Source of the DNA: Leucobacter denitrificans
Lineage (GTDB): Bacteria; Actinomycetota; Actinomycetes; Actinomycetales; Microbacteriaceae
Reading direction: 5' to 3'
Length of the DNA: 64,000 nucleotides
NCBI RefSeq assembly: GCF_014396385.1
Contig: NZ_CP060716.1
Location: 992,001-1,056,000 of the forward strand
Below, in pieces: positions 1 through 64,000 of this stretch (positions within the stretch are counted from its first letter, which is position 1; each line of letters begins with the position of its first letter). Below the pieces are notes generated by a model that was not told the DNA's origin, ran no database searches, and saw nothing but the letters and a program-made list of their open reading frames with translations. The position numbers and the translations under genes are program-made.

Positions 1-1100
1 TCGAGTTTGGTGTGACGAATTTCGCCGCCTCGGCGATTGTCAGTGCATTCGCACTCATGCGCCTGGTTGGCGCACCCCTCGCTGGTTGGGTGACAAACAA
101 ACTTGGTGAGCGACGCACCTACACGATGGGAATCCTCATCGTCGCCGCCTCGACCGGAGCCGCAGCACTCGCGCAGAACTACGTGCAGTTCCTCGGGCTC
201 CGTGGCATTGGTGGCCTTGGATCCGCAATGTTCTCAATCTCGGCAACCGCGCTAATCATCAAGCTGAGCCCACCCGACGCACGGGGCCGAGTCGCAAGTC
301 TCAACGCAGCAGGCTTCCTTCTCGGAGGCTTGCTCGGGCCCGTGTTTGGCGGACTCGTTGCAAGCTTCGGGATCCGCGCACCGTTTGTCTTCTACTTTTT
401 CACCCTGCTCGCTGCTGCTCTCGTCGTCGCGGTTGCTCTGCGCAAGTCAACCCTTGCTGCCAGAGCCACCCCTGTCGATGGCGACGACACAGGCATGCGC
501 TTTGGTGACGCGCTCAGAGTGCCTCAGTATCGCTCACTGCTTCTCTCCGTCTTCACATTTGGTTGGGCGTCGTTCGGGGTTCGGGTGTCCATCATCCCGA
601 TCCTTGTCGCAGTGGCGTACGGAGGCGACGCGGCGATGGCCGCATGGGTACTCGCTGGCTACGCGGCCGGTAACGCGCTGCTCATCTTCCCGTCAGGCAG
701 ATGGAACGACTCGATCGGCCGAAAGCCCATGCTCATCATCGGCATGGCCGTGCTCGCAGTCTCATACTTCGTCGTACCGGCATCACCGAATGTCTGGGTG
801 GCCCTTGCTGTCATGGCGGTGGCCGGTGCTGGCTCAGCGCTCGTGAATCCCGGGCAACAGGCCGTACTCGCGGATGTGCTTGCGCAGCGCCGCGGCGGCA
901 GCGTCGTGGCCGGCTATTCGATGACGAGCGACCTGGGCGGGGTGCTTGGCCCGCTCATCGCGGGCGCAATCGTGGATTTCGCGGGATTCGGATGGGCCTT
1001 CGGAGTGACAGCTGTGCTACTCGCGATAGCTGCAATCGTGTGGACAATACTGCCCGACTCACGCTCACTCAAGACCGATGAGACAGCGAAGGTCGAGTAG
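1..1100 (+). CDS. MFS transporter, 5' end outside window
   Basis: C-terminal 365 or so residues of a 12-helix major facilitator superfamily exporter in the cytoplasmic membrane. The reading frame is open to the first base of the window, so the true start lies upstream; the GTG at 12 is probably internal. Seen: alternating hydrophobic helices, a motif-A-like loop (GWVTNKLGERR) early on and its second-half counterpart (NDSIGRKP) near residue 235, as in drug or metabolite exporters. The substrate cannot be read from the sequence. The 3' end overlaps the next permease gene by 23 bp, so the two are probably co-transcribed. Confidence 0.85.
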   Translation, partial: EFGVTNFAASAIVSAFALMRLVGAPLAGWVTNKLGERRTYTMGILIVAASTGAAALAQNYVQFLGLRGIGGLGSAMFSISATALIIKLSPPDARGRVASLNAAGFLLGGLLGPVFGGLVASFGIRAPFVFYFFTLLAAALVVAVALRKSTLAARATPVDGDDTGMRFGDALRVPQYRSLLLSVFTFGWASFGVRVSIIPILVAVAYGGDAAMAAWVLAGYAAGNALLIFPSGRWNDSIGRKPMLIIGMAVLAVSYFVVPASPNVWVALAVMAVAGAGSALVNPGQQAVLADVLAQRRGGSVVAGYSMTSDLGGVLGPLIAGAIVDFAGFGWAFGVTAVLLAIAAIVWTILPDSRSLKTDETAKVE

Positions 1101-2529
1101 CTTGGAGTATTTTCTTGCTTCACTCCCACTAGCGGTCATAGTGCTGCTCCTACTGATTCGAGTCCCGGCTCTATATGCCATCTCAGCAACGATCGTGCTC
1201 ACACTTATCTTGGCCTGGGAGTTCCCGCTACGATCTGCCGTACTGACAGAGTCTCTGCCTTCGACGCTTGAACTTTCAATTACACTCGCGCTTATCATGT
1301 TCGGTGGTATCGCACTCGCGAACCTGCTGCATGCCTCGGGGGCACAGAAAGACATCAACACCTGGTTGAATCGTCTCGTGGTGAGCCCCGAACGGGCCGC
1401 GCTGTTTTATGGGCTTGTGCTCGTGCCACTCATTGAGTCTCTAGTCGGATGGGGCCTCGGAGTGATCACGGGCATACCCATGCTGCTCGGCACTGGGCTT
1501 TCGAAACTCAAAGCGATCCAGATTGCCCTGCTCGGAATGATGCTGTGTCCCTGGGGAGCATTCGCACCATCGCTCATTGTCGCGTCTGACTTCACCGGTT
1601 TCAGCCAAACGACTATCGGCACGGTCACCGCGTTCTACAATGTGCCGGTCATCTTCATACTCGCGATCTCGATACTCGTGGTGCACGGCGGCGCGGCACT
1701 GCGCGTAAAGATGTGGATCGAGTGCCTTGCGACGGCTTCGATGATGGGCATCACGTTGATTGCTGTCAATGCGTTTGTGGCACCATCGCTCGCGGGAGTT
1801 TTGGCATCGCTAGGAGCAGCCGTCATCCTCGTGCTTTTTGCTCGCCGGGGACAACAGGAGTATCACCCACCAACAGCGTTGGCCGTGCGAGGCATGATGC
1901 CCTATGTGATCGTGCTCGTTGGGCTCGCGCTGAGCACGATCCTTGCCGCCTTCGTCGGGCCATCGACGTACACGAAGCTTCTTACGAACCCGGCCACCTG
2001 GCTCACAGTCGCGGTTGCCTTCACCCCGCTACTCGTTCGCATGGCGTCGCGCGACACCTGGAGTTCGCTGGCCTCGAGCACCCGCGCCTGGGGGCCAGCA
2101 TTCAGCGTGACGTTACTGTTCGTGCTATTTGGTGTCTTGCTGAGCCTGAATGGAATGGGAACGTCGCTCGCAGAAGGCATCGCTCTGCTGGGCGGGGCGT
2201 TCGCTGTGCTTGTTCCGATAAGCGGCTTCATCGCGGGATTCGTCACCAGTTCTAATACCGCCTCTGCCGCGATGCTCGCCGGGCCTCTGAACGTTTCGGC
2301 ATCCGGGCTCGGGTTAGATTCCGTGCACGCAGTCTCGGTGCAGACGGCGGCCTCAGGTGCCGCGGTGATGTGTTCGCCAGCTCGCGCGGAGGTTTCAAGG
2401 CAAACAGCGAATTTGCTCTCCCCTGGGGGCGACGAAGGTGTCACCGTCGCCCGAATACTGTCGCCGGCGCTCCTCGCTAACACAATCATTGTCGCCCTAC
2501 TTGCCGGGCTCGGGTACATCTTTTTCTAG
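1078..2529 (+). CDS. LctP-like permease (L-lactate permease family)
   Basis: A 483-residue, very hydrophobic integral membrane protein with roughly 12-14 predicted helices. A GWGLG-x-ITGIP segment near residue 125 and a SGFIAGFVTSSNTAS segment near residue 385 resemble the conserved GFG and SNT motifs of L-lactate permeases. That family takes up lactate or glycolate with protons; the real substrate here is inferred only. It is shorter than typical LctP (about 530-550 residues). ATG 1078 overlaps the MFS gene; an in-frame TTG at 1102 just after the MFS stop is an alternative start. It lies upstream of an amino-acid-dehydrogenase-like gene, which suggests an organic or amino acid utilisation cluster. 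Confidence 0.65.
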   Translation: MRQRRSSSLEYFLASLPLAVIVLLLLIRVPALYAISATIVLTLILAWEFPLRSAVLTESLPSTLELSITLALIMFGGIALANLLHASGAQKDINTWLNRLVVSPERAALFYGLVLVPLIESLVGWGLGVITGIPMLLGTGLSKLKAIQIALLGMMLCPWGAFAPSLIVASDFTGFSQTTIGTVTAFYNVPVIFILAISILVVHGGAALRVKMWIECLATASMMGITLIAVNAFVAPSLAGVLASLGAAVILVLFARRGQQEYHPPTALAVRGMMPYVIVLVGLALSTILAAFVGPSTYTKLLTNPATWLTVAVAFTPLLVRMASRDTWSSLASSTRAWGPAFSVTLLFVLFGVLLSLNGMGTSLAEGIALLGGAFAVLVPISGFIAGFVTSSNTASAAMLAGPLNVSASGLGLDSVHAVSVQTAASGAAVMCSPARAEVSRQTANLLSPGGDEGVTVARILSPALLANTIIVALLAGLGYIFF

Positions 2530-2535
2530 GCGACT

Positions 2536-2570
2536 CCCCCATCACTCGGCGCGCGTCACTAGTATGGGGG
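2536..2570 (+). terminator. Possible weak hairpin between permease and dehydrogenase
   Basis: A 7-bp inverted repeat (CCCCCAT at 2536-2542, ATGGGGG at 2564-2570) sits in the short gap after the permease stop. There is no T-tract and the loop is 21 nt, so terminator function is doubtful. It may only partly separate transcription of the two genes. Confidence 0.25.
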
Positions 2571-2612
2571 CCACGCGTCTTGCGTATTGAATTGCCAAAG
2601 GAGTCGATTCAC

Positions 2613-3635
2613 GTGGGTACACCAACTGTTGTTATGTATGGAGTTGGCGCGATGGGAAGCATCATCGCGCGCATGCTGACCGAGCGCGGGGCCGAAATCG
2701 TCGGCGCCGTCGGCCGGTCGACGATCGGAAAGCCGCTCAGCGAGGTCACGGGCATACCGAACGTCACGGTCACTATTGAGGGTGACATCGAGGAAGTCGT
2801 GCAACGTACACGACCGGACCTAGTCGTGATGACTACCGCGAGCTACATGGAAGATGTGAAGGAGGGCGTGCTTGCGTGTCTGAAACACGGAGCAAACGTG
2901 ATCTCACTCGCTGAGGAGAACCTCTACTCGTGGCACACAAGCCCAGAGGACACCGCCGAGATTGATGCAGTCGCGAAAGAGCACGGCGTCACATACACGT
3001 GCTCGGGTCACCAAGATGGGTACTGGGTGCAACTCGTCGCCACGCTCATGGGCACCGCGCACCACATTGATGAGGTACGCGGGCGGGCTTCGTGGAACGT
3101 CGAGGACTTCGGTCCTGAACTCGCGAGAGACCAGCAGGTCGGTGACACGCTCGAGGAGTTTGCAGAGTGGCTGCGTGGGGCTGAGCGCCCGCCGACATTC
3201 GGAAGGCCGACGCTCCACGCGGTGGCCGCGGCAAGCGGTCTCACCGTCGTTGAATCATCTACGGCGACCGAACCCGTTCTCGCGACCGAAGACACCTACT
3301 GCAAGGCGCTTGAAATGACAGTGCCTGCTGGCAAGGTGCTTGGTTTCACCGATATCGATACCGTGCGCACTGCTGAAGGGCCCGTACTCGTGCTCGAGAT
3401 GACTGGCAAGGTGTACGTCGAGGGTCAAGCAGACAGCAACGCTTGGGAGCTAAAAGGTGAGCCCGACCTCGATCTCGAGAACCAAGTACTTCCGACGCAC
3501 CTTACGACCTGCGCAACGCTCGTGAACCGTGTGCCGCAGGTATTGAACGCCGAGCCCGGTTACGTGTCAGTCGCTGAGTTGCCGCCCTTGCGGTTCCAGC
3601 CTGGCAATATTGCGGATCACCTCACCGCACGCTGA
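2613..3635 (+). CDS. Dihydrodipicolinate-reductase-like NAD(P) dehydrogenase (diaminopentanoate dehydrogenase type)
   Basis: A 340-residue oxidoreductase. It begins with a Rossmann dinucleotide-binding motif (YGVGAMGSIIARML) followed by a DapB-like N-domain (VVMTTASYMEDV) and an alpha/beta C-domain. Layout and length match the family that includes 2,4-diaminopentanoate dehydrogenase of ornithine fermentation and other NAD(P)H-dependent amine dehydrogenases, rather than true DapB (about 250 residues). GTG 2613 is preferred over the in-frame TTG at 2580 because AAAGGAG (2597-2603) sits 9 nt upstream and the Rossmann fold starts right after it. The substrate is probably an amino or keto acid, inferred partly from the LctP-like permease upstream. 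Confidence 0.65.
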   Translation: MGTPTVVMYGVGAMGSIIARMLTERGAEIVGAVGRSTIGKPLSEVTGIPNVTVTIEGDIEEVVQRTRPDLVVMTTASYMEDVKEGVLACLKHGANVISLAEENLYSWHTSPEDTAEIDAVAKEHGVTYTCSGHQDGYWVQLVATLMGTAHHIDEVRGRASWNVEDFGPELARDQQVGDTLEEFAEWLRGAERPPTFGRPTLHAVAAASGLTVVESSTATEPVLATEDTYCKALEMTVPAGKVLGFTDIDTVRTAEGPVLVLEMTGKVYVEGQADSNAWELKGEPDLDLENQVLPTHLTTCATLVNRVPQVLNAEPGYVSVAELPPLRFQPGNIADHLTAR

Positions 3636-3810
3636 GCGAGTTAGATTATAGGTCATGAAGGGAGATACGCACAGTGGATACTGCCTCTTGGCGAGTTCGA
3701 GAAGAATGAATACACCAAGAGGGGTCGCTAACGGACAGATCCACCGTCGCTGACGCTGAGAGCATTACCAACCGCGCCCTTATCGCCACCAAGGAGGGCC
3801 CAGCTGAGAC

Positions 3811-5595
3811 ATGTGCGGAATTGTTGGAGAACTGCTGTTCACACCAGGTGCGCCAGATATGCGTGCTGTGGAGCGGATGATGGCATCAGTCGAGCATCGC
3901 GGCCCCGATGACGGAGGTATGTGGAGCCGGCAGTGGGCAGCATTCGGACACCATCGTCTTGCGATCATTGATCTCAGCGAGCGCGGGTCACAGCCAATGA
4001 CCGACGAGAACCTCGGCCTTACCGTCGTGTTCAATGGGTGCATCTACAATCATCACGAACTGCGCGAAGAGCTACGGGACGAGTTCGAATTCACGTCAGA
4101 GAGCGACACTGAGGCAATACTCAAGGCGTACGCAAAGTGGGGCGAGGATTTTGCCGATCACTTGTATGGCATGTTCGCGATCGCAATCTTCGACGAACGC
4201 CGAAACCGCGTCGTTTTCGCGCGCGACCGCCTCGGCATCAAACCGCTCTACTTCACGCGCAACGATGGGAGGCTCCGATTCGCCTCGACGCTACCCGCAC
4301 TCATCGCGGGCGGGGGCGTCGATACAACGCTCGACCCCATCGGACTGCACCACTACCTGAGTTGGCACTCGATCGTTCCCGCACCTCGCACGATCTTGCG
4401 GGGCGCAGAGAAGCTTCCGCCCGCCACCGTGCGGGTGGTTGAAAGTGATGGTCGCACCCGAGATCGCGTGTATTGGTCAGCCGACTACCGGAGAGACGCG
4501 AGCCGCTCAGAGTGGGATACCGACGACTGGATAGAGGCGCTGCATATGACGCTCAGCGCTGCGGTCAAGCGACGGCTGGTCTCGCATGTTCCGGTCGGTG
4601 TGCTGCTGTCGGGTGGACTCGACTCAAGCCTTATCGTCGCACTACTCAACGAACTGGGCGTCGAAGGTCTACAAACCTTCAGCATTGGCTTCGACAGCAT
4701 CGGCGAACGGCAGGGTGACGAGTTTGCATACTCCGATCTCATCGCAAAGCACTTTGATACAGATCACCACCGATTGCACATTCCAGGAGACGACCTGCCG
4801 TCCGCCGTTCCTCACGTGATCGAGAGCATGAGCGAGCCTATGGCTTCGCACGATGTGGCCGCCTTCTACCTGCTCGCAGAAGCCGTCTCCGAGCACGTGA
4901 AAGTCGTGCAGACGGGGCAAGGTGCCGATGAATTGTTCGCGGGTTATGGCTACCATCAGCCACTTGCCGACGCCTCGCGGTTGCATGCGCTCGACCTGTT
5001 CACTGCTTCGTTTCGTGACCGCAGCCACGACGAGTTACGCGAGATACTCGAGGCCGAACACGTGGGCGAGACCGATGTGAGTATGAAGCTGCTTGAAGAG
5101 CAATTTGCCGACCTCGCAACCGACACTGCGGTCGACGCTGTACTGGGGCTCGACACCCACACGTTCATGCCCGACGACCCGGTGAAGCGAGTAGACAATA
5201 TGACGATGGCATGGGGTCTCGAGGCGCGCGTTCCGTTTCTTGACCACGAGCTAGTTGAACTTGCGGCGCAGTGTCCGCCAGAGCTCAAGACGATGCAGGG
5301 CGGTAAAGGCCTGCTCAAGGAGTTGGGCAGAAGAATGCTGCCTCACGAGGTCGTTGACCGACCAAAGGGGTACTTTCCGGTACCCGGCTTCACCGAGTTG
5401 CGCGGTGAGGTGCTCGACATGGTCGGTGATGTTTTGACAAGCCGAGCAGCGCGCGACCGCGGAGTTTTCCGTGGCTCGTACGTCGACGAACTACTGAGCA
5501 ATCCCAACGGGCACAACACCCCGGCGGGCAGTAACCCGCTGTGGTCAATCGCAGTGCTCGAGATGTGGTTGCAAAGACACCTTGTCGGGTCGTAA
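3811..5595 (+). CDS. Asparagine-synthase-family amidotransferase, N-acetylglutaminylglutamine amidotransferase type
   Basis: A 594-residue glutamine-dependent amidotransferase. Met-Cys-Gly start gives the Ntn nucleophile Cys2; the class II glutaminase domain spans about 1-200 and the ATP-binding synthetase domain about 230-590 with the PP-loop SGGLDSS near residue 268. Several stretches (FNGCIYN instead of the AsnB FNGEIYN; MSEPMASHDVAAFYLL; TGQGADELFAGYGY) match the subfamily that amidates N-acetylglutaminylglutamine to make the osmolyte NAGGN, better than housekeeping AsnB. AAGGAGGG lies 13 nt before the ATG. The usual partners (GNAT/ATP-grasp dipeptide synthetase and M42 peptidase) are absent from the window, so the product is uncertain. 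A convergent terminator and tRNAs follow. Confidence 0.75.
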   Translation: MCGIVGELLFTPGAPDMRAVERMMASVEHRGPDDGGMWSRQWAAFGHHRLAIIDLSERGSQPMTDENLGLTVVFNGCIYNHHELREELRDEFEFTSESDTEAILKAYAKWGEDFADHLYGMFAIAIFDERRNRVVFARDRLGIKPLYFTRNDGRLRFASTLPALIAGGGVDTTLDPIGLHHYLSWHSIVPAPRTILRGAEKLPPATVRVVESDGRTRDRVYWSADYRRDASRSEWDTDDWIEALHMTLSAAVKRRLVSHVPVGVLLSGGLDSSLIVALLNELGVEGLQTFSIGFDSIGERQGDEFAYSDLIAKHFDTDHHRLHIPGDDLPSAVPHVIESMSEPMASHDVAAFYLLAEAVSEHVKVVQTGQGADELFAGYGYHQPLADASRLHALDLFTASFRDRSHDELREILEAEHVGETDVSMKLLEEQFADLATDTAVDAVLGLDTHTFMPDDPVKRVDNMTMAWGLEARVPFLDHELVELAAQCPPELKTMQGGKGLLKELGRRMLPHEVVDRPKGYFPVPGFTELRGEVLDMVGDVLTSRAARDRGVFRGSYVDELLSNPNGHNTPAGSNPLWSIAVLEMWLQRHLVGS

Positions 5596-5609
5596 CCCGA
5601 GGACTGCGG

Positions 5610-5652
5610 TAAAAATAAGGAACCCCCACGAGTAGAAGCCTCATGGGGGTTC
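5610..5652 (-). terminator. Rho-independent terminator of the tRNA-Phe transcript
   Basis: Perfect 9-bp stem (5620-5628 with 5644-5652, GAACCCCCA/TGGGGGTTC). Read on the minus strand it is followed by a T-rich tail (the AAAAAT at 5611-5616 on the plus strand). It ends transcription from tRNA-Phe and may also stop readthrough from the amidotransferase gene. Confidence 0.8.
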
Positions 5653-5676
5653 AGCAGCGGCGTAATGACCGCTACG

Positions 5677-5749
5677 TGGCTCCGACCGGCATCGATCCGG
5701 TGACCTTTCGATTTTCAGTCGAACGCTCTACCAACTGAGCTACAGAGCC
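5677..5749 (-). tRNA. tRNA-Phe (GAA)
   Basis: 73-nt cloverleaf on the minus strand. The acceptor stem GGCTCTG pairs with CGGAGCC allowing one G-T; the D-arm contains AGCTCAGTTGGTAGAGC. The anticodon loop CTGAAAA (anticodon GAA) is closed by TTCGA/TCGAA, and the T-loop GGATCGATGCC is standard. Discriminator is A and the CCA end is not encoded. Confidence 0.95.
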
Positions 5750-5790
5750 AGGCGATCTCTTGACCTGAAACCAGAGCAGTCAATCACCTG

Positions 5791-5827
5791 AGATAAAGAA
5801 ACCCCTCCGAAGAAGGGTTCTTTATCT
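5791..5827 (-). terminator. Terminator directly after tRNA-Asp
   Basis: Long imperfect inverted repeat (AGATAAAGAAACCC against GGGTTCTTTATCT, one bulged A) starting at the encoded CCA of tRNA-Asp, with an 8-10 nt loop. The T-rich 3' arm read on the minus strand fits an intrinsic terminator. Confidence 0.75.
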
Positions 5828-5903
5828 GGCGACCCTGACGGGACTTGAACCCGCGACCTCCGCCGTGACAGGGCGGCGCGCTAACCAACTGCGCTACAGG
5901 GCC
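5827..5903 (-). tRNA. tRNA-Asp (GTC)
   Basis: Minus-strand cloverleaf with acceptor GGCCCTG/CAGGGTC, discriminator G and an encoded CCA (5827-5829). The anticodon stem CCGCC/GGCGG encloses the loop CTGTCAC, anticodon GTC. The T-arm is GCGGGTTCAAGTCCCGT. It lies 30 nt from tRNA-Glu, so the two may be processed from one transcript. Confidence 0.95.
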
Positions 5904-5933
5904 ATGGTGCTATTCAGTTGTAAGTGGTAACAG

Positions 5934-6006
5934 TGACCCCAACGGGATTCGAACCCGTGCTGCCGCCGTGAAAGGGCGGTGTCCTAGGCCGCTAAACGAT
6001 GGGGCC
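5934..6006 (-). tRNA. tRNA-Glu (TTC)
   Basis: 73-nt minus-strand cloverleaf. Acceptor GGCCCCA pairs with TGGGGTC and the discriminator is A. The anticodon loop CTTTCAC gives anticodon TTC, closed by CCGCC/GGCGG. The T-arm is ACGGGTTCGAATCCCGT. CCA is not encoded. Charged tRNA-Glu is also the substrate of HemA, encoded elsewhere in the window. Confidence 0.95.
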
Positions 6007-6119
6007 GAAGCGATTTCTCGCTTGCTACCGAGATATGAGCTTATGGCACAAACCCGGTCACGCGCAAATCGAGACCCTCGCCGTGCAGCCCTGGCGTGTC
6101 GCAAGCCCGAAAACTTGCG

Positions 6120-6404
6120 TCACCCACCGAGCGCGCGCTGCACTCTGTTGAGTGAAATGTTCTCAAGTCGCTGCACACCGCTGCCGGTTCGCTGCTCGAA
6201 GTGATACCCCATACGCCCCTGACTCAGCATGCCTATGAGGTGTGGTTCATCTGGGTTCCACAAAATCCACGTGGGCTGACCATGTACATTTGGTCCGAGG
6301 AAGGTGAATTCGATCTCCGACTTACCAATACGTTGGATCTGCGGCGTGAGCCGCTCAGTGGAGAGCGCAACGATACCATCCCCGTGTTGTTGCACCTCGC
6401 TCAT
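6120..6404 (-). CDS. Small hypothetical protein (94 aa)
   Basis: A 94-residue, probably cytoplasmic protein with no signal peptide or membrane segment. I do not recognise a family. Visible: a central stretch IEFTFLGPNVHGQPTWILWN that looks like a small beta-rich domain, then a basic C-terminal helix. An AGGA sits 7 nt before the ATG on the minus strand, supporting translation. It stands alone between the tRNA cluster and the aminopeptidase genes. Confidence 0.55.
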   Translation of the reverse strand: MSEVQQHGDGIVALSTERLTPQIQRIGKSEIEFTFLGPNVHGQPTWILWNPDEPHLIGMLSQGRMGYHFEQRTGSGVQRLENISLNRVQRALGG

Positions 6405-6474
6405 ACGATGATCCTATCTAAACCACAGTGAAAATTCGACGCGAGCCACACCTTGGTTCAGATTCATTTATCCC

Positions 6475-7829
6475 TCATTTATCAGCGTAAAAAGCGCCGA
6501 TCACGCGAGCAAGACCGTGCAGGTCGTCGACGTGAGCGAGCTCGCGTGCTGAGTGCATCGAGAGCAGCGGCACGCCGACGTCTACGGTGCGCATTCCGAG
6601 CCTCGTTGCGGTGAGCGGTCCGATCGTTGATCCACACGGAACAGTGTTGTTCGAAACGAACGACTGCGTTGGCACCTCGGCCGCTTCACACAGGCGCTGC
6701 CAGAGCGCGGCACCGTGCGCGTCGGTCGCGTAGCGCTGGTTTGCGTTGATCTTCAGCATGGGGCCTTTGCCCGCGAGTGGGCGAACGTTCGGATCATGTC
6801 GATCCGGGTAATTCGGGTGCACTGAGTGCCCGGCGTCGGCCGAGAGGCACCACGACCCAGCCATTGCCTGCGCTGCCTCTTCGCCACTCGCACCCAGGCC
6901 CGCGCGCAAACGAGCGAGCACGTCTTCGAGGAACGGCCCGCACGCCCCTGAGCGCGTCTCTGAGCCGAGTTCTTCATGATCAAACGAGGCGAACATCGAG
7001 ATCGAATCTGGAGCCGTCTCGGCCTCGATAATCGCGACGAGGCCCGCGAACGTCGAGCTCAAATTATCGAGCCTCGGTGAGGCGAGAAACTCGCGATTCG
7101 CACCGATCCGCGCGCCGCTCTGGGTGTCGTAGAGACGCACGTCGGTGCCGACGATGTCGTGGGGGTGGATCGATCCACCATCTGCGGTCAAAACAACGGA
7201 TGACGCCCCGCGAACGGTTCGCCAGGTTGCGGGAGGTTTGCCGCGTCAGCGAGGATGCGGAGCACCGATGCGCCCGGCGTCGAGACCGCGAGCACCGGCT
7301 GCATGTGCCGCTGCTTATCGAGCTCGAGCCCGTTGTTCACCCCGCGATCGAGGTGGATCGCAAGCTGCGGGATGCGCGCGACCGGTGGGGACTGCACGAG
7401 CTTCTCTTGCCCGTCACGGGTCACAATGCGACCGGCGAACCCGAGGTCTCGGTCGAGCCACGAGTTGATGAGCGGGCCGCCATACACCTCAACGCCGGCC
7501 TGCGACCATCCGTCAGAGACGAAGTCGGGCGAGGGCTTCAGCACGAAGCCAGGCGAGTCGGTGTGCGCACCGAGCACCCGAACCGGGCTCGTCGCGGTGA
7601 CTTCGCTGCCCGCGCGCCAGGCAATGATCGCGCCGTCGCGCACCACGAAGCCGCGCGACCCAGGTGCCACAGGCCCCCAGGGTTCGGTCTCATCGTGCTC
7701 GGTGAACCCCGCCGCGTCGAGCAGGAGGGCCGAGAATCGTGCCGCGTGGTACGAACTCGGTGAAGACGAGACGAAGTTAATGATCTCGTCGATGAACGCA
7801 TCGCGGTTCGCGAGCAAACTCTCGGCCAC
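6475..7829 (-). pseudogene. M18-family aminopeptidase interrupted by a frameshift
   Basis: Two adjacent minus-strand frames together give one M18 (aspartyl-aminopeptidase-like) zinc peptidase of about 450 residues. The first part (7188-7829, GTG start with AGGGAG upstream) carries LGAHTDSPGF with a metal-ligand His. The second (6475-7191) carries SPRLDNLSS, DHEELGSET with the catalytic/metal Glu pair, and the C-terminal MHSARE His. The break is at 7188-7192, where frame one ends TTG TTT TGA and the second frame needs one more T in the TTTT run. All metal-site residues survive, so the lesion is either recent or a base-calling error. It starts 9 bp after the pepA stop and is probably co-transcribed with pepA. 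Confidence 0.8.
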
Positions 7830-7838
7830 TGACGCTCC

Positions 7839-9395
7839 CTAGTTCGCTTCGCTCTGAGAGGTGCCTTCGCCCGACTCTTCAACCGTGGGCGCTTCGAACG
7901 CTGCGGCGAACTCTGCGAGCAGGCGAGCACCGAACCCGGTGGATCCCTGGCTTCGCCAGAGGTCATCGCGTTCAACCTCCATCGTCGCCGCGATGTCGAG
8001 GTGGCCCCACGGAAGGTCGTCGACAAATTCGTTCAAGAACAGAGCCGCGAGGATCGCGCCACCGAGCGGTCCTCCGATGTTCGAGAGGTCAGCAATGTTT
8101 GACTTCAGCTGTTCGCGGTACCTGTGGTCAAGAGGCAGCGGCCAGATCCGCTCGTCAGTGAGCTTCGCGGCGGCCGAAAGCTGCTCTGCGACATCCTCGT
8201 TGTTCGACAGGGTCGCCGCGGTTCCGAGGCCGAGCGCCGCCATCGCGTTGCCGGTGAGCGTCGCGATGTCGACAATTGCGTCTGGGCGACGCTCTTCTTC
8301 GGTTGCGAGCACAAGCCCATCGGCCATCACAAGACGACCTTCGGCGTCGCTGTTCTTCACCTCGACGGTCTTGCCGCCGCGCATCGTGAGCACGTCGCCG
8401 ATCTTTGTCGCGGTGCCCGAGAGCATGTTGTCGGTGCACATGAGCCAGCCGGTCACGACCGACTTGACCCCGAGTTCACGGAACGAGGTCATTGCGGCAA
8501 GCACTGCGCCTGCGCCCATCATGTCCATCTTCATGCTGCCCATGGAGTTCGCGGGCTTCAGGCTGATGCCGCCCGAGTCGAACATGATGCCCTTGCCGAC
8601 GAGTGCGAGGTGCGGGGTTTCTTCGGTCGCGCCCTCTGGCACGTAGCGCAGCTTGACCATGCGCGGTTCCTCGGTGCTGCCAGCGTTTACGCCGAGCAGG
8701 CCGCCTGTGCCGAGCTCGACGAGCGCGTCGTGGTCAAACACCTCAACCTCGAGCCCGTGCTTCGAGCCAAGTTCTTCTGAGAGCTCAGCGAATCGAACCG
8801 CGTTGAGGTGACGAGGCGGGGCGTTACCCAGGTCACGCGCCAGGCCAGCGATGCGGGAGAGCACAAGCGCCCGATCCACACCCTGCTGCGCGGAATCGCG
8901 GTCTGCGTCACCGACGCCGAGCACGAGCTTCTCGAGCGCAACCGTCTTCGCCTCGCTCTTCAGCGCCTCGAAGCGGTAGCGTGCGAGCACCGCACCCTCG
9001 GTCGCCGCGAGCGCCGCGTCATGCGCCGAAAGCTCGTCGGTCACCACGGCCGCGAGATCGACACCGAGCGTCGCCACTTCGCCAGCAGCGCGGGTAAAGG
9101 CCGCCACCGCGTCGCGCAAGTCGGCGGTCGAAGCAATGCCCTTGCCAACGCCGACGAGCACGCGCAGCGATGCTCCGGGAATGCGCAAGGTCTGCCCCGC
9201 AGCACCCGTAAATCCGGCCGCCTTCAGCGACTCGCGAGTGAGCCCGTCGAGCGCACTTGGCAGGTCGCCCTCGGCCGTGACAAACGTCGCGTAAGCCGGG
9301 GCCTCGGCGACATCGGCCGCGGTGCCAAGCACGACATCTGCGGTGAGCGCGAGAGAAGGGACGGGATCGAAGGATGAATCAATCACAACAGTCAT
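7839..9395 (-). CDS. pepA: Leucyl aminopeptidase, M17 family
   Basis: A 518-residue cytosolic dizinc exopeptidase that removes N-terminal residues, chiefly leucine, from peptides. The N-terminal macro-like domain covers about 1-170. The catalytic domain has LVGKGIMFDSGGISLKP (catalytic Lys and metal Asp) near residue 270 and the family signature NSDAEGRL near 350 (usually NTDAEGRL). Length is normal. The ATG at 9395 has an AGGG upstream. The M18 aminopeptidase follows in the same direction, giving a peptide-degradation pair. Confidence 0.93.
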   Translation of the reverse strand: MTVVIDSSFDPVPSLALTADVVLGTAADVAEAPAYATFVTAEGDLPSALDGLTRESLKAAGFTGAAGQTLRIPGASLRVLVGVGKGIASTADLRDAVAAFTRAAGEVATLGVDLAAVVTDELSAHDAALAATEGAVLARYRFEALKSEAKTVALEKLVLGVGDADRDSAQQGVDRALVLSRIAGLARDLGNAPPRHLNAVRFAELSEELGSKHGLEVEVFDHDALVELGTGGLLGVNAGSTEEPRMVKLRYVPEGATEETPHLALVGKGIMFDSGGISLKPANSMGSMKMDMMGAGAVLAAMTSFRELGVKSVVTGWLMCTDNMLSGTATKIGDVLTMRGGKTVEVKNSDAEGRLVMADGLVLATEEERRPDAIVDIATLTGNAMAALGLGTAATLSNNEDVAEQLSAAAKLTDERIWPLPLDHRYREQLKSNIADLSNIGGPLGGAILAALFLNEFVDDLPWGHLDIAATMEVERDDLWRSQGSTGFGARLLAEFAAAFEAPTVEESGEGTSQSEAN

Positions 9396-9447
9396 GGTTC
9401 AACCCTACTCTCACAGACCTGCACCGTCGCGGTAAGATGAGGAGGCA

Positions 9448-11085
9448 ATGAACCGCGCTTCGTTCCTCTCCCTGCTCCCCTCACGGGATGACTATAGAGA
9501 TTTTCGACGCACTTGGAAGGACGATCTTGTCGCGGGCGTCACCGTTGGCATTGTCGCGTTGCCGCTCGCACTCGCGTTCGGCGTGAGCTCAGGTGCCGGC
9601 GCCGAGGCTGGGCTCATCACCGCGATCGTTGCGGGCCTCATCGCCGCGGTGTTCGGCGGATCGCACGTGCAGGTCTCGGGTCCGACAGGCGCCATGGTGG
9701 TCGTGCTCGCTCCCATCGTCGCCCTGCACGGCGTCGGCACGGTTGCGCTCATCAGTGTCATGGCGGGCATCATCGTCATAGTTGCGGGCGCACTACGGCT
9801 TGGCAGGGCGGTGACCTATATTCCCTGGCCGGTGATCGAGGGATTCACCGCGGGTATCGGCATCATCATCTTTATGCAGCAGGTGCCGGCGGCGGTGGGA
9901 GTCGCTAACGAAGGCCACTCGACGAACGCAGTCGTCGCAGCGTTTCAGTCGATCGGCGAGGCAAGTTGGCCGGCCGCATTCATGCCAGTCGCCGCGGTCG
10001 CAGCAACGGCCGCAATCATGCTCGTGCTCGGGCGCTTCCTCCCCCGCATCCCTGGCTCGTTCATCGCGATCCTTGTCGTGTCGGTCATCGTCATCGGGGC
10101 CGGTCTTCCGCTCGCATCGATCGGTGAGCTGCCGAGTTCGCTCCCCGCGCCGTCGCTCCCCTCGTTCAGTCCCGACTTACTCCTCACACTCACTGGCCCC
10201 GCGTTTGCCGTCGCAGCGCTCGCCGCAATCGAGTCGCTGCTGTCTGCGCGCGTTGCCGCGACTCTCGCCGACACCGGCACGGTGAATGCTGACCGCGAAC
10301 TCGTCGGGCAGGGCTTGGCCTCGCTCGTGACCGGGTTCTTCGGTGGTATGCCAGCGACAGGCGCGATTGCGAGAACCGCAGTGAACGTACGCAGTGGGGC
10401 CCGCACGAGAGTCGCATCGATCGTGCACGCGCTCATTTTGCTGCTCGTGGTGCTCGTCGCTTCGACGGTCGTCTCAAAGATTCCGCTCGCTGCGCTCTCA
10501 GGCGTGCTCATGATGACCGCGGCGCGCATGGTTTCGATCTCGACCATGCGTCAGGTTGCTGGCTCCGGTCGGTCGAGTCTGGCCGTGTACGCAATCACGC
10601 TCTTTGTGACTGTTGCGTTTGACCTCGTCGTCGCTGTCGGTATCGGGCTCGCGTTCGCAGCGTTCTTCGCGCTTCGAGCACTCAGCCGCCTGAGCGGCGC
10701 GCATCGCGAACCTCTGCCGGGCGAACACGAGTCGGGTGACGAGCGCATCGCACTCTTCCGCATCGATGGGTCGCTGTTCTTTGGCGCGGCGGATCGCCTG
10801 AGCGACGAAATCACCCGAGTTCCAGGCATCGAAGTGGTCATTTTGCGGCTTTCGCAGCTGCAGCTCGTCGATTCAACGGGTGCGCACGCACTCGCAGAGC
10901 TCATTGAGGTGCTTGAGCGACGGGGCGCGACCGTGCTCATCAAGGGTGTGCGTGATGAGCACCGCGATCTCCTCGAGAAACTCGGAGTGCTCGACGCGCT
11001 GCGCCACCCCAATCACCTGTTCGCAGAGCTCGAACCCGCACTCGCTCACGCACGCGATCATGTGCAGCGTCCGCAAGATCATTGA
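9448..11085 (+). CDS. SulP-family anion transporter with STAS domain
   Basis: A 545-residue inner-membrane transporter. About 10-12 hydrophobic helices fill residues 20-420, with the SulP segments VGIVALPLALAFGVSSG, GSHVQVSGPTGAM and GGMPATGAIARTAVNVRSGA. A cytoplasmic C-terminal STAS domain (about 430-530) contains LVDSTGAHALAEL, the conserved DSTG loop. The family moves sulfate, bicarbonate or other anions, often with Na+ or H+; the substrate is not determinable here. GAGGAGG lies about 4 nt before the ATG. Divergent from pepA with a 52-bp gap that must hold both promoters. Confidence 0.9.
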   Translation: MNRASFLSLLPSRDDYRDFRRTWKDDLVAGVTVGIVALPLALAFGVSSGAGAEAGLITAIVAGLIAAVFGGSHVQVSGPTGAMVVVLAPIVALHGVGTVALISVMAGIIVIVAGALRLGRAVTYIPWPVIEGFTAGIGIIIFMQQVPAAVGVANEGHSTNAVVAAFQSIGEASWPAAFMPVAAVAATAAIMLVLGRFLPRIPGSFIAILVVSVIVIGAGLPLASIGELPSSLPAPSLPSFSPDLLLTLTGPAFAVAALAAIESLLSARVAATLADTGTVNADRELVGQGLASLVTGFFGGMPATGAIARTAVNVRSGARTRVASIVHALILLLVVLVASTVVSKIPLAALSGVLMMTAARMVSISTMRQVAGSGRSSLAVYAITLFVTVAFDLVVAVGIGLAFAAFFALRALSRLSGAHREPLPGEHESGDERIALFRIDGSLFFGAADRLSDEITRVPGIEVVILRLSQLQLVDSTGAHALAELIEVLERRGATVLIKGVRDEHRDLLEKLGVLDALRHPNHLFAELEPALAHARDHVQRPQDH

Positions 11086-11153
11086 TCCACACCTGACGAC
11101 CCAGCGATTTACATGCGCAGGAATGTAATTGCAACCCGCGCGTTATACCCCAC

Positions 11154-11399
11154 ATGCGTTCATTTGGATTTCTCTCGTTCGGTCATTACGGGCCAGTGCC
11201 CGGCTCACGCGTGCGCACAGCGGGCGAAATGCTCAAGCAGACGATCGAGCTCGCTGAGGGCGCCGATGAAATTGGTGTGAACGGCGCGTACGTGCGCGTG
11301 CACCACTTCGCGCGTCAGGCGGCGTCGCCGATCCCGCTGCTCACCGCGATGGCCGCCCGCACGAAGCACATCGAGGTCGGCACCGGCGTCATCGACATG
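11154..11399 (+). pseudogene. 5' part of LLM-class flavin oxidoreductase, split by an inserted element
   Basis: Encodes the first 82 or so residues of a luciferase-like monooxygenase (RSFGFLSFGHYGPVPGS... then IEVGTGVIDM) and then runs into element DNA with a stop at 11403. The missing remainder resumes in frame at 19359. Joining the two at the shared ATGC restores an uninterrupted protein through DM-x-YENPLYLAEEAAALD, the usual sequence of these enzymes. The truncated product lacks most of the TIM barrel and should be inactive. Confidence 0.9.
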
Positions 11400-11420
11400 C
11401 GGTAGCGCATATCTCTGCTG
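11380..11420. other. Left element junction (attL or attR)
   Basis: LLM coding sequence (GTC ATC GAC ATG C) passes into element DNA at the ATGC core 11397-11400. Serine integrases cross over at a 2-bp core, so the exchanged dinucleotide should be within this tetranucleotide. The host half-site lies to the left. Confidence 0.75.
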
Positions 11421-11607
11421 TAACACCGGCTATCGGACTGGCTTCGCATCCTTCTCCACCTGTAACGACAACATCAGCTTCGGTAATCGCTCGGGGTCAG
11501 CATCGTACGTAGGTGCACCCTCATTGAGAGGTCGTCGACTTGGGGGGCAGGTTCCGCTCACCGCGTTCAGTGCCAGCAGAACCCTACGTCCTGGACTCTG
11601 ATTTGAG

Positions 11608-12579
11608 ATGATGGATGGCATGGATGATGGAGACTCTGGTGCCCCGCTGGAAGTGATGGATCGACTCATCGCGGCTTCAGGCTTGCCTGCTCCTGTCTCA
11701 GTCCAAACGATTGACAGCGACGGCAATGGGCTAGACAACAGGCTGATGAGGGCCGAATTGACCGATGGCCGCATGGTAGTCATGCGGCAGAGCCGAGTGG
11801 CTACCACGTCACCGCGTCGGCGAGTCGACTTCCTGCGCGCCAACGGCATCAACACACCGAAGCTCTTTGCATCTGATGACGCTGGAGCCGCACTTTGGGA
11901 GTACATCTCCGGTCAAACACTGGCCGATTCAGTCGCGAACGGTACAGCGGACCGCACGGCATGGCGAAGGACCGGTGCTGCCCTGGCCGAATTGCACGCC
12001 GTCACATTTCCCGCCTCACTTGAGGGAACAATCGATGCAGATTCTTTGAGCCTACGAACTACCGATCCGGTCGAGAGTTTGCTCGACAACCTCGCTGCTA
12101 GCGGTCCATGGGTCGAGAAGCATCGTCCGCGACTGCGCGGTGCTCTCGAACACGTGAGGTGCTTTATCGCTGACCGGGCGACTCAGATCCGTACCGCCCG
12201 ACCGAGCGTGCTTCATGGCGACGTCAACCTGCTGAACATCGTCGTCAACGAAGACGAAGCGCGGCTGATCGACTGGGATTTCCCACGTGTTGGCCAGCCC
12301 CTGGCCGAACTCTCCGCACTTGATGAGCACGCTTACCTCCACGGACTCGACGGTCTCCCTTCTTCGTTCTTCGAGGGGTACGACCGCCCCGTGCCTCGTG
12401 ACCTGCTCCTGGCCTACCGAATCGTCGGATGCATCGGATGGCTCGCCAGTGGTGACTGGGAGGAGTGGGACCGTGCTCCAGAGCTCCCAGACGCGGCTCG
12501 GTCGCGCTTGGACAAGTGGCACCAGCGTCTACTCGACTGGTCGATTGGAATACCCGAGGTAATCACTACGCTCCGGTGA
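11608..12579 (+). CDS. APH-family phosphotransferase (possible antibiotic resistance cargo)
   Basis: A 323-residue kinase of the aminoglycoside/choline phosphotransferase fold. Seen: the catalytic loop VLHGDVNLLNIVV (HGD-x4-N) near residue 200 and the metal-binding IDWDFP (DxD) near 220, plus an N-lobe with RLMRAELTDGRMVVMRQ. The family phosphorylates aminoglycosides, macrolides, hydroxyurea or small metabolites; the substrate is not evident. It is the only cargo gene of the integrated element and lies convergent to the mob operon. The start is uncertain because three in-frame ATGs are crowded at 11608-11622 without a clear ribosome site. Codon use looks less GC-rich than the neighbouring mob genes, hinting at a separate origin. 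Confidence 0.78.
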   Translation: MMDGMDDGDSGAPLEVMDRLIAASGLPAPVSVQTIDSDGNGLDNRLMRAELTDGRMVVMRQSRVATTSPRRRVDFLRANGINTPKLFASDDAGAALWEYISGQTLADSVANGTADRTAWRRTGAALAELHAVTFPASLEGTIDADSLSLRTTDPVESLLDNLAASGPWVEKHRPRLRGALEHVRCFIADRATQIRTARPSVLHGDVNLLNIVVNEDEARLIDWDFPRVGQPLAELSALDEHAYLHGLDGLPSSFFEGYDRPVPRDLLLAYRIVGCIGWLASGDWEEWDRAPELPDAARSRLDKWHQRLLDWSIGIPEVITTLR

Positions 12580-12669
12580 TCAAGACTAGCCATCTGAATG
12601 ACATAGGCCCAGGTCGAGCCACTCGAGCTCGCCTTCTTGGCTCACGCTGCACAGCAGGAGAAGCGCCAG

Positions 12670-13533
12670 TCACCCGCGCCCCCGCCAGGTCTCTACGAGG
12701 CCGGCGACCCAGCGGGCGGACGCGAAGAGCCCGTAGCCGGCCCCGGCGATGCCCACGGCGACCACGAGCCAGCGCCCGATGCCGAGCCACACGCTCCCGT
12801 CCACGTCCAGCGCCCACTGCGTGCCTGTGATGAGCCCGGCGATGCCCATCCAGAGCCCGGCGACGACCACGGCGACCGGCAGGAGGGCGAGGCACATCGC
12901 GGCGGCGGCACTCCAGAGCTGACGCGCTTCGAGCTTCGCTGTGGCGGCGATGATCCGCTCGGCCCAGGCGTTCGAGGCGTCGAGCTTCGCCGTGACGACC
13001 TGTCCTGCCTCCCCGGCGACCTGCTCGACGGCCTTCGCGACCCGATCCTCGGTCCGTTTCTCGATGCGCTGCACCGCGCCGCCGACCTGGCCCACGAGCT
13101 TCTGGTTCGCAGCCGCCTGCGCCTTGAGCCCGTCAATCGCCGAGGCCGTAGCCACGTGATTCTTCTGCGCTTCGGCGATCAAACTCTGCGAGGCGGCGCT
13201 CAGCCGCTTCCCGTCGAGACTCTTCACGAACTCGCTGAGCGTGCTCTCGATCTCGCTCAGCCTGCTCTCGACGCTCTCGATCTGCGGAGGCATGCCGACG
13301 GACTGCTGCGAGGTCGACGCCCGGTCGATGCGCTTCGCCAGCTCCTCGTCCATGACCTTCACGAAGCCCGCCAGCTTCTTCTGCTGCTCGGCCAGCCGGT
13401 CGATCCTCGCGTTCTGCGCCTCGACGGCGGCGAGGATCGAGGTCAAGGTCTCCATCATGTCCGGACTGCCAAGCTGCTGCGGCGATCCGCTCTGCTCGTT
13501 CTGCTGCTTCAGCCTGTCGAGCGCTGCGCTCAT
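12670..13533 (-). CDS. MobB-like coiled-coil membrane mobilization protein
   Basis: A 287-residue protein with a long alpha-helical/coiled-coil region (about 1-210, rich in Ala, Gln, Glu and Lys) followed by two hydrophobic segments (LWSAAAAMCLALLPVAVVV and a second after WLGIGRWL) and a basic tail. Such proteins occur downstream of MOBP relaxases and are thought to help relaxosome-membrane contact. The ATG at 13533 has AAGGAG about 10 nt upstream. Its first 401 bp lie inside the relaxase gene in another frame, the nested arrangement known from ColE1-type mob loci. Function is inferred from position and architecture. Confidence 0.7.
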   Translation of the reverse strand: MSAALDRLKQQNEQSGSPQQLGSPDMMETLTSILAAVEAQNARIDRLAEQQKKLAGFVKVMDEELAKRIDRASTSQQSVGMPPQIESVESRLSEIESTLSEFVKSLDGKRLSAASQSLIAEAQKNHVATASAIDGLKAQAAANQKLVGQVGGAVQRIEKRTEDRVAKAVEQVAGEAGQVVTAKLDASNAWAERIIAATAKLEARQLWSAAAAMCLALLPVAVVVAGLWMGIAGLITGTQWALDVDGSVWLGIGRWLVVAVGIAGAGYGLFASARWVAGLVETWRGRG

Positions 13534-14407
13534 GTTCCTGCTCCTTCTGCTGCTGGTGGTAGTCGAAGAACGCCTGCGCGCCCTCCGGCGTGAAATCTGC
13601 CGAGAGTGCGCTCGTGCGCTTGCGGCGCTCGGCGCGCCCGGACTCGCCCCTGCGGTCCTCGATGTAGAGCGTCCAGGTCTCCTTGCCGACGTTCTTCCCG
13701 CGCTTGCTCACGGCGGTGTGCAGCCGCATCCGCGGCACCCGGTCGCCGTCATCGCCGAGCTGCTGGTTCTGCTCCGCGATCACCGCTTCGAGACCGGCCT
13801 TGTCCGTCGCGCGGGGATCCGCCAGGGCGGCACTCATCCGGTCGCCCATCTCGCGGTCGAGGCCACCCTCAGCGAAGTCCTCGCGGCGCAGCTCCCAGTC
13901 CTTCGGCGCGTGCTCCAGCCGCTTCACGACCGAGAGCCCGTGCTCGCGCATCAGCTCATCGTTCGCCGTCTGCACGCCCTTCTGGTTCCCGGCCTTGCGG
14001 TCGTGGAACGTCCGGTAGTCCGAAAGGGCCCTACCCGTCTCGTTGTTGTGGTTGATGACGAGGACGTGGTTGTGGGCCTTGCCGCCGCGACCATCGGTGT
14101 GGGTGACCACGAGGCAGTCGGAGCGCGGGTGCATCTTCTTCGCGAACTGGTAGCCCAGATCGTTCACCCGCTGCACGTCCTCCGGCCTCGTCGGGTCGAA
14201 CTCCTCGTCGCTGAACGACTGGCGGTAGTGCAGCGCCTCGACATCCCGCTTGGTGTTCTGCGTGAGTGCCTGGGCGCGGCGCGCGAACGCGCCGGGGCCT
14301 CCCGGCACGTCGCACGTGACCGCGACCCCACGCTCGTCCCCCTTGCCTCGGATGTAGCGCTCCGTATCGGCGGCGCTGGCGCTCGGGCTGTAGTGCGTGG
14401 TGCTCAT
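13133..14407 (-). CDS. MobA-type relaxase (MOBP-like HUH nuclease)
   Basis: A 424-residue DNA-nicking transesterase that would start conjugative mobilisation at oriT. Relaxase motif III is seen as HTDGRGGKAHNHVLVIN near residues 105-120 (histidine triad H..HNH for metal binding). The catalytic Tyr should be among the N-terminal tyrosines (HYSPSAS at residue 5, or Tyr18). After about residue 290 the sequence is a low-complexity charged helix (Arg/Glu/Ala) that overlaps mobB in a different frame. The start overlaps the mobC stop by 4 bp (ATGA), showing translational coupling. Confidence 0.85.
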   Translation of the reverse strand: MSTTHYSPSASAADTERYIRGKGDERGVAVTCDVPGGPGAFARRAQALTQNTKRDVEALHYRQSFSDEEFDPTRPEDVQRVNDLGYQFAKKMHPRSDCLVVTHTDGRGGKAHNHVLVINHNNETGRALSDYRTFHDRKAGNQKGVQTANDELMREHGLSVVKRLEHAPKDWELRREDFAEGGLDREMGDRMSAALADPRATDKAGLEAVIAEQNQQLGDDGDRVPRMRLHTAVSKRGKNVGKETWTLYIEDRRGESGRAERRKRTSALSADFTPEGAQAFFDYHQQQKEQEHERSARQAEAAERAERIAAAAWQSGHDGDLDLDPRRRRGAEREDRPAGRAAEEAGGLREGHGRGAGEAHRPGVDLAAVRRHASADRERREQAERDREHAQRVREESRREAAERRLAEFDRRSAEESRGYGLGD

Positions 14408-14994
14408 GAGGCCGTCCGATCCCCGAGCAGCTCGCGGACCTCGCGCAGCAGCTCGATCAGCTCGGGCACTTCCGCAGAGAGCGCCACGGGCTCACCGGCT
14501 CGTGCGCGGCGGTCGAGGTCGTTGACGTTGATCGCGAGCGGGCGCACCTTAGCGGCCAGCTCGCGGGCATCCGCCGAGGCCTGCACGTGCGCCTCGACCC
14601 CGAGCAGGTGCGCGGCCACTGCGGCGTCCAGTTCCTCGCTCCGAGAGGCATGGAGCGCATCACGCACGACGGTCCGCACCCACGTGCTCGGAGCCAGTCC
14701 GAGCCGCTTCGCACGAGTGCGAAGCGCCCCGAGCGTGGCGTCATCGAAGCGGGTATCGAGCCGCCCGCCGCTGCCACGACGACGCTTCGCGCCGCCGTGA
14801 CTCTGGCGCACAGCCTCCGCATCAGCCCGACCGGTGTTCACCTGGGAGTCGGCCTGCTGCTCCACCTGTACGCCAGAGTGGCAAGCAGTAGCCCCGTCGG
14901 ACACATCGCTGGCGCTCGTGTCCTCCGGAGCTGCTTGCGAGGGGCCTCCGGCCCCCTCGACCCCCTGGAAGAGCGCGTCCAGTTCGGTGCTCAT
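14404..14994 (-). CDS. MobC-like relaxosome accessory protein
   Basis: 196 residues: a disordered, acidic/polar N-terminus of about 65 residues, then a basic KRRRGSGGRLDTRF segment leading into a ribbon-helix-helix-like DNA-binding region (ATLGALRTRAKRLGLAPSTWVRTVVRDAL). A C-terminal helical segment has the typical MobC pattern LAINVNDLDRRARAGEPV. MobC proteins bind oriT and help the relaxase melt DNA. The gene sits between rep and mobA with 4-bp overlaps on both sides, consistent with one operon. Confidence 0.8.
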   Translation of the reverse strand: MSTELDALFQGVEGAGGPSQAAPEDTSASDVSDGATACHSGVQVEQQADSQVNTGRADAEAVRQSHGGAKRRRGSGGRLDTRFDDATLGALRTRAKRLGLAPSTWVRTVVRDALHASRSEELDAAVAAHLLGVEAHVQASADARELAAKVRPLAINVNDLDRRARAGEPVALSAEVPELIELLREVRELLGDRTAS

Positions 14995-17243
14995 CGCGCA
15001 CCTCCCACGACCAGCAGACCGCCGTTCGCGCGAAGGCGCGCAACCTTCGCATCGAGCGCCTTCTGCTTTGCCTCAACACGGCGCTGGCGCTCGTCCTCGG
15101 AAAGCGCCGGGCACTCGTCACCGTGCCGCGCGTAGACGCCCGCCTGCGGGGTAGCACAGGTGCAGAGCCTCAGCTCGCGGTTGTGCTCCTCCAGCTCGGC
15201 GAGCCGCTTGCGCTGCTGCTGCTCGACGATCTCCCGGTCACGCTTCGCAGCCTCTTCGGCGGCGGAGATCTCCTCAGCACTCGGCTGGATCGGCTGACCG
15301 ACTCCGGCGAACTCCGCGAACAGATCGTCTCCGTCGATCGCGTCCAGCTTGGGGCGGGCGATCCGGTCGTGCTGCTCCACGATCGGCGCGACCGTGCGCG
15401 CCTCGATCTCCCCGCGAACGCGCTGCCGCTCCGCCGTGTCCTTGATCGCCTTGCACCTGCGTGCCAGCAGCTCCAGATCCTGGCGCATATGCTCGTACCG
15501 CTCGTAGCTCTGGTACTCGCGGGTGCCATTAAGCACGCCGGAGTTCACGAAGATCGAGAACTCGCGCTCGGCGACCGGGATGATCACCGGGAAGCGGCGG
15601 AATCCCTGCCCGAGGTTCTCCGCTTCGTGCTTGACCCGCACGCCGCCCTGCATCGACTCGTACTCACCCGCCAGGCCGCGGAGGAACTCCTCGTAGCCCT
15701 CCGGCCCCGTCACGATGTTCACCCGGTTGATCAGCTGCGTCTTCGAGCCCTTGATGTTCACGATCGGCTTCTCGTCCGGCTCGCGCCACGGGCCGAGGAT
15801 GCGGAAGAGCATGCCGCGGCTCTTCGCCGTGCGGATCATGTCGCCGACGCGCATGTCCTCCCAGATCACCACCGGCTCGCCGTCGTACCCCTCCCACGAA
15901 ACGTTCTCGCCGCCTACCTTGAAGTATGGCTTGTCCGCCCCTGGAGCCAGGGCGCGAGCGAGCGCCTTCGCGAGCAAGTCCTTGCCCGTGCCGCCCTCGC
16001 CGAACACGTAGAAGTTCATGACCGACTCCGGCGCGTCCTGGTACGAGAGGAAGTCGCCGCGCAACTTCTGGAAGTGCGCCAGGTTGCCCTTCGCGAAGTA
16101 GATCGCGGGCTCCTGATCACGGACCTGCTTCAGTGTCAGCGAGCCCTTGCCCACAGCCTGGAAGAGCTTGCTGAGCTTCGCGCCACCGCCACCCTCAGCG
16201 GCATTGCGGCGCATCGCCATGTGCGCATCCAGCTCCCGGCCGAAGTCGAAGTTCGCGACGATCCGCCCCCGGCCGTACTGGTACTTACCGGGCTTGCCCT
16301 CCTGCGTCTTGTCCACGAGGTAGTGCCGATCCGACTGGTGGATACCGGGGATGGCGTCCTTCCCGCGCGACTCATGCGGCAGGTACTCGCTGAGGTCGAA
16401 GAACGCCTTCTCCGCAGCGCCGCGGCCCTTGTGCTCGGTTCCGTCCTGCTCCGCGGTCTCCTTCGGCGGCTTCACGCGAGCCGAGGGAATCGAGAACGCA
16501 TCGGAGACCGTGCGGATCGTGGGGCGCGGACCCTCCGCGTCGGCGACCCACAGCACCATGTGCGCGTGCAGGCCCTTGATTCCGCAGCACACCGTCTCGC
16601 CGGTGCCTTCGTCCACCTCGACCAGGCGGTCATGCGGGTGCCACACGTAGGCCCAGCGATGCAGGCGATCGCCCAGCACCGCGAGCCCCTCGTCGAGCTG
16701 CTCCTGCGTGAGCATGACCTCGCCGGTCTCCGGGTGCTCGCGGTACTGCATCACCGAGAACACCCGCGACTGCATCCGGGCGCGCTTCACCTGCTCCGCG
16801 CTCTCCGCAGCCTTCGCACGGGCGAAGAACTCCTTCGCCTCGGCGACCTGCGCGGGCGTGGACTCGACAACGAAGGGCTCTACCTCATCGCTGGGATCGG
16901 CCCCCGGCACGTCCAGCTCGGCATAGTCCACGACTGCAACTGCGGTGGGCGCCTGTGCAGCCGTTTCCGAAACGGATGCGCGGCCACCCAAGGAGGGCCG
17001 CGCATGCTGATCGGCGTTGGTTCCCAGGTCAGAGGTGAGATCAGTGGTCGTGCTGGAGGCGTCGAACTTGATCGTTGCAGCCGTATAGCCGTTTCCTGCG
17101 AAATCTTGCTCGGCTGCACGAACGTGGTTCCCGTCGTCCGAATTGGCGACGGGCAGCCCGGCTCCGCCGGGTGCCAGGCCAGGCCCTCCGGGCGGGGTCA
17201 GGTCGGCGGGAGCGGTGCTGCTGGTGCGATCCGTGAGACTCAT
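14991..17243 (-). CDS. Rolling-circle replication initiator: HUH endonuclease fused to SF3-like helicase
   Basis: A 750-residue Rep. The N-terminal ~100 residues are low complexity. The HUH nuclease follows, with LHAHMVLW (the His-x-His metal motif) near residue 230 and EYLPHES near 295, which resembles the active-site Tyr region of RepB/pMV158 (Rep_2) initiators. A helicase domain near 420-560 has a P-loop GEGGTGKD, a Walker B-like VVIWEDM and a motif-C-like NIVTG. A helical Glu/Arg-rich tail ends with CTCATPQ and a CPALSEDE segment that could form a small zinc site. The P-loop has Asp where Ser/Thr is usual. It should nick the element at a double-strand origin and unwind it after excision. 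Confidence 0.8.
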   Translation of the reverse strand: MSLTDRTSSTAPADLTPPGGPGLAPGGAGLPVANSDDGNHVRAAEQDFAGNGYTAATIKFDASSTTTDLTSDLGTNADQHARPSLGGRASVSETAAQAPTAVAVVDYAELDVPGADPSDEVEPFVVESTPAQVAEAKEFFARAKAAESAEQVKRARMQSRVFSVMQYREHPETGEVMLTQEQLDEGLAVLGDRLHRWAYVWHPHDRLVEVDEGTGETVCCGIKGLHAHMVLWVADAEGPRPTIRTVSDAFSIPSARVKPPKETAEQDGTEHKGRGAAEKAFFDLSEYLPHESRGKDAIPGIHQSDRHYLVDKTQEGKPGKYQYGRGRIVANFDFGRELDAHMAMRRNAAEGGGGAKLSKLFQAVGKGSLTLKQVRDQEPAIYFAKGNLAHFQKLRGDFLSYQDAPESVMNFYVFGEGGTGKDLLAKALARALAPGADKPYFKVGGENVSWEGYDGEPVVIWEDMRVGDMIRTAKSRGMLFRILGPWREPDEKPIVNIKGSKTQLINRVNIVTGPEGYEEFLRGLAGEYESMQGGVRVKHEAENLGQGFRRFPVIIPVAEREFSIFVNSGVLNGTREYQSYERYEHMRQDLELLARRCKAIKDTAERQRVRGEIEARTVAPIVEQHDRIARPKLDAIDGDDLFAEFAGVGQPIQPSAEEISAAEEAAKRDREIVEQQQRKRLAELEEHNRELRLCTCATPQAGVYARHGDECPALSEDERQRRVEAKQKALDAKVARLRANGGLLVVGGAR

Positions 17244-17491
17244 CAGCGCTCACCGCCCTTGCGGTAGCGCTTGATGACGGCCTGGTGGGTGACGCCGAGG
17301 GCGTCGCCGATCTTCGCCCAAGTCACGCCCTCGGTGCGGGCGCCGGCGACAGCGATCTCGACGGCCTCTTCCAACACGGAGCGAAGCACGCCGAGGTCGT
17401 AGAGGCGAGCCTCGGTATCGGCGAGGGAAGGGTCTCCCTGACGCCAGCGGAACGCATCGACGTGATCGAAGGCGGCAGTGTTGGCGCTCAT
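17243..17491 (-). CDS. Small helix-turn-helix protein (82 aa)
   Basis: 82 residues with a clear C-terminal helix-turn-helix, GVTWAKIGDALGVTHQAVIKRYR, of the sigma-70 region 4/HTH_23-like kind. The preceding helix is acidic. It is probably a copy-number or transfer regulator of the operon. Its stop and the rep start share one base (17243), and its own ATG overlaps the previous small gene by 4 bp, so it is translationally coupled to rep. No exact family recognised. Confidence 0.72.
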   Translation of the reverse strand: MSANTAAFDHVDAFRWRQGDPSLADTEARLYDLGVLRSVLEEAVEIAVAGARTEGVTWAKIGDALGVTHQAVIKRYRKGGER

Positions 17492-17703
17492 CGGGCACCA
17501 CCCATCACGGCGGCGACCGCGGCGCGCTGGCGCGGGGTCAGCGGGGTGCGGGCCAGTCGCTGACCAGCTACGCGGCCAGCTTCGCGAGCGGCTACGACTG
17601 CGGGGTCGAGGCCGTGGGCCTTCTTGGCGGGTGCGGTGCTCCGGTCAGGAACGGAGCAGTGGGGCGCAGATGCGCGAGAAGAGTCGATAACGACGGTAGA
17701 CAC
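17488..17703 (-). CDS. Small hypothetical protein, first gene of the rep-mob operon (71 aa)
   Basis: 71 residues, Ala/Arg-rich, with a C-terminal segment RTPLTPRQRAAVAAVMGGAR. No domain recognised and no membrane segment. It has the ATG nearest to the operon promoter region and couples by a 4-bp overlap to the HTH gene, which is why I accept it. A GAGGACTTCC-type sequence upstream of the ATG could serve as a ribosome site. Confidence 0.5.
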   Translation of the reverse strand: MSTVVIDSSRASAPHCSVPDRSTAPAKKAHGLDPAVVAAREAGRVAGQRLARTPLTPRQRAAVAAVMGGAR

Positions 17704-17839
17704 TGGAAGTCCTCATGCTTGAACCTCCGGTTCCCCGCCACGGTAGTTGGGCTGTTTGACCGGCTGCTCATCCGGGAGTAGTACCGCCAGCTTCTAAGTC
17801 TGGCCCCCGGTGGGATCTTCTTGTCTGCAACCATTCTCC
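17704..17839 (-). promoter_or_regulatory. Presumed promoter/origin region of the rep-mob operon
   Basis: A gene-free stretch between the first rep-operon gene and the inverted repeat after the integrase. It holds short GC palindromes such as CCGGTTCCCCGCC and GGCCCCCGGTG. I see no convincing -35/-10 pair or nick site. By position it is the likeliest place for the operon promoter and perhaps the double-strand origin or oriT, but this is inference only. Confidence 0.3.
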
Positions 17840-17879
17840 CATGACTCGACTCACCATTGCAATGATGAGTCGAGTCATG
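17840..17879. repeat. 14-bp perfect inverted repeat after the integrase gene
   Basis: CATGACTCGACTCA (17840-17853) and its exact complement (17866-17879), with a 12-nt loop, lie 2 bp beyond the integrase stop codon. No T-tract follows on either strand. It may be a terminator, a regulator site, or a replication/transfer origin hairpin; which one cannot be decided from sequence. Confidence 0.7.
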
Positions 17880-17881
17880 AG

Positions 17882-19318
17882 TCAGTCGCGTCTCGGCTCG
17901 ATCCGAATGAGGTCGGGGTCGAACTTCACGTGACCAGGAACGATGGGCTCGATCGTCACCGTCACCAGCTCATCCACGAGCATCCGGCGGCGGTCCACGT
18001 CCAACGCCTTCCACTTCGACTCGACCACCTCGCGGCGTTCCGCGGTGCCGACCGGCTCGTCCACCTCCGCGAGCAGCTTCGCCGCCACCGACACCGAGCG
18101 GTCGAGCAGCTCCGCGTCGATCTCGTCGATGCGTGCCTTCACGTCGTTGATCGCCGCCGTGATCTCCAGGACCGGCTGGTGGATGTCGCGCAGCAGCGGA
18201 CTCAGCTCCTTCACGCGTTCGACCAGGGCGTTCCGCTCAGTCAGCAGTTCTTCGCGGTCGGGCCCGGCGTCTTCCTGGGGCATCACGAGGTCGTGCACGT
18301 CCACCGAGGACAGACGGGTGAGCACCGCCTCGGCGACCATCGCATCGACGGGCTCGCGCTGGCGGGTCAGGTGGAACTTTTCGCCGCAGCGGTACGTCGG
18401 GTGCTTGCGGCTGTTCGTCCCCGAGACGAGCGTCGCGCCGCACTTCCCACACAGTCCGATCGTGGACAGAAGGTACTTCGGCTGATTGCCCTGCCTCGCC
18501 GACCTCCGCACATTGTCCTCCAGCTTCGCCACCGCGGCCCGCCACGTCTGCTCGCTCACGATGGGCGGGAACATCCCGTCCTGCACCGGGTACAGCTCGC
18601 CCGAGGCGTAGTGCTTGATGTAGCCAGCGTATTGCGGATTCGCCAGCAGGTAGCGCACGGCATCGACGGAGAACTCCGACCCGCGGGCAGTGCGGTGACC
18701 AGCGCGGTTCAGGTCCTCGCGGATGCGGCGGATCGACAGCGACGGCTCACCGAGGAACGCATCGAACGCCCGCCGAACGGCCTCAGCCTCATCCTCGATC
18801 AGTTCACCCTCCCTCGTCCAGCCGAATGCCTTCCACGTGGACGCCGGGATGCCCTCGGCTCGGCGACGCTCGTTCGACCTGATCTGACGTTCAGCCTTGC
18901 GCCGTGCCTCGAACCGGGCCAACGCGGCGAGCATCGTCGCCCGGAACTCGCCGTCGGCCGTAGAGAGGTCGATCTCGCCGTCCACCGTGACGACCCTCAG
19001 GCCGAGGTCGATCAGCGTGTTCAGATCCTTCGTGCTGCGCAGCAGCCGGTCCATGTCCACCGCGACCACCATCGAGAACCGGCCAGCCTTGGCGTCCTCC
19101 AGCATCTCGGCCCAGCGCGTGCCAGCACGGCGCTTCTTCGTCGCCGACACTGCGTTATCCTCGTAGACCTCGACCACATTCCAGTCCTTGGCCTCGGCGA
19201 GCGCCCTGATCTTCCGCAGTTGCGTATCGACCGTCCAGCGGTCGCCCTTGCGGTCCATGGAGGCGCGGACGTATGCCGCCACCTCGTTCGTCTTCCTCAG
19301 CGCTACCAGTTCGACCAT
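17882..19318 (-). CDS. Large serine recombinase (element integrase)
   Basis: A 478-residue site-specific recombinase. The N-terminal resolvase domain has AAYVRASMDRKGDRWTVDTQ with the nucleophilic Ser in YVRAS near residue 19, and VAVDMDRLLRS. The recombinase domain (about 165-290) includes AFGWTREGELIEDEAEAVRRAF. A zinc ribbon CGKCGATL ... YRCGEK near 305-335 follows, then a coiled coil (about 350-420). All are hallmarks of phage/ICE serine integrases. It begins 40 bp from the right junction, the usual place for the integrase next to attP. No recombination directionality factor is recognised in the element. The ATG at 19318 could be preceded by other starts. Confidence 0.92.
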   Translation of the reverse strand: MVELVALRKTNEVAAYVRASMDRKGDRWTVDTQLRKIRALAEAKDWNVVEVYEDNAVSATKKRRAGTRWAEMLEDAKAGRFSMVVAVDMDRLLRSTKDLNTLIDLGLRVVTVDGEIDLSTADGEFRATMLAALARFEARRKAERQIRSNERRRAEGIPASTWKAFGWTREGELIEDEAEAVRRAFDAFLGEPSLSIRRIREDLNRAGHRTARGSEFSVDAVRYLLANPQYAGYIKHYASGELYPVQDGMFPPIVSEQTWRAAVAKLEDNVRRSARQGNQPKYLLSTIGLCGKCGATLVSGTNSRKHPTYRCGEKFHLTRQREPVDAMVAEAVLTRLSSVDVHDLVMPQEDAGPDREELLTERNALVERVKELSPLLRDIHQPVLEITAAINDVKARIDEIDAELLDRSVSVAAKLLAEVDEPVGTAERREVVESKWKALDVDRRRMLVDELVTVTIEPIVPGHVKFDPDLIRIEPRRD

Positions 19319-19339
19319 GTAACCAAGCTTACGCGAACG

Positions 19340-19375
19340 AGTGTTTCAACCTCGATATGCACTACGAAAACCCGC
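19340..19375. other. Right element junction
   Basis: Element DNA passes into LLM coding sequence (GAT ATG CAC TAC GAA) at the ATGC core 19358-19361. Together with the left junction this predicts the empty target as GAC ATG C followed by ACTACGAAAA. Confidence 0.75.
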
Positions 19376-20145
19376 TGTATCTCGCCGAAGAAGCCGCAGC
19401 GCTCGACTTCATCGCCGATGGCAGACTCGCGCTCGGCATCAGCCGCGGATCCCCCGAGCCAGCGATTCGCGGATACGAACACTTTGGGTACACGGGCTCG
19501 GAAGACCCTCGCGGCGCCGATCTCGCGCGCGAGAAATTCGACCTGTTCCTGCGTGCGATTTCAGGTGAGCGGATCGCAGAGGCCGATCCACAGATGGTGC
19601 CTCCCGGCAAGCTCGCGATCGAACCCCACTCACCTACACTGCGCGACCACGTTTGGTGGGGTGCAGGCTCGCGCGCGACCGCCGAAGAGACCGGCCGCAA
19701 GGGTTTGAACCTCATGAGCTCAACCCTGCTCACCGAGGCGACTGGCAAGCCGTTTCACGAGCTGCAACGTGAGCAAATCGACGTGTTTCGCGCCGCCTAC
19801 CGCGAAGCAGGCCACAGTGGATCGCCCCGCGTTTCCGTGAGCCGCAGCGTGTTTCCGATCGTGAACGAACAGGATGAGATGTTCTTCGGGCTGCCGTCGC
19901 GCGAGAATCGCGATCAGGTGGGCGTCATCGACGGGATGCAGTCAACGTTCGGGAAGACGTACGCGGCGACGCCCGATGTGCTCATCGAGCAGTTGAAGGC
20001 CGACGAGGCCGTGATGGAGGCGGATACGCTGATGCTCACGATCCCGAACCAGCTCGGCCCCGAGTACAACCTGCACATCCTCGAGTCATTCGCGAAGCAC
20101 GTCGCCCCCGCTCTGGGATGGCAGTCGAGCACAGAGAACGCGTAG
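19359..20145 (+). pseudogene. 3' part of LLM-class flavin oxidoreductase
   Basis: About 261 codons in frame from the junction to a TAG at 20145: YENPLYLAEEAAALD, then GRLALGISRGSPEPAI, typical of bacterial luciferase-like (FMN or F420-dependent) monooxygenases. It has no start of its own within the gene remnant. In-frame codons do extend back across the junction to 19273 over the integrase 5' end, so a fusion peptide is conceivable but unlikely to work. See the 5' part at 11154. Confidence 0.88.
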
Positions 20146-20165
20146 CGTTCGAATGCTCGACTGGA

Positions 20166-20205
20166 GCCGCCACTGCGGCTGCCCACGGAGCGAAGCGAGG
20201 GGTGG
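20166..20205. repeat. Interspersed repeat, copy A
   Basis: Contains the shared core CCCACGGAGCGAAGCGAGG preceded by a GC-rich palindromic CCGCCACTGCGGC. It lies just after the LLM stop. Copies B, C and D are at 20248, 22124 and 62221. Confidence 0.75.
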
Positions 20206-20247
20206 ACGTCAGGCGAGAAAGCACCGCTTTCGAGCCTCGCGTCCAGT

Positions 20248-20310
20248 GCTGCCCACGGCGGCAGCCCACGGAGCGAAGCGAGGGGTGAGCCGAACTGGGA
20301 AGGGCCAGTC
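20248..20310. repeat. Interspersed repeat, copy B (left border of the ars module)
   Basis: Same core as copy A, preceded by CTGCCCACGGCGGCAG (imperfect palindrome) and followed by a conserved tail with CTGGGAAGG and CCAGTC. The stretch between A and B can form an imperfect stem (GGACG...GAAAGC with GCTTTC...CGTCC), so A and B form a tandem REP-like unit. Confidence 0.75.
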
Positions 20311-20324
20311 GAAGGGAATCGGTT

Positions 20325-21020
20325 CTAGTCAGAAGCACGAGTCTCAGCCAGCGCTGCTTTTACTGAGGCATCTACGAGGAGTCGAGCAATGATGAGTCCG
20401 AGAAATCCGCCAACTATTTGAGCTGCCAGAAATCCCAGGGCACTCAGGGGCGCGATTCCGGCAAAGGTGTCAGAGAACACTCGCCCGAGGGTTACTGCAG
20501 GATTCGCAAACGCGGTAGAGCTGGTGGCGAAAAAGGCAGCGCCGATGTATGCCGCCACCGAAACAGCGATCTTCTGATGCTGTTTCAGGCTCACCAATAC
20601 AAAAATCACGACAACGAGCCCTGCAGTGGCGATTACTTCTGACAGAGCGTGTGGCCAGCCCAATCGCTGGTGCGCACTGAACGAGACGGCATCCAGGCCA
20701 AACATGACGTTTGCTAATACCGCACCCACGACTCCCCCGGCGAGCTGTGCGAACACATATTGGAGTGCGTATGTGTTTGTATTACCCAACCCGCGATCAA
20801 CCAGAGTGATCACCGGATTCAAGTGCGCACCACTGATCGGTTGGAAAATAGTGATCAGTACAAACAGCGCGGACGATGTCGCTAAGGCATTAATGAGCAG
20901 CTGAAGTCCCAGGTCATCTGGTGTGAGCCGAGAGGCGGCAATTCCAGACCCGATGATTGCTGCGACAAGCCCCGCGCTTCCGAGAAACTCAGCGAGTAGT
21001 CGGCGCATCATTGAGGTCAT
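20325..21020 (-). CDS. aqpS: AqpS-like aquaglyceroporin of the arsenic module
   Basis: A 231-residue MIP-family channel with six predicted helices and the two pore half-helix boxes, SGAHLNPVIT (NPV) near residue 66 and STAFANPAVT (NPA) near 170. When arsenate is reduced in the cell, an aquaglyceroporin can let arsenite flow out down its gradient, as established for S. meliloti AqpS. The context supports this role: it overlaps arsR by 4 bp and arsC lies divergently. No ArsB or Acr3 pump is present. The first NPA box is NPV, a variant also seen in other MIP proteins. Confidence 0.82.
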   Translation of the reverse strand: MTSMMRRLLAEFLGSAGLVAAIIGSGIAASRLTPDDLGLQLLINALATSSALFVLITIFQPISGAHLNPVITLVDRGLGNTNTYALQYVFAQLAGGVVGAVLANVMFGLDAVSFSAHQRLGWPHALSEVIATAGLVVVIFVLVSLKQHQKIAVSVAAYIGAAFFATSSTAFANPAVTLGRVFSDTFAGIAPLSALGFLAAQIVGGFLGLIIARLLVDASVKAALAETRASD

Positions 21021-21367
21021 ACAGTAGCGAGGAGGTGCGCGATGCTATCGAGCGCCCCCGGGACAAGACGATAGTAAGCCCAAGTGCCCCGCTTCGTCCG
21101 GTTGAGAAACCCAGCATCCACAAGTACCCGTAAATGGTGCGACACTGTCGGCTGGCTCAGGTCGAGAGGTTCGGTGAGATCACAGACACAGGCTTCGCCC
21201 TCGTCGTGCGCAGCCACCATCGAGATCAAACGCAGCCTAGCCGGATCAGCTAAGGCTTTTAACTTCCGCGCGAGCTCTTCAGCCTCTTCCGCAGTAACGA
21301 TCTCACGAGAGATTGGTGCGCAACAGAGCTGCGTCTCGTGTACGTCAAGCGATTCGATAGTTGCCAT
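21017..21367 (-). CDS. arsR: ArsR-family arsenite-responsive repressor
   Basis: A winged-helix repressor of about 116 residues with the recognition helix in DLSQPTVSHHLRVLVDAG. Cys15-Cys16 (QLCCAP) and the ACVCDL motif are candidate As(III) thiol ligands. If the second ATG (21367) is the start, the CC pair falls at 15/16 as I recall for C. glutamicum ArsR, so I prefer it to the ATG at 21373. Expected action: binds the intergenic operator and represses both aqpS-arsR and the divergent transcript until arsenite binds. The aqpS start overlaps its stop. Confidence 0.9.
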   Translation of the reverse strand: MATIESLDVHETQLCCAPISREIVTAEEAEELARKLKALADPARLRLISMVAAHDEGEACVCDLTEPLDLSQPTVSHHLRVLVDAGFLNRTKRGTWAYYRLVPGALDSIAHLLATV

Positions 21368-21388
21368 ATACATAGATTCTCATAAATA

Positions 21389-21445
21389 TTGACGCCTGTC
21401 GATTTACGCACCATAATCGAAACATCGACATTCATCAATACAGAG
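21389..21445 (+). promoter_or_regulatory. Divergent ars promoter and presumed ArsR operator
   Basis: Plus strand: TTGACG (21389-21394), 17-bp spacer, CATAAT (21412-21417), a good sigma-70-type promoter for the small peptide ORF and arsC. Minus strand: TTGATG, 17 bp, TATGGT in the overlapping 21410-21440 region, for arsR-aqpS. The half-site-like ATCGA...TCGAT sequences between 21400 and 21430 are likely ArsR contacts. Confidence 0.6.
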
Positions 21446-21457
21446 AAACGAGCTAAC

Positions 21458-21526
21458 ATGTTTGACTGCTGCGACATGCCTGAGTGCCTAGAAATCTGCT
21501 TGGATTCCGTCGAGGAATGCTGCTAA
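21458..21526 (+). CDS. 22-residue Cys-rich acidic peptide in the ars locus
   Basis: ATG to TAA, 22 codons. Six cysteines (positions 4, 5, 10, 14, 21, 22, including CC pairs near both ends) and seven Asp/Glu with no basic residue. It begins about 35 nt after the predicted transcription start and ends 1 nt before a strong hairpin that precedes arsC. The ribosome site is weak (ACGAG 5 nt upstream). I do not recognise it. The composition suggests thiol-based metalloid binding or a leader peptide; both are inference. Translation is unproven, but composition and position are unlikely to be chance. Confidence 0.5.
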   Translation: MFDCCDMPECLEICLDSVEECC

Positions 21527-21527
21527 C

Positions 21528-21570
21528 GGAGCGCGTGCGCACGCCCCTGGCGGGCCTGCGCACGCGCTCC
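21528..21570 (+). terminator. Strong hairpin between the peptide ORF and arsC (attenuator or processing stem)
   Basis: GGAGCGCGTGCGCA (21528-21541) pairs perfectly with 21557-21570. An inner GCCC/GGGC adds four pairs around a short loop. No T-tract follows; instead a CCCCCGTAACCCCC stretch leads to the arsC ribosome site. It could attenuate transcription, stabilise the upstream RNA, or be remodelled by translation of the peptide ORF. Confidence 0.65.
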
Positions 21571-21595
21571 CCCGTAACCCCCAAGGAGACACCTA

Positions 21596-22000
21596 ATGAC
21601 CACAACGCCTTCAGTGCTCTTTGTTTGCGTTCATAATGCTGGTCGCTCACAAATCGCTGCCGGATATCTTCAGACCTTCGCAGGAGACAAGGTCAGAGTG
21701 CTTTCAGCCGGAAGCGAGCCCGTCGCGTCAATTAACCAGGTTGCCGTAGAGGTGATGGCCGAGGATGGCATCGATATCACCGCTAATACACCGAAACTGT
21801 TGAGCACCGATGCAGTGCGAGAGTCCGATGTTGTCATAACTATGGGGTGTGGCGACACCTGCCCCATTTTCCCTGGCAAGCGCTACGAAGACTGGGATCT
21901 GGAAGACCCTGCGGGGAAAGACATTAATACTGTACGCCGCATCAGGGATGAGATTCGGCAACGAGTCGAGACCCTCATTTCGGAGCTCTCAAGTCATTGA
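21596..22000 (+). CDS. arsC: Arsenate reductase, LMW-phosphatase fold (mycothiol-dependent type)
   Basis: A 134-residue cytosolic enzyme. The nucleophile loop CVHNAGRS (C-x5-R-S) is near residues 11-18. A second redox region MGCGDTCPIFPGKRYEDWDLEDP near 82-104 carries the general-acid Asp and further cysteines. These fit actinobacterial arsenate-mycothiol transferases, which reduce arsenate to arsenite. AAGGAGA lies 7 nt before the ATG. The arsenite made would leave through the divergently encoded AqpS channel. Confidence 0.92.
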   Translation: MTTTPSVLFVCVHNAGRSQIAAGYLQTFAGDKVRVLSAGSEPVASINQVAVEVMAEDGIDITANTPKLLSTDAVRESDVVITMGCGDTCPIFPGKRYEDWDLEDPAGKDINTVRRIRDEIRQRVETLISELSSH

Positions 22001-22123
22001 CCGAGCCACACTCCATTTCACGAGCAAACGGTAGCGTCAACGAGACTTCGGCATTCATTAATTTGCATTGCAAAAACCTCCGAAGTATGTGCTTCATGAA
22101 CCCTTCCCAGCAGCCCGGCCGGA

Positions 22124-22185
22124 GCAGCCACTGCGGCAGCCCACGGAACGAAGCGAGGGAGGAGCCCAGCTGGGAAGGACCAGTC
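22124..22185. repeat. Interspersed repeat, copy C (right border of the ars module)
   Basis: Same core as the other copies with one change (GGAACGAAGCGAGG) and the same tail CTGGGAAGG-A-CCAGTC as copy B. A 10-bp inverted pair CCTTCCCAGC (22102-22111)/GCTGGGAAGG (22169-22178) encloses it, so it can fold into a large stem between two convergent genes. Confidence 0.7.
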
Positions 22186-22199
22186 ACAGGCTATTCGAT

Positions 22200-22541
22200 T
22201 TAGTCGTGCTCTGCCTCGTTCGCGCAAGCTTCGCCGGGTGGGGCCGAGCAGCCCGTGCCGGATTGGAATGCCGGTTCGCTAGGACCAAGAACGCCGAGGG
22301 CCACATAGGTGAGCGCGCCGATCACGATCCCGCCGCCAATCACGAGAAACACTCGCGCCTTGCGCGCTCGCCGGGCAACCGTAGCCGCCCCAACAATCAG
22401 CAGAACCGTGCCGATTATGGCTGCATAGAACGGACCGAACGAAGATCCATATAAGCCCGCGACAGCAGCAAGAATACCCAAGAGAACCCAACGGAATCGA
22501 ACCCCTGGAGTTCCCGGAGTCGCATTCCGGTGATTCGTCAT
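22200..22541 (-). CDS. Small membrane protein (113 aa)
   Basis: Three hydrophobic segments (WVLLGILAAVAGLYG, AAIIGTVLLIVGAATVA and VFLVIGGGIVIGALTYVALG) separated by a basic loop RRARKAR, then a short extracytoplasmic tail with two cysteines (GTGCSAPPGEACANE). No family recognised. The start has only a weak AGAG upstream. It is convergent with arsC across repeat C. Confidence 0.6.
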   Translation of the reverse strand: MTNHRNATPGTPGVRFRWVLLGILAAVAGLYGSSFGPFYAAIIGTVLLIVGAATVARRARKARVFLVIGGGIVIGALTYVALGVLGPSEPAFQSGTGCSAPPGEACANEAEHD

Positions 22542-22603
22542 GTTGCGACTCTAGTTCAACTACCAAGAACTGAAAATGTTACGGTGTAACACAGGAGGAC
22601 CTC

Positions 22604-22828
22604 ATGGCCGCTACAACAATCACCCTTCGTCTCGCAGAGTCAGAGAAGCAGGTGATTGCTGATTTTTCAAAGACTTTCGGCATGAGCATTTCTGAGTTCG
22701 TGCGCACCGCAGCACTCTCACGCATCGAAGATGAGCTCGATCTCGTCGCTTGGGAAGACGCGAAGCGTGAGTTCGATGCCAACCCCAAGACACTAACTGC
22801 CGACGAGATCGCGGCAAAGTACCTCTAA
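22604..22828 (+). CDS. Ribbon-helix-helix antitoxin (RelB/DUF6290-like)
   Basis: 74 residues. The N-terminal ITLRLAESEKQVIADFSKTFGMSISEFVRTAAL is a classic ribbon-helix-helix; the C-terminal LTADEIAAKYL is the toxin-binding tail typical of RelB-like antitoxins. GGAGG lies 6-7 nt before the ATG. It would bind its own promoter and neutralise a RelE toxin, but the toxin gene directly downstream is broken (see next entry), leaving it as an orphan. Confidence 0.82.
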   Translation: MAATTITLRLAESEKQVIADFSKTFGMSISEFVRTAALSRIEDELDLVAWEDAKREFDANPKTLTADEIAAKYL

Positions 22829-22975
22829 CTGTGGCGTCTCCTCTATTCTCAGCGAGTCGACACACAACTCAACAAGTTCGCCCCAGGTGTTCGCCGTGTC
22901 ATCGTGGCCTGGCTCAATAAGAACATTGACGAGCGGCAGGATCACAATCTTTACCAGATCATCCTTCACGAATAG
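22829..22975 (+). pseudogene. Truncated RelE-type toxin remnant
   Basis: Directly after the antitoxin stop, 48 codons read WRLLYSQRVDTQLNKFAPGV then RRVIVAWLNKNID, the N-terminal half of a RelE/ParE toxin. After that the similarity is lost and a TAG follows. The catalytic C-terminal half is missing. The codon where the start should be is CTG, and the nearby GTG at 22831 is out of frame, so the toxin is probably neither started nor functional. Confidence 0.65.
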
Positions 22976-23435
22976 GCTCGGCGTAGAGCAGCCGAAAGCG
23001 CTCGCAGACAACCGGCATATCGGACACGTAGCCGCGTGGGTTCTCCGAGTAGTTGCGCCAGTAGTGTTCGTGAATTTCGCGCCATGCTGCGAGAGTACGC
23101 TCACCTTCGCCCTCTGCGTGCGCGTGTTCCTCAGTCACTTCGTCGAACGGGACAATTGAGATGGCAGTCGTCTCAAGTAATGCCCGCGGTGCGCCTCTCC
23201 CGTCCAGGATGATGCTGTATTCGCCTACTGTGGGCACGGGCTCCTTTGAGTGCTCGTAATCCCACAGAGGTGAGGCCGTTCCCGTCTTGATTCCATCAAG
23301 CACGAGAGCGAGCAAACCGTCGGCATGGTCTGGAGTAGCTCCGAAGGCCCACGCCTCAGGAATCTTCATGGGCAGAAATGGGATGTTTGAGCGGCAACGC
23401 TCCCAAAACTCAGCAATAGCAGACCCTGTACTCAC
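22959..23435 (-). CDS. ASCH-domain protein
   Basis: A 158-residue protein with an ASCH (PUA-like) fold. Characteristic stretches are EAWAFGATPDHADGLLALVLDGIKTGTASPLWDYE and a C-terminal ENPRGYVSDMPVVCERFRLLY. ASCH proteins are thought to bind RNA or nucleotides; some are amidohydrolases for acetylated cytidine, but that class is smaller. The GTG at 23435 is chosen because the N-terminal IAEFWERCRS helix belongs to the family; no good ribosome site is visible. The 3' end overlaps the toxin remnant by 17 bp. Confidence 0.82.
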   Translation of the reverse strand: MSTGSAIAEFWERCRSNIPFLPMKIPEAWAFGATPDHADGLLALVLDGIKTGTASPLWDYEHSKEPVPTVGEYSIILDGRGAPRALLETTAISIVPFDEVTEEHAHAEGEGERTLAAWREIHEHYWRNYSENPRGYVSDMPVVCERFRLLYAEPIREG

Positions 23436-23565
23436 TTCCCCATACTACTTAGCGGAGTGTGACACTATTAGGTACAAGTCAACTGTTTCCCGTAGCTGCT
23501 GAGAAGGAGCACGTAGCACGGATGTGTGTGGATCCGACCGAGATGGTTGCGAAGATACTCCTCGC

Positions 23566-24036
23566 TTAGTACCGCGAAATCGTCACGTATCCAATACCTG
23601 TCGAAGTCGCCTTCTCAACCTTGCACCCGGCGTTGTATGCCGCACTCCACGCTGCGTTCTTCGTGGATCCCGAGCTTGAATAGTTGAAGTTCACCTGACC
23701 TGCGTAGAAGCAGAGCTGGTTCCAGGTCTTTGGTCCAACAATTCCGTCAGCCGTGAGATGTGCAAACTTTTGGAAGCGCTGTACCTGGGTCTTTGTTTTC
23801 GGACCGAACTGGTTATCGACTGCGAGACCGTACCCGCCGTAGCTCTTGCCGTATGTCTGATTGATTCCATTCAGCATTTTCTGAATGTAGCCGATGCAAG
23901 CCGCATACCCTCCGTTGGTGTAGTTGTATGCCGTGCAACCCTTTCCGGAGGTTCCGCTGTACGCCTCCGCCTGCGCGGCGGGTGCGACCACACCGAATCC
24001 AGCGAGACCGAGAGCGAGTACCCCCACGATTGCCAT
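23566..24036 (-). CDS. Secreted peptidoglycan-binding-domain protein with an amber codon in its signal peptide
   Basis: 156 residues as read from ATG 24036: a hydrophobic signal segment (MAIVGVLALGLAGFGVVAPAAQA), then a PG_binding_1-like domain (GLAVDNQFGPKTKTQVQRFQ, ADGIVGPKTWNQL) and a Cys-containing C-terminus (SAAYNAGCKV). It is probably exported and binds the cell wall. A better start lies at 24054 with AAGAAAGG 5 nt upstream, but codon 5 from there is TAG (ATG AAG TCG CTT TAG AAG ATG). The intact form would have the basic n-region that the shorter start lacks. So this is either an inactivated gene, one using weak reinitiation, or an allele with one substitution or sequencing error. Confidence 0.75.
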   Translation of the reverse strand: MAIVGVLALGLAGFGVVAPAAQAEAYSGTSGKGCTAYNYTNGGYAACIGYIQKMLNGINQTYGKSYGGYGLAVDNQFGPKTKTQVQRFQKFAHLTADGIVGPKTWNQLCFYAGQVNFNYSSSGSTKNAAWSAAYNAGCKVEKATSTGIGYVTISRY

Positions 24037-24195
24037 CTTCTAAAGCGACTTCATTGGTGCCTTTCTTGTGCGCTGATAGTTTCAGCAGCTGTGCTGAAAA
24101 ATTAGCAGCGCGCGTCGCTACCCCACATCTGACGTTTGGCCAATCTCAATTCGCAACGCGATGCGCGCCGCTTGGCCAAATGTACGATGGGGGTC

Positions 24196-24678
24196 ATGAC
24201 TACCCCCGACGCTACTCTCAAGGTTCGCCCAATAGCCCTCGTCGACGAGGCGCGCTGGAAAGAGCTCTTCCGCGGGTACCGTGAGTTCTACCGTCTCCCC
24301 GAATCCGAGGATGTGGTGGCTCGAGTGTGGTCTTGGCTCATGGACCCCGCACACGAGAGCGAGTCAATCGTCGCCGAGAGCGAGAACGGCATCGTCGCGT
24401 TCGGTAATTTCCGTCGCTTCTCCCGCCCCTCAACCGGCACCGTTGGAATCTGGCTCGACGACCTCTTCACTGACCCGAACCTACGCGGCAAAGGTGCGGG
24501 CCGCGCGATCATCACAAGGCTCACTGAGATTGCGAACGCAGAGGGGCGTTCCGTGGTGCGATGGATCACCGCCGACGACAACCACCAGGCCCAGGCGTTA
24601 TATGACCAGATCGCGACTCGCACACACTGGGTCACCTACGATGCTGCACCTGCAGCGGATGAGACACATGAATACTGA
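24196..24678 (+). CDS. GNAT-family N-acetyltransferase
   Basis: A 160-residue acetyl-CoA-dependent acyltransferase. The acetyl-CoA pyrophosphate loop is DPNLRGKGAGRAIITRL (R/Q-x-x-G-x-G/A) near residue 95, preceded by the beta-4 strand GIWLDDLFT and followed by the conserved ALYDQIA helix. The substrate is unknown; most such small enzymes modify amines on metabolites, antibiotics or proteins. ATG 24196 follows GATGGGGGTC; upstream in-frame ATGs exist at 24187 and 24136 but add residues without family character. Confidence 0.85.
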   Translation: MTTPDATLKVRPIALVDEARWKELFRGYREFYRLPESEDVVARVWSWLMDPAHESESIVAESENGIVAFGNFRRFSRPSTGTVGIWLDDLFTDPNLRGKGAGRAIITRLTEIANAEGRSVVRWITADDNHQAQALYDQIATRTHWVTYDAAPAADETHEY

Positions 24679-24761
24679 GCTGAATCACTTAGTGGTCGCA
24701 ACAGACGCGATTCTCTGCTCAGATCGCCGCTGCGGGGCGTCAGCGCAGTGCTCCCGGGAAG

Positions 24762-24986
24762 CTACTCGGGCTTCTTCGGGCTTTCGGGGTCTACGGTGCC
24801 GGTTGTGCCGGCATCGGGGGTACCGGGCTCAGCTGTCTTGTCGTCGTCGCCTGAGACCTCTTTCTTGAGGATCTTCATCGACTGGCCGAGGCTCTTCGCG
24901 AGCGCTGGGAGCTTCGGTGCACCAAACAACAGCAACACAATGAAGATAATGACGATGAGGGTCGGGCCACTCAAATTGCCGAACAT
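24762..24986 (-). CDS. tatA: TatA/TatE twin-arginine translocase subunit, copy 2
   Basis: 74 residues: a short N-terminus, one membrane helix (PTLIVIIFIVLLLFGAPKLP) with the conserved FGAPKLPALAKSLGQ hinge and amphipathic helix, then a charged, disordered tail. TatA forms the oligomeric channel for folded proteins exported with TatC. It sits 98 bp downstream of a second TatA gene in the same direction, and no tatC is in the window. Confidence 0.9.
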   Translation of the reverse strand: MFGNLSGPTLIVIIFIVLLLFGAPKLPALAKSLGQSMKILKKEVSGDDDKTAEPGTPDAGTTGTVDPESPKKPE

Positions 24987-25084
24987 GTGCGAAGTACTCC
25001 TCTTGGTGCTGCAAACTCAGGTAAAGCTTCAGTACAAACTACCGCAGATCACTGCGAGATGTGTGAGCAGAACTGAGGTGTGAA

Positions 25085-25282
25085 CTACTTGTTGCTTTCA
25101 GTGCTCTCTGTTGAGTGAGGAACGGACTCAGATTGAGTACCTGTGTCGCTTACCTCTTGCTTCAAGATCCTCATTGACTGACCGAGGCTCTTCGCAAGCG
25201 CGGGAAGCTTCGGCGCACCAAACAAAAGCAGCACGAGAAAGACGATAACGATGAGGTGCGCGCCAGTAAGCCCTTGGATCAT
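25085..25282 (-). CDS. tatA: TatA/TatE twin-arginine translocase subunit, copy 1
   Basis: 65 residues with the same helix/hinge (LIVIVFLVLLLFGAPKLPAL and AKSLGQSMRILKQEV) as copy 2 but a shorter, Ser/Thr-rich tail. The identity of the hinge region shows tandem duplication; the tails have diverged. The two may form mixed or separate oligomers. Confidence 0.9.
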   Translation of the reverse strand: MIQGLTGAHLIVIVFLVLLLFGAPKLPALAKSLGQSMRILKQEVSDTGTQSESVPHSTESTESNK

Positions 25283-25321
25283 GTGCTGATTATTGCACGG
25301 AAGGCTTGGCGAAAACTCGGG

Positions 25322-25687
25322 TTATTTGGTGTCGTTAACTTCTTGCGCCGATTCGGATTCGGGGACCTCAGGAGCTTCGGGAGTTTCCGTTGCGGCAGGC
25401 ACCTCGTGTGCCACAACATGATCCACCACTGCTGTGCCACGCTTGCGCTTCGCAACAGCGGTGAGAACAAGCGACAGTACACCGCCGATCGCGAGGCCAA
25501 TAACCGCGCCGATGAGCAGCATGAACCCTGCGATCTGTCGCATCGTGTACAGCGCGCCCTCAGGGATCGGGAAGAAGAGCGTGATCAGCGCACCAAGTGC
25601 ACCACCGAGAATCGCACCGCCAATGAGGAGGCGGCCGTAACGCACGGAGCGCTGAAGTTCTACGGTTTGCTGAGTTTCGCTTGCCAT
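25322..25687 (-). CDS. Two-helix membrane protein with acidic tail (121 aa)
   Basis: Two hydrophobic segments (LLIGGAILGGALGALITLFF and FMLLIGAVIGLAIGGVLSLVL) separated by a short loop, then a basic KRKRG stop-transfer and an acidic, Pro/Glu-rich cytoplasmic tail. No family name recognised. It precedes tatA copy 1 in the same direction, so it may be co-expressed. Confidence 0.7.
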   Translation of the reverse strand: MASETQQTVELQRSVRYGRLLIGGAILGGALGALITLFFPIPEGALYTMRQIAGFMLLIGAVIGLAIGGVLSLVLTAVAKRKRGTAVVDHVVAHEVPAATETPEAPEVPESESAQEVNDTK

Positions 25688-25721
25688 AGGTCCATTCTCG
25701 CAGGTCTCGCCTGGGAGAATT

Positions 25722-26087
25722 TCAGGGCTCGATCCGCCGCACGGGGAGCAAGCCCGCGAGATCCGCTCGCGACCCCGATGCGCTGACAGCGCCCGAATCG
25801 ACGGCCGCGTCCCAGTCGATACGGCCGGTCGCGATGCCGATCCACGTCACTGCATCCATCTCAATCACATTCGGCGGCGTACCCCGCGTGTGCGTGAGAC
25901 CGCCCACGCACTGCACCGCCCCGAATGGAGGCACTCGAACCTCGACGGCCTTGCCGGGAGCGCGCTCTGCGAGTTCTTCGAGCAGAAACCGGGTTGCGGT
26001 TGCCAGCGTGTTTCGCTCGTCGCTGCCCGACACCGCTGCGGCGAGCGCACTCACCCCGTCTTGCTCGCTGATTCTGCGCCTAGCCAT
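25722..26087 (-). CDS. Sterol-carrier-family (SCP2-like) protein
   Basis: 121 residues. The stretch APGKAVEVRVPPFGAVQCVGG followed by HTRGTPPNVIEMDAVTWIGIATGRIDWDAAV is typical of a small actinobacterial protein annotated as sterol carrier family, a lipid-binding fold. It lies just 23 bp from the divergent purD start, an arrangement I believe is common in Microbacteriaceae. The ligand is unknown. Confidence 0.82.
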   Translation of the reverse strand: MARRRISEQDGVSALAAAVSGSDERNTLATATRFLLEELAERAPGKAVEVRVPPFGAVQCVGGLTHTRGTPPNVIEMDAVTWIGIATGRIDWDAAVDSGAVSASGSRADLAGLLPVRRIEP

Positions 26088-26110
26088 GAGCCCAGACTAT
26101 CCTTGAGTGT

Positions 26111-27373
26111 GTGAAGATTCTCGTCTTGGGGCCCGGCGCCCGCGAACACGCAATTGTCCTCTCCCTGATCTCAGAAGATGCGGGTCACGAAGTCGTCTGT
26201 GCGCCCGGCAACGCGGGGGTTGCGGCTCTTGGTGTTGAAACCGCTGATCTTGCGTTCACTGATCCCGAGGCTGTTGCCGCGTTCGTTGCGGATCGGGGCT
26301 TTGACCTCGTCGTCGTTGGTCCGGAGGCTCCGCTTGTTGCTGGGGTTGCCGATCCACTGCGCGCCGCAGGCGTACCCGTGTTTGGGCCTGACGCTGCGGC
26401 TGCTCAGCTCGAGGGCTCGAAGGCGTTTGCGAAGCGGATCATGGATGAGGCTGGCGTGCCCACCGGTCAGGCGCGCAAGGTGACCGGCACGGCTGACGCA
26501 GGGTCGGTGCTCGACGAGTTCGGTGCACCCTACGTGGTGAAGGCCGACGGCCTGGCCGCGGGCAAGGGCGTGCTCGTCACCGAGGATCGCGATGCGGCCC
26601 TCGAGCACGTCGCCACCTGGGCACCACACGGAGAGGTGCTCGTCGAAGAGTTTCTCGACGGCCAAGAGGTGTCGCTGTTCTTCTTCGCAGACGGCCACAA
26701 CGTCGTACCGCTCACTCCGGCGCAAGACTACAAGCGCATCTTCGACGGCGATGAGGGCCCCAACACCGGCGGCATGGGCGCGTACTCGCCACTCCCCTGG
26801 CTGCCGGGCGGAACCGAAGCGTTCATCGACGAGATCACGCGCACCGTCGCGCTTCCGACCGTGCGTCAGCTCGAATCTGAGGGCACTCCGTTTGTTGGGT
26901 TGCTTTACTGCGGACTGATCGTTACGTCGAAGGGCGTGCGCGTGATCGAGTTCAACGCGAGGTTCGGCGACCCCGAAACGCAGGTCGTGCTCGCGAGACT
27001 CGAATCCCCGCTCAGCGCCTACCTGCTTGCTGCCGCGAAGGGCGACCTGACCGCGGTGCCCGCGCCTGAGTTTGCAGACGAGCCCGCAATGATTGTGGTG
27101 CTCGCGAGCGAGGGCTACCCCGGAGACGTCACGACGGGCCGCGAAATCACGGGCCTCGACGACGCTGCCAAGGTGCCGGGTGTGCACCTGGTTCACGCGG
27201 CAACGGCCCGCACTGATTCAGGGGGGTGGATCGCGACCGGCGGTCGAGTCCTCGGCGTCGTATCGCGCGGGGAGACCTTTGCAGAGGCCCGCTCACGCGC
27301 CTACGCCGCAATGGATGAGATCGGCCTCGAAGGCGGTCAGTTCAGAACCGACATCGCAGAGCGCGTCGCTTAG
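26111..27373 (+). CDS. purD: Phosphoribosylamine-glycine ligase
   Basis: A 420-residue ATP-grasp enzyme of de novo purine synthesis (step 2). N-domain KILVLGPGAREHAI; ATP-grasp core with AFAKRIMDEAGVPTG and YVVKADGLAAGKGVLVT; signature RFGDPETQVVL near residue 285. Full length. The start is GTG at 26111 with no ribosome site and GACTATCC about 12-18 nt upstream, so transcription and translation may start nearly together (leaderless). The gap to the divergent gene is only 23 bp. Followed by a CAGACGTT-type inverted repeat near 27383-27421 that could end transcription. Confidence 0.95.
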   Translation: MKILVLGPGAREHAIVLSLISEDAGHEVVCAPGNAGVAALGVETADLAFTDPEAVAAFVADRGFDLVVVGPEAPLVAGVADPLRAAGVPVFGPDAAAAQLEGSKAFAKRIMDEAGVPTGQARKVTGTADAGSVLDEFGAPYVVKADGLAAGKGVLVTEDRDAALEHVATWAPHGEVLVEEFLDGQEVSLFFFADGHNVVPLTPAQDYKRIFDGDEGPNTGGMGAYSPLPWLPGGTEAFIDEITRTVALPTVRQLESEGTPFVGLLYCGLIVTSKGVRVIEFNARFGDPETQVVLARLESPLSAYLLAAAKGDLTAVPAPEFADEPAMIVVLASEGYPGDVTTGREITGLDDAAKVPGVHLVHAATARTDSGGWIATGGRVLGVVSRGETFAEARSRAYAAMDEIGLEGGQFRTDIAERVA

Positions 27374-27378
27374 CCGTT

Positions 27379-27421
27379 TCAGCCTGAGACCGTTGATGTT
27401 CTGAGACGTTAACGGTCTCAG
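27379..27421 (+). terminator. Probable terminator after purD
   Basis: TGAGACCGTT (27385-27394) pairs with AACGGTCTCA (27412-27421) as a 10-bp inverted repeat between convergent genes. A T-tract is lacking, so this is only probable. Confidence 0.5.
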
Positions 27422-28173
27422 GCACCGCGGATGAGGTCGTCGAACGAAAGTTCCGCCTCGGTCTCTGACTCAGATTCAGTTTCAGCTTCGGATTCGGCTT
27501 TCAGTTCAGCTTCAGGCTCAACATTTGGCTCTGCTTCGGCATCAATTTCTGCTTCGGAGTCATCTTCACCGACCTCGGTCGAATCCGGTTCAGCGTCAGG
27601 CGAAGTTGGAGCATCAGGCGAAGCCTCAGAGCGATTCTCTTCGTATGGAGCTAGATTTTCGCCTGGCGCTGAGTCGGCAGTTTCAACTGCGGCCTCGACT
27701 GTGGTGACGAGGGCGGTGAGCAACTCGATCCACCCCTGCTGCGCGTCGGCGATGCGCTCGCTCGCATCTGCGAAACGACCGAAGCCAGTTTCACTCACAG
27801 TGATGTCGGTGCTCTCGCTGGCGCCGACGGCGCCGGAGGGGTACGCACTGTCGGCGCTACCGTCAGCGGTACTTTCGCCAGACCGCAGCGTGAGCAGCAC
27901 TTCGGTTTCAAACTCATCGGCCGCGTCGCGCCAGCGGAAGCCGAGCACGTGCCCAGAAATGCAGACGTCGATAACGCCGCTCGCGTCGCGAACGACCTCG
28001 GAATCGCCCGCCCCGTCGCTCCACTGCTCCGACACCGATCCACCGAGTGAGGCCTCGACCTGCGAGCCTGGCCACCACACCTGCCTGAGTTCTGCATCGA
28101 CGACGTGGGCCCACACGAGATCGCGAGGTGCACTTGCTGTTTTGCGTGCGAGAACGAGCCCGACTGTTGCCAT
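27418..28173 (-). CDS. SRPBCC-like protein with long acidic tail
   Basis: 251 residues. The N-terminal half (ARKTASAPRDLVWAHVVDAELRQVWWPG... GHVLGFRWRDAADEFETEVLLTL) looks like a START/AHSA1-type (SRPBCC) ligand-binding domain followed by a helix FADASERIADAQQGWIELLTAL. The C-terminal 90 residues are almost entirely Glu, Asp, Ser, Ala and Pro, ending in ELSFDDLIRGA. GGAGG is 9 nt before the ATG. The ligand and role are unknown. Divergent from purC with about 37 bp between starts. Confidence 0.7.
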   Translation of the reverse strand: MATVGLVLARKTASAPRDLVWAHVVDAELRQVWWPGSQVEASLGGSVSEQWSDGAGDSEVVRDASGVIDVCISGHVLGFRWRDAADEFETEVLLTLRSGESTADGSADSAYPSGAVGASESTDITVSETGFGRFADASERIADAQQGWIELLTALVTTVEAAVETADSAPGENLAPYEENRSEASPDAPTSPDAEPDSTEVGEDDSEAEIDAEAEPNVEPEAELKAESEAETESESETEAELSFDDLIRGA

Positions 28174-28210
28174 GAAACAGAACCTCCCTCTCGCGCCCTC
28201 AGGCCATTCT

Positions 28211-29176
28211 ATGTCTGAGAGAATGGACGGTGTGAACGCACTCCCCGCACCCCTCGCCCTTGACGGATGGACACATATCTATTCAGGAAAGGTGCGTGAT
28301 CTGTACGTTCCCGCGGGCGAAGACGCGGCGACGTCGACGTATCTGCTTGTCGTCGCGAGCAACCGTGTGAGCGCGTTTGATCACGTTCTCGAGCCACCGA
28401 TTCCCGGCAAGGGGGCGCTGCTCACTGCGCTTTCGAACTGGTGGTTCTCGCGCATCGACCTGCCGAACCACTTGGCTGGCGACGACGCACCCGCAGTGCC
28501 CGAAGAGGTTGCGGATCGCGCGGTAGTGACCCGCCGCCTCGAGATGTACCCGGTTGAGTGCGTTGTCCGTGGGGCGCTGACGGGCTCGGGGTACAAGGAG
28601 TACCTCGAGACGGGGGCGGTGTGCGGCATCGAGCTCCCCGTGGGCATCGCTGACGGCGACCTGCTCGATGAGCCGATCTACACGCCGGCCTACAAGGCGC
28701 CCTACGGGGAGCACGACGAGAACATCACGTTCGAGCGCTCGGTCGAGCTCGTAGGTCGCGAGGTTGCGGAGGCGCTGCGCGGCGCCTCACTCAAGATCTT
28801 TACGGCAGCGCGTAAGCTCGCGGCGGATCGAGGAGTGGTGCTCGCAGACACGAAGTTTGAGTTCGGACGCGATCCGCATACTGGCGAACTCACCCTCGCT
28901 GACGAGGTACTTACGAGCGACTCGTCGCGGTACTGGGACGCGTCGAGCTACCACGACACCGCACTGAGCGGCGCGCAGAGGCTCGCGTCGTTCGACAAGC
29001 AGATCGTGCGCAACTGGTTGAAGTCTAACTGGGACATGCAGGGCACTCCCCCTGAGCTTCCCGATGAAATTGTGGATCAGACCTACGAACGCTACCGCGA
29101 ACTGTATGTGATTCTTACGGGCCACGAACCCCCGTATGCACCGCTCAGGTCTGCGGACGAGGTGTGGGGCGCATAG
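28211..29176 (+). CDS. purC: Phosphoribosylaminoimidazole-succinocarboxamide synthase
   Basis: About 321 residues; joins CAIR and aspartate (step 8 of purine synthesis). Seen: IYSGKVRDLYVP, ASNRVSAFDHVLEPPIPGKG, YPVECVVRGALTGSGYKEY and ADTKFEFG. The reading frame is open well upstream, but that part is low-complexity and antisense to the SRPBCC gene, so I start at ATG 28211. ATG 28223 or GTG 28232 are alternatives; none has a good ribosome site, and TATGTC overlapping the start hints at a leaderless transcript. Confidence 0.93.
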   Translation: MSERMDGVNALPAPLALDGWTHIYSGKVRDLYVPAGEDAATSTYLLVVASNRVSAFDHVLEPPIPGKGALLTALSNWWFSRIDLPNHLAGDDAPAVPEEVADRAVVTRRLEMYPVECVVRGALTGSGYKEYLETGAVCGIELPVGIADGDLLDEPIYTPAYKAPYGEHDENITFERSVELVGREVAEALRGASLKIFTAARKLAADRGVVLADTKFEFGRDPHTGELTLADEVLTSDSSRYWDASSYHDTALSGAQRLASFDKQIVRNWLKSNWDMQGTPPELPDEIVDQTYERYRELYVILTGHEPPYAPLRSADEVWGA

Positions 29177-29234
29177 CCCAAATCTTGCGGCTAAACTAGT
29201 ACCAGACTGTTCACTCGCGAGTTGGAGGCACTCT

Positions 29235-29501
29235 TTGCCCACGATTGTTGTTGATGTCATGCCGAAGGCAGAACTGCTCGACCCGCAGGGTAAGGCGACC
29301 ACCGGTGCGCTGCACCGACTCGGTCACGGCTCGTTCGAAAACGTGCGCATTGGTAAGCGCTTCGAGTTCACCATCGAGGGCGAAGTTACCGACGCTGTGC
29401 TCGCTGAGGTGCGCAAGGTTGCCGACGAGATCCTCTCGAACTCGGTGATTGAAGATGTCGTCGCGATCAGCGTTGACGGCGTTGCCGCAGAGGTTCGCTA
29501 A
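29235..29501 (+). CDS. purS: FGAM synthase subunit PurS
   Basis: An 88-residue, cytosolic small subunit that bridges PurL and Pur[27 protein letters not shown] is the family hallmark. The TTG at 29235 is the start: GGAGG is 6 nt upstream and homology begins right after it, although the frame is open further back. Its stop overlaps the purQ ATG by one base. Confidence 0.93.
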
Positions 29502-30205
29502 TGTCGGCCCGTATTGGTGTCATCACCTTCCCGGGTTCTCTCGACGACCGTGATGCGCAGCGCGCAGTTCGCCACGTAGGTGCCGAGCCGGTTGCCCTGT
29601 GGCACGGCACGCACGACCTGCAGGGCGTAGATGCGATCATTCTGCCTGGCGGATTCAGCTACGGCGACTACTTGCGCCCGGGCGCGATTGCCGCGTTCTC
29701 ACCGATCATGACCGAGGTCATTGATGCTGCGAACAAGGGCATGCCCGTGCTCGGCATTTGCAACGGTTTTCAGATGCTTGTTGAGTCGCACCTGTTGCCG
29801 GGTGGGCTGATCCGCAATGCGCACCAGCAGTTCATTCGCCGCGACCAGCGCCTTGTCGTCGAGAACGCGTCTACTGCGTGGACGAACACGTTTGAGGCTG
29901 GCCAGGAGATCATCATCCCGTTGAAGAACGGCGACGGTGGGTACATTGCGAACGACGAAACCCTCAAGCAGCTTGAGGGCGACGGACTCATTGCGTTCCG
30001 CTACGCAGGCATTAACCCGAACGGTTCACTCAACGAAATTGCCGGGCTCACCAACGAGCGCGGCAACGTAGTCGGCCTCATGCCGCACCCTGAGCACGCC
30101 ATTGAGCCAGGCTTTGGGCCGAATACACCGGCAGCGATGCGCTCGGGTGTCGACGGTCTCGGCTTCTTCGAGAGCGCACTGAACGCGATCACCGCGCGGG
30201 TGTAG
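29501..30205 (+). CDS. purQ: FGAM synthase glutaminase subunit PurQ
   Basis: A 234-residue class I glutamine amidotransferase that supplies ammonia to PurL. Catalytic Cys in [10 protein letters not shown] (near residue 87) and the His-Glu pair in [10 protein letters not shown] (near 195). Start ATG overlaps the purS stop (TAATG), so the pair is translationally coupled. purL lies about 6.4 kb away, separated by an iron/haem operon and a membrane protein gene. Confidence 0.95.
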
Positions 30206-30239
30206 GGATTCACCTCGCCCGCAGGGCATGGATTCGCAG

Positions 30240-30298
30240 AATCTGCGCAGAAAAATAGGCTCCACACTCACGTGAGAGCCTATTTTTCTGCGCAGATT
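30240..30298. terminator. Bidirectional hairpin between purQ and chdC
   Basis: Perfect 23-bp inverted repeat (30240-30262 and 30276-30298) with a 13-nt loop, containing A5 and T5 tracts, in the gap between convergent genes. It should stop transcription from both sides. Confidence 0.88.
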
Positions 30299-30338
30299 TT
30301 GGGTGGTGGTGGTGGGTGGGCGCCGACGCCGCTCGCGC

Positions 30339-31025
30339 CTAGCGCAGGACGTCGAGTACCTCGCTGAGCTCGATGCGACGACCGGTGTAGAACGGTGTCT
30401 CCTCGCGCATGTGGCGACGCGCCTCGGTCGCGCGGAGGTGGCGCATGAGGTCAACGAGGTCGGTGAGCTCGTCGGACTCCATCGGAAGCAGCCACTCGTA
30501 GTCGCCCAGCGCAAACGCCGAGATCGTGTTGGCAACAACCGACGTGTGAGTCGCACCCTTGCGCCCGTGATCGGCGAGCATGCGAGCCCGATCCTCGTCA
30601 GGCATGAGATACCACTCTGCGTCGCGAACGAACGGGTAGAGCGTGAGCCAACCGCGTGCCGTCTCGCCGCGCAAGAAGCCAGGAACATGCGCGCGGTTGA
30701 ACTCTGCCGTACGGTGCACGCCCATTGCGTTCCAGGTGGGAAGCAGGCGCGCAATCGGTGCCGCCCGGCGCAGTTCGCGAAGTGCAGCCTGAATCGCCTG
30801 CGCGTCGGGTCCGTGCAACCAGACCATGAGGTCAGAATCTGCTTTGAGGCCCGAAGTGTCGTACCACCCGCGGATCGTCACACCACTCGCCTCGACTGCC
30901 GCAGCAGCGCGCTCGAGCTCAGCCGCACCAGCTGAATCATCGGCTGGCTGTGCCGACGCAGGATTGCGCCTGAAGACTGCGAAAAGCGCGTAACCGAAAG
31001 CCTCTTGCTCGTTCTCGTTACTCAT
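30339..31025 (-). CDS. hemQ: Coproheme decarboxylase (HemQ/ChdC)
   Basis: A 228-residue dimeric haem-binding enzyme; makes haem b from coproheme by two H2O2-dependent decarboxylations, the last step of the coproporphyrin-dependent route. Seen: EFNRAHVPGFL, YPFVRDAEWYL (contains the likely radical Tyr) and ETPFYTGRRIE. Length is normal for actinobacteria. It is the last gene of a siderophore ABC operon, its start overlapping the ATPase stop by 4 bp, and not part of the hem operon at 39-46 kb. Confidence 0.93.
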   Translation of the reverse strand: MSNENEQEAFGYALFAVFRRNPASAQPADDSAGAAELERAAAAVEASGVTIRGWYDTSGLKADSDLMVWLHGPDAQAIQAALRELRRAAPIARLLPTWNAMGVHRTAEFNRAHVPGFLRGETARGWLTLYPFVRDAEWYLMPDEDRARMLADHGRKGATHTSVVANTISAFALGDYEWLLPMESDELTDLVDLMRHLRATEARRHMREETPFYTGRRIELSEVLDVLR

Positions 31026-31840
31026 GTTGTGAGTGCTCCTTCGTGTTCCGCTGCCACATTGGCAGCGGGTTGTAGTGGTTCAACTCGGTAGTACAGCGCG
31101 ACCTTGTGTTTGCCGTGCTGCACCACTTCAACTTCGGTGCCGAAGACCTCTTCGAGCACCTGGGGTTGCATGATCTCATCGGGCGTCCCAGACGCGATAA
31201 CGCGTCCGTCAGCGAGTGCGACAATTCTATCGGCGTATGCTGAGGCGAAGTTCACATCGTGGACCACCAGCACGATCGTCTTGCCGAGCGCGTCTGCGGC
31301 CGCCCGAAGCTGACGCATCATGCTGGCAGCGTGACGCATATCAAGACCGGTGAGCGGCTCGTCGAGCAGCACGTAATCGGTATCCTGCGCGAGCACCATG
31401 GCGACGAAGGCACGCTGGCGCTGGCCACCCGAAAGCTCGTCGATAAACCGGTCTTCCATGCCCGCGAGGTCAAGAAAGGCGATCGCGGCGTGGATCGCTC
31501 GGCGATCCACCTCGGTGGGTCTGCCGTTCGAGTGCGGAAAGCGACCGAAGCTCACGAGCTGACGCACGGTGAGCCTCGCCATGAAGTGGTTTTCTTGGCG
31601 AAGGATCGAAACAACCTTCGCGAGTTCCTTCGGCTTCGAGGCGACAACATCGAGCCCACCAACTGTCACGCGACCGGTGTCCGCGGAGAGCAGGCGACCG
31701 ATGATGGTGAGCATCGTCGACTTGCCCGCGCCATTTGGTCCGATAAGAGCTGTGATGCCGCCGGGCTCAATCTCGAGGTCGATCGGGCCAAGCACTCGGC
31801 GGCCCGCGTAGGTCTTGCCTACCTGTTCGAGCTGGATCAT
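31022..31840 (-). CDS. Iron-siderophore ABC transporter, ATP-binding protein
   Basis: 272 residues with a full ABC cassette: Walker A GPNGAGKST, Q-loop LRQEN, signature ELSGGQRQRAFVAM, Walker B DYVLLDEPLTGLD and the H-loop VVHD. The family is FecE/FhuC-like (FatE/YclP type), which energises periplasmic-binding-protein-dependent siderophore uptake. It overlaps both the permease (31837) and hemQ (31025) by 4 bp. Confidence 0.93.
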   Translation of the reverse strand: MIQLEQVGKTYAGRRVLGPIDLEIEPGGITALIGPNGAGKSTMLTIIGRLLSADTGRVTVGGLDVVASKPKELAKVVSILRQENHFMARLTVRQLVSFGRFPHSNGRPTEVDRRAIHAAIAFLDLAGMEDRFIDELSGGQRQRAFVAMVLAQDTDYVLLDEPLTGLDMRHAASMMRQLRAAADALGKTIVLVVHDVNFASAYADRIVALADGRVIASGTPDEIMQPQVLEEVFGTEVEVVQHGKHKVALYYRVEPLQPAANVAAEHEGALTT

Positions 31841-32865
31841 CGCAGCCCCTTTCTCAGTAGGACAATAAGGAACAAAACCCCTCCAACGAACTCAATGATG
31901 ACGGTGATGAGCCCGCCGGCGGAGAAGATGTGCTTGAGCACGAACGTTGCGCCGAGGAGCGTGACGAGGCCAATGCCGATCGCGAGAGGCAGGGTTTCTG
32001 AGTGCGAATCGTTGCGCGCAAACTGGTACGCGAGCGTCGCGACGAGGAACCCGTAGAACGTCATGGGGCCGACCATGGTGACCGACACCGAAATGAGCAC
32101 TGCGACGAGCACCAGAATGGTGACGATCTCGCGCTTGTAGTGCACACCGAGGCCGACTGACACGTCGTGCCCCAGCGCGACGACGTCGTAGATCTTTCGT
32201 TTGCGCCAAACGTACGCGACGATGAGCAGGGTGATGGCCGCGGCGTAGGGCAGGTAATCCACGTTGCCGTTGCCGATGCTGCCGAAGAGTTTGGCGCTCA
32301 AGATGTCGAACTCACTCGGTGTGAGGAGCCGCTGCATGAAGGTCGAGATCGATCCGAAGCCCATTCCGAGCACGACCCCGACGAGCAGTAGTAGGTGCAG
32401 ATTCGCGCGTTTGCCCGAGAAGAGCCACCCGTAGAGCAGCGTCGCAAAGACGACCATGATGCCGCTCTGGGCGATGATCTTCGGGATGCCCTCCATACCA
32501 GCAGCCGCGGACCCAAACACGAACACGAGCGAGGTCTGCGTGAGCACGTAGAGCGCGTCAAAGCCCAGAATCGACGGAGTGAGGATTCGGTTCGATGATG
32601 CCGTGTGGAACAGTACCGTGGCGACGGATTGGCAGACCGCGACAAGCACGATCGTGGCAAGCGCGGTGAGCCGAGTGCCCACAATGATCCAAAACCCATC
32701 TGACCCAGCAGGCGCGGGATTGCCGTAGACAAGCACGGAGATCGCGAGCGCAACAGCAACGCCGAAAACGATGATGAGCGGCAAGAATTGCCGCCAGCGC
32801 GGGGCCTCGGGCTCGAGTTCGTCTGGGAGCACACCTTCGGGGCTCAGCCGAGTAATACTAACCAC
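31837..32865 (-). CDS. Iron-siderophore ABC transporter, permease 2
   Basis: A 342-residue FecCD-family permease with about nine to ten hydrophobic segments and the coupling region SVGLGVHYKREI. Belongs to the FatC/YclO-like branch of catecholate-siderophore permeases by arrangement. Overlaps permease 1 by 8 bp. Both permeases form the transmembrane heterodimer in the plasma membrane. Confidence 0.9.
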   Translation of the reverse strand: MVSITRLSPEGVLPDELEPEAPRWRQFLPLIIVFGVAVALAISVLVYGNPAPAGSDGFWIIVGTRLTALATIVLVAVCQSVATVLFHTASSNRILTPSILGFDALYVLTQTSLVFVFGSAAAGMEGIPKIIAQSGIMVVFATLLYGWLFSGKRANLHLLLLVGVVLGMGFGSISTFMQRLLTPSEFDILSAKLFGSIGNGNVDYLPYAAAITLLIVAYVWRKRKIYDVVALGHDVSVGLGVHYKREIVTILVLVAVLISVSVTMVGPMTFYGFLVATLAYQFARNDSHSETLPLAIGIGLVTLLGATFVLKHIFSAGGLITVIIEFVGGVLFLIVLLRKGLR

Positions 32866-33940
32866 GGTATCTACTCCGCATCAGAATCGCGATGAAGACG
32901 ACGCACCCGACGAGGCCGAGGACCATCGATACCGGCACCTCAAACGGAGCGCGCACCGTGCGACCGATGAGGTCGCACACGGTCACCAGCGCGACGCCAC
33001 CGAGACACACCCAGGGCAGGTTGCTTCTCACGTTGTCGCCGCGGATCATTGCCACTGCGTTCGGAACAACGAGCCCTAAGAACGGCAGGAACCCTACGAC
33101 AACCGTCGTAACACCCGCCGCAACAGCAACGAGCGCGGTACCCGCGATGAGAATCGTTTCGTACCGCATGCCAACGCTCGTTGCGACCTCTTTACCAAGG
33201 CCCGCAACGGTGATGCGATCAGCAAGCAAAAAGACGAGCAGCGTGACGATGGCGACAACCCAGAGCACCTCATAGCGACCGCGAACAACGCTCGTGAAGC
33301 TGCCCATGAACCAGGTACCGAGCATCTGCAGCAGATTCGTCTGCACGGCAAGAAATGTGGTGACGGCGCTGACCACGGCACCAAGCATGATGCCGATCAG
33401 GGGCACGACGAGTGTGGTGCGGATCACAACTCTGCGCAGAATCACCATAAACGTCATGGCACCCACAAACGCGAACGCGCTCGAGACCGCCATGCGCCCG
33501 GCAAGACCGATAGCCGGCGCGAAGATCGCCGTGAGGAGCAGTCCGAGCGACGCCCACTCTGTAGTGCCCGATGTGGTCGCGTCAACAAACCTGTTTTGGG
33601 TGAGCATCTGCATGACGACGCCGCTCGCCGCCATAGCTGCACCCGCAAGCAAGAGCGCAACTGTGCGGGGCACGCGCGTGATCCACATCATCTCTGCGCC
33701 CAACTCGCCATTCGTGACGTCATAGGCACCGACGAAAAGCGACGTTGCGAGCAGGCCAACGACGACGAGTGTTGCGAGCGCGAGGGGCCAGACTTTCGCG
33801 CGAGGTGCCGGGGAGACTTCCGTAGCTTCTGCGGCGTCTGTCGCCACCCGGCTCGCGGTTGGAAGAACAGGCGAACGCCCGCTCTTGCGAACGGGCGTTC
33901 CCTGACCACTCTGGCCGGTGGCGTCTTTCACCAGGCTCAT
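32858..33940 (-). CDS. Iron-siderophore ABC transporter, permease 1
   Basis: A 360-residue FecCD-family permease. A cytoplasmic N-terminus of about 45 residues precedes nine or so hydrophobic segments; LMTQNRFVDATTSGTTEWASLG near residue 115 is the conserved FecCD loop (here QNRFVDATTSG). Overlaps the binding-protein gene by 4 bp. Confidence 0.9.
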   Translation of the reverse strand: MSLVKDATGQSGQGTPVRKSGRSPVLPTASRVATDAAEATEVSPAPRAKVWPLALATLVVVGLLATSLFVGAYDVTNGELGAEMMWITRVPRTVALLLAGAAMAASGVVMQMLTQNRFVDATTSGTTEWASLGLLLTAIFAPAIGLAGRMAVSSAFAFVGAMTFMVILRRVVIRTTLVVPLIGIMLGAVVSAVTTFLAVQTNLLQMLGTWFMGSFTSVVRGRYEVLWVVAIVTLLVFLLADRITVAGLGKEVATSVGMRYETILIAGTALVAVAAGVTTVVVGFLPFLGLVVPNAVAMIRGDNVRSNLPWVCLGGVALVTVCDLIGRTVRAPFEVPVSMVLGLVGCVVFIAILMRSRYRG

Positions 33941-34944
33941 GAGGCTGAGAGTGCATCCTTCAGCTGGGTAAAGAGCTCGGTGTAGAGCTGAATATCTTCG
34001 CGCAAGTAGAAGTTTGCGTCGAGGTACACGATCTGACCGTTCTGCACCGCTGTAACGTTCTGGAGCGCTTCTGAACCGGCGATGAGTTCGTCTGCTGGAA
34101 CCGCAGATGCATCGCGGTTCTCGGGTGCGAATGATGCGTCGCGATCGAGAACGAGGAGCCAGTCAGGGTTTGACTGAGCGATTGCTTCAACGGAGATCTC
34201 GTCGCCGTGCGACTCGTCTTCGGCAGTCTGCTCGATTGCGGGCACGAGTCCGAGTGCCGGGAACACTGGGCCAACGCTGCGGCCATCGTTCGGCGCTGCG
34301 TATGCGATCTTGCCGCCCGAAGTGATGAGGCCCATGACGGTATCCTCACCGTTGTAGGCTTCCTTGGCGCCAGCGATCGCTGCGTCGAGGTCGTCGTTGA
34401 GCGCCTGCGCTTCATCTGCGTGGTCGAAGATCTCACCGAGCGCCGTGCTCATACGCTTGAGCTCTTCAACGAGGTCTTCGCCATCACGTGGCGCGAGCTC
34501 GATAACGACTGCCTGCGGGTTCTGGGCCTTGATGTCATCGTACGATCCACCGAAACGGCCGCCACCAATGATGAGATCGGGCTGCGCCGCCACGATCTGC
34601 TCAAGGTCTGGTTCGCGGTGCGTTCCGACGTCGAATACGTCGTCGTTCTCGCGGTACTCAGGCCAGAGGGTGCCCATCAGGCCCTTCGGTGCTGCAGCAA
34701 GCTCAACATCCCAGTCGCTGAGGGTCTGGTACACGTGGTTGTCGAGTGCAACTACGGTCTCGGGGTTTACCGGAACCTCGACCTCTCCGTGGTTGTCGGT
34801 GATGGTCACGGAGGTGGCCGCGGCAGGCTCTCCTTCTTCCGCGGCTTCAGTTGACGAGGAGCAGGCTGAAAGGGCGAGCGCCGCTGCCGTCGCGAGTGAT
34901 GCTACTGCGAGCAGGCGGGAACTGCGTGCGTGTCGGAGTTTCAC
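33937..34944 (-). CDS. Siderophore-binding lipoprotein (FatB/CeuE/YclQ-like)
   Basis: A 335-residue lipoprotein. Signal peptide with lipobox ALSAC (Cys27 to be lipidated), then the class III binding fold. The segments GGGRFGGSYDDI, SHGDEISVEAI and NPDWLLVLDRDA match the catecholate/petrobactin binding proteins CeuE, FatB and YclQ. Upstream lies a DtxR-like box (see regulatory entry). First gene of the operon SBP-permease-permease-ATPase-hemQ. Confidence 0.92.
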   Translation of the reverse strand: MKLRHARSSRLLAVASLATAAALALSACSSSTEAAEEGEPAAATSVTITDNHGEVEVPVNPETVVALDNHVYQTLSDWDVELAAAPKGLMGTLWPEYRENDDVFDVGTHREPDLEQIVAAQPDLIIGGGRFGGSYDDIKAQNPQAVVIELAPRDGEDLVEELKRMSTALGEIFDHADEAQALNDDLDAAIAGAKEAYNGEDTVMGLITSGGKIAYAAPNDGRSVGPVFPALGLVPAIEQTAEDESHGDEISVEAIAQSNPDWLLVLDRDASFAPENRDASAVPADELIAGSEALQNVTAVQNGQIVYLDANFYLREDIQLYTELFTQLKDALSAS

Positions 34945-35064
34945 GTTGTCGTGTCTCTTTCGTAAGGGGGTGGGGAGAAAGCGCGCGATGCTTCGCGTGG
35001 AAGCAAATCAAGGTCTCAATGAAGGGGTCCGTGCACAGACCGGCTCCGCCATTGAAACCTTGCA

Positions 35065-35100
35065 AAGGTCAGCCTAACCTCAGATTCATCTGATGATCAA
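35065..35100 (-). promoter_or_regulatory. Iron-regulated promoter with DtxR/IdeR-like box, operon 1
   Basis: AGGTCAGCCTAACCTCA at 35066-35082 resembles the DtxR/IdeR palindrome. Beside it is TTCATCTGATGATCAA (35085-35100), also found exactly at 53301-53316 in front of the second siderophore operon. Read on the minus strand, TTGATC (-35), 18 bp and TAGGCT (-10) form a promoter whose -10 lies inside the box, so bound repressor would block it under iron repletion. Confidence 0.72.
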
Positions 35101-35160
35101 GCTGGATTTGCGAAGCTCTCTCTAAATCCCAGATCAGAGACTAAAAAATTGCCGAAATTG

Positions 35161-36513
35161 CTAGAGCTGTGGCGGCTGAGGCGCCCCTGGAACGCTGAAG
35201 TCTGGCTGGCCATCAGGACCAGCGGGGATCGGGCTGCCATCAGCAAACGTCGGCCACGGGAGCAGCTCTGGCTCTGGTTCGAAGTCAGATTGTGGCTCTG
35301 GCACCGGCACGGACTCAACAACCGGCTCGCCCATGGGCGCTGCCTGCTGCTGAGCATCGTGTGCGCGCTGCTGAAACTGGAACCCCTCGGGTTGCAGTAG
35401 CGTCGCACTCGCCTGAGTATCTTCATCGTCTTGAGCAGATTCACTCGCGGGAATCATGACCTCATCAACAACCGGACTCGCAGCGACCTGATCTGACTGT
35501 GACTCAGCGGGAGGAACCTGATCAACCCGCGTCTCTGCGACAGAAGCCTGAGGAGCCACATTAGTCTGAGGACTCAGATTCTGGGCCTCGTACCCGGCGG
35601 CAACGTTCTCGTTAGCCTGGCCCGTGTAATCCTGCGGCGGGTACTGAGCGGCATACGGTTGGGCAGGATACGTCTGACCGGCAACTGACTGGCCGCCATA
35701 CCCCTGCCCTGCATACTGCTGAGAACCGTACTGCTGAGCAACATACGGCTGCCCTGCATACCCCTGGACAGCAAACGCTTGCGCCTCAGCGGCACGGGCC
35801 GACTCGCGGCGCGCTGCCCGCTCGTCCGATCCACTCGCCCAGCGCAACAGCAGGGTGACCGAAAGGCCCAGAGCAGTGAGGATCAGCACAGCGGTTGCGA
35901 TCTTCCAGTACAGGTCGGGGATCTCGAGTTCAAAGGCCTCGATGCCAACTGGCGCGGTAAAGAGAATGCCCGAGAGCACTGCGAGCACGCTCGTAATAAA
36001 GGCGAAGGTATTGGTGGCCCCGCCCGACTTTGCGCCCGCACGCAGCAGCAGCTCGCAGCACAGGATCACAAGCCTGGTGACCACAATGACGAGCACCGAC
36101 TTCCAGAAGATCTCGAACATGAGCGAGAACGCGTCGTACGGCGTGATCCAGATAACAATGAGCAGCAGACCCAAAATGTACGTGTTGGCGATGAGCGCGA
36201 CCGGCGCGTACCAATCGTTCTGCTTCTCTCGACTCGTGTCGATGGCGGTAAATACGACGAACACCGCGAAGAGCGCGAACGTCGAGAAGACCCGCTCGAA
36301 ACGCCCCTCAAAGTCGCCGATGAAGAGGAGAGAGATCGACGCCACGGTCAGGCCGATGAGCAAAATGATGCTCACCTTGAGGAACGTCGACATCTTCTTT
36401 GGAGCCGCAGCTGGTGACTGCGTTTGCGCGGCGTACCCTTGCGCAAATGTTGACGTCTCGTGGGCAGTCTGCGCCTGAGATTCTGCGAACTGCGGGTCGT
36501 GTGTATCGCTCAT
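35161..36513 (-). CDS. Multi-helix membrane protein with Gln/Tyr/Ala-rich repeat tail
   Basis: About 450 residues. After a polar N-terminus of about 40 residues there are six to seven hydrophobic segments (about 50-230). A low-complexity region then contains repeated Y-x-x-Q/Y-A-x-Q units (GYAGQPYVAQQYGSQQYAGQ), and finally a Glu/Pro/Gln-rich tail. Family not recognised. ATG 36513 is preferred over an in-frame ATG at 36555 because AGGGAG/GGAAG lie just upstream. It is divergent from purL and ends near the iron promoter. Confidence 0.7.
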   Translation of the reverse strand: MSDTHDPQFAESQAQTAHETSTFAQGYAAQTQSPAAAPKKMSTFLKVSIILLIGLTVASISLLFIGDFEGRFERVFSTFALFAVFVVFTAIDTSREKQNDWYAPVALIANTYILGLLLIVIWITPYDAFSLMFEIFWKSVLVIVVTRLVILCCELLLRAGAKSGGATNTFAFITSVLAVLSGILFTAPVGIEAFELEIPDLYWKIATAVLILTALGLSVTLLLRWASGSDERAARRESARAAEAQAFAVQGYAGQPYVAQQYGSQQYAGQGYGGQSVAGQTYPAQPYAAQYPPQDYTGQANENVAAGYEAQNLSPQTNVAPQASVAETRVDQVPPAESQSDQVAASPVVDEVMIPASESAQDDEDTQASATLLQPEGFQFQQRAHDAQQQAAPMGEPVVESVPVPEPQSDFEPEPELLPWPTFADGSPIPAGPDGQPDFSVPGAPQPPQL

Positions 36514-36628
36514 GCTCCCTAGTCTTCCGCCAAGGGGTGACAATTGGCAACACACACGCCTGAGAACATCGCTCAGTTAGGCCCAGCGAGCGGCATTCGT
36601 CGCGCGAAAAGCCACGTAGACTGAGGGG

Positions 36629-38956
36629 GTGACTGACAACTCTGCTTCCCTCGCCCACCCAGATACAGTTGCCGACGCGATCGCGACTCCTGAAAAAGAG
36701 CAGCCGTATGCTGCACTGGGCCTGAAGCCCGACGAATACGACAAGATTCGAGAGATTCTTGGCCGCCGCCCAACCTCGGGCGAGCTTGCCATGTACTCGG
36801 TCATGTGGTCTGAGCACTGCTCCTACAAGTCATCGAAGATCTACCTGCGCCAGTTTGGCAAGAAGGTCAACGACAAGATGCGCGAGCGCCTCTTGGTCGG
36901 CATCGGCGAGAACGCTGGTGTGATCGATGTCGGCGAGGGCTGGGCCGTCACGTTCAAGGTCGAGAGCCACAACCACCCCTCATACATTGAGCCGTTCCAG
37001 GGCGCCGCAACCGGCGTTGGCGGCATTATTCGCGACATCATTTCGATGGGCGCCCGCCCGGTCGCTGTGATGGATCAGCTGCGCTTCGGCGCGATCGATC
37101 ACCCCGACACCGCCCGCGTCGTGCACGGTGTCGTCTCAGGCATCTCCTCATACGCGAACTGCCTCGGCCTGCCAAACATCGGCGGCGAGACCGTGTTTGA
37201 TGGCGTGTACCAGGCAAACCCGCTCGTCAACGCACTCGGCGTTGGCGTGCTGCGCCACGAAGATCTGCACACCGCTAACGCTTCGGGCCTCGGCAACAAG
37301 GTCGTGCTCTTCGGCGCACGCACAGGTGGCGACGGCATCGGCGGTGCATCGATTCTCGCGTCAGACAGCTTCGACGAGGGTGGCCCCACCAAGCGCCCCG
37401 CGGTACAGGTCGGCGACCCGTTCGCTGAGAAGGTGCTCATCGAGTGCTGCCTCGAACTCTTCCAGGCAGAGCTTGTCGAGGGCATTCAAGACCTCGGCGC
37501 GGCGGGCATCTCGTGCGCGACGAGTGAGCTCGCGGCAAACGGCGACGGTGGTATGTTCATCGAGCTCGACAGCGTGCTCCTGCGCGACCCGTCGCTCACC
37601 GCCGAAGAGATCCTCATGTCAGAGAGTCAGGAGCGCATGATGGCGATCGTTGCTCCTGAGAAGCTCGACCAGTTCCTCGCTGTGACGAAGAAGTGGGACG
37701 TCGAGACGAGCGTGCTCGGCGAGGTGACCGACACGAACCGCCTCGTCATCAACTGGCGCGGCGAAGAGATCGTGAACGTCGATCCGTCGACCGTCGCAGT
37801 CGACGGCCCGGTCTATGAGCGCCCGGTCGCTTATCCTTCGTGGATCGACGAGCTCCAAGCAAACTCTGTGGTCGCTGCAGGCCTCGCCCGCGAAGACTCG
37901 GGCGAGAAGCTGCGCGAGCAGCTCATCCAGGTCGCGTCGTCGCCAAACCAGGCCGATGTGTCGTGGATCACGAACCAGTACGACCTGTACGTTGGCGGTA
38001 ACACTGCACTCTCGTTCCCAGACGGCGCAGGCATGATCCGCGTCGACGAGGAGTCGGGGCTCGGCATCGCGATCTCGACCGACGCGAACGGCCGCTACTG
38101 CCAACTCGATCCATACGCTGGCGCACAGCTCGCACTCGCGGAGTCGTACCGTAACGTCGCAACATCTGGTGCGGTGCCCACAGCAGTCACCGACTGCCTG
38201 AACTTTGGCAGCCCCGAGAACCCCGAGGTCATGTGGCAGTTCTCGAGGGCTGTCGAGGGCCTCTCAGACGCCTGCCTCTCACTCGAGGTGCCGGTAACCG
38301 GCGGCAACGTTTCGTTCTACAACCAGACGGGCGATACCCCGATCCACCCAACGCCGGTCGTCGGTGTGCTCGGCATCATTGACGACGTGGCGCGTCGCGT
38401 GCCCTCGGGCTGGCAAGATCGCGGCGAGCACCTCTACCTGCTCGGCACCACTCGCGACGAGCTTGATGGCTCTGCGTGGGCTGAGGCCGTGCACGATCAC
38501 CTCGGCGGGCTGCCCCCGAAGGCGAACCTTGACGACGAGCGCAATCTCGCCGAGCTGCTGCACGCTGCAACGCAGGGCGGGCTGCTCTCGGCCGCGGTCG
38601 ACCTCTCTGAAGGCGGTCTCGCGCAGGCTGTCGTCGACGGCGCACTGCGCTTCGGCGTGGGCGCACGTGTGTGGATCGACGAGATCATGGAACGCGACGG
38701 CGTCGACGCGACTGCAGCACTCTTCTCGGAGTCGCAGGGCCGCGTGCTCGTTGCGGTTTCGCACGAGGAAGACGTGAAGTTCCGCGGCCTGTGCGAGGGT
38801 CGTAACTACCCAGTGCTCAAGGTCGGCGTCACCGATCTCACCGGCGACGAGGCAGCGCTCGAGCTGCAGGGCCGCTTTACCCTGCAGCTTTCCGAGCTGC
38901 GCGACGCGGTGCGCGCAACGCTTCCCGCAGCCTTCGGCCCGATCATCAGCGAGTAA
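36629..38956 (+). CDS. purL: FGAM synthase large subunit
   Basis: 775 residues, the small-type PurL that works with PurS and PurQ. AIRS-like N-domain and glycine-rich ATP site: [40 protein letters not shown], and [26 protein letters not shown] C-half. Start is GTG at 36629. It completes the purSQL set although it is not adjacent to purSQ. A perfect hairpin follows the stop. Confidence 0.95.
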
Positions 38957-38970
38957 TTCGGTTTACTTCC

Positions 38971-39027
38971 CGCAAACGTAGAGGCAGCTACCCGGTCAAT
39001 ACTCGGGCAGCTGCCTCTACGTTTGCG
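38971..39027. terminator. Bidirectional hairpin between purL and hemL
   Basis: Perfect 19-bp inverted repeat (38971-38989 with 39009-39027) plus inner ACCCG/CGGG pairing, in the gap between convergent stops. Strong stem; A/T tracts are short, so termination may need Rho or stem alone. Confidence 0.82.
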
Positions 39028-39031
39028 CGGC

Positions 39032-40339
39032 TTAGGCTAAGGCCGCCGCCCGAGCTGCGGCTGGCAGCGCTTCGGCGATCCGCTCGAGTGCGCGCTCGTC
39101 GTGAGCCGCGCTTACGAACCACGCTTCGAACGCGCTCGGCGGCAGATTCACTCCGTCGGCGAGCATCGCGTGGAAGAACGCTCGGTGCTGCTCGATGTTT
39201 TGCGTGAGCACATCGTCGTAGATGCGTGGCGCTTCAGAGTACTCGCCGAACAGCACACTGAGCAGCGTGCCTGCCCGCTGTATGCGGTGCGCGACACCGG
39301 CCTCGGTGAGCGCCTCGGTGACCGAGGCAGCAACTGTATCGGCCGCCATTCCCAGCCGAGCGTAGGCTGCGCTATCGGCATGCTGAAGTGTCGCGAGGCC
39401 CGCGGCCACGGCCAGCGGATTCCCCGAGAGCGTTCCACCCTGGTAGACCGGGCCGAGCGGAGCGAGGAGATCCATCAGCTCGGCACGACCACCAAGCGCC
39501 GCGAGTGGCAAACCGCCGCCCACAACTTTGCCAAACGTGAAGAGGTCGGGAGTGACACCCTCGGCGACGTTTTCGCGCTCGATGCCCCAGTAGCCCGACG
39601 GGCCAGCACGGAACCCTGTGAGCACCTCGTCGGTGATGATGAGTGCGCCGTTCTTGTGCGCGATCGAGATGAGTCCCTCGGTGAACCCGGGCTCGGGCGG
39701 CAGCACGCCCATGTTCGCGGCCGCGGACTCAACAATGACCGCAGCGATCTGCCCGTCGTGAGCCGCGAATGCTGCCTCGACTGCGCTGAGGTCGTTGTAC
39801 GACAGCACGAGCGTCTGTGCGGCTGTCGCATCGGTGACTCCGGCTGATCCGGGAAGGCCGAACGTCGCGAGGCCCGACCCTGCCGCGGCGAGCAGCCCGT
39901 CGGAGTGGCCGTGGTAGTGGCCAGCGAACTTGATGATGAGCGGCCTTGAAGTTGCGCCTCTGGCAATGCGGATCGCCGTCATCGTCGCCTCGGTGCCGGT
40001 TGAAACGAGGCGCACTCGTTCTACCTCGGGCATGCGCTCGATGATTGCCTCGGCAAGCTCCGCCTCGGCCGGCACGGAAGCGCCGAACCCGAGGCCGCGC
40101 GCCGCGGCCTCCTGCACTGCCGACACGACGGCTGGGTGCGCGTGCCCGAGCAGCGCCGGCCCCCAAGCGCCAACGAGGTCGACGTACTCGACACCATCGG
40201 CGTCGGTCACGGTCGGGCCACTGCCCGACACGAAGAAGCGCGGCGTGCCACCGACCGATCCGTACGCGCGAACCGGCGAATTCACACCGCCGGGAATCAC
40301 CTTGGTCGCGCGCTCGGCGTACTGTTCGTTGAGGCTCAT
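39032..40339 (-). CDS. hemL: Glutamate-1-semialdehyde 2,1-aminomutase
   Basis: About 435 residues, PLP enzyme that makes 5-aminolevulinate from glutamate-1-semialdehyde (C5 route). Seen: [33 protein letters not shown], the PLP Lys in [16 protein letters not shown] and the phosphate-binding [13 protein letters not shown] 40339 overlaps the hemB stop by 4 bp and is preferred to an ATG 9 bp upstream. Last gene of the hem operon. Confidence 0.94.
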
Positions 40340-41322
40340 CGGATCCACCCCGCAATCTCGGTCGCGAAGTAGCTCAGAACGACATCAGCCCCCGCGCGCT
40401 TGATGCTGAGCACTGATTCTTCGATAGCACGCCTGCGGTCGATCCACCCCTGCGCGGCGGCGGCCTCGATCATCGCGGCCTCGCCCGAAACTTGGTATGC
40501 CCACACTGGAACGCTGCTCGCGGCGGCGACGTCGGCAAGCACATCGAGGTAGCTCATCGCCGGCTTCACCATCACAACGTCGGCGCCCTCAGCGATGTCG
40601 AGTTCGGCTTCGAGCAGCCCCTCGCGCCGGTTCGCCGGGTCCATTTGGTAGCCGCGTCGGTCGCCCGTGAGCTGCGAGTCGACGGCTTCGCGAAACGGCC
40701 CATAGAAAGCCGACGCGTATTTTGCCGAGTACGCGAGCAGTGCGGTGTCGGTGTGCCCTGCGGCGTCGAGGGTGGATCGAACCGCCGCAACCTGCCCGTC
40801 CATCATGCCTGAGAGGCCGAGCACCTGTGAACCTGCTTCGGCCTGTGCGAGCGCCATTGCGCGGTAGCGCTCGAGCGTCGCATCGTTGTCGACTTCGGCA
40901 GGGCCCCCGTCGGTCGACGGGGCAAGCACGCCACAGTGCCCGTGGTTGGTGAACTCATCGAGGCAGAGGTCGGTCTGCACGACGAGCGCGTCACCAACCT
41001 CTTCGACGACAGCGCGCGTCGCCACGTTGAGAATGCCCGCGGGGTCATCGGCCTGGCTGCCCTGCGCGTCACGTTCGGCGGGAATACCGAAGAGCATCAC
41101 GCCACCGATACCCGCGGCCGCAGCCTCGGTCGCCGCGGCACGCAGCGAGTCGATTGTGTGTTGCATAACGCCAGGCATTGAAGCGATTGCGTTTGGCTGC
41201 GAGATCCCCTCGCGCACAAACATGGGCAGCACAAGATCTCGTGGGTGCAGTCGGGTTTCTGCGGCGAGTTCGCGGATCGCGCGGGTTGCGCGCAATCGGC
41301 GGGGCCGAACGGTGAGGGTCAT
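40336..41322 (-). CDS. hemB: Delta-aminolevulinic acid dehydratase (porphobilinogen synthase)
   Basis: 328 residues; condenses two 5-aminolevulinates. Schiff-base lysines are in [12 protein letters not shown] and [11 protein letters not shown]. The metal loop reads [15 protein letters not shown]: it keeps the first and last Cys of the zinc-type motif but has Asp at the middle Cys, an intermediate form. Overlaps hemL and hemD by 4 bp each. Confidence 0.95.
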
Positions 41323-42131
41323 GCGGTGACTCCTTCGCTGTGGGTGGATGGGTCTGTGACGTATTCAGCTAGCGCTCGCACGATGCCTTCGCTCGTTTGC
41401 TCGGTCGCTACGACGTGGGCGGTCATGCCGAGGCGGGCGAGTTCTCTCGCGGTTGGCTCGCCGATCGCGGCGATGATGGTGTTCGAATTCAGATCGCTGA
41501 ATCGGTGCGAGAGCGCGCGGGCATTCGAGCTGCTCATTACGAGCACCGCACCGAGACTCGCGGCAAGTTGAGCATCGCGCTCTGGGTCTGCGGGTACTTC
41601 GAGCGTGCGGTACGCGGTGATTCGATGTGGATCATGACCAGCTTCACGAAGCGACTCTTCGAGCGTCGGCTCAGCTATCTCTGAGAGCGGAAGCAGCAGT
41701 CGGGCGCCACTCGACACGGGGTGCGCCTGCAGTTCTGCGACGAGCGCATCCGCCAGCGAGCGGCCCGTAAATTCATCGTCTGGTTGCAGGTCTACGCTGA
41801 AACCGACGGCCGCGAGTGCGCGTGCGGTCGCGGGTCCAACTGCGGCAACCTTGCCGTGACCAGAACGTGCGCCGGCCGCAGAGAACGCGAGAGCTCCCTG
41901 CGCACTAGTGACGGCGAGCCAGTCGTATTCCCCAGCGTTCCATCGCGCCACGGCATCGAGCAGCTCCCGCGGATCCGCGGGCGGGGCGTGCTCGATGAGC
42001 GGAACGAGTTCTGGGTTGCCGCCGTGTGAGCGCACGAGCTGGGCGATCCGCTCACCAGGCTCGCCCGCGCGCGGCACCAACACGCGCAGCCCGTCGAGCC
42101 CACGCTGCACGCCGCGATCGGCACCGCTCAC
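41319..42131 (-). CDS. hemD: Uroporphyrinogen-III synthase
   Basis: 270 residues, two Rossmann-like lobes. Low-conservation family; supporting signals are [23 protein letters not shown] at the N-terminus, [13 protein letters not shown] and a C-lobe [16 protein letters not shown] ... [16 protein letters not shown]. Position between hemC and hemB, with 4-bp overlaps both sides, makes the call firm. Confidence 0.9.
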
Positions 42132-43153
42132 TGGCGAGGCCCCAACGGCGCGAGGTCTGCCGCACCGCGCTCAAGAAGTTCTGCCGCCACCTGCTGCCCG
42201 AGCCGCTCGGGCACCGAACCAGCGGTCTCAGTCGTGGCTTCGGCGCTACTCCACGGCAGCGAGGCGGTCGCTGTGAGGCTGCGCGTACCATCGAGGCTGT
42301 ACACGGTCGCACTGAGGGTCAGCGATCCACCGTCGACAGATGCCGTCGCCCCGATCGGAGCCGCGCACCCGGCTTCGAGCGTTCCAAGCATCACGCGCTC
42401 GGCGAGGGCCTCTGCCCGCGCCTGCGGATCTTCGAGCGCTGCGAGTGCCTGAGCGATCGTCGGGTCGCCGAGGTCTGCGCTTCGCACCTCGATCGCGAGC
42501 GCCCCCTGACCGGGCGCTGCTGGCGTCTTGGCAAGGTCGAACCGCTCGGTGATCGCGCTCTCGCGCCCAATGCGGTCGAGTCCCGCCGAAGCGAGCACCA
42601 CGGCATCGAGGTCATTGCTCACGCGACCGAGCCGCGTGTCAACGTTGCCGCGAAGGTCGTGCACGTGGAGGTCTGGGCGACGCTCAAGCAGCTGCGCAAC
42701 GCGCCTGGGCGAGCCGGTGCCGACGTTCGCGCCCGCAGGAAGCTCTTCGAGCGTGAGCCCGTCTCGCGCGCAGAGCGCATCTCGCGGATCCGCACGAACT
42801 GGCACCGCCCCGAGCGCAATGCCCTCGCACGGCCCCGTCGGCAAATCCTTGAGCGAGTGCACAGCGACATCGCAAGCACCACCGAGCAGTGCCTCGCGCA
42901 GCGCGCTCACGAACACTCCGGTGCCACCGAGCTGCGAGAGCGGAGCGGTCGACACATCGCCGTGTGTCTTGATGATGACGAGGGCGACATCACACCCGGT
43001 CGCCTGCGCAATTGCCTCGGCGACGGTCGTGGTCTGCGAAACCGCGAGCGCGCTCCCCCGCGTGCCCACGCGAATGAGCCCGAGTGCAGCGGCGAGCTGC
43101 CCCTCGGCCCGGTAGACGCGCCCTGCGGGCTGGCTGTGCGGTGTGGTGTTCAT
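42128..43153 (-). CDS. hemC: Hydroxymethylbilane synthase
   Basis: 341 residues; polymerises four porphobilinogens using a dipyrromethane cofactor. Seen: LIRVGTRGSALAVSQT, VHSLKDLPT, GTGSPRRVAQLLERRPDL, RGNVDTRLGRV and the cofactor Cys in LEAGCAAPIGA near residue 260. Overlaps cgoX and hemD by 4 bp. Confidence 0.95.
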   Translation of the reverse strand: MNTTPHSQPAGRVYRAEGQLAAALGLIRVGTRGSALAVSQTTTVAEAIAQATGCDVALVIIKTHGDVSTAPLSQLGGTGVFVSALREALLGGACDVAVHSLKDLPTGPCEGIALGAVPVRADPRDALCARDGLTLEELPAGANVGTGSPRRVAQLLERRPDLHVHDLRGNVDTRLGRVSNDLDAVVLASAGLDRIGRESAITERFDLAKTPAAPGQGALAIEVRSADLGDPTIAQALAALEDPQARAEALAERVMLGTLEAGCAAPIGATASVDGGSLTLSATVYSLDGTRSLTATASLPWSSAEATTETAGSVPERLGQQVAAELLERGAADLAPLGPRQ

Positions 43154-44562
43154 GTGGATCGCACCTGGCTTTCATCTGATTCGTTCAACGTGTGTTGAGC
43201 TTCTGCGAGCAGCGCACGCGCCGCCTGCCTGGCGCCCGGCACCACAGACGCGAGGCCGGTGCCGTGCACCCAGTCACCCGCGAGGCCGATTCCTGGCTGC
43301 GGAGTGAGCGGCTGGTTCGCATCAGTAGCAGTGCTGGTCACCCAGATCTTGCGCGCGGCGTCGCGAATAGCGTCTGCGCGAAGTTCGACCCCGAGTATGC
43401 GCGAGGCATCTTGGCGAGCCAGTTCGTAGGCTTCGGCATCACTGAGCGCCACGGTCTCTGGCTCGCTGCCAGCGCGGCCGTACGAGAGCCGCACGACGTG
43501 CACGGACGAGTCGCGCATCGCGCGACGATCCGCCCACTTCGCGGTCACGTGGGTGAGCGCCTTCGCGGCGATGCCGGGTGTGCCCGGCGCCACGAGCGCG
43601 CCCGTGCCGCGGGGTGCGGCGTCGAGCCGTGAGTCCTCGATCGCGAGCGCGATGACTTCAACGCGGGTGCCGGGCTGCAGTTCCCGGGGTTGATCGTCAC
43701 CGACGGAATCTGCGTCGGAACTCGCAAGCAACGCGCGAGTCGTCACCTCTGGGGTCGCGAGCAAGATCGTGTCGGCGGGTTCCGCGCCATCGGGGGCGAA
43801 CGTGCCGAGGTGCTCGACGCTGTGCCCGGTGTGGATCGACACCCCCAACCGCTCGAGATCGGCGGCGAGCGCAGTCACCAGCCCGGCCATTCCGCCTCGG
43901 AGCGCTGCGACGGCACCGCCCGCCGCGCTGCTGCTGTCGCGGAGGCTGCGTGCCGCGCGAATGAGTGATCCCTCGCGTTCGTATGCTTCGGCAAGGTCTC
44001 GGAGGCGTGACAGGCTGAGTTCTTCGGGCGCCGTGGAGTAGACCCCGAGGGCGACCGGGCGCACGAGTCTGTCGAGCACGCGCTCGCCGAGCCGCCTGCG
44101 CACGAGGTCGGCGAGTGTCGTCGCGCGATCCACCGTGCGGTCACGAGGGAGAAGCGGCTCGAGCGCTGCTCGCAGGGCACCCCAGGTGCCAAGCACGCGA
44201 CGGGACGCGCGCCCGAGTGGCGCAGAAGGAATACCGAGCGCGCCGCCCGGTGGGAGCGGGAGCGAGCGCTCTTCAGTGACCACCCACGAGCCGAGCGGCT
44301 CAGGCCGCACCACTTCTGATGCGAGACGGAGTTCTTCGATGAGCTGCATGACAGCGCCACCGCGCGTCGCAAATGCTTCGGCCCCAATATCTATCGGAGC
44401 ACCAGCGAGCGCCGTGCTTCGCACGCGCCCACCAAGCTCCGAAGCACGTTCGTACAGCGAGACCTCTGCCCCGCCGAGCGCGAGTTCTCGCGCCGCGACG
44501 AGCCCAGCGATCCCGCCACCAACGACGGCGACGGTGATTCGGGTACTCACATCACGAGGCAT
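43150..44562 (-). CDS. hemY: Coproporphyrinogen III oxidase, HemY/CgoX type
   Basis: About 470 residues, FAD enzyme. N-terminal dinucleotide fold VAVVGGGIAGLVAARELALGGAEVSLYERASELGGRV; C-terminal FAD motif near IGLAGDWVHGTGLASVVPGA. In bacteria with HemQ it oxidises coproporphyrinogen III to coproporphyrin III, not protoporphyrinogen. ATG 44562 overlaps hemE by 11 bp; a GTG at 44550 is an alternative. A ferrochelatase gene (cpfC/hemH) is not in the window. Confidence 0.92.
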   Translation of the reverse strand: MPRDVSTRITVAVVGGGIAGLVAARELALGGAEVSLYERASELGGRVRSTALAGAPIDIGAEAFATRGGAVMQLIEELRLASEVVRPEPLGSWVVTEERSLPLPPGGALGIPSAPLGRASRRVLGTWGALRAALEPLLPRDRTVDRATTLADLVRRRLGERVLDRLVRPVALGVYSTAPEELSLSRLRDLAEAYEREGSLIRAARSLRDSSSAAGGAVAALRGGMAGLVTALAADLERLGVSIHTGHSVEHLGTFAPDGAEPADTILLATPEVTTRALLASSDADSVGDDQPRELQPGTRVEVIALAIEDSRLDAAPRGTGALVAPGTPGIAAKALTHVTAKWADRRAMRDSSVHVVRLSYGRAGSEPETVALSDAEAYELARQDASRILGVELRADAIRDAARKIWVTSTATDANQPLTPQPGIGLAGDWVHGTGLASVVPGARQAARALLAEAQHTLNESDESQVRST

Positions 44563-45679
44563 CAGACCACGCGTGAGCAAGCTCGACGATACGTGTGAGG
44601 GTGTCTGGGTCGGTCTCGGGCGGCACTCCGTGGCCGAGATTCAGAATGTGCGCGGGGGCGCGGCGGCCCCGCTCCAGCACATCTTCGAGGTGTGACTTGA
44701 GCACCTCTGGAGAAGCGCCAAGATACGCGGGATCGAGGTTGCCCTGCAACGGCACGGCATCGCCAAGTCGCGCGCTCGCCTCGTCAAGCGGGGTGCGCCA
44801 GTCGACGCCGAGCGCGCTCACGCCAATGTCGGCGAGCTCCTCGAGCAGGTGGCCCGATCCGACCGCGAAGTGAATGACTGGTACGTTGAGCGGGCGGTCG
44901 GCATACCCGTGAAGAGTCGGATGGGCGTAGTGTGTTGCCCTCACCGATTCGAGTGCCTTACGCGACGCCGGGGCGACGTGTTCGCGATAGTCGGCGACGC
45001 TGAGTGACCCGGCCCAGGAGTCAAAAAGCTGTACGGCACTCGCGCCCGCTTCGACCTGCGCCTCGAGAAAGACAGCGTCGAGCTCGGCAACCCAATCGAG
45101 CAGCGACTGCCAGGTCTCGGGGTCTGAGTGCATCAGGGTGCGCGCACGCAGGTGGTCACGTGATGGCCCGCCCTCGACCAGGTACGCAGCGAGGGTGAAT
45201 GGCGCCCCCGCAAACCCGATGAGCGGCGTGTTGCCGAGCTCTTCTGTAGTTCGCGCAACCGCTTCGCGCACAGGATCGAGCGCTTCGCGCAATCTGTCGG
45301 CAGTGAACTCTTTGCGATGCTTCGCGACATCTGCCGCAGTGCGCAAGGGTTCTGAAAACACCGGTCCGCGGCCCGCAACAAGATCGACATCGACACCCAC
45401 GAGCTTGAGCGGAACGACGATGTCGCTGAAAAAGACCGCCGCGTCGACGCCGTGCCTGCGCACGGGTTGCAGGGTGATTTCGCTCGCGAGTTCGGGGTTG
45501 AGGCACGCATCGAGCATGCGGTGCTCAGCCCGTAGAGCGCGGTATTCGGGCAGCGACCTGCCCGCCTGACGCATGAACCACACGGGCACTGTGTCGGGGC
45601 GGTCGCCGCGCAGCGCGCGAACAAGAGGAGCGTCGCTCGTAGGGCCACTGAGCGGATGGGCCGCAGAAAGAATGTTCAT
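44552..45679 (-). CDS. hemE: Uroporphyrinogen decarboxylase
   Basis: 375 residues, TIM-barrel enzyme that turns uroporphyrinogen III into coproporphyrinogen III. Signatures PVWFMRQAGRSLPEYRALR near residue 32 and FAGAPFTLAAYLVEGGPS near 155; catalytic-region SDIVVPLKLVGVDV and HILNLGHGVPPETDP at the C-terminus. First gene of the minus-strand hem operon; start ATG 45679, 109 bp from hemA. Confidence 0.96.
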   Translation of the reverse strand: MNILSAAHPLSGPTSDAPLVRALRGDRPDTVPVWFMRQAGRSLPEYRALRAEHRMLDACLNPELASEITLQPVRRHGVDAAVFFSDIVVPLKLVGVDVDLVAGRGPVFSEPLRTAADVAKHRKEFTADRLREALDPVREAVARTTEELGNTPLIGFAGAPFTLAAYLVEGGPSRDHLRARTLMHSDPETWQSLLDWVAELDAVFLEAQVEAGASAVQLFDSWAGSLSVADYREHVAPASRKALESVRATHYAHPTLHGYADRPLNVPVIHFAVGSGHLLEELADIGVSALGVDWRTPLDEASARLGDAVPLQGNLDPAYLGASPEVLKSHLEDVLERGRRAPAHILNLGHGVPPETDPDTLTRIVELAHAWSDAS

Positions 45680-45788
45680 CGGTCGAGATATTAGCTCATA
45701 GATCTGATGTAATAGATCTGATCTACTCAGCTTTCCGTGATTTTCTTACTCTGTCACAAAAGAGAACCCGAGACCTCAGAAACAGCGT
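45680..45788. promoter_or_regulatory. Divergent hemE/hemA promoter region with 11-bp direct repeat
   Basis: ATAGATCTGAT occurs at 45698-45708 and 45712-45722 (14-bp period). Each contains the palindrome AGATCT. The region is unusually AT-rich and lies between the divergent hem genes, so it is a candidate operator for a haem- or iron-responsive regulator. No confident -35/-10 assigned. Confidence 0.5.
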
Positions 45789-47153
45789 ATGCTCCATTCC
45801 CTGTCATTTCACCTAGACCAGTGCTCTTTTGAGCTACTCGAGCGCCTCACACGTCGAAGCGAATCGGTGATCGACGCGCTAGATGACCCCGCTCTCACCG
45901 CTGGGTCGGTGGTAATTTCGACGTGCAATCGCTTTGAGGTGTACGTAGAGACAGGGGTGGATCGCAGTGAGGCGATACTCGCACGGGTCGCTGCGGCAGC
46001 GGATATCGAGGCTTCGGAGTTGCGCGATTCTGTCGCAATCGAGTCAGGTCACGGCACTGCCGAACACCTGTTCGCAGTTGCTTCAGGGTTGAAATCTGCT
46101 GTCGTCGGCGAGGGTGAAATCGCGGGGCAGGTGCGTCGCGCACACACTGAGGCACGCGAGCGCGGAACGCTCACACACGACCTCGAGCACCTCTTCAGAA
46201 CGGCGACCCGCACCTCACGCGATGTCGGTCACCGCACGAGCCTTCGCTCGAACGGCCGCTCGCTCGTGCGGCTCGCGCTTCGCATGGCCGAGGCGCGCAT
46301 CTCAGACTGGAGCAATGCAAATGTCTTACTCATTGGCACTGGCGCATACGCGGGAGCGTCTGTTGCTGCGCTTCGAGCACGGGGCGCCGAATCGATCCAC
46401 GTCTATTCGCCCTCGGGCCGCGCCCCCACCTACGCCGAGCACCACGAGCTCACCGCGGTCGAGGCGGGTGATCTGACAGACGCGCTCGCGCGAGCTGATC
46501 TCGTGGTGGCGTGCACCCGCGCCGAAGATCCGGTGCTCACACCCAGCGATTTCGAGACGGTCGCGAACCCCGCTCGCCCCAAACTGCTCATCGACCTGGG
46601 CATGCCACACAACATCGATCCGACGATTGCGGCGCTTAAGGGCATTGAGCTGCTCGACCTCGAAACTGTCGCGAAGCACGCACCGGTTGCCGAGCTCGGC
46701 GCAGCCGCCGAGGCGCACGAGATTGTGCACGAGGCCGCCGCTGAATTCTCAGCGACCCAGGCGGAGCGCGACACATTGCCGGCGCTACTCGCGCTTCGCA
46801 CTCATGTGATGGGAATTCTTGAAGACGAACTGTGCCGCGCCCGAAAGGCGGCAGGTGCGACGGGTTCCGCGGGATCCACCGCTGCTGACGGAACCGAAGT
46901 CGCCAACAACGACGGCGACGCTGGCAGTGACAGCGAGAGCACCCGAAATGCACCCGGCACCGACGATCGCGCCGCCGAAATTGAGGCGGCACTCAGACGA
47001 TTCACGGGCAAGCTACTTCACACGCCGATGACGCGAATCCGCTCGCTTGGTCGTGAGGGCAGGGCGCACGACGCCGGCGCTGCGCTCAACTCACTGTTTG
47101 GTCTTGAGCCGTATCAAGATGCGAGTCACTCTGGCCTGAGTCAGCCAGAGTAA
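45789..47153 (+). CDS. hemA: Glutamyl-tRNA reductase
   Basis: 454 residues; reduces Glu-tRNA to glutamate-1-semialdehyde with NADPH, first step of the C5 route. Catalytic Cys in VISTCNRFEVY near residue 47; substrate site AVGEGEIAGQVRRAH; NADPH domain VLLIGTGAYAGASVAAL near residue 180 and LIDLGMPHNIDP. A Gly/Ala/Ser/Asp-rich insertion of about 50 residues (about 355-400) precedes the C-terminal dimerisation helix. The 3' end overlaps the convergent nagZ gene by 68 bp. Confidence 0.94.
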   Translation: MLHSLSFHLDQCSFELLERLTRRSESVIDALDDPALTAGSVVISTCNRFEVYVETGVDRSEAILARVAAAADIEASELRDSVAIESGHGTAEHLFAVASGLKSAVVGEGEIAGQVRRAHTEARERGTLTHDLEHLFRTATRTSRDVGHRTSLRSNGRSLVRLALRMAEARISDWSNANVLLIGTGAYAGASVAALRARGAESIHVYSPSGRAPTYAEHHELTAVEAGDLTDALARADLVVACTRAEDPVLTPSDFETVANPARPKLLIDLGMPHNIDPTIAALKGIELLDLETVAKHAPVAELGAAAEAHEIVHEAAAEFSATQAERDTLPALLALRTHVMGILEDELCRARKAAGATGSAGSTAADGTEVANNDGDAGSDSESTRNAPGTDDRAAEIEAALRRFTGKLLHTPMTRIRSLGREGRAHDAGAALNSLFGLEPYQDASHSGLSQPE

Positions 47154-48306
47154 GCCGCAGCTCAGCGCAGTGAATCGCGGCCTCCCGCAATCGCTCACGC
47201 GGCAGCGCGCCTGACTCGACCGCGGCGGTCACTCCGTCGACAACGGCGACCACGCCATCCGTGTCCATGCCAACGACAACGAGCGCGAGATCGGCCCCCG
47301 CGCCGAGCGCCGTCACGACGTTCTTCACAGGATCTTGAAACTCGGCCTCCCCGCTCGCCTGCAGCATGCCGAGGTCGTCGGTCACGATGACACCCTCGAA
47401 CCCGAGGTCTTCGCGCGCAATGTCGTACCACTCAGGTGCGAGTGACGCGGGCGCAGCCGAAACCTGCGTGAACCGCAGGTGCCCAAACATGAGCAGCTCG
47501 GCACCCGCCTCGATGCCTGCTTCGAAGGGCAACGCGTCGCTCGCTCGCCACTGCTCGAGCGACATGTCGGCCTGTGGAATCGTGAGGTGCGAGTCCCCCG
47601 GCGCGGCGCCGTGCCCGGGAAAGTGCTTGAGCGTTGTCGCTACGTCGCCGATTCGCTCGCCCGTCACTGCAGCGGCAACGCGCGTCGCTGCGGCCTGTGG
47701 GTCGTCACCGAGCGTGCGCAGGTAGATGAAACTGTTCGCGTCGCTCGTCACGTCGGCGACCACTCCGAAGTTCACGTTCAGACCCGATGCCGCGAGCAGT
47801 TCTGCGCGCCCCCGAAATGCTGCCTCGGTTTCGGTCGCGGGCGCAAACCGCAGGGTGTTCGCCCCCGCGAATTCGTCCCACGGCAACCTCGTCACCACGC
47901 CGCCTTCCTCGTCAACGGCGACGAGTGGTGGGAGCTGGGGATCCACCGTTAAGTTAGCTGTTAGCGCCGCAAGCTCGTCTGCCGTGGTCGGCACGTTCGA
48001 CCCCATCATAATGAAGCCGCCGAGCCCCGCGGCCTCCATAACGCCGCGAAGCGCACCCGCATCGGTGCCCGAGATTGACGCCATAATGACGCTCCCCGCG
48101 AGTTCCCGCGGCGTGGCCTGGTCGACCCATGCGGTCGCAGCTTGGTGCCGCAGTTCCTCCGGGGTCGGTGGCTCAGGGGTCTCGGTTACCTGCGGTGGTT
48201 CAGGGCGTGGATCGGCCGCCTCCGGCGCACACCCGAGCAGCGCGACACCGAAAAGCGCGACCATCGCAATGATCGACGCTCCGAGGCGTGTGCGAACCGC
48301 TGGCAT
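47086..48306 (-). CDS. nagZ: GH3 beta-N-acetylhexosaminidase lipoprotein (NagZ type)
   Basis: 406 residues. Signal peptide with lipobox ALLGC (Cys26). A GH3 catalytic domain follows: GGFIMMGSNVPT, VAVDEEGGVVTRLP, the NagZ hallmark LKHFPGHGAAPGDSH, and the catalytic Asp in VIVTDDLGMLQASG. It removes N-acetylglucosamine from cell-wall muropeptides; in actinobacteria it is anchored outside the cell. Its gene end overlaps hemA's (tail to tail). Confidence 0.9.
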   Translation of the reverse strand: MPAVRTRLGASIIAMVALFGVALLGCAPEAADPRPEPPQVTETPEPPTPEELRHQAATAWVDQATPRELAGSVIMASISGTDAGALRGVMEAAGLGGFIMMGSNVPTTADELAALTANLTVDPQLPPLVAVDEEGGVVTRLPWDEFAGANTLRFAPATETEAAFRGRAELLAASGLNVNFGVVADVTSDANSFIYLRTLGDDPQAAATRVAAAVTGERIGDVATTLKHFPGHGAAPGDSHLTIPQADMSLEQWRASDALPFEAGIEAGAELLMFGHLRFTQVSAAPASLAPEWYDIAREDLGFEGVIVTDDLGMLQASGEAEFQDPVKNVVTALGAGADLALVVVGMDTDGVVAVVDGVTAAVESGALPRERLREAAIHCAELRLTLADSGQSDSHLDTAQDQTVS

Positions 48307-48337
48307 ACCTCAAGTGTAGGCAGCCGGGCTCGCCCGC

Positions 48338-49288
48338 TTAGCCACGCATGGCGACGCCGTGACGCCAGTACCCCATGAACGCGACCTGCGCGCGGTCGAC
48401 GCCGAGCGTCTTTACCAGGTGGCGGCGCAGGGTGGTGACGACGCCGCTCTCGCCCGCGATCCAAAAGTACCGGTCAGCGTGTGGATCGGACGCCTCAAGC
48501 TCGTCACCAAGGCCCGAGTACTTCGGGGTTTCCCACAGCAGCTCTTCTGAGTCGAGATCCTGGATCTGCAGCTCGGCGGCAACGCCAAGGTGGTCGGTCA
48601 CCGCCGAGATGAGTCGCTCACCGTGGCCGCCCGTGGTCTTGTCTTCACCGCGCGCGATCCACCTCACTGTCACGCCCTGAGGCGCTGCGATCGCAAGCTC
48701 GTCTGACATCTCTGGCACCTCGATAAACACATCACCGCGGAGGTCCGCTGGAGCGTCTTCGAGAATCCGCGCGATGGCAGGAGCTGCTGTCTCGTCTCCC
48801 GCAAGCAACACTCGCGCTGCGTCCCCCGGGTCGAACTCAATCCCGCCGCCGTCAGTGCGGCCCCGGCGCGGGCCGATGAGCAGGAGTTCCTGGCCAACCT
48901 GCGCATCGGCTGCCCAGCACGACGCGGGGCCCGAGAGTCCGGGCGCAAGGTGAAGCACGAAGTCGATCACGACCTCGGTGCCCTGCGCTCCGGCTCGCAC
49001 CTCACGAATCGAATAGGTGCGCATGGTGCCGCGCTCGGCCTCCGGCACGCTGAGCCACGCTTGGTACCAATCGGCTCCGGCGCCCGAAAGATCAGGAAGC
49101 AGGCCGGTCTCTGGCGGGAAGACGAGCTTGATCCGCTGATCGAACGTCGCGCCAGGGGTGCCGAAGTCGGCGAGTTCATCGCCCGCAAATGTGATGCGTG
49201 CAAAGCTCGGTGAGACGCGCTCAACGTGCGAGACTTTCGCGCGGACCATCTGAAACGGCGGCAACTCATTTGCGGTGTTCTCGGACAT
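48338..49288 (-). CDS. Siderophore-interacting protein (FAD-dependent ferric reductase)
   Basis: 316 residues, ferredoxin-reductase-like SIP family (ViuB/YqjH). FAD-binding domain with MRTYSIREVRAG (R-x-Y-S/T-x-R) near residue 95 and VLHLAPGLSGPASCWAADAQVG; C-terminal NAD(P)H domain ending YWRHGVAMRG, typical of the family. It reduces ferric siderophores in the cytosol to release iron. Overlaps the ABC ATPase gene by 23 bp, so it belongs to the second siderophore operon. Confidence 0.93.
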   Translation of the reverse strand: MSENTANELPPFQMVRAKVSHVERVSPSFARITFAGDELADFGTPGATFDQRIKLVFPPETGLLPDLSGAGADWYQAWLSVPEAERGTMRTYSIREVRAGAQGTEVVIDFVLHLAPGLSGPASCWAADAQVGQELLLIGPRRGRTDGGGIEFDPGDAARVLLAGDETAAPAIARILEDAPADLRGDVFIEVPEMSDELAIAAPQGVTVRWIARGEDKTTGGHGERLISAVTDHLGVAAELQIQDLDSEELLWETPKYSGLGDELEASDPHADRYFWIAGESGVVTTLRRHLVKTLGVDRAQVAFMGYWRHGVAMRG

Positions 49289-50087
49289 GATGCCTCCCGA
49301 TCGGTGTGACTATTGGGGTTCCCGAAACGGGATCAGTGATGACTCTGTTTGAGAGCCCGAAGACTTCTGAGACCATGGCCTCGGTGACGACCTCGTGCGG
49401 TGCGCCAGCGCAGTAGACGGCGCCGTCGCGCATCGCGATGAGCTCACTCGAGTAGCGCGCAGCGAGGTTCAGATCGTGCAAGACCATGATGATCGTCGTT
49501 CCGCGCTCGCGGTTGAGGTCAGTGAGCAGATCGAGCACCTCAACCTGGTGTGCGACGTCGAGAAACGTCGTTGGCTCGTCGAGCAGCAAGATATCGGTTT
49601 CCTGCGCGAGAGCCATTGCGATCCACACCCGCTGGCGCTGGCCACCCGAGAGCTCATCAACCGAGCGATCTGCGAGGTCTGAGATGCCGGTGGCTTCGAG
49701 CGCGCCCGCGACGATCTCGTAGTCGCGCTGGCTCCAGCGTGCGAGTGCTTTCTGGTGAGGGTGACGGCCGCGACCAACGAGGTCTGCGACCGCGATGCCC
49801 TCGGGCGCAGTGGGGCTCTGCGGCAGAAGCCCGAGCATGCGCGCAAGCTGCTTCGACTGAATCTTGTGCAGCGTCTTCCCGTCGAGCACCGCGCGACCCG
49901 CCTGTGGTTTCAATAACCGCGAGAGCGCCCGCAGCAGCGTGGATTTGCCGCACCCGTTGGGGCCGACGATCGAGGTGACTGCACCGGGGGTGACCTGCAG
50001 GGTGAGGTCGCCCACGATCGTGCGGTCGCCGTACGCGAGGTGGATCCCTTCGGTACCCAGCTCGTGGCTTGTCTGAATCGCGGTCAC
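49266..50087 (-). CDS. Siderophore ABC transporter 2, ATP-binding protein
   Basis: About 273 residues. Walker A GPNGCGKST, signature ELSGGQRQRVWIAM, Walker B DILLLDEPTTFLD, H-loop VLHD; FecE/FepC-like. The start is GTG 50087, with GGGAGG 6 nt upstream and overlapping the permease stop; the open frame further back to 50363 is antisense-like and not used. Confidence 0.92.
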   Translation of the reverse strand: MTAIQTSHELGTEGIHLAYGDRTIVGDLTLQVTPGAVTSIVGPNGCGKSTLLRALSRLLKPQAGRAVLDGKTLHKIQSKQLARMLGLLPQSPTAPEGIAVADLVGRGRHPHQKALARWSQRDYEIVAGALEATGISDLADRSVDELSGGQRQRVWIAMALAQETDILLLDEPTTFLDVAHQVEVLDLLTDLNRERGTTIIMVLHDLNLAARYSSELIAMRDGAVYCAGAPHEVVTEAMVSEVFGLSNRVITDPVSGTPIVTPIGRHHVREHRK

Positions 50088-51157
50088 AGGGTTCCTCCCG
50101 AGCGGTTCATGCGAATGAGGAGATAGACGAGGTACGGGGCGCCGAGCACACCCGTGATGACCCCCACCGGATAGCGGTGCTCGAACGCGTTCTGCCCGAC
50201 AAAGTCGGCTGCGAGCACGAGCATTGCCCCGACGAGGCCCGCGGGAAGCAGCGGCGCGGCCCCGGTACCCACGAGCCGCGCGGCAATCGGCCCAGACATG
50301 AACGCGACGAACGCGATCGGACCACTCGCTGCGGTTGCAAACGCGAGCAGTGCCACCGCGCACAGAATGAGGAGTACGCGCACGCTTCGAACGTTGAGGC
50401 CAAGTCCCGCCGCCGAGTCATCACCGAGCCGCAGAACACCGAGACCACGACCGTTTGCGAGAAGCAACGGAACGAACAGCACGGTCGCGATTGCGAGCGG
50501 CAAGATCGCATCCCAGGTCGCCGAGTTCAGGCTGCCGGTGAGCCAGCGCATCGCCGTTTGCACGTCCCAGGCAGCAGCGCGAGAGAGCATGTAGGCGACC
50601 ACGGCGTCGAGCATCGCTGCGACGCCGATGCCGATGAGGATCAGGCGTGCGCCCGCAAAACCCCCGCGGTGTGCGAGGAAATAGATGACAAGAGCGGTGA
50701 GTGCCGCCGCGAGCAGCGCGAGGATCGAAACGGTCGTCTCGCCGAGTGAAAAAGTAATGATGCCGATGACAGCCGCTGCGCTCGCCCCCGAGCTAATGCC
50801 AATAATGTCGGGCGATGCGAGCGGGTTTCGCAGCATGGTCTGGAACGTCACGCCCGCGATCCCGAACGCAAAGCCGGCAAGCACCCCCATTGATGCGCGC
50901 GGTAACCGCGACTCGCCAATGGTGAACGACGCGCCGGGCACATCGTTGCCGAGCAGCACGCTGATCACGTCTGCCGGGGCAACGAACGTCGATCCAAACA
51001 TGAGCGATGCCGCGAACCCCACGAACACGAGTGCCGCAAGCACCCACGTGGTGCGCGCCCTGCTTCGCACCCTCGCTTGTCTGCCCGCGATAACATTCGC
51101 GACGTTCGTCGTGTTCGTGGCGTTCGTGGCGTTCCCGGCGCCGATCGTGCCGCTCAC
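50084..51157 (-). CDS. Siderophore ABC transporter 2, permease B
   Basis: 357 residues, FecCD family with nine to ten hydrophobic segments; QTMLRNPLASPDIIGISSGAS near residue 110 is the family signature. A short cytoplasmic N-terminus (NATNATNTTNVAN) is encoded by a 9-bp-period repeat at about 51108-51142. Overlaps the neighbouring permease and ATPase genes by 4 bp. Confidence 0.92.
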   Translation of the reverse strand: MSGTIGAGNATNATNTTNVANVIAGRQARVRSRARTTWVLAALVFVGFAASLMFGSTFVAPADVISVLLGNDVPGASFTIGESRLPRASMGVLAGFAFGIAGVTFQTMLRNPLASPDIIGISSGASAAAVIGIITFSLGETTVSILALLAAALTALVIYFLAHRGGFAGARLILIGIGVAAMLDAVVAYMLSRAAAWDVQTAMRWLTGSLNSATWDAILPLAIATVLFVPLLLANGRGLGVLRLGDDSAAGLGLNVRSVRVLLILCAVALLAFATAASGPIAFVAFMSGPIAARLVGTGAAPLLPAGLVGAMLVLAADFVGQNAFEHRYPVGVITGVLGAPYLVYLLIRMNRSGGTL

Positions 51158-52203
51158 AGTTCACGCACTTTCTGCCTGCGCACGATCCAGATGAAAAATG
51201 GTGCGCCGAGCACGGCGGTCAAAATGCCAACTTCGATCTCTTCGGGGCGTGCGATCACGCGGCCCAGCGTGTCGGCCGCGGTGAGTAGCGCCGCGCCCAC
51301 GATGGCCGAGAGCGGGAGCATCCATCGGTGGTCAGGCCCGATGAGCATGCGACACGCATGTGGCACCACGAGGCCGATGAAACCAATTGGCCCGGCAACG
51401 GCCACCGCTACCCCGCACAGCACGACCGCAGCGGCGGAGGCAATGATGCGAGTGCGCGCAACATTCGCGCCGAGGCCCGCGGCCAGGTCGTCACCGAGTG
51501 CGAGCGAGTTCATGCCACGAGCACTGCCGAGGCAGACGAGGGCCGCGACAACCAGCACTGGGGTGACGATCGCTATGCGATCCCAGGTCGCTCCCCCGAC
51601 ACCGCCGATCTGCCAAAACTGAAAATTCTTGATGATGTCGATTCGCGGAAGCAGCACGGCGCTCACGAGCGAGATGCAGGCTGCCCCCGTCGCGGCACCG
51701 GCGAGTGCGAGCTTCAACGGAGTAGCCCCGCCCCTGCCGAGCGAGCCAACTGCGTACACGAACACGGCGACAATCGCGGCGCCGCAGACGGCGACGATCA
51801 TCGTCGGATACGCGCCACTCATTCCGAAGAATGCGATCGCGATGACCACCGCGAGTGATGCGCCGCTCGATACCCCGAGAATGCCCGGGTCTGCGAGCGG
51901 GTTCCGCGTGACAGCTTGCATTGCCGCGCCTGAGAGCGCGAGCGCTGCACCGACGAGCATCGCGAGCACCGTGCGCGGGATGCGCTTCGAGACCGCAGCC
52001 TCGGCGACGGTCTCAGTGGATCCACCGAATGCGCTCAGCACATCACCGAGGGTCACACCGAGCGAGCCGAACGCGACTGATGCGATGCCGAGCAGAGCGA
52101 GAACCGCGAGACCCACGCACCACCAGAGGGCAACGCGAATCGCCGCCCCACGCCGCATGACTGCGGCGGTGGACGGCGAATCAATCGCGGTGGCCTGGCT
52201 CAA
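51154..52203 (-). CDS. Siderophore ABC transporter 2, permease A
   Basis: About 349 residues, FecCD family; QAVTRNPLADPGILGVSSGAS carries the signature. The TTG at 52203 overlaps the binding-protein stop (TTGA) and is the likeliest coupled start; an internal ATG about 45 bp further on is possible. With permease B it forms the membrane channel. Confidence 0.9.
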   Translation of the reverse strand: MSQATAIDSPSTAAVMRRGAAIRVALWWCVGLAVLALLGIASVAFGSLGVTLGDVLSAFGGSTETVAEAAVSKRIPRTVLAMLVGAALALSGAAMQAVTRNPLADPGILGVSSGASLAVVIAIAFFGMSGAYPTMIVAVCGAAIVAVFVYAVGSLGRGGATPLKLALAGAATGAACISLVSAVLLPRIDIIKNFQFWQIGGVGGATWDRIAIVTPVLVVAALVCLGSARGMNSLALGDDLAAGLGANVARTRIIASAAAVVLCGVAVAVAGPIGFIGLVVPHACRMLIGPDHRWMLPLSAIVGAALLTAADTLGRVIARPEEIEVGILTAVLGAPFFIWIVRRQKVREL

Positions 52204-53234
52204 GAGTTTGCTTGAGTGGCGGCAGCCAGAACCGCAAAGTACTCGTCGATGCCCCAACCGATTGAGAGCGGCGATGGGTTTGCCGAGGCTGCGAGCGGTG
52301 AGTTGTCGGCGAGAATCGCGATGTTGCCGTTTGCAATCGCGGGGATCTTTGAGAGGAGTGGGTCGGCCTGGAGCTGCTCGATCGTGTCGCCCTCGGGGTC
52401 GCCATATGTGACGAAGACATCGACGTCTGCGAAGCGATCGGCCTGCTCCGAGCTGACGGTCACGTAGAACGCGTCTGTGCCCTCGGTCTCTTCAGCGACG
52501 ATCGAGGGAGCTGGGAGCCCCAGACCCTCGAAGAATCCTGGCCTCGTGTCGTGGCTCGTGTAGAAGCCGATCTGGCTGAGATCAGCGACGTCGATGTACG
52601 AGAACAAAAGCGCTGTGTCGGCGAGCTCTGGGTGAGCCTCAAGTGCTTCGTTGACCGTGCCGTGCAGTTCTTCGATGAGCGCGTCGCCCTCTTCGGCGAG
52701 GCCGAGTGCCTGCGAACTCATCTGAATCATCTGTTCATACGTGGTGCCCCACGCAACATCGGGGAACGCAACCACCGGAGCGATCTTCGAGAGGCGGTCG
52801 TATTCCTCTTGAGTGAGGCCCGAGTAGGCCGCGAGAATGACATCGGGCTGGGTCTCGTTCACCGCGTCGAAATCGATGCCGTCGGTCTCGTCGAACAGCA
52901 CGGGGGTCTCTGCACCGAGTTCTTCGAGCTGATCCTCAACCCATGGCAGCACGCCGTCTGCATCGTCATCACCCCAGGTGGCTTTCGCCATGCCTACGGG
53001 CACGACACCGAGCGCGAGCGGTACCTCGTGATTTGCCCACGCAACGGTCGCTACGCGTTCGGGAGCGTCTTCGATGACGGTTTCTCCGTATGCGTGCTCG
53101 ATGGTGACTGGAAAACCTTCGGCACTCGCGGTGTTCGAGTCCTGGTCTGATGCGGCGGCGCCGCCTGAGCAAGCTGCTAGGGGAAGTGCAACCGCAGCTG
53201 CTGCCACGATTCCGAGAATGCGTGAAACGCGCAC
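52200..53234 (-). CDS. Siderophore-binding lipoprotein of ABC system 2
   Basis: 344 residues. Signal peptide with lipobox LAAC (Cys22). The class III binding protein has ALGVVPVGMAKATWG and NETQPDVILAAYSGLTQEEYDRL, with a C-lobe ending SIGWGIDEYFAVL; FecB/FepB-like. Start is GTG 53234 with AAAGGA 8 nt upstream. First gene of the second siderophore operon behind the iron-box promoter at 53285. Confidence 0.92.
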   Translation of the reverse strand: MRVSRILGIVAAAAVALPLAACSGGAAASDQDSNTASAEGFPVTIEHAYGETVIEDAPERVATVAWANHEVPLALGVVPVGMAKATWGDDDADGVLPWVEDQLEELGAETPVLFDETDGIDFDAVNETQPDVILAAYSGLTQEEYDRLSKIAPVVAFPDVAWGTTYEQMIQMSSQALGLAEEGDALIEELHGTVNEALEAHPELADTALLFSYIDVADLSQIGFYTSHDTRPGFFEGLGLPAPSIVAEETEGTDAFYVTVSSEQADRFADVDVFVTYGDPEGDTIEQLQADPLLSKIPAIANGNIAILADNSPLAASANPSPLSIGWGIDEYFAVLAAATQANS

Positions 53235-53284
53235 GGGAGTCCTTTCGATCGGACGAACACATTCGTCCTATGAATAATGCGGAC

Positions 53285-53316
53285 TTAGCTTAACCTTAGG
53301 TTCATCTGATGATCAA
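53285..53316 (-). promoter_or_regulatory. Iron-regulated promoter with DtxR/IdeR-like box, operon 2
   Basis: TTAGCTTAACCTTAGG (53285-53300) is a good DtxR-like palindrome. It is followed by TTCATCTGATGATCAA (53301-53316), identical to the block at 35085-35100. On the minus strand TTGATC (-35), 18 bp, TAAGCT (-10) form a promoter covered by the box. Confidence 0.78.
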
Positions 53317-53388
53317 CAAAAGGATGCGTTTTTTCGGGTTTCTGAACCCTGGCCCGTGCTCGCTCAGAGTTGCAATACTGGCGTGATG

Positions 53389-54030
53389 TCAGTCGAGAAG
53401 CGGGCTCACGCGCGCCCGAATTTTCTCCTGAATTTTTTCTGCGGATTGTTCTGCGTCTACAACCAGGAAGCGGTCGGGTTCTGCCTCTGCGAGTGCCAGA
53501 AACCCGTCTCTCACTGCAGTATGAAATTCGTGGGCCTCGGACTCAAGCCTGTCTGCTGTTTCGCCCTGAGCCCCGTCGCGCGATTCACGCCGCGCAACGG
53601 CCTTGGCCGCGTCGAGGTCGAGGAGCACCGTGAGATGCGGCCACAGACTGTCGACAGCCCACTCACTCACGCGGCGCACATCGTCGACGCTGAGCACCCT
53701 CCCGGCCCCCTGGTACGCGAGCGAGGAATCAATGTAGCGGTCTTGCACTACGACCGCTCCCCTTGCCAAGGCGGGACGTACCACGGTCGCGATGTGTTGC
53801 GCGCGATCGGCCGCGTAGAGCAGCGCCTCTGCACGCGGATCTACCGCCCCGATCTCATAACCACCGTGCAACAGAAGCCGGCGGATCTCGGCGCCGAGTG
53901 CCGTGCCTCCAGGTTCGCGGGTGCGCACTACCTCAAGGTCGCGAGACTCGAGCCACTCGGTGAGTAGCTGCGCCTGCGTCGATTTACCGACGCCGTCTCC
54001 CCCTTCGAGGGTGATGAATAGGCCGGGCAT
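53389..54030 (-). CDS. tmk: Thymidylate kinase
   Basis: 213 residues; phosphorylates dTMP to dTDP. P-loop LEGGDGVGKSTQ near residue 10, dTMP-binding REPGGTALGAEIR and the DRYIDSSLAYQGAGR motif near residue 100. Abuts topA: the tmk ATG follows the topA stop with no gap, so both are probably translated from one mRNA. Its end is 150 bp from the divergent-sense iron operon start. Confidence 0.94.
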   Translation of the reverse strand: MPGLFITLEGGDGVGKSTQAQLLTEWLESRDLEVVRTREPGGTALGAEIRRLLLHGGYEIGAVDPRAEALLYAADRAQHIATVVRPALARGAVVVQDRYIDSSLAYQGAGRVLSVDDVRRVSEWAVDSLWPHLTVLLDLDAAKAVARRESRDGAQGETADRLESEAHEFHTAVRDGFLALAEAEPDRFLVVDAEQSAEKIQEKIRARVSPLLD

Positions 54031-56802
54031 TTACTCGGCCGCCTCTGCCGCCTTTTTCGCAGCGTTTGCCTTGCGGGTTTCGGCAGCCTTCTTTGCCGCG
54101 GCTGACCGCGCCGGATCGACTGCCTTCTTCGCGGTTGTCTTCTTCGCCGCAGCCTTCTTTTTCGCTGGCGCCTTCTTCTTTGCCGGACCCTTGGCCCGCT
54201 TGATGGCGAGCAGCTCTACGGCCCGTTCGAAGGTGATGTCTTCGACCGAGTCGCCGCGCGGGATCGTCGCGTTTGTTTCGCCGTCGGTCACGTATGGGCC
54301 AAATCGCCCGTCGCGCACCTTGATGGGCTTGCCACTGACCGGATCCGCTTCGAATTCTTTGAGCGCTGAGCTCGCCCGTCGTGCACCATACTTGGGCTGG
54401 GCAAGTATTTCGAGGGCGCCCGCAAGATCGATCGAGAAGATCGCGTCTTCGCTCGGCAGGGTTCTGGTCTCGGTGCCCTTCTTGAGGTACGGGCCGTATC
54501 GACCGTTTTGTGCGGTGATCGGCTCGCCCGCTTCATCGGTACCGACGACGCGCGGGAGCGAAATGAGCGCCACAGCGGTGTCGAGATCGATCGTTGCCGG
54601 ATCCATCGTCTTGAACAGCGACGCGGTGCGCGGCTTCTCGCCCTTAGGCAGCTCCTCGTCTTCGTTCGGAAGCTCCTGCACGTACGGCCCGAAGCGACCG
54701 TTCTTCGCAATGATGCGTTTGCCAGTCTCTGGGTGCAGGCCAACCACCCGGTCTTCTGCGGGCTCGGCTGCGGCAAGTTCGTGCGCGCGCTGCGGTGTGA
54801 GCTCGTCGGGAGCCATGCCGTCTGGAATATTCACGGCGCGCGGCTTCATCTCGCCGTTCTCGTCGACCTCGCTCTTCTCATCGAAGACCTCGAGGTACGG
54901 GCCATACTTGCCGTTGCGCAGCGAAATCTGGTCATCGATGCGGATCGTGTTGATCGCTCGTGCGTCGATCTCGCCGAGGTTGTCGACAACACCACGAAGC
55001 CCCGGGTGCACATCGGTACCGAAGTAGAACTCTTTGAGCCATTCAGAGCGGTCGGTCTTGCCAGCCGCGATCTCATCGAGGTCGTTCTCCATCTCGGCAG
55101 TGAAGTCATAGTTCACGAGTGCCGAGAAGTGTTCTTCGAGCAGGCGCACGACGGAGAACGCGATCCAGCTCGGGATCAGAGCCTGACCCTGCTTGGAGAC
55201 GTACCCGCGATCCATGATCGTTGAGATTGTCGCCGCATAGGTCGATGGCCTGCCGATACCGAGTTCCTCGAGCCGCTTCGTCAAGCTTGCCTCGGTGTAG
55301 CGTGGCGGCGGGCTCGTCTCGTGTCCCTTAGCCTCTGGGTTTTCGATGCCAAGCCGCTGCTGCTCGGTGAGTTTCGGCAGCGAAACGTTCTGCTCCTGAT
55401 CGCCGCGCTTCTCGTCTTTGCCTTCTTCATAGGCGAGGAGGAAGCCCGGGAACGTGATGACGGTACCGCTCGCAGTGAACTCAGCGTCGAGGGTTGCCGA
55501 GTTCTCAGCAATCGGCACTGCGAGGGTGACCGTGTCAGTGGATCCCTTTGCATCAGCCATCTGGCTTGCGATCGTGCGCTTCCAGATCAGGTCATAGAGT
55601 GCGAACTCACCCTGAGTGAGTTTGCCTTTGAGCTCGCTCGGGCGCTGGAAGACATCTCCTGCGGGGCGAATCGCCTCGTGGGCTTCCTGAGCACCCTTCG
55701 ACTTGCCTGTGTAGACGCGCGGCTTCTCTGGGATGGTTTCAGCACCGTAGAGCGCAGATGCCTGAGAACGCGCAGCCTGAATCGCCTGCTGCGAAAGCGT
55801 CGGCGAATCGGTACGCATATAAGTAATGTGTCCGTTTTCGTAAAGCGACTGCGCAAACGACATGGTCTGGCGGGAGCTATAGCGAAGCTTTCGCGACGCC
55901 TCCTGCTGCAGTGTTGACGTGGTGAATGGCGCAGCGGGACGACGGGTGTGCGGCTTGGTCTCGAGTGAGCGCACGGTCGCGTCTGGGCCACTTTCTAACG
56001 CGGTTGCGAGAGCCGTAGCCCTGGCTGCGTCAAGCCCAATGACCTGAGCCTTCTGCGCCTTCTCGGTAAGCTCACCAGTGTCGCCGAAGTCGCCACCTGA
56101 AGCGATGCGCTTGCCATCAAGCCGAACAAGCTTGGCCTCGAACGGCACACGATCAGTAGCGTCATCTGCTGGCACAAACCGTGCCCCGATGCTCCAATAC
56201 TCGGCAGCCACGAAGGCTTGGCGTTCGCGCTCACGGTCGACAACCAACCTAGTCGCGGCAGACTGCACGCGACCGGCCGAAAGCTTCGGAGCAACCTTGC
56301 GCCAGAGCACCGGCGAAATGTCGTAGCCGTAGAGCCGATCGAGAATTCGCCTAGTCTCTTGAGCATCAACCAGTGACGTATCAAGGTCTCGGGTGTTCGC
56401 CTTGGCTTCCTCGATCGCTTCCTGCGTGATCTCATGAAACACCATGCGGCGCACCGGAACCTTTGGCTTCAGAACTTCAAGCAGGTGCCACGCGATGGCC
56501 TCGCCCTCGCGGTCCTCATCAGTTGCGAGCCACAGCTCGTCCGCTCCCTTGAGAGCTCGCTTGAGCTCGGTGACCGTTTTCTTTTTGTTGTCGTTGACGA
56601 CGTAATAGGGCGTAAAGCCGTTATCGATGTCAACCGCGAACTTGCCGAGCGGACCCTTCTTTAAGTCGCTCGGAAGTTCTGAGGGCTCAGCAAGATCGCG
56701 AATATGACCGACTGAGGCAATGACCTCATAGTCGTCGCCAAGGTATCCACCGATCGTGCGCGCCTTAGTTGGTGACTCCACGATGACGAGCTTCTTCGCC
56801 AC
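54031..56802 (-). CDS. topA: DNA topoisomerase I
   Basis: 923 residues, type IA enzyme relaxing negative supercoils. TOPRIM KKLVIVESPTKARTIGGYLG; catalytic Tyr in ITYMRTDSP near residue 328; the actinobacterial C-terminal repeats (NGRFGPYV, NGRYGPYLK) and a Lys/Ala-rich tail (KKAAAKKTTAKKAV) that helps DNA binding. No zinc fingers, as in actinobacteria. Spacing to tmk is zero. Confidence 0.96.
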   Translation of the reverse strand: MAKKLVIVESPTKARTIGGYLGDDYEVIASVGHIRDLAEPSELPSDLKKGPLGKFAVDIDNGFTPYYVVNDNKKKTVTELKRALKGADELWLATDEDREGEAIAWHLLEVLKPKVPVRRMVFHEITQEAIEEAKANTRDLDTSLVDAQETRRILDRLYGYDISPVLWRKVAPKLSAGRVQSAATRLVVDRERERQAFVAAEYWSIGARFVPADDATDRVPFEAKLVRLDGKRIASGGDFGDTGELTEKAQKAQVIGLDAARATALATALESGPDATVRSLETKPHTRRPAAPFTTSTLQQEASRKLRYSSRQTMSFAQSLYENGHITYMRTDSPTLSQQAIQAARSQASALYGAETIPEKPRVYTGKSKGAQEAHEAIRPAGDVFQRPSELKGKLTQGEFALYDLIWKRTIASQMADAKGSTDTVTLAVPIAENSATLDAEFTASGTVITFPGFLLAYEEGKDEKRGDQEQNVSLPKLTEQQRLGIENPEAKGHETSPPPRYTEASLTKRLEELGIGRPSTYAATISTIMDRGYVSKQGQALIPSWIAFSVVRLLEEHFSALVNYDFTAEMENDLDEIAAGKTDRSEWLKEFYFGTDVHPGLRGVVDNLGEIDARAINTIRIDDQISLRNGKYGPYLEVFDEKSEVDENGEMKPRAVNIPDGMAPDELTPQRAHELAAAEPAEDRVVGLHPETGKRIIAKNGRFGPYVQELPNEDEELPKGEKPRTASLFKTMDPATIDLDTAVALISLPRVVGTDEAGEPITAQNGRYGPYLKKGTETRTLPSEDAIFSIDLAGALEILAQPKYGARRASSALKEFEADPVSGKPIKVRDGRFGPYVTDGETNATIPRGDSVEDITFERAVELLAIKRAKGPAKKKAPAKKKAAAKKTTAKKAVDPARSAAAKKAAETRKANAAKKAAEAAE

Positions 56803-56958
56803 GGCACTCCATTCTTACGTCGTCAAAATCCGCACTGCACTGTCGCTTGGCGGGGTTCGCTCCTCTATGTATCGCGTCACCCGATGAGCGAAAACAGGTG
56901 CTCTGCACGGTAACGATACACACACAAAGATGTAAATCCATTATCCCGCCAGAGAAAC

Positions 56959-57309
56959 CTATGCCGAACCACCCGCCTCAGGCGGACCGGCGTGGGCCGA
57001 TCTTGACACCGAAACAAGCCCGGTGCGGGCGACCGTTGTCACCCGAGCACTCCCACTCGATCCGTCAACCTCGCACGCTCGAAGCTCCAGGTTATTGCGC
57101 TCCGCAACCTCCGCGGCGAGCGCGCACGGATCCTCCACCACGACAGTGGAGAGCCCAACCGAGGCGTCGGCCGCCGCGAGCGCGGCAGCATCGGCAGCAC
57201 TCGCCGCTCGGGCACCTGCCGCCACAGCGTTTGAGGCGACGAGGGCAGGTGTTCCAATAATGAGGACTCCGGCGGCGATCGCAGCCATGATTGGGGTGCT
57301 CATCGTCAT
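56959..57309 (-). CDS. TadE-like pseudopilin, Rv3654c type
   Basis: 116 residues: one N-terminal hydrophobic helix (PIMAAIAAGVLIIGTPALVAS), then ARAASAADAAALAAADAS, the repeated pattern of the TadE-like family next to TadE in actinobacteria, and a short beta-rich tail with two Cys that could form a disulfide. Its ATG directly follows the TadE stop. Confidence 0.85.
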   Translation of the reverse strand: MTMSTPIMAAIAAGVLIIGTPALVASNAVAAGARAASAADAAALAAADASVGLSTVVVEDPCALAAEVAERNNLELRACEVDGSSGSARVTTVARTGLVSVSRSAHAGPPEAGGSA

Positions 57310-57684
57310 CTACCCGCTTACGGCAGCTGACAGTGCGGCGCAACCTGTGCCTGAGATATGGAGCGCCGAAAGCAGCCCAGACTGAGGTGATGCGGTCGCG
57401 GTGATGCACAGCAATCGCCCATCATTTTCGCGCTGGATCGAGACCTGGGAGCCGGATTGCGACACGCGTTGCGCTGCGAGCGCCGCGTCTCCTCTGGCTT
57501 CGAGCCTGGCAAGCTCACCAGCAAATGATACGAGCGACACCCGCTCTGCGGCGAGGTGGATACTTCCGAGCACCAGCCCGAGAATAAGGAGTACCGCGGG
57601 AACAGTGAGCGCGAACTCAGCCGTCACCGACCCGCGGTCCTCCTTTACAAGGTCACGCAATGCTCGTGCTCGTTTAGCCCGCAC
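57310..57684 (-). CDS. TadE-family minor pilin
   Basis: 124 residues: basic N-terminus, then EDRGSVTAEFALTVPAVLLILGLVLGSIH, a class III (Tad) pilin-like Glu-containing motif followed by its hydrophobic helix. It should be inserted in the membrane and cleaved by a TadV-type peptidase; none is seen here. GTG 57684 overlaps the upstream DUF4244 gene by 11 bp. Confidence 0.87.
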   Translation of the reverse strand: MRAKRARALRDLVKEDRGSVTAEFALTVPAVLLILGLVLGSIHLAAERVSLVSFAGELARLEARGDAALAAQRVSQSGSQVSIQRENDGRLLCITATASPQSGLLSALHISGTGCAALSAAVSG

Positions 57685-57979
57685 TGTTCAGCGCATTTTG
57701 CACAAGCGTCAGCAGCATCTGGCGCACCTCATCTGAACGCAAGATGACGATCAATAGCCCCGCAAACGCTACCGCCGCCATGATGATCAGCGCGTATTCA
57801 GCAGTGACGGCGCCGCGGTCGTCTTCGGCAAGTTCTCGCGCAACTCTCGACGCGCGCCATCTAGCGAATCTGCCACGCACCGAGCGTCGCGAATGCTCTG
57901 GTTTGGCAGGCTCTGCCGGAAACCCGAGCCGCAGAAGTTCCTCGAGTTCGTCGTTGTCGCGTGTAAGTGTGCGCTCCAT
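57674..57979 (-). CDS. DUF4244 Flp-pilin-like protein
   Basis: About 101 residues. The C-terminal part EDDRGAVTAEYALIIMAAVAFAGLLIVIL is the Flp-type prepilin segment (G/A-x-TAEYAL). The N-terminus is charged. Start ATG 57979 has GGAG 6 nt upstream; the frame is open to 58087 but that part is not family-like. Probably the major pilin of this small Tad system. Confidence 0.86.
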   Translation of the reverse strand: MERTLTRDNDELEELLRLGFPAEPAKPEHSRRSVRGRFARWRASRVARELAEDDRGAVTAEYALIIMAAVAFAGLLIVILRSDEVRQMLLTLVQNALNSAG

Positions 57980-58123
57980 GTTGTGCTCCAATCGTTCGGT
58001 TGCGAGACGGAATCTGTCTCTGCCAGTTATCGTCGTCGGAATCGTGACGGCCCAAGCGCCTTTCAATCGAAATGTGGAAAAGTTCATATGCCTTCTGCGT
58101 AAACGCGCACTGTGAAGAAGCGG

Positions 58124-59077
58124 TCAGATCGCCGAAGCGACCGGAAACACGCTGCTGACGAGCCGCACGATGACGGGGAACACCCCGAGCACGATGAACG
58201 CTGGCAGTATGCACGTCGCGATTGGCACAAGAATTCGCACGCCCAACCGCTCGGCCGCGCGCTCGAGTTCTGCCTGGGTCTGCGCGCGCTGCGTGTGGGC
58301 CGCGTCGAGAAGCAGCGAGGAGGCGGGCACACCAACATTGACCGCCTCTTGTAGGGCCTGATCAAGCGGCGTTCCGCGGCAGAGGCTGGCGAACTCGATC
58401 CACTCGGCGCGAGCATCTGACACCGCATCGGCGACGCGCACCCGCGCGCGGCCCGGCGGCGCGCCACCAGAGAGCGCGATCCACATGAGTTCGCATTCGA
58501 GGCCCGCCACACGGTCTTGCGCTTCGACCTGTCGAGTGAGCTTGCGGGTCCACTGTAGGCCGAGCAGTTGCAGAAGCAGACCGAAGACGAGCAGCCCAGC
58601 GCCGAGCGGGGTGAGAAACACGGGCAGCGGATCGAAGCCGAGCAGTACCCCGACCCCGACCGAGGCGAGTGGCAGCCAGGCCACAAGACGGATCGTCATG
58701 CGTGGTGCGGCGAGCAGCACCTCCCTGCGCGCGCTGAGTTCGTCGATGCTCCGCAGCGCAAGCGCGATTCGGTCAAGCACTGGCGCGAACGCTGCTCCAC
58801 TCTGCTCGGCGAGGTTCCATGCTGCGCCGAGCACTCGCCAATCGGGGCCGTCAATCTCGGCGAGCGCGTCTCCCGGTTTCTCACCCATGTCGATCCGCTC
58901 GACCACATTGAGTAGCAGAGGACTCACGGTCTCTCGCGCGAGCGAGCGCATTACCTGCACCGGGTGCAATCCACCCCGAAGCAGTGCGGCGGATCGCGCG
59001 GCGATCGATACCGCGGTCACCTCTTCGGGCTCGTCCTCGCGAGAACCCTTTAGCCTATTAAGCAGAGCCAATCTCAC
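58124..59077 (-). CDS. Type II secretion F-domain protein (TadB/TadC-like platform)
   Basis: About 317 residues. Hydrophobic helices occur around 125-185 (MTIRLVAWLPLASVGVGVLLG and LGAGLLVFGLLLQLLGL) and at the C-terminus (ILVPIATCILPAFIVLGVFPVIVRL); the conserved F-domain lies between (SIAARSAALLRGGLHPVQVMRSLA; AAERLGVRILVPIA). GTG 59077 is chosen because the F-domain sequence begins there and it overlaps tadA by 20 bp; an ATG at 59152 would overlap more. Only one F-domain gene is seen rather than separate TadB and TadC. Confidence 0.78.
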   Translation of the reverse strand: MRLALLNRLKGSREDEPEEVTAVSIAARSAALLRGGLHPVQVMRSLARETVSPLLLNVVERIDMGEKPGDALAEIDGPDWRVLGAAWNLAEQSGAAFAPVLDRIALALRSIDELSARREVLLAAPRMTIRLVAWLPLASVGVGVLLGFDPLPVFLTPLGAGLLVFGLLLQLLGLQWTRKLTRQVEAQDRVAGLECELMWIALSGGAPPGRARVRVADAVSDARAEWIEFASLCRGTPLDQALQEAVNVGVPASSLLLDAAHTQRAQTQAELERAAERLGVRILVPIATCILPAFIVLGVFPVIVRLVSSVFPVASAI

Positions 59078-60035
59078 GGACTTCCACCCCCAATTCACTA
59101 GAGGCGCCAAGGGTGAATCTGCCGACCTGTTCGATGCGATGGTGACCGGCATGGCGACTCACGTGCACGATCGTGTGGAACGCCGACACCACCTGCGGGG
59201 CTAGCGCTTCGGGCGGCAGCCCCGCGAGAAACCCGAGCGCCTCGAGTCGCGCGGGCACGTCGCGCAGGCTATTGGCGTGGAGCGTGCCAGCGCCGCCCTC
59301 ATGCCCGGTGTTGAGCGCGGCGAGCAGCGTCGCGATCTCTGCGCCGCGGCACTCGCCCAATACGATGCGGTCGGGGCGCATGCGAAGCGCCTCGCGCAAT
59401 AGCCGTTCGAGCGATACTTCACCAGCGCCCTCAATGTTTGTTTGCCGCGTTTCAAGCGCAATGTGATGGTCGTGTCGGGGTCTGAGCTCCGCAACATCTT
59501 CGATTGTGATGATGCGTTCGCTCGGATGAACGAGTGACAGGAGCGAGGTGAGCAGGGTGGTTTTGCCGCTGCCAGTACCGCCGGTGATGAGAAGGTTGCG
59601 CCGATCCACCACATCGCGCGCGAGCATGCTCGCGGTCGCGTGCCCACACAACCCGGCGCTCACGAGCTCATCAAACGAGGCAGCCTGTGTTGCAGGCACG
59701 CGGATCGACACCACTGTGCCGAAGGCAGCGACGGGTGCGAGCACAGCGTGCACCCGAATCCCGTCTCCGAGCCGCACGTCGGCGCACGGGTTGAGTTCGT
59801 CAAGGTGCCGCCCGCCGGCCGCAATGAGAGCAATCGCGAACCGATTGACCATGTCTTCGGGAACCACCCAGCCCCTCACATGCTCAGCACCGCTTCCTCG
59901 GTCGAGAAAGAGCCTCCCGGCTCCGTCTTGCACGTGAATCATGAGGTCACGCAGCGTGGGATCGTCGATGAGCGGCAGCAGACCGCCGAGAACGCGCCGC
60001 ACATCGGTGCCGAGTTTGGTGGATCGTAGTGACAT
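59058..60035 (-). CDS. tadA: Tad pilus assembly ATPase
   Basis: About 325 residues of a VirB11-like secretion ATPase (TadA/CpaF). Walker A GGTGSGKTTLL near residue 160, Asp box TIEDVAELRP, His box NTGHEGGAGTLHANS and Walker B RIVLGECRGAE. Powers assembly of Tad pili or related export. ATG 60035 follows a GGGGTG ribosome-like site. First gene of the Tad operon tadA-F domain-DUF4244-TadE-TadE-like. Confidence 0.9.
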   Translation of the reverse strand: MSLRSTKLGTDVRRVLGGLLPLIDDPTLRDLMIHVQDGAGRLFLDRGSGAEHVRGWVVPEDMVNRFAIALIAAGGRHLDELNPCADVRLGDGIRVHAVLAPVAAFGTVVSIRVPATQAASFDELVSAGLCGHATASMLARDVVDRRNLLITGGTGSGKTTLLTSLLSLVHPSERIITIEDVAELRPRHDHHIALETRQTNIEGAGEVSLERLLREALRMRPDRIVLGECRGAEIATLLAALNTGHEGGAGTLHANSLRDVPARLEALGFLAGLPPEALAPQVVSAFHTIVHVSRHAGHHRIEQVGRFTLGASSELGVEVREIGSA

Positions 60036-60189
60036 CACCCCAGTACATAGGTTCGGGTGAGCGCAGAAAGGCGATTTCTGCGAAATGTGGACAACCCCAC
60101 CCGCATACCTACTTTCGGGCGGACTGTGCACGGAGCTTGCGGGTCTAACATGGCAAAGGACAATGATGTTTAGCGATGAAAGGGCAGCC

Positions 60190-62202
<2,013 letters not shown>

Positions 62203-62220
62203 CGTTTGCGCAGCTCGCTG

Positions 62221-62262
62221 TGCCGCCCACGGCGGCAGCCCACGGAGCGAAGCGAGGGGTGG
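62221..62262. repeat. Interspersed repeat, copy D
   Basis: GCCGCCCACGGCGGCA (imperfect palindrome) followed by CCCACGGAGCGAAGCGAGG and GGTGG, as in copies A-C. It lies 18 bp after the acs stop; the acs 3' end is repeated immediately after it (62261-62285). Confidence 0.78.
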
Positions 62263-62300
62263 CGAGCTGCGTCGGCAAACGCATAGTCACACTAAAACAA

Positions 62301-62361
62301 AAATGTGCGCAGGAATGTGCGTCAAATCCCATCGGAAAGACGCACATTCCTGCGCACATTT
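62301..62361. terminator. Bidirectional hairpin between acs and ridA
   Basis: Perfect 23-bp inverted repeat (62301-62323 and 62339-62361), loop of 15 nt. A-rich on the left and T-rich on the right. Lies between convergent genes, like the hairpins at 30240 and 38971. Confidence 0.85.
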
Positions 62362-62370
62362 GTGAACTAA

Positions 62371-62847
62371 CTAGTCGCGCACGCGGAACACGAACTCGAT
62401 CTCCACTGGCGCATCGAGCGGAAGCACCGCGACGCCAACGGCTGAGCGCGCGTGAATGCCCGAGTCACCGAAGACCTTGCCGAGGAAGACCGAAGCGCCG
62501 TTCGCCACGGTTGGCTGGCCGGTGAATGATGGATCGGAGGCTACGAAAGCGTTGACCTTCACTACCTGCTCGACCTTGTCGAGCGATCCAACGAGACCGC
62601 GAACCGCAGCGAGTGCATTGAGCGCGCAAGTCTGCGCGAGCTCGGCGGCGGTTTCGGGATCAACTAGCCCCTCGCCCTCGCCTACCTTGCCAACTGCAGG
62701 CAGCCCGCCATCGACGAAGGGAAGCTGACCTGAGGTGTAGACGTAGTTGCCGTCGCGCAGCGCAGGCACATACGCGGCAACCGCCGCAGCGACCTCAGGA
62801 ATCTCGAATCCGAGTTCGCGAACGCGATCTTCAATAACCGTTGCCAT
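62371..62847 (-). CDS. RidA-family protein
   Basis: 158 residues; trimeric YjgF/RidA-like fold that hydrolyses reactive enamine/imine intermediates. Seen: NYVYTSGQLPFVDGGLP, NALAAVRGLVGSLDKVEQVVKVNAFV and ARSAVGVAVLPLDAPVEIEF with a V-x-x-LP-x-x-A-x-VEIE signature. Slightly longer than RidA (about 130). Follows DUF4177 in the same direction. Confidence 0.9.
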   Translation of the reverse strand: MATVIEDRVRELGFEIPEVAAAVAAYVPALRDGNYVYTSGQLPFVDGGLPAVGKVGEGEGLVDPETAAELAQTCALNALAAVRGLVGSLDKVEQVVKVNAFVASDPSFTGQPTVANGASVFLGKVFGDSGIHARSAVGVAVLPLDAPVEIEFVFRVRD

Positions 62848-62848
62848 T

Positions 62849-63016
62849 TCAGGCCTTTCTCTTCATGTACGCGACGTTTCCGCCGGCAGGGCCTTCAATG
62901 ATCTGCACGAGCTCCCACCCCTGCGATCCCCAATTGTTCAGAATCTGCGCCTCATTGTGCAGCAGCAATGGAGTGACGAAATACTCCCAGCGTTCGGTCT
63001 CTGTCGTGTCGGACAC
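62849..63016 (-). CDS. DUF4177-like small protein (55 aa)
   Basis: 55 residues: WEYFVTPLLLHNEAQILNNWGSQGWELVQI then a short tail. This is the compact DUF4177-type beta/alpha unit with the conserved GWELV. Function unknown. The GTG at 63016 has TAGGAG 6 nt upstream; the longer frame to 63310 is not coding-like. Its start lies 1 bp before ridA's ... stop spacing, in the same direction. Confidence 0.72.
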   Translation of the reverse strand: MSDTTETERWEYFVTPLLLHNEAQILNNWGSQGWELVQIIEGPAGGNVAYMKRKA

Positions 63017-63107
63017 ACAGACTCCTATCTTGGTTCTTCGTGAAAATTGCGTCGCAAATCGACGCGAGCGGCGCTGATTTTCAGCAACGTCACTTACCCT
63101 AGAGTCT

Positions 63108-64000
63108 ATGACCCCAAAGGCCACCAAGTCTTCGAGAGTGCGCACCGCAAAGCCCCGTTCAGCCGGCGGCGTACTCGGAGGAATCCTAGGAATGCTCGCA
63201 ATGAGCGCGATCGCAGGCATCCTCGTAACAGCTGCAATTACTCCAGTCGTCGCCCTGACAGGCGCTGCGGCGACCTCAGCGGTAAGCATCTTTGAGAACC
63301 TGCCAGGCAACCTGAAGCCTGGTCAGCTCGCACTTCCGACGACACTGTCGGCGATGAAAGACGGCAAGAAGGTGCAGTTTGCCGAGTTCTATGATCAAGA
63401 CCGCGAGCCGGTCGAGTTCGATCAGATCTCGCCGTACGTCACTGACGCACTCGTCGCGATTGAAGATCCGCGGTTCTATACGCACGGCGGCGTTGACGCC
63501 CTCGCGGCATCACGCGCAGTGATCCAGAACATGACGGGCGATGACCTCTCAGGCGCCTCGACGATCACGATGCAGTACGTGCGCAACGTGCTCGTGCAAG
63601 AGGCGACTGCGATTCCTAATGAGGAAGCGCAGAAGGAAGCCTATAACGATGCGATGCGCCAAGATATGGATCGCAAGCTGAAGGAAATGAAGCTTGCGAT
63701 TGGTGTTGAAAAGCAGTTCACCAAAGATGAGATCATCACCGGGTATTTGAACATCACGCTCTTCGGTCGCACGGTGTACGGCATCGAATCTGCTGCCCAC
63801 TATTACTTTGGTACGACAGCGAAAGACCTGACCCTGCCGCAGGCCGCGAGCCTCATCGCGATCGTGAACTCACCGACGCGATACCAGCTCGATATCGAGG
63901 AGAACATTCCTGCGAATACCGAGCGCCGCAATTTGATCCTCAAGCAGATGCTCACGCACGGCAAGATCACTCAGGCTCAGTACGACGAGGCTGTTGAGAC
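63108..64000 (+). CDS. Class A penicillin-binding protein (GT51), 3' end outside window
   Basis: First 297 codons. Basic cytoplasmic N-terminus, one membrane anchor (about 22-50), then the glycosyltransferase 51 domain: ALVAIEDPRFYTHGGVD with the catalytic Glu, GASTITMQYVRNVL, KDEIITGYLNITLFGRTVYGIESAA and LPQAASLIAIVNSPTRY. It polymerises lipid II; the transpeptidase domain should follow beyond the window. The frame is open at the last base. Divergent from the DUF4177 gene by about 90 bp. Confidence 0.93.
   Translation, partial: MTPKATKSSRVRTAKPRSAGGVLGGILGMLAMSAIAGILVTAAITPVVALTGAAATSAVSIFENLPGNLKPGQLALPTTLSAMKDGKKVQFAEFYDQDREPVEFDQISPYVTDALVAIEDPRFYTHGGVDALAASRAVIQNMTGDDLSGASTITMQYVRNVLVQEATAIPNEEAQKEAYNDAMRQDMDRKLKEMKLAIGVEKQFTKDEIITGYLNITLFGRTVYGIESAAHYYFGTTAKDLTLPQAASLIAIVNSPTRYQLDIEENIPANTERRNLILKQMLTHGKITQAQYDEAVE

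Follow-up and report, generated by a model that had tools for sequence, protein, structure and literature searches.

The window, which is the whole stretch of 64,000 nucleotides of Leucobacter denitrificans DNA that was analysed, carries an arsenic-resistance locus in which the genes for an aquaporin and an ArsR repressor are divergent from arsC (Table 1). Between the ArsR-type promoter and arsC lies an ORF of 22 codons on the forward strand (ATG 21458 to TAA 21526), whose product contains six Cys and seven acidic residues (3 Asp, 4 Glu) and no Lys, Arg or His. This reading confirms the description given in an earlier note on this DNA, which had placed in the interval between the ars promoter and arsC a 22-residue peptide with six Cys, seven acidic residues and no basic one. 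The Cys residues form a CC-x4-C-x3-C-x6-CC framework, with CCDMPEC as the CC-x4-C instance, and when the interval holding the ORF (the slot) was subjected to dinucleotide shuffling, an ORF with at least six Cys and 25% Cys was found in 1 out of 2000 shuffles. The ribosome site is as weak as the earlier note had claimed, with only a GAG placed 5 nt before the ATG.

Table 1. Features of the ars locus in the window, in order of position.
Feature	Positions	Strand	Basis or remark
Aquaporin (MIP family), likely arsenite channel, downstream of arsR	20325..21020	-	ORF, domain match
arsR, divergent ArsR/SmtB repressor, LCC and CVC cysteines	21017..21373	-	ORF, domain match
ArsR-type operator 1, ATTGACGCCTGTCGAT, over -35	21388..21403		perfect palindrome match
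Sigma-70-like promoter, TTGACG-17-CATAAT	21389..21417	+	promoter scan, 10/12 matches
ArsR-type operator 2, ATCGACATTCATCAAT, near inferred transcription start	21424..21439		perfect palindrome match
Weak ribosome-binding remnant GAG, 5 nt 5' of ATG	21450..21452	+	read from sequence
Micropeptide gene, MFDCCDMPECLEICLDSVEECC	21458..21526	+	ORF read, relatives
Hairpin, outer stem of 14 pairs, no T-run	21528..21570	+	directly 3' of peptide stop; similar hairpins in most relatives
arsC, arsenate reductase, LMW-phosphatase family; AAGGAG ahead of start	21596..22000	+	ORF, domain match

The promoter ahead of the ORF had been called good. With 10 of 12 positions matched it is weak evidence when taken alone, as 2 such sites were found in 1.9 kb against 1.1 expected, but the call is strengthened by the presence there of two perfect copies of the ArsR-type palindrome ATYGAYNNNNRTCRAT (21388-21403 and 21424-21439). 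Upstream regions of related ArsR genes had at least one such site in 109 out of 110 cases and at least two in 96, against none in 110 control stretches, so these palindromes are very probably the ArsR operators. All the loci with a peptide in the slot (29/29) showed at least two of them. Judged from its operators, which overlie the promoter, the window ORF would belong to the ArsR regulon. The position of the promoter implies a leader of ~34 nt before the ORF, and relatives carry ribosome sites.

Downstream of the ORF, the claimed succession of a strong hairpin and arsC was recovered (hairpin at 21528-21570, arsC from 21596). The scan found no terminator-like site, and the search of Rfam over it gave a sub-threshold match to a miRNA family and nothing else.

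The module formed by aquaporin, arsR, peptide and arsC is flanked by imperfect direct repeats (47-78 nt, with a CCCACGGAGCGAAGCGAGG core) at 20155-20330 and 22113-22205, and a further copy of the core was seen 40 kb off, at 62239-62257. A serine recombinase gene, with Resolvase and Recombinase domains, adjoins a luciferase-like monooxygenase ORF (17882-19318 and 19273-20145, respectively) whose Pfam match begins at profile position 81, its start being seemingly missing, and the GC content drops from ~0.67 to 0.54 from this region across to the ars genes. Taken together, these features suggest that an element was inserted next to the ars genes. The same genome has a second ars locus (L329, C1:2189000-2200500), with ACR3, an ArsR-fusion-like protein and an arsC that matches a reference ArsC from a Cellulomonas plasmid at 82%; a matching micropeptide is absent from it.

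Relatives of the peptide and their arrangement

The earlier note had proposed a tblastn search with the ORF itself. Among 54 genomes of the genus, the window peptide as query retrieved its own copy plus one chance match, and missed a relative present in the genome G047; the relatives were found with other peptides and with ArsR. The scan upstream of arsC (174 tblastn hits) showed a similar Cys-rich ORF at that place in three other genomes of the bacterial family. When one relative peptide was searched against 398 family genomes, 14 genomes gave matches at E <=0.05, of which 10 were judged real and 4 chance; the weak hits L123-L126 of this search were dropped as chance-like. A blended peptide query produced matches in 15 of the 28 genomes of genus g55, at 16 places. 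In these whole-genome searches no seeding with ars genes was used, and all 18 loci examined from them (16 g55, 2 g28) showed next to the peptide a divergent ArsR with 63-71% identity to that of the window. In 13 of these 18 loci arsC lies behind the peptide, and the other five lack an adjacent arsC, which is located elsewhere in those genomes. A search with profile A2 against 396 genomes of the order gave no new full-length member, but only the window and one partial match, L140.

A second survey was seeded with an ArsR of this group. Among 299 family genomes 120 places were listed, and 110 were taken, leaving out the ten weakest. A Cys-rich micro-ORF in the slot (divergent strand, <=450 nt, ORF of 12-45 codons, >=4 Cys and >=15% Cys, no Cys-Cys-stop ending being demanded) was detected at 29 of these 110 loci, and 29/29 ended in Cys-Cys-stop. 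Dinucleotide shuffles of the 110 slots (20 rounds) gave a mean of 1.75 loci, 0.05 when the Cys-Cys-stop ending was included and 0 when a ribosome site was added, while the minus strand of the same slots gave a single ORF, with none ending in CC. Likewise, CC-ending ORFs were absent from 181 kb of flanks more than ~1 kb away from the g55/g28 peptides, and there were three in 490 kb of 80 named arsC loci, of which a single one has a ribosome site.

Nine more CC-ending ORFs with good ribosome sites were found directly after arsC, at 500-549 nt, where arsR and arsC are directly divergent; MTECCDTSCCTENCADGCICC, MESSTGCCSGGCC and MDECCEGCC are examples. This brings the total to 38 of the 110 ArsR loci (29 in the slot and 9 after arsC) in 19 genus codes, all 38 ending in Cys-Cys-stop, or to 36 in a stricter count without L175 and L179. 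The other 72 loci have no such peptide, so the micropeptide is dispensable. In a phylum sample of 29 loci (25 outside the family; about 50 further ArsR places fell outside that count), similar ORFs were seen in seven (L272, L274, L278, L281, L286, L293 and L296), that of L274 having no CC ending, and the ars loci of further actinobacterial families also have such ORFs. In Nocardioides sp. Root240 (L080) the peptide MDDCCTGTGCC is divergent from arsR, and in a Naasia sp. (L075) the ATG of MDTCCDGSCCTGACADGCTCC overlaps the stop of the preceding ORF. Plasmids gave a different picture, with no micropeptide in 12 selected plasmid loci (four chosen by ArsR and eight by ArsC, seven of the latter eight with ACR3) and no match in tblastn of a relative peptide against plasmids. 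A distant DNA search with the intergenic region against plasmids gave only short matches among the matches listed, at query positions 129-198, which correspond to the hairpin region.

The collected set comprises 53 distinct peptides of 9-28 residues (median 22), and its 1057 residues include 315 Cys, 206 Asp plus Glu, 5 Arg, 6 His and neither Lys nor Trp, figures in which the N-termini are approximate, starts having been chosen by rule, and which come mostly from peptides collected with the CC-stop criterion, the 29 slot ORFs being collected without it. At least two CC pairs are present in 52 of the 53. The CC-x4-C spacing appears in 47 of 53, against a mean of 8.5 and a maximum of 18 in shuffles; outside the g55-like LPDG type it appears in 36 out of 40, and shuffles that kept the CC pairs whole reached a maximum of 21/40. 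CC-x3-C was not above this stricter null. Being short, Cys-rich and variable in sequence, these peptides could recall the precursors of modified natural products or thiol-rich secreted peptides, but a leader region is absent and no modification enzyme was recognised among the flanking ORFs of 8 loci, which differ between genera (the wider scan of neighbours used arsenic-gene references), and such an origin is extremely improbable.

A hairpin after the peptide stop is present in most slot loci. In the g55/g28 group its arms, GGGCCGYCG...CGGCGGCCC, are found in 12/12 aligned loci of the arsC type (one omitted), with one-sided compatible changes, and in the stand-alone loci strong GC-rich stems appear within 75 nt after the stop in four out of five, the fifth (L148) having only a repeat-based one. 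In this L148 (G315), the final codons of the peptide gene recur in tandem behind the stop as GATGTTGCTGGCAAGCAG units, as though a duplication had put the CC end out of service. From these sequences, we infer that the hairpin could mark where the peptide message ends, or act on it as a partial terminator, so that peptide would be made in excess of ArsC.

The hairpin also bears on an option that the earlier note had left open, a leader peptide that depends on cysteine or mycothiol status, where the passage of the ribosome over the Cys codons would set the stop at the hairpin before arsC. Actually, in the window the Cys codons run up to the stop, the hairpin begins 1 nt past it and arsC is next, and the hairpin is preserved in the g55 relatives. 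Moreover, the closest published analogue comes from mycobacteria, also actinobacteria, in which short regulatory ORFs rich in Cys are reported, and polycysteine ORFs upstream of an operon gene are described as leaderless, cis-acting attenuators (PMC9094748, citing Canestrari 2020). However, an attenuator should always precede the gene that it controls, and the leader role is disfavoured because 5/18 loci have no arsC following the peptide, and in nine loci of the ArsR survey the peptide closes the unit, 3' of arsC. Unlike the mycobacterial attenuators as reported there, the micropeptides thus occur also alone or last in the operon, and in place of a leaderless start the promoter position would imply a 5' leader, with ribosome sites in relatives. 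In L281 the peptide comes behind the aquaporin, and in L310 it directly abuts the aquaporin; the hairpin has no T-run, and residues other than Cys are constrained as well (see below). A leader role is therefore highly improbable.

In both L310 (G324) and L317 (G070), almost nothing separates the peptide stop from the aquaporin region, so that co-translation of peptide and channel may occur there.

The same arrangements were weighed for a role as redox partner of ArsC, in which the CC pairs would give electrons to the arsenate reductase or resolve its disulfide. The adjacency of arsC in 13/18 loci, the more frequent presence of ArsC at peptide loci (31 of 36) than at the rest (41 of 74), and the retention of arsC elsewhere in the five stand-alone genomes are in line with it, but in the stand-alone loci the peptide is untied from arsC, and the enriched motif is CC-x4-C, as in ArsD, the thioredoxin-type CxxC not being dominant. 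We consider this role distinctly unlikely. The constant neighbour is ArsR and not ArsC (18/18 loci), which favours a feedback sink or co-regulator, with the peptide taking As(III) from ArsR to tune the response; any peptide that binds As(III) would have this effect as a side result, and this role is very improbable.

Coding constraint and the window copy

As codon-level evidence, the 16 equally long cores of the g55/g28 group gave a pN/pS of 0.27 in the peptide frame against 1.8 in the other two frames (the pairs being non-independent), with 7, 6 and 15 variable columns out of 20 at the first, second and third codon positions. The length differences of the two shorter cores are whole codons, and the mean pairwise difference was 0.16 in the core, 0.65 in the 60 nt past the stop and 0.40 upstream, the values of the flanks coming from ungapped comparison and being inflated by indels. 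The peptide frame is thus under purifying selection in this group. The earlier note had named a lack of codon-level conservation in homologous loci, or an excess of nonsynonymous change and stops, as what would speak against the peptide; instead, relatives were found and their frame is constrained. A chance origin of the window ORF is rejected on this conservation, and on the slot counts, the strand and shuffle controls, the selection and a relative of the same genus. A micropeptide family of arsenic loci is therefore real and selected.

That relative came from a search of the genus with the window ArsR, in which 11 loci were examined besides the window's own. In the nearest one (L332, genome G047, ArsR with 71% identity) the slot holds MMNGCCESIDCLPGCHGCGCGCC behind AAGGAGAGGAG, a good ribosome site, and after it come a hairpin-like stretch and arsC. 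Counted from the second Met of MMNGCCESIDCLPGCHGCGCGCC, Cys 4, 5, 10, 14, 21 and 22 match the six of the window peptide. In the tree, the window ArsR falls in a group of 27 rows, 25 of them from slot loci (SH-aLRT 91, not starred). When the window peptide was scored with a profile of the relatives, its score was equalled or exceeded by 76 of 4991 of its own shuffles if no bias correction was applied, and by 770 of 4991 if it was. The window copy is a divergent member of the family, called so because the profile fails to separate it clearly from its own shuffles, and, given also how weak its ribosome site is, it could be in decay or translated only poorly. The weak ribosome site, the loss of the Pro/Gly middle and the weak profile score would all agree with an untranslated remnant of the family, but the six cysteines, the frame and the Cys-Cys-stop ending are intact and match the relative in G047, and we find the remnant unlikely.

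Likeness to ArsD and proposed role

Three of the peptides were searched in Pfam and NCBIfam with no accepted match, in agreement with the earlier note, which knew of no named family. No curated metallothionein family was matched either, with a single sub-threshold keratin hit (E 0.17). In the open-access literature, judged by titles and the openings of abstracts (subscription papers and preprints lying outside this scope), no description of such peptides was found, and passages of arsenic-resistance surveys do not mention them; the family is apparently undescribed. Metallothioneins have reportedly been predicted in actinobacteria (Schmidt, in 2010, cited in PMC4531530), and could be related.

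The closest likeness is to ArsD (PF06953), with which the micropeptides share the CC-x4-C spacing and the ars operon context. In ArsD, Cys12, Cys13 and Cys18 form the As(III) site. The spacing is present in three actinobacterial ArsD proteins (LCCNTGVCG), whose tails also end in CC as those of the micropeptides do, and in a solved ArsD (CCSTGVC, 3mwh). By contrast, ArsD has about 110-138 residues against 9-28, and its fold and Pfam domain, matched by genuine ArsD proteins, are not in the three peptides searched; the likeness may not reflect common descent. ArsD is reported to bind arsenite and hand it to ArsA (PMC6205960), and no match to arsA or arsD was found in the peptide loci L310-L328 or in the 9 kb around the window locus.

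Other thiol ligands were also compared. Metallothioneins and phytochelatins, including the translated analogue EC20, which has been expressed alongside an ars module in E. coli according to PMC4611968, are likewise short, acidic and Cys-rich, but they are built of CxC or (Glu-Cys)n, whereas the micropeptides have vicinal CC pairs and CC-x4-C and, unlike them, show ArsR-type operators as their predicted control; the three peptides searched match no Pfam family. The As(III) sites of AfArsR and CgArsR combine a vicinal CC with a third Cys, as in the micropeptides, but within a DNA-binding protein and not freestanding; a free model peptide of the AfArsR site, with CC-x5-C, is reported to bind As(III) with a logK of 6.35 at pH 7.5 (PMC11212059).

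On these grounds, we regard it as probable that the window ORF is a genuine gene, one of a so far unnamed family encoding Cys-rich micropeptides of 9-28 residues in ArsR regulons, and that its product would act as a freestanding, ArsD-like binder, buffer or carrier of arsenite. Metal(loid) binding, one of the functions offered in the earlier note, is supported by inference from the ArsR-type operators, the ArsD-like CC-x4-C and the As(III)-binding AfArsR peptide. Any specificity for arsenic is argued from the context, since Cys-rich peptides are also ligands for Hg(II), Cd(II), Zn(II) and further metals. The slot, the operators, the family, the constraint on the frame in relatives and the Cys framework are read directly from sequence; transcription, translation, arsenite as the ligand and its buffering, carriage or hand-over belong to the proposal. 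In the mechanism proposed, As(III) would inactivate ArsR and release the divergent promoter, giving a short mRNA with the peptide first, then the hairpin and then arsC; ArsC would convert arsenate into arsenite, to be held by the thiolates of the peptide (the ArsD-like CC-x4-C site and the C-terminal CC), and the loaded peptide could serve as a buffer or as a carrier, perhaps to the aquaporin channel. Such a hand-over, which the earlier note had also put forward, is possible, with the aquaporin adjacent in some peptide loci only; in Sinorhizobium, the aquaporin AqpS is described as the exit for arsenite together with ArsC (PMC6205960, PMC4435449). As a wider proposal, which we put forward tentatively as something that may well be so, widespread freestanding arsenite chaperones of 9-28 residues would represent ArsD cut down to its As(III) motif and a CC tail, carried in several actinobacterial families as a cassette of peptide plus hairpin placed before or after arsC, by an aquaporin or with arsR alone.

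Arsenic resistance is among the best studied bacterial stress systems, and if the chaperone reading is true, these would rank with the smallest known gene products that handle metal(loid)s, left without annotation owing to their size. Should As(III) be bound, actinobacteria would have genes that directly specify the type of ligand which plants synthesise with enzymes, the phytochelatins, and the nine residues of the gene product MDECCEGCC may suffice for a functional metalloid ligand. The family offers a natural series of variants for probing the selectivity of thiol peptides toward arsenite, and a marker for micro-ORFs skipped by annotation.

A link with the exporter was also considered, given that in the DNA examined ACR3 is present in none of 36 peptide loci and in 17 of 74 others. 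PF01758 is absent from all 17 peptide genomes of two genera, and equally from all 13 peptide-free genomes of one of them, and weak ArsB-family matches are present in 29 of 31 genomes, whether these carry the peptide or not. A link between the peptide and the absence of the exporter does not hold up, as the apparent exclusion of ACR3 is confounded by the lack of PF01758 in peptide-free genomes of the same genus (0/13).

The ArsD proteins of L302, L308 and L309 have C-terminal tails of the form CC...CC-stop, which closely resemble the short micropeptides, and an origin of the latter by detachment of an ArsD tail is possible.
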